A stretch of 10,539 bases of DNA from Treponema sp. (GTDB lineage Bacteria; Spirochaetota; Spirochaetia; Treponematales; Breznakiellaceae): assembly GCA_009786675.1 (NCBI GenBank), contig WQRP01000039.1:2117-12655 (forward strand). The letters are read 5' to 3'. The notes under the pieces are model-generated. The model saw only the letters and a program-made list of their open reading frames with translations, was not told the origin of the DNA and ran no database searches. Below, piece by piece: positions 1-10,539 of the stretch. Positions within the stretch are counted from its first letter, which is position 1. Every line of letters begins with the position of its first letter. Both the position numbers and the translations under genes were made by a program.

Positions 1-1
1 A

Positions 2-3000
2 CAAGGTTCGGTACGCATAATCAATGGAACCGTTTACGGCAACGAGTCGGCGGTGGCAACGGTGCTTAGGAACACGGCTCCCGAAGGCGCGGCCTTGTAT
101 GGCACAGCCTATGGCGGCAGATCCGGCGATATTGACACGTTTGGACCAATAATTGTTACTACCGACAACAGCATACGCGCGGTAAGTGGTGTTCTCCAAA
201 TGGAACGCGATGCCGCGGGCAACGTAAAAGTTCCCAGGACATCCCTTTGGCAGCAGGTTAATTGGCTGCAAAGCTGGGCCCTATCCGGCGGCAGGTATCT
301 TGTCCAATTAAACGATGATGAAGACGGTGGCTTCAGGCTTGCCTTCGACGGCAGGAGCGACATTACGATTACTCTTCGCGGTACAGGGGAAATGCGTGCC
401 ATTATTGGTCTTGGCATTTGGGTATATCACGGTATTACCTTGGTGTTGGACAATAACGTCACCCTACAAGGCAGGGAAGATAACTTTAATACATTGGTAA
501 GGGTCAACGGCGGGACTTTAATCATGAACGATGGCTCGGCGATTACGGGCAATACAGTTAATGGATTCGGATCCGGCGGTGGCGTGTCCGTTGGGGGTAA
601 TGGCACTTTTGTCATGCATGGCGGAAAGATATATGGCAATAGCGCACGGAATGGCGGCGGCGTAATCGTTTTCAGTGGCGGCACGTTCACCATGCATGAC
701 GGAAAAATTAATAACAATAGTAGTGCACAACATGGCGGCGGCGTACACGTCTATCCCGGCGGCACGTTTGCCATGAAGGGCGGGGAAATTTCCGGCAACA
801 CGGCTTCAATGGGCGCTGGTGTGTGTGTTGGACGGGGTGGAAGACCTGCCACGAACCACGCTGATGGAATGTTCGTTATGCATGGCGGAAATATCTTTGG
901 CAATACGGCTTCTTTCGGTGGAGGGGTGGCGGTCGATAGGGACGGTACGTTCGACAAGCGCGACGGGATACTGTCCGGTAATACAGCGAGTTCTGGTGGT
1001 GGCGGGGTATTTATTGTGGACGGTACTTTTGACATGCGCGGCGGTGAAATCTTTGGTAACACCGCAGGAAATCATGGTGGCGGCGTGAGCGTCCAAAGCG
1101 GCATATTTAACATAAGCGACGGTGTCGTTTACGGCAATGAGTTGCATCACGGGGAACGCGGAAATAGAGGCTCTGTCAACTGCGCGGCTTTGAACTTATT
1201 CCGCAGCGATTCAAGCACAGCCCAACATGGCACTTTCTGCGTTTCCGGTGGTTCCTTTTACACGGTGGGTTTTTTGGGCACTACCAACAACACCATACGT
1301 GTGCGGGACGGGGTTTTGTTCGTCCTGGTAACCGGAATAATCGGCGTGCCGACTTCAACGATGGCGGGAACTCCCCTGGCCCTGAATGCCGCGGTTGTCC
1401 CGGCCAACGCGACCAACCAGGCAATTGCTTGGAGTGTGCAAAACGCTGGAACCACCGGCGCGGCCATAAGCGGCAACACGCTTAACACGACGGCCGCTGG
1501 AACGGCGACGATCAGGGCAACCATAGTCGATGGTTTGGCTGTAGGGATTCCATTCGTGCAGGATTTTGCCGTAACGGTGAACCCTTTGTTTATACCGGTA
1601 GCTAATATCTCCAACGTGCCGAACACGGCGACCGTGGGAATTCCCCTGGTTCTAACTGGCACGGTTGCTCCGGCGAACGCGACCAACAGGGCGGTTACCT
1701 GGGGCGTCGCGGACGCCGAAACCACCGGGGCGACAATTGCCGAAGGGAATATCTTTACCGCTACGAATCCTGGGATTGCAAGGGTAAGGGCGATCGTAGC
1801 CAACGGGACGGCTCCGGGAACATACTTCACCATGGACTTTACCGTCTCGGTGCAACCGGCGTTCGTACCGGTATATGAAATAACCGGCGTGCCGGTTTCA
1901 ATGATGGCGGGAACGTCTCTGGTTCTGGCCGGCGCGGTTGTCCCGGATAACGCAACCAACGGAACGATTGCGTGGAGCGTCCATAGCGCGGGGACCACTG
2001 GCGCGAACATCAGCAGCGGCAATACGCTTAACGCCGCGTCCGTTGGGACGGCAACCGTAAGAGCTACCATTGTCAACGGGACGGCCTTGGGGACGAATTT
2101 CGTTAGGGATTTTGAAATAGCCGTAATTGCCGTTCCGCTTATCACTTGGGAAGCAAGCCCCGTCGGTAACCAAACCACAACCGCAATCAACTTTTACTTC
2201 AGTGCCGATCCGGGACTGATGTTTGAGACGAACATTACGATTTCTTCCGTAACGGGCTCGGCAACCAGAAGCATTTTGTCCGGCACCGGGACGACCCGGA
2301 CCTTGACGGTTTTCAATGTAGTCGCCGGAACCGTGTCGGTTTCCATTAGCAGGACTGGAATTGCAAGCGGGTCTCAAACAGTGGCGGTTGTCGCGCCGGA
2401 TGTTACCTGGATCGCAAACGCATCCGGCAACCCAGTAACAACCGCGATAAACTTTAGCTTTAGTCGCGATCCCGGGCCGCTGGTCGCGGCGAACATTGCG
2501 GTTACCTCCGGATCCGGTTCGGCAACGAGAGGCGTGTTGTCCGGCACTGGAACGACCCGGACCTTGACGGTAACTCCCGTAAGCGCCGGAACCGTATCGG
2601 TTTCCATAAACCGGAGCGGCATCGCGGGCGGACCGGAGACGGTGACAATTCTTAGGCCGACCGTAACCGGCGTTACCGTAAGCCCGCCAGCCGCAACCGT
2701 CGCAAGGGGCGGAACGCAGGGCTTTACCGCCACGGTCGCCGGAACCGGCAACCCCCCGCAGGCGGTTAACTGGACAATCGATGGTGGCGGGCCTTCCACC
2801 ATCAACTCTGGTGGTGTACTGACGGTAAATGCCAACGAAAACCGCGCGGCGCTTACGGTGCGGGCGACATCGACCGTTGCCGGTTTCACGAATGTCAGCG
2901 GAACGGCGACGGTGACTTTGACCGGGGTGCCCGGCACAACTCTTGCCGACCGATTGGCCTGGCTGCGAGCAAATGCCCAAAGTGGCGGCGAATACCTGCT

Positions 3001-4414
3001 TGAAATAAGTGGTAACGAAGTTATAACTCCTGCCCAGGCTGCGCTGCCCGCCGGCAGGACTAATCTTACCATTACCCTTCGTGGTGGCGGGGGAATGCAA
3101 AGCATCAGCCTTCCCGCTGCGCCGGGCACAGCCAACGAGGGCTCTATATTTGCCATAGGTTCCGGCGTTACCCTGGTGCTGGACAGCAACGTTACCTTGC
3201 AGGGCAGGAACAACAACGACAGTCTGGTACGAGTTGGAAACGGCGGTGCCTTGGTCATGAACGACGGATCGGTTATCACGGGTAATCGTGGTACTATTCG
3301 AGTTTACGGCGGTGGCGTGCGCGTTGAAAATGGCGGGGTTTTTACCATGAATGGCGGTGAAATATCGGATAATATTGGTAACATCAGTTCTTCTGGCGGC
3401 GGTGTGTTTGTTGACAGTGCCGGAATATTTACCATGTATAGCGGGGTGATTTCCGGTAACAGGGTCGGCCAAAACGGTGGCGGTGTGCTGGTTGTGGGAA
3501 CATTAAACATGCGCGGCGGAACAATTCGCGACAATATTGGCTCAGGCCCCTCCTTTTCTGGTGCTGGCGGCGGTGGCGTGGTTAATGTGGGCACCTTCAA
3601 TATGTGCGGTGGCACAATATCAGGTAATAGTGCTCCTGCGGGCTTCGGCGGCGGTGTGGGTAATACGGCTATCTTTAACATGCGCGGAGGAACAATATCC
3701 GGGAATACCGCTGGAATTAACGCTGGCGGCGGCGGCGTGGCTAATTCAGGAACCTTCAACATGCACGCTGGGATAATCTCGGTTAATTCCACTGGTGGCG
3801 GCGGCGGTGGTGTCCGCAATGAGGGCACTTTCGTCATGCACGATGGGACAATTTCTGGTAATTACACTCAGGGTTCTATGGGTGTTCTTCTTCCGAGTGG
3901 CGGCGGCGTGTGGAATTCTGGTGTTTTTGACATGCGTAATGGTACAATTTCCGACAATCGTACTTATTCTGGCTCGGCCACCGGTGGTGGCGGTGTGTTT
4001 AATCGTGATGGCATTTTTACCATGTACAATGGGACAATATCCGGAAACGTTACCAGGTTTTCTGGTGGCGGCGTGCGTGTTTACACGGGATATTTTTATA
4101 TGCACGGCGGGACAATATCCGGCAATGATGTAAGGAACGGCGGTGGTGGAGGCATTGGTGTTTTGACAGGAACCTTCCGAATAAGCAACGGCATCATTCA
4201 CGGCAACGAGGAAACATTGGCGGCGGGGCTTAGAAACACGGTTGCCTCTGGTGGCGCGGCATTATCGGACTTCGGTCTTGGCACGGTTCAACGCGGTACT
4301 TTTTCCAACGGCGTGTTTACCCTGTTGGAAACTTTGCCTTCTGGTGTTGGCGGCTTTTCCGTCAGCGACACCATAGAAGTGATGAATGGCATCTTGATAA
4401 GACCGCAGCTATAG
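2..4414 (+). CDS. Giant repeat surface/secreted protein (Pmp-like beta-helix modules plus Ig-like domains), 5' partial
   Basis: The window holds 1470 residues of this protein, ending with TAG at 4412-4414. A GTG at 53 could be read as a start, but the same frame is open back to base 2 and already encodes a module end (VRIINGTVYGNE), so the start lies upstream. Numbering from base 2: end of an upstream module (about 1-80); module 1 (81-445) with a linker containing ITITLRG and LVLDNNVTLQGR, then Pmp-like repeats; three 90-residue Ig/BIG2-like domains (446-710); two 87-residue Ig-like repeats (714-885); one more BIG2-like domain (886-977); module 2 (979-1470) with a matching linker (LTITLRG, LVLDSNVTLQGR) and repeats. 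The repeats carry GGGV and I-x-GN motifs, as in Chlamydia Pmp proteins and other parallel beta-helix adhesins. A role in adhesion or surface display is inferred. The C-terminus stops at a module boundary: I see no autotransporter barrel, LPXTG or membrane segment. Any signal peptide would be outside the window. Confidence 0.85.
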   Translation, partial: QGSVRIINGTVYGNESAVATVLRNTAPEGAALYGTAYGGRSGDIDTFGPIIVTTDNSIRAVSGVLQMERDAAGNVKVPRTSLWQQVNWLQSWALSGGRYLVQLNDDEDGGFRLAFDGRSDITITLRGTGEMRAIIGLGIWVYHGITLVLDNNVTLQGREDNFNTLVRVNGGTLIMNDGSAITGNTVNGFGSGGGVSVGGNGTFVMHGGKIYGNSARNGGGVIVFSGGTFTMHDGKINNNSSAQHGGGVHVYPGGTFAMKGGEISGNTASMGAGVCVGRGGRPATNHADGMFVMHGGNIFGNTASFGGGVAVDRDGTFDKRDGILSGNTASSGGGGVFIVDGTFDMRGGEIFGNTAGNHGGGVSVQSGIFNISDGVVYGNELHHGERGNRGSVNCAALNLFRSDSSTAQHGTFCVSGGSFYTVGFLGTTNNTIRVRDGVLFVLVTGIIGVPTSTMAGTPLALNAAVVPANATNQAIAWSVQNAGTTGAAISGNTLNTTAAGTATIRATIVDGLAVGIPFVQDFAVTVNPLFIPVANISNVPNTATVGIPLVLTGTVAPANATNRAVTWGVADAETTGATIAEGNIFTATNPGIARVRAIVANGTAPGTYFTMDFTVSVQPAFVPVYEITGVPVSMMAGTSLVLAGAVVPDNATNGTIAWSVHSAGTTGANISSGNTLNAASVGTATVRATIVNGTALGTNFVRDFEIAVIAVPLITWEASPVGNQTTTAINFYFSADPGLMFETNITISSVTGSATRSILSGTGTTRTLTVFNVVAGTVSVSISRTGIASGSQTVAVVAPDVTWIANASGNPVTTAINFSFSRDPGPLVAANIAVTSGSGSATRGVLSGTGTTRTLTVTPVSAGTVSVSINRSGIAGGPETVTILRPTVTGVTVSPPAATVARGGTQGFTATVAGTGNPPQAVNWTIDGGGPSTINSGGVLTVNANENRAALTVRATSTVAGFTNVSGTATVTLTGVPGTTLADRLAWLRANAQSGGEYLLEISGNEVITPAQAALPAGRTNLTITLRGGGGMQSISLPAAPGTANEGSIFAIGSGVTLVLDSNVTLQGRNNNDSLVRVGNGGALVMNDGSVITGNRGTIRVYGGGVRVENGGVFTMNGGEISDNIGNISSSGGGVFVDSAGIFTMYSGVISGNRVGQNGGGVLVVGTLNMRGGTIRDNIGSGPSFSGAGGGGVVNVGTFNMCGGTISGNSAPAGFGGGVGNTAIFNMRGGTISGNTAGINAGGGGVANSGTFNMHAGIISVNSTGGGGGGVRNEGTFVMHDGTISGNYTQGSMGVLLPSGGGVWNSGVFDMRNGTISDNRTYSGSATGGGGVFNRDGIFTMYNGTISGNVTRFSGGGVRVYTGYFYMHGGTISGNDVRNGGGGGIGVLTGTFRISNGIIHGNEETLAAGLRNTVASGGAALSDFGLGTVQRGTFSNGVFTLLETLPSGVGGFSVSDTIEVMNGILIRPQL
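509..1141 (+). repeat. Pmp-like beta-helix repeat array, module 1 (about 8 units)
   Basis: This is a run of about eight protein-level tandem units of 24-36 residues, each of the form G-T-F-x-M-x-G-G-x-I-x-GN-T-A...GGGV. The units are diverged at DNA level, so the array is old and under selection, not a fresh expansion. The last unit (IFNISDGVVYGNE) has the module-closing form also seen at the left window edge and near 4180-4210. One unit carries an insertion with GRPATNHAD at about 838-866. Confidence 0.8.
1337..2125 (+). repeat. Three tandem Ig/BIG2-like domains of about 90 residues
   Basis: Three successive copies begin at 1337, 1607 and 1880; the shared GTGCC word lies at 1346, 1616 and 1889, giving periods of 270 and 273 bases. 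Each reads roughly: GVP, AGT-P-L-x-L, V-x-PANATN-x-x-I-x-W-x-V, TTGA-x-I, GTA-x-x-RA-x-I-V-x-G. This matches bacterial Ig-like group 2 domains, which commonly act as stalks or spacers in surface proteins. The middle copy is the most diverged. Confidence 0.8.
2141..2656 (+). repeat. Two tandem 87-residue Ig-like repeats
   Basis: Two copies start at 2141 (ITWEASPVGN) and 2402 (VTWIANASGN), a 261-base period. They share TTAINF-x-FS-x-DPG, SATR-x-x-LSGTGTTRTLTV and AGTVSVSI. The stretch 2279-2310 and its counterpart 2540-2571 differ at only 2 of 32 bases, so this pair is a more recent duplication, or more recently homogenised, than the three preceding Ig domains. A single unrelated BIG2-like domain follows at 2657-2935. 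Confidence 0.75.
3242..4210 (+). repeat. Pmp-like beta-helix repeat array, module 2 (about 12 units)
   Basis: About twelve units of the same class as module 1 occur here, with a tighter consensus of F-N-M-x-GGTISGN followed by GGGGV. Asparagine, glycine and short aliphatic residues at regular spacing fit a parallel beta-helix. Several units contain in-frame GGC/GGT runs (3724-3740 and 3794-3812) that could slip by whole codons. The array closes with FRISNGIIHGNE and a tail (TIEVMNGILIRPQL) that ends the protein. Confidence 0.8.
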
Positions 4415-4427
4415 CGATATCCGAAAA

Positions 4428-4448
4428 GGGGGGGTGCAAATTCCCCCC
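4428..4448 (+). terminator. GC hairpin after the repeat-protein gene, possible terminator
   Basis: Seven G (4428-4434) and six C (4443-4448) flank an 8-base loop, starting 13 bases after the stop codon. The position fits a terminator, but no T-run follows (the next bases are GCCTAGG), so it is not a classic intrinsic terminator. It may instead act with Rho or stabilise the 3' end. Confidence 0.4.
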
Positions 4449-4459
4449 GCCTAGGTGCC

Positions 4460-4488
4460 TTGACAGCTTTCCGCCCTTGTGTTACTGT
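4460..4488 (+). promoter_or_regulatory. Sigma70-type promoter for trpB2
   Basis: A perfect -35 TTGACA (4460-4465) is followed after 17 bases by TACTGT (4483-4488), a weak -10 helped by an upstream TGT (extended -10). Transcription would start near 4495, giving a leader of about 30 bases that contains the Shine-Dalgarno AGGAG (4514-4518). I see no attenuator or T-box in this short leader. Confidence 0.55.
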
Positions 4489-4524
4489 ACACAGAAACAA
4501 GCGCTGGCGCGAAAGGAGCAGGAC

Positions 4525-5907
4525 ATGAAACAAAAAATCCCCACCAGGATCTACCTTAACGAGGACGAGATGCCCAAGGCCTGGTACAACCTCAGGGCCG
4601 ACATGAAGGAAAAGCCGGATCCGATGCTGCATCCCGGAACCCTGGAACCCGTGTCCCCGGCGGATCTGGAACCGGTGTTCTGCAAGGAGGCGGCCAGGCA
4701 GGAACTGGACGAGACTAGCCGCTTCGTTCCCATTCCAGACGGCATAATGGATTTTTACCGTGCCTTCCGCCCCTCGCCGCTGATCCGGGCCTATTACCTT
4801 GAAAAGGCCCTGGACACCCCGGCCGAGATTTACTACAAGTTCGAGGGAACCAACACCTCCGGCTCGCACAAGCTGAATTCGGCGGGCCCCCAGGCGTTTT
4901 ACGCCAGGGAGGAGGGCCTGGCCTCGCTCGCCACGGAAACGGGGGCGGGGCAGTGGGGCTCGGCCATGTCGATGGCCTGCGCCTTCTTCGGGCTTGGCCT
5001 TACGGTCTACATGGTAAAGGTAAGCTCCGAGCAGAAGCCGTACCGCAAGACACTTATGGAAACCTACGGGGCCAGGGTGGTTCCCTCGCCGTCGGACACC
5101 ACCCGGGCGGGGCGGAAAATCCTGGGTGAGGATCCGGGCGCCGGCGGTTCCCTGGGCTGCGCCATTTCCGAGGCAATCGAAAGCGCGGTCGGCACCGAGA
5201 AATGCCGTTACGTGCTGGGCAGCGTTCTTAACCACGTAATGCTTCACCAGACGGTGATCGGCCTGGAGACGAAAACCGCGATGGACAAGCACGGCATAAG
5301 GCCCAACGTCGTCATCGGCTGCGCTGGGGGGGGATCCAATCTCGGCGGCCTTATCGCGCCCTTTATGGGGGAAAAGATTGCCGGGAAACTCGACGCGCGT
5401 TTCATAGCCGTGGAGCCGGTCTCCTGCCCCACCTTTACCAGGGGGCGCTACGTCTACGACTTCGGCGACACGGCGAACGTTACCCCGCTTTTGCGGATGT
5501 ACACCCTAGGCTCGGGCTTCGTCCCGTCCTCCGGGCACGCCGGCGGCCTGCGCTACCACGGCATGAGTCCCGTGCTGTCAAAGCTGTACCGCGACGGGCT
5601 TCTGGAAGCCCGCGCCGAATCGCAGGTTGCCGTGTTCGAGGCCGCAATCCGGTTCATGAAGGCGGAGGGAATCCTTCCCGCCCCGGAATCCTCCCACGCG
5701 ATCAAGGTCGCAATTGACGAGGCCTTGGAGTGCAGGCGGACCGGCGAGAAAAAGGTGATCCTTTTCGGGCTTTCCGGGACTGGTTATTTCGACATGACGG
5801 CCTACAAGTCGTACAACGCCGGAACCATGGAGGATTTTGTTCCAGGCGACGCCGACCTGGAGAAAGGGTTCGCGTCGATCCCGGACATTCCGCAGAACAG
5901 GCCTTAG
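4525..5907 (+). CDS. trpB: Tryptophan synthase beta chain, TrpB2 type (PLP-dependent)
   Basis: This 460-residue cytoplasmic enzyme is expected to condense indole with L-serine to give L-tryptophan. The ATG at 4525 is chosen because AGGAG lies 6 bases upstream; the TTG at 4477 in the same frame overlaps the promoter. Visible hallmarks are GSHKLNSA with the PLP-binding lysine K116, ETGAGQWG with the catalytic glutamate E138, the phosphate-binding loop GGGSN (268-272), the GHAGGLRYHGMSP block (337-349), PAPESSHA (385-392) and LSGTGYFDM near the C-terminus. These blocks and the N-terminal extension of roughly 80 residues mark the TrpB2 subfamily, not the TrpB1 of standard trp operons. No trpA or other trp gene is adjacent, so salvage of free indole is a reasonable inference. 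All expected catalytic residues are present. The gene converges with the GH43 gene, 37 bases away. Confidence 0.93.
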   Translation: MKQKIPTRIYLNEDEMPKAWYNLRADMKEKPDPMLHPGTLEPVSPADLEPVFCKEAARQELDETSRFVPIPDGIMDFYRAFRPSPLIRAYYLEKALDTPAEIYYKFEGTNTSGSHKLNSAGPQAFYAREEGLASLATETGAGQWGSAMSMACAFFGLGLTVYMVKVSSEQKPYRKTLMETYGARVVPSPSDTTRAGRKILGEDPGAGGSLGCAISEAIESAVGTEKCRYVLGSVLNHVMLHQTVIGLETKTAMDKHGIRPNVVIGCAGGGSNLGGLIAPFMGEKIAGKLDARFIAVEPVSCPTFTRGRYVYDFGDTANVTPLLRMYTLGSGFVPSSGHAGGLRYHGMSPVLSKLYRDGLLEARAESQVAVFEAAIRFMKAEGILPAPESSHAIKVAIDEALECRRTGEKKVILFGLSGTGYFDMTAYKSYNAGTMEDFVPGDADLEKGFASIPDIPQNRP

Positions 5908-5944
5908 GGTTTCCGGAACAAAAACCGTGCTCGACGATAAGGTG

Positions 5945-7522
5945 TTATTCCCCCTCGTACCCGTTGTACGCGAACTCGCCAAACCGCGCGAACTTTCCGC
6001 CCGCCTCCACGCCGTTGGACGAGGCGTACATGCCTATCGTCGTGCCGACGAAACCCCCGGCAACGTCGGTGCTTAGAATTCTCGCGTCGGCATTTCCGCA
6101 CACCACCGTGTAGTTTTGCCCGTCCTGCCCGTACCCAAAGGAAAGCTCCTGGCCCTTGGCGATAATTCGCAGGAAAATACCGGCGTCGGTTGGGACCTTG
6201 CAGTTATGTTCGGCCAGGATTGTTTCCTCGCCGTTGTCGCACTTTATAAGCCGCAGTACCCTGTCGTCGTTTTTCAGCGTAAGCACGAATTGGTAATGGT
6301 ATTTGTGGTTTTGAAATATCACAAGCCCGGCGCATTCGTTTTCCGCGTCGGGCCGGAACTGCATGTGCGCGTGCGCGCCGAAGCTCATGTGCTGCTGCCT
6401 AATGCAGCAGTAGCTTACGGTGTTCAGTTTCGTGATAGGGTTTTTGTTAAGCCGCAGATGCAGGCCCTTTTCCGGATCCGAGTTTTTGATCGCGTAGTCC
6501 TCGGTTGCCGGGTTGCGTAGGAACAGCATGTTCATCGGGAACTCAGGGATCTTGCCGAAGTCGTAGGACGTGCAGAACTTTCCCGTGCCCGGTGCGAGAT
6601 CCGGGGCGCGCTCCGTTTCCTGCACCAGGCCTATGCCGTAGTTTGCGACCGGCCATCCGTCCTCCCAGGACACCGGCACCAGAAAGGTTTCCCTGCCCAA
6701 ATTCCTGTACCGCCCGCCGTAGGGCCTGGAAGCCAAGAGCACCATCCACCATTCGCCGCTCGGGGTTTCCACCAGATCCCCGTGGCCCACGTTCACGATG
6801 GGGTAGTCCCGCCCCAGATGCCGGTGGGTCAGTATCGGGTTGCACTTGTGGCCCTCGTAGTATCCAGTAAGTGTTTTGCTGCGGGCGACGGTGATGGCGT
6901 GTTCGTGGGCCGTGCCGCCCTCGGATATTAACAGATAATAGTATTCGCCTATTTTGTAGACGTGCGGGCCCTCCGGCCACACGGCGTTCTTAAGCGCGCT
7001 GTGCCAAATCGCGTGGCGCTCGCCCACCAGTTCCATCTTCGCAAGGTCAAGTTCCTGCAGGTAGATCTCGTTGTCGCCGTAGTACTTCCCCCCCTCCCTG
7101 CGTTCGCAGGTTCCGTGGTAATAGCATTTGCCGTCCGTGTCGAAGAACAGCGAAGGGTCAATGCCGTTCGCCCCCTCGATGTAGTGCGGATCCGACCAGG
7201 GCCCCCTGGGTTCCGTGGCCGTCACGACGAAATTGCCGCCGCCTGACACGTTGGTGGTTATCATGTAAAACGTGCCGTCGTGGTAACGAATCGTCGGCGC
7301 GAATATTCCCCGCGAAACCTCGGCCCCTTCCAACGGCAACTGCCCGGGTCTGTCGAGCACGTTGCCAATCTGTCGCCAGTGGATCAGGTCCGTGCTGTGG
7401 AATATCGGCACGCCCGGAAAATAGGCGAAGGTCGACGCGACCAGGTAAAAATCCTTGCCAACCCTGCACACGGAAGGATCCGGGTAGAAACCGGGCAGAA
7501 TTGGGTTCCTAAAAATCTTCAT
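5945..7522 (-). CDS. Glycoside hydrolase family 43, beta-xylosidase type
   Basis: This 525-residue enzyme is expected to release xylose (or arabinose) from the non-reducing end of xylo-oligosaccharides. The N-terminal five-bladed propeller (about 1-310) has the three GH43 acids: D15 in GFYPDPS (base), D122 in NGIDPS (pKa modulator) and E184 in WPEGPH (acid). H248 in VGHGD is also conserved. Residues about 315-525 form the beta-sandwich domain typical of GH43 beta-xylosidases (subfamilies 11/12 by resemblance). There is no signal peptide (it starts MKIFRNPILPGFYPDPS), so it should act in the cytoplasm on imported oligosaccharides. The ATG at 7522 has AGAGG (7529-7533) 6 bases upstream. No transporter or other xylan gene is in the window; its divergent neighbour is the transposase-like gene. 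Alpha-L-arabinofuranosidase activity is the main alternative. Confidence 0.92.
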   Translation of the reverse strand: MKIFRNPILPGFYPDPSVCRVGKDFYLVASTFAYFPGVPIFHSTDLIHWRQIGNVLDRPGQLPLEGAEVSRGIFAPTIRYHDGTFYMITTNVSGGGNFVVTATEPRGPWSDPHYIEGANGIDPSLFFDTDGKCYYHGTCERREGGKYYGDNEIYLQELDLAKMELVGERHAIWHSALKNAVWPEGPHVYKIGEYYYLLISEGGTAHEHAITVARSKTLTGYYEGHKCNPILTHRHLGRDYPIVNVGHGDLVETPSGEWWMVLLASRPYGGRYRNLGRETFLVPVSWEDGWPVANYGIGLVQETERAPDLAPGTGKFCTSYDFGKIPEFPMNMLFLRNPATEDYAIKNSDPEKGLHLRLNKNPITKLNTVSYCCIRQQHMSFGAHAHMQFRPDAENECAGLVIFQNHKYHYQFVLTLKNDDRVLRLIKCDNGEETILAEHNCKVPTDAGIFLRIIAKGQELSFGYGQDGQNYTVVCGNADARILSTDVAGGFVGTTIGMYASSNGVEAGGKFARFGEFAYNGYEGE

Positions 7523-7559
7523 TCGTTACCTCTTTCGGCTTTGTATGATTTTGTCTCAC

Positions 7560-7590
7560 AGTATACCACAAAAAATTGACTCCGGGGCAA
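7560..7590 (-). promoter_or_regulatory. Extended -10 promoter for the GH43 gene
   Basis: Read on the minus strand, TGG-TATACT is an extended -10 (TATACT at 7565-7560). The best -35 is TTGCCC (7590-7585), with a long 19-base spacer, so the promoter probably relies on the extended -10 or an activator. Transcription would start near 7553, leaving a leader of about 31 bases with the AGAGG ribosome binding site. Its elements interleave with those of the plus-strand promoter. Confidence 0.5.
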
Positions 7591-7601
7591 TTATTGGTAT
7601 A
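7562..7601. promoter_or_regulatory. Nested dyad symmetry between the divergent promoters, candidate operator
   Basis: TATACCA (7562-7568) and TGGTATA (7595-7601) form a perfect 7-base inverted repeat around 26 bases. Nested inside, AATTG (7574-7578) and CAATT (7588-7592) form a second inverted repeat around 9 bases. The two centres, about 7581.5 and 7583, nearly coincide. The outer arms carry the extended -10 of each promoter and the inner arms lie in the -35 regions. The outer symmetry partly follows from two divergent TGGTATA -10 boxes; the inner one does not. Confidence 0.4.
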
Positions 7602-7603
7602 AT
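7576..7603 (+). promoter_or_regulatory. Near-consensus promoter for the transposase-like gene
   Basis: TTGACT (7576-7581), a 16-base spacer and a perfect TATAAT (7598-7603) preceded by TGG (extended -10) predict a start near 7610. This leaves a leader of about 80 bases before the ATG at 7692. The leader has no obvious strong hairpin or Shine-Dalgarno. A second weak -10-like TAAAAT lies at 7668-7673 but has no -35. Confidence 0.6.
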
Positions 7604-7691
7604 GGCCAACCCCCTTAGCTAAATTCACGCGGGAAAATTTCACTCCCAAAAGTCTGCCGGTGGGTGTTAAAATACTTCTATTGGGTAAAGT

Positions 7692-8897
7692 ATGAGCGAG
7701 GAAACTTTGGACAAAATTACCCTCATCCGAGGTGTCGCAGAGGGCAGGTATACCGCCAGGGATGCTGCAAAACGTCTTGGCCTTGGCGAAAGGAGGGTAT
7801 TGCAGCTTAGGAAGATATTCGTTGAGCGGGGCGAGGATTCCCTTGTGCACGGCAATTCCGGGAGATCCCCGGCGAACCGCAAGGACGACGAGTTCCGGGA
7901 AAAAATTATCGTCCTGAAAAACACGCCGCCTTACAAGAACAGCAACATTACCCAGTTCTGGGAAATGCTTGTCGAGCGCGAGGGCATACGGATAAGTTAC
8001 TCGACCCTTTCCGCGATTCTTAAAAGCGCGGGGATTGAGTCCGGGCGCAGCCACAGGGAAGGCAAGCGCTTTAGGTGGCGTAAGCGAAGGAAATCCTTTG
8101 GCGAGATGCTGGAAATCGTCGCCGCCCGCCATGACTGGCTTGGGAACGGAAACCCCTGTATGCTCTACGGGGTTTTCGACGACGCGACCGGGCGCATAAC
8201 GGGTATGCATTTCTGCAAGGGCGAGTGCATGATGGGATACCTGGAGGTCTTGCGCCAGACCCTTTCGACCTACGGTTTTCCCCTGGAACTGTACTCGGAG
8301 AAAACCGGGCTTTTTTTCGGGGCCAGCGAAAAGGGAAGGTACCTGGCCGGCGACAAAACCATGCTTGGCCACATTGTCGAGGATCTTCTTGGCATAGGCA
8401 TAACGGACGAAAACACGATCCCCAGCAAGGGCTGCATCGAGCGCCTGTGCGTGGTCCTGCGGGATCGCCTGGCGGACTGGTTCAAAACGCGGGGCGTGAC
8501 GGATATCGATCATGCCAACCGCGAGCTGGGCCACTGCGTATCCTTGTACAACAAAAATTTTATCGTCAAGCCTCGGAAAACGAAATCCCATTTCGAGCCG
8601 CTGAACGCTTCCTTCGACATGAACAGGTTTCTTTCCGTCCGTTACGAGATTAGCACCGACGACGACGGCCGCTTCTCTTTCAAGGGATTTGTTTTCCGTG
8701 TCGATTCGCCGGAACCCGTCGCCAAAAAGAAAATCTGGTTCCTTTTTGGCCGCGAGATCGGATTTCTTGCGTTGCACGGCAGGGGACATTACCCGGTCCT
8801 TCTTTTGGGCTCGGAAAACGACGAGCCCGCCGTCGACGTCCTCGACGCCCTTGTGCGCGAAAGCTATTACGGCGAGTTGGGCGGGCGGCCCCCTTGA
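7692..8897 (+). CDS. ISNCY-type transposase-like protein with degenerate catalytic triad
   Basis: The 401-residue product follows ISNCY-like transposases along its length: an N-terminal helix-turn-helix (about 8-46, RDAAKRLGLGERRVLQL), a GNSGRSPANR linker, a second winged-helix-like region (about 65-115), an RNase H-like core (about 135-265) and a C-terminal beta-rich domain (about 300-375). In the core, the position normally held by the first catalytic Asp (family pattern QIDGSxHDW) reads EIVAARHDW, so D is replaced by V143. The second (YSDK) is E203 in YSEK. The glutamate is kept as E250 in KGCIERL, as is FDDATG (162-167). Transposition activity is therefore unlikely, yet there is no frameshift or internal stop and the promoter is strong. 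ATG 7692 is the first start after an in-frame TAA at 7686; it lacks a clear Shine-Dalgarno. I find no flanking terminal inverted repeats. Either a domesticated DNA-binding protein or a recently inactivated element is possible. Confidence 0.8.
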   Translation: MSEETLDKITLIRGVAEGRYTARDAAKRLGLGERRVLQLRKIFVERGEDSLVHGNSGRSPANRKDDEFREKIIVLKNTPPYKNSNITQFWEMLVEREGIRISYSTLSAILKSAGIESGRSHREGKRFRWRKRRKSFGEMLEIVAARHDWLGNGNPCMLYGVFDDATGRITGMHFCKGECMMGYLEVLRQTLSTYGFPLELYSEKTGLFFGASEKGRYLAGDKTMLGHIVEDLLGIGITDENTIPSKGCIERLCVVLRDRLADWFKTRGVTDIDHANRELGHCVSLYNKNFIVKPRKTKSHFEPLNASFDMNRFLSVRYEISTDDDGRFSFKGFVFRVDSPEPVAKKKIWFLFGREIGFLALHGRGHYPVLLLGSENDEPAVDVLDALVRESYYGELGGRPP

Positions 8898-8922
8898 AAT
8901 TCGCGCCCCCGCGGCGTATACT
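8894..8922 (+). promoter_or_regulatory. Strong promoter abutting the UPRT-like start codon
   Basis: TTGAAA (8894-8899), a 17-base spacer and TATACT (8917-8922) form a near-consensus promoter. The -35 overlaps the TGA stop (8895-8897) of the preceding gene. Transcription would start at about 8928-8931, at or within a few bases of the ATG at 8931, so the transcript should be leaderless or nearly so. Confidence 0.6.
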
Positions 8923-8930
8923 GCCCTTTG

Positions 8931-9998
8931 ATGAGCAAAATCGTTCTAAGGGCCGAGGATCTCGACGGGTACCTGACCGCGCAGGACAGGGAATGCCTTG
9001 CCGCGATGGACGGCCTGTACGCCCGGGTGGTGGAATCGTTTTCCCTGCTCGACTCCGGCCTGCCGGCGGAACGGCGCAAGGGGGAGGACGGCGTAATCTC
9101 GCTGTACAACCAAATGGGCGCCGCGATGCAGGAAATCTGCCGCCGGGCTCCGGGCATCCACGTCCACGGCTTCCGCAGCTCCCTGGAAAGCCAGCCGGAG
9201 GTTTCCCGGCTTATCGCGAAGCTTAGGGACGTGCGGACGGGCCACGGGGAATTTGTCTATTACATACAGCGGGCCTACGAGATACTGTTCAGGCTTGCCT
9301 GGGGCGGCAGGGCCGGCTCGGAAAAGACCCACCTTATAGTCAAGACGCCGGTTGACAGCCCGGTGCAGAACTACGCCGTGCACAAGATCACCAACATAGA
9401 CGACAAAATCGAGAACACCGTGATGTGCGTTATGCTCCGGGGGGCGCTGCTGCCGTCGATGATCATGAGCAAGGAGATCCAGGAATACTCGTCGCACGGC
9501 TACGTTACGCCGTTCGCCCTGTTCAGCATTAGGCGGGACGATTCCAGAAAGGAAACCGATATGGAGTACGTCCTGGATCTCGACCGCTCGTATTTCAGCC
9601 CGGGGGCCCTGGACGGCAGGGATCTGGTCTTCGCCGATCCCATGAACGCCACCGGCGGGAGCCTGGTAACAATAGTAAAGTACCTTTTGGGGGCCGGAAT
9701 CAGGCCAAGGTCGATTCGGTTTTTCAACGCGATCGCCGCGCTCAAGGGCGCGCTTAGGGTGGTCAGGGCCCTGGAAAACTGCGAGATATACACGCTTTGG
9801 ATGGATCCGGTTCTGAACGAGCGGGCGTACATCCTGCCCGGCCTTGGCGACGCCGGGGATCGCATCAACGGAATGGACGGGGAAACCCATCCCAGGAACA
9901 TAATCCAGCTGCTCGCGGACTACGGCGACAACATCGCCAGGCTGTACCGCTCCCAGCTTAGGGAAATCGAGGACACGGTGCTATCCCGCCGGCGCTGA
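8931..9998 (+). CDS. upp: Uracil phosphoribosyltransferase-family protein, long form
   Basis: The expected reaction is uracil plus PRPP to UMP and diphosphate, the pyrimidine salvage step, in the cytoplasm. Of 355 residues, about 90-316 match UPRT: an [15 protein letters not shown] block (94-108), [11 protein letters not shown] (166-176), the PRPP loop DPMNATGGS (236-244) and the uracil-binding [12 protein letters not shown] (300-311). Bacterial Upp is about 208 residues; this one adds some 85 N-terminal and 40 C-terminal residues of unknown role. The PRPP loop has N239 where Upp has Leu (DPMLATGGS). ATG 8931 is preferred over TTG 8928, and neither has a Shine-Dalgarno (preceding bases CTGCCCTTTG). 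The gene is in the same frame as the preceding one, separated by its TGA and 33 bases. The family is clear, but a changed specificity or a regulatory role cannot be excluded. Confidence 0.82.
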
Positions 9999-10047
9999 AA
10001 CCCGGGGCGCGTTCGTGTTTTTATATGGTTAGGGGTAAGACGGAAAG

Positions 10048-10539
10048 ATGAAAAACAGGTGCCTGCGGTGCTTTCTGGCGGTAATCGTAATTCCCGCGGG
10101 CTTTGTCCTTGGCGGCTGCGCGAGCCGGTGGGGTCTGTCCGCCGAGGAATACTTCGCCATTGGCATGGCATATTTCGAGATAGCTCAGAACGTCACGGTG
10201 AACCGCGACCATTTCTTTAGGGAGGCCGAAAGGTGGCTGAACCGGGCAAGGGCGCGGGACAGGACCATGGCGGCGTCGGCGTACAACCTTGGCCGGCTGC
10301 ACTTCGAGATGGGGCGTTTCGGGGAGGCCGCGAACCAGTTCGAGTCCATACTTCGGCGGGATCCCTACAACGTGCTCGCTCTAAGGGCCGCCGCCTACAC
10401 CCGGATACGCACCGGCGAAATCGAAAAGGCCTCGGCTTTGTACGAAAGGTTTCTCGCCCTGGTTCCCGAGAGCGCCGACGACGGCTACAACCACGCGCTG
10501 GTGCTGTTCGCCATGCAAAGGTACGCCGAGGCGGAGCAG
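10048..10539 (+). CDS. TPR lipoprotein, 3' partial
   Basis: The 164 residues in the window are open to the right edge; the rest is outside. The N-terminus (MKNRCLRCFLAVIVIPAGFVLGGC) has a basic n-region, a hydrophobic core and a lipobox LGGC, with C24 as the predicted lipidated residue, so the protein should be membrane-anchored and face the periplasm. The remainder is helical: a pre-repeat (about 35-71) and TPR units at about 75-108 (YNLGRLHFEMGRFGEAANQF), 109-142 and 143 onward (YNHALVLFAMQRYAEAEQ). TPR lipoproteins usually scaffold envelope complexes; the partner here is unknown. The ATG at 10048 follows GGAAAG directly and AGGGG (10031-10035) at 12 bases, so the ribosome binding site is mediocre. 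It lies 49 bases after the UPRT-like gene and could be co-transcribed with it, as no convincing promoter is seen between. Confidence 0.85.
   Translation, partial: MKNRCLRCFLAVIVIPAGFVLGGCASRWGLSAEEYFAIGMAYFEIAQNVTVNRDHFFREAERWLNRARARDRTMAASAYNLGRLHFEMGRFGEAANQFESILRRDPYNVLALRAAAYTRIRTGEIEKASALYERFLALVPESADDGYNHALVLFAMQRYAEAEQ

What the first reader, a model, noticed from the sequence alone, without database searches (positions are those of the whole stretch)
7692..8897. Intact transposase-like gene with a broken catalytic triad: candidate domesticated DNA-binding protein
The protein keeps the helix-turn-helix, fold-defining motifs (FDDATG, KGCIERL) and full family length. By my motif alignment, two of the three acidic catalytic residues are changed (D to V143, D to E203). 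A dead insertion sequence usually gathers stops and frameshifts; this frame is clean over 401 codons, has a near-consensus promoter and shows no terminal inverted repeats. That combination suggests co-option, perhaps as a regulator.
Basis: partly seen in the sequence, partly recalled or inferred. Interest (0 to 1): 0.7.

Follow-up and report, generated by a model that had tools for sequence, protein, structure and literature searches.

The report
Retired transposase kept as DNA-binding protein
A jumping-gene enzyme from a Treponema-like spirochaete has lost its cutting site but not its DNA-grip or shape, belongs to a whole branch of similarly disarmed proteins, and probably now works as a DNA-binding regulator.

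Summary
It is not an isolated broken copy: 22 proteins with changed triads form one clade (support 100/100, catalytic columns removed) among intact-type transposases. The three nearest relatives (61-69% identical) are full length and share the changed triad and derived residues. Positions that hardly vary in intact relatives are mostly kept in the DNA-binding domains (79-88%), less so around the old active site (47%). Clade members lie more often on contigs of 5 kb or more (13 of 22) than intact ones (1 of 44). Best reading: a co-opted, catalytically dead DNA-binding protein that probably regulates its own promoter. Chief rival: an inhibitor of sibling elements. dN/dS, relatives' neighbourhoods and targets could not be tested; no genome of the window's species was held.

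The parts
7692..8897 (+). Catalytically dead (by residues) IS1202/ISNCY_2-type transposase-derived protein, 401 aa; alternative start TTG 7707
7692..8051 (+). [quoted passage not shown]
   Evidence: Pfam HTH_29; helices between residues 3 and 112 in the model; 79% and 88% of near-invariant positions kept
8073..8585 (+). RNase-H-like core, residues 128-298
8118..8120 (+). Codon 143, GTC Val in place of the first catalytic Asp
8298..8300 (+). Codon 203, GAG Glu in place of the second catalytic Asp
8439..8441 (+). Codon 250, GAG Glu, third catalytic residue kept
8592..8894 (+). C-terminal region with a beta barrel, residues 301-401
   Evidence: strands 316-374 in the model; weak TnsB match at profile positions 312-393
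7576..7603 (+). Sigma-70-like promoter TTGACT-16-TATAAT, 11 of 12 matches
7621..7647 (+). Internal transposase-binding repeat of an IS end (proposed operator)
   Evidence: left-end profile 13.0 bits at 7620-7648, best of 100 shuffled windows 7.3; right-end profile 20.4 bits at 7618-7650, best of the same shuffles 13.1; 25 of 27 bases as in L115's right end, 24 of 27 as in L043's left end
8894..8922 (+). Promoter-like TTGAAA-17-TATACT before the next gene; overlaps the stop codon of the transposase-derived gene
8931..9998 (+). Uracil phosphoribosyltransferase-like gene, neighbour; not part of the element
5945..7522 (-). GH43 beta-xylosidase-like gene, divergent from the transposase-derived gene across 169 bp; possible but untested target

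Best explanation
The gene descends from an IS1202-type insertion-sequence transposase of Treponema-like spirochaetes. The lineage lost the catalytic residues, most simply once, and kept the protein as a DNA-binding protein. Shown: changed triad; one clade of 22 proteins with changed triads; better retention of the helix-turn-helix domains than of the active-site region; an RNase-H fold in the model; an internal IS-end repeat 44 bp upstream of the ATG; no other end found in the window by profile. Inferred: the protein still binds this repeat; because the repeat lies just downstream of a strong-looking promoter, binding would repress the gene's own transcription, and may affect the divergent GH43 gene and further sites in the genome. 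My odds: about 0.8 that the protein is maintained for something other than its own transposition, about 0.5 that this is DNA-binding autoregulation through the retained site.
For: Triad V-E-E in the window, A-E-E, S-E-E, A-E-E in P0002, P0003, P0004. 22 changed-triad proteins are one clade, 100/100, with the columns around the catalytic residues and the adjoining loop removed (with 13 such rows 100/97). D203E and F225L occur in 13 of 13 clade members compared. Fourteen positions are fixed in the four nearest and differ from an at least 85% consensus of 29 intact-type rows, among them R248C and W253C near the third catalytic residue. Positions at least 95% conserved in those rows are kept at HTH1 79%, HTH2 88%, helix 179-200 90%, against 47% between the second and third catalytic residues; within the four, that last region is 67% identical, in the range of the others (56-83%). 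Neutral simulation, 300 runs for each of three window pairs: 4.3-5.3 stops on average; conservative changes 0.255-0.265 on average against 0.35-0.37 observed. Codon-position GC 0.55/0.41/0.71 against 0.41 in the intergenic DNA. Longest contig 5 kb or more: 13 of 22 clade members, 1 of 44 intact rows. IS-end repeat and promoter.
Against: No dN/dS: DNA of P0002-P0004 was not available. The simulation is weak by itself: some runs had no stop, one of three observed conservative fractions exceeds the largest of its 300 runs, and protein collections list open frames only. The fraction (0.34-0.38 over the six pairs) is below that of 305 intact pairs of similar identity (0.405, sd 0.040), so constraint looks looser. 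GC3 (0.71) is below that of four of five neighbours (0.77-0.81). Nine of 22 clade members are short (302-356 aa). P0239 in the clade reads E-D-D, all acidic, and P0007, counted as intact-type, reads E-D-E. No conserved locus shown. The upstream repeat matches right ends (read inward) better than left ends (20.4 against 13.0 bits), so it might be a remnant of another, inverted element rather than this gene's own left end. No binding or expression data.
Confidence: 0.55

Rival explanations
1. Trans-acting inhibitor of sibling insertion sequences: the dead protein binds the ends of intact relatives in the same cell and blocks their transposase, and is kept as protection against them.
For: Relatives, whole or decayed, occur in 42 of 195 genomes of the family; the site beside the gene is nearly identical to ends of elements in those genomes (25 of 27), so specificity may be shared; near-invariant HTH positions are mostly kept; the RNase-H fold is kept in the model.
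Against: Whether the window's own genome holds siblings is unknown. Over their whole length HTH1 and HTH2 are only 53-55% identical to intact rows, against 64-68% among intact rows. Not exclusive of autoregulation.
Confidence: 0.25
2. Ordinary decaying IS copy whose frame happens to be still open.
For: No second end found, triad lost. Copies in sister genomes are commonly decayed: 29 of 93 match rows contain stops and 9 of 93 cover 300 or more of the 401 residues, though contig ends also cut some. Single copies with changed triads exist outside the clade (P0040, P0043 G-D-E; P0134 G-G-G; L036 D-G-E).
Against: Three full-length relatives at 61-69% identity share the changed triad and derived residues; one clade of 22; simulation.
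Confidence: 0.12
3. Still an active or assisted transposase: other acidic residues (for example D148 or E203) serve as metal ligands, or the protein works in a mixed complex with an intact sibling.
For: D148 and the third E are kept; Glu is acidic; one clade member is E-D-D and one intact-type relative E-D-E.
Against: D148 is present in most intact relatives too, so it is no substitute; 21 of 22 clade members have no acidic residue at site 143, and site 203 is E, K, G, A or D; no second end in the window, so this copy could not move as an IS.
Confidence: 0.06

Closest known systems
IS1202 family (ISNCY group; NCBIfam NF033594), e.g. TnpAjo2; PMC10132070 (passages seen)
   Same: Two N-terminal HTH domains, RNase-H fold, beta barrel; triad D142-D203-E247 at corresponding places; outer ends TGT/ACA and a second, internal transposase-binding site near each end, as seen here in intact relatives.
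   Different: Triad V-E-E; score 0.6 bits under the curated cut-off; one internal end repeat only, no outer end recognised.
TnsB of Tn7/CAST, IstA of IS21, MuA
   Different: Those are transposases with their catalytic residues; here two of three are changed.
TldR, RNA-guided transcription factors (start of the abstract of PMC13418256 seen in listings; their origin from TnpB nucleases that lost activity is recalled)
   Same: A transposon-encoded enzyme lineage that lost catalysis and was kept for regulation.
   Different: RNA-guided; the present protein is a DDE-type protein with its own HTH domains.
Eukaryotic domesticated DDE transposases such as CENP-B (recalled, no call)
   Same: Catalytic residues lost, DNA binding kept.
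   Different: Eukaryotic, other superfamilies.

Membership tests
IS1202/ISNCY_2 transposase (sequence family) | Score at or above the NCBIfam NF033594 cut-off of 250 bits | tested here: not met
   249.4 bits, E 6e-74, short by 0.6 bits. P0002, P0003, P0004, P0042, P0158, P0164 score 210.9-237.9; intact P0009 368.8. Homology is not in doubt.
IS1202/ISNCY_2 transposase (sequence family) | HTH-HTH-RNaseH-beta-barrel architecture | tested here: met
Active IS1202-type insertion sequence | DDE catalytic triad | tested here: not met
   V143, E203, E250
Active IS1202-type insertion sequence | Two terminal inverted repeats with TGT/ACA outer ends | tested here: not met
   Profiles of 14 left and 9 right ends each give one clear place in the window, the same site upstream of the gene, and none downstream
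Active IS1202-type insertion sequence | Several copies in the genome | not testable with these tools
   No genome held
Domesticated (co-opted) transposase | Loss of catalytic residues shared by a clade, not by one copy | tested here: met
   22 rows, 100/100; P0239 among them is E-D-D
Domesticated (co-opted) transposase | Purifying selection after the loss | tested here: inconclusive
   Protein-level simulation leans that way; dN/dS not computed
Domesticated (co-opted) transposase | Conserved single-copy locus | tested here: inconclusive
Transcription regulator | Specific binding to an operator | not testable with these tools
   Candidate site 7621-7647 only

The most novel reading that the evidence does not exclude
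A whole family of catalytically dead IS1202-type transposases in Treponema-like spirochaetes is a standing cellular function: the proteins bind the shared end repeats of still-active sibling elements, repressing both their own promoter and the siblings' movement, a transposon-derived, protein-only immunity against transposons in bacteria.
Probability: 0.22. Interest if true: 0.85.

Novelty: new variant of a known kind. Interest (0 to 1): 0.62.

Why it matters
Co-option of transposases that lost catalysis is familiar from eukaryotes (recalled). Five searches aimed at dead, domesticated or exapted transposases (titles and starts of abstracts seen, 10 of 29 and 15 of 16 hits listed, all hits in the others) showed no catalytically dead bacterial DDE lineage, and the passages I saw of the review PMC8987985 (12 of 22 places) speak of HTH factors and of Cas1, not of this. 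That is a limited library, so it is no proof of absence in print. A clade of 22, with intact siblings whose ends carry nearly the same repeat, makes the change from enzyme to binder directly testable, and shows that automatic 'transposase' names can hide such proteins.

Tried and rejected
Clade members in held genomes: none found. These loci come from 195 genomes of one family, 390 drawn from the order, overlapping with it, 274 of another family, genome contigs (first scan nothing, second 22 loci) and viral contigs (nothing, then 2 loci). Limits: only the best 4 or 6 candidates of a genome were scored, at most 9; a few further near-identical copies in G290 were not fetched.

Neighbourhood through GH43: 52 of 195 genomes have a relative at E 1e-60, best near-full-length identity 49-50%, so no clear orthologue; dropped.

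Outer part of the left end: the stretch before the 27-bp repeat does not align convincingly with the outer repeat of intact elements (by eye); only the inner repeat is claimed. The left-end profile used 14 of the 20 ends in which a motif was found, out of 22 tried. Ends of the G290 and G242 elements against the flanks gave one notable score in eight comparisons (3 of 200 shuffles), and the window's own two flanks 24 of 500.

Structure of an intact relative folded alone (P0009): mean pLDDT 35, useless. The PDB sequence match (TnsB, E 1.6e-8) does not cover the first two catalytic positions, so the triad was placed by family alignment and secondary structure.

Rows dropped: the tree left out changed-triad fragments P0140, P0238, P0241 and the rows P0232, P0237, P0240, P0242, P0243; its 42 other rows include P0040, P0043 (G-D-E) and P0007 (E-D-E), which were not counted as changed. 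P0134 was in no tree; L036 (D-G-E) was in the trees, uncounted; one search left out P0136, P0040, P0043. L055 aligned badly and is not used. The contig comparison used 22 and 44 rows with lengths copied; P0038, P0040, P0041, P0043, P0132, P0133 and more distant rows were not in it. 'Intact' means D, D, E present; activity was not shown.

Full report
What is there. The + strand ORF 7692-8897 codes for 401 aa without a stop. It matches NCBIfam ISNCY_2 transposases (249.4 bits, cut-off 250) and Pfam HTH_29. The AlphaFold model made with 76 sequences is confident (mean pLDDT 87.6, pTM 0.73) and its best PDB matches are TnsB, IstA, MuA and retroviral integrases. The published architecture of IS1202-family transposases is the same, with a triad D142-D203-E247 in TnpAjo2 (PMC10132070, passages seen).

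The triad. Aligned with its relatives the protein has V143, E203 and E250.

Not alone. P0002, P0003 and P0004 (69, 65 and 61% identical) are full length and read A-E-E, S-E-E and A-E-E. Two profile searches added more. A maximum-likelihood tree of 64 rows, with the columns around all three catalytic residues and the adjoining loop removed, puts all 22 rows labelled broken in one clade with support 100/100, nested among 42 other rows. Those 42 are D-D-E except P0007 (E-D-E) and P0040 and P0043 (G-D-E), which lie elsewhere in the tree (P0007 near the clade); the 22 include P0239, which is E-D-D and long-branched. Earlier trees with 14 and 13 such rows agree (99, and 100/97). Thirteen of 13 members compared share D203E and F225L; among members found later site 203 also shows K, G, A or D, and P0136 keeps F225. 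So the old active site drifts within the clade, and 21 of 22 have no acidic residue at site 143.

Signs of maintenance. Positions at least 95% conserved in 29 intact-type rows (118 positions) are kept in the four nearest proteins at 79% (HTH1), 88% (HTH2), 72% (121-178), 90% (179-200), 47% (201-247), 61% (248-300) and 74% (301-401); within the four, region 201-247 is 67% identical, in the range of the others. Fourteen positions are fixed in the four and differ from the intact consensus. Neutral simulation from the window's gene to the divergence of its three pairs yields 4.3-5.3 stops on average, but none in some runs, and 0.255-0.265 conservative changes; observed are 0.370, 0.360 and 0.351, about 2.7 standard deviations higher, with one of the three above the largest of 300 runs; intact pairs of similar identity average 0.405. 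This leans to selection but is not proof, because collections list open frames. Codon-position GC is 0.55/0.41/0.71; GH43, TrpB-like, UPRT and TPR genes have 0.77-0.81 at the third position, the long repeat ORF 0.57. Clade members lie on longer contigs (median 7,989 against 1,831 bases; 22 and 44 rows), as expected if intact ones are repeats that break assemblies; this is only a proxy for copy number.

The upstream site. Many left ends of intact-type elements have the form TGT...GATAATTTCACCCC...GGGAAAATTTCACCCC... before the start codon, with matching right ends, as the IS1202 paper describes: an end repeat plus an internal second binding site. A profile of 14 left ends gives one clear place in the window, 7620-7648, in the expected orientation: 13.0 bits, best of 100 shuffled windows 7.3. 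A profile of nine right ends read inward gives the same place, 7618-7650, with 20.4 bits against 13.1, and nothing downstream of the gene. The 27 bases agree at 25 positions with L115's right end and at 24 with L132's right end and L043's left end. The two ends of these elements resemble each other inside, so the site may be this gene's own left end or a remnant of another element; its place 44 bp before the ATG favours the former. If age alone left 60% identity (my assumption), 24 or more of 27 would occur with probability 0.001. The outer end is not recognisable; a TTGACT-16-TATAAT promoter (7576-7603) stands there, so the site would lie in the first tens of transcribed bases.

Neighbours. 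The UPRT-like and TPR genes downstream are together in 20 of 20 loci held. A TATACT box shortly before the UPRT start is seen by eye in 12 of 21 upstream stretches and in the window, where its -35 overlaps the stop codon of the transposase-derived gene. The gene thus sits as an extra unit beside an older promoter. GH43 is divergent across the same 169 bp; whether it is a target is unknown.

Mechanism. Most likely the protein binds the retained repeat through its HTH domains and represses its own promoter. An inhibitor of sibling elements is the chief rival and could be true as well. A simple dying copy is unlikely given the clade.

Limits. No clade member was found in any held genome. The host assignment rests on loci titled Treponema sp., P0003's source name and UPRT identity up to 78%.

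Noticed in passing
window 2-4414: Very long open frame with Ig-like stretches and glycine-rich 'GGxIxGN' repeats (by eye), probably a surface or secreted repeat protein, cut by the window edge.
   Followed up: no
window 8894-8931 and L062-L081, L129: The UPRT-like gene seems to have a promoter whose -10 box ends 8 bases before the ATG, so its mRNA may be leaderless; a similar box is seen by eye in 12 of 21 upstream stretches.
   Followed up: partly
P0134: Intact-type relative with G at all three catalytic positions and other changes that look like many A-to-G changes; probably a decaying copy.
   Followed up: no
P0040, P0043: Two relatives outside the clade have lost only the first catalytic Asp (D to G).
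   Followed up: partly
P0051, P0129, P0130, P0131, P0135, P0165: Several clade members end near the same point, shortly before the beta barrel: a shared or repeated loss of the C-terminal part.
   Followed up: no
L121: One IS end appears to lie directly beside the end of another related IS.
   Followed up: no
window 7692-7707: Start codon uncertain: ATG 7692 has no clear ribosome-binding site (by eye); TTG 7707 has GAGG upstream and fits the starts of P0001 and P0002.
   Followed up: partly
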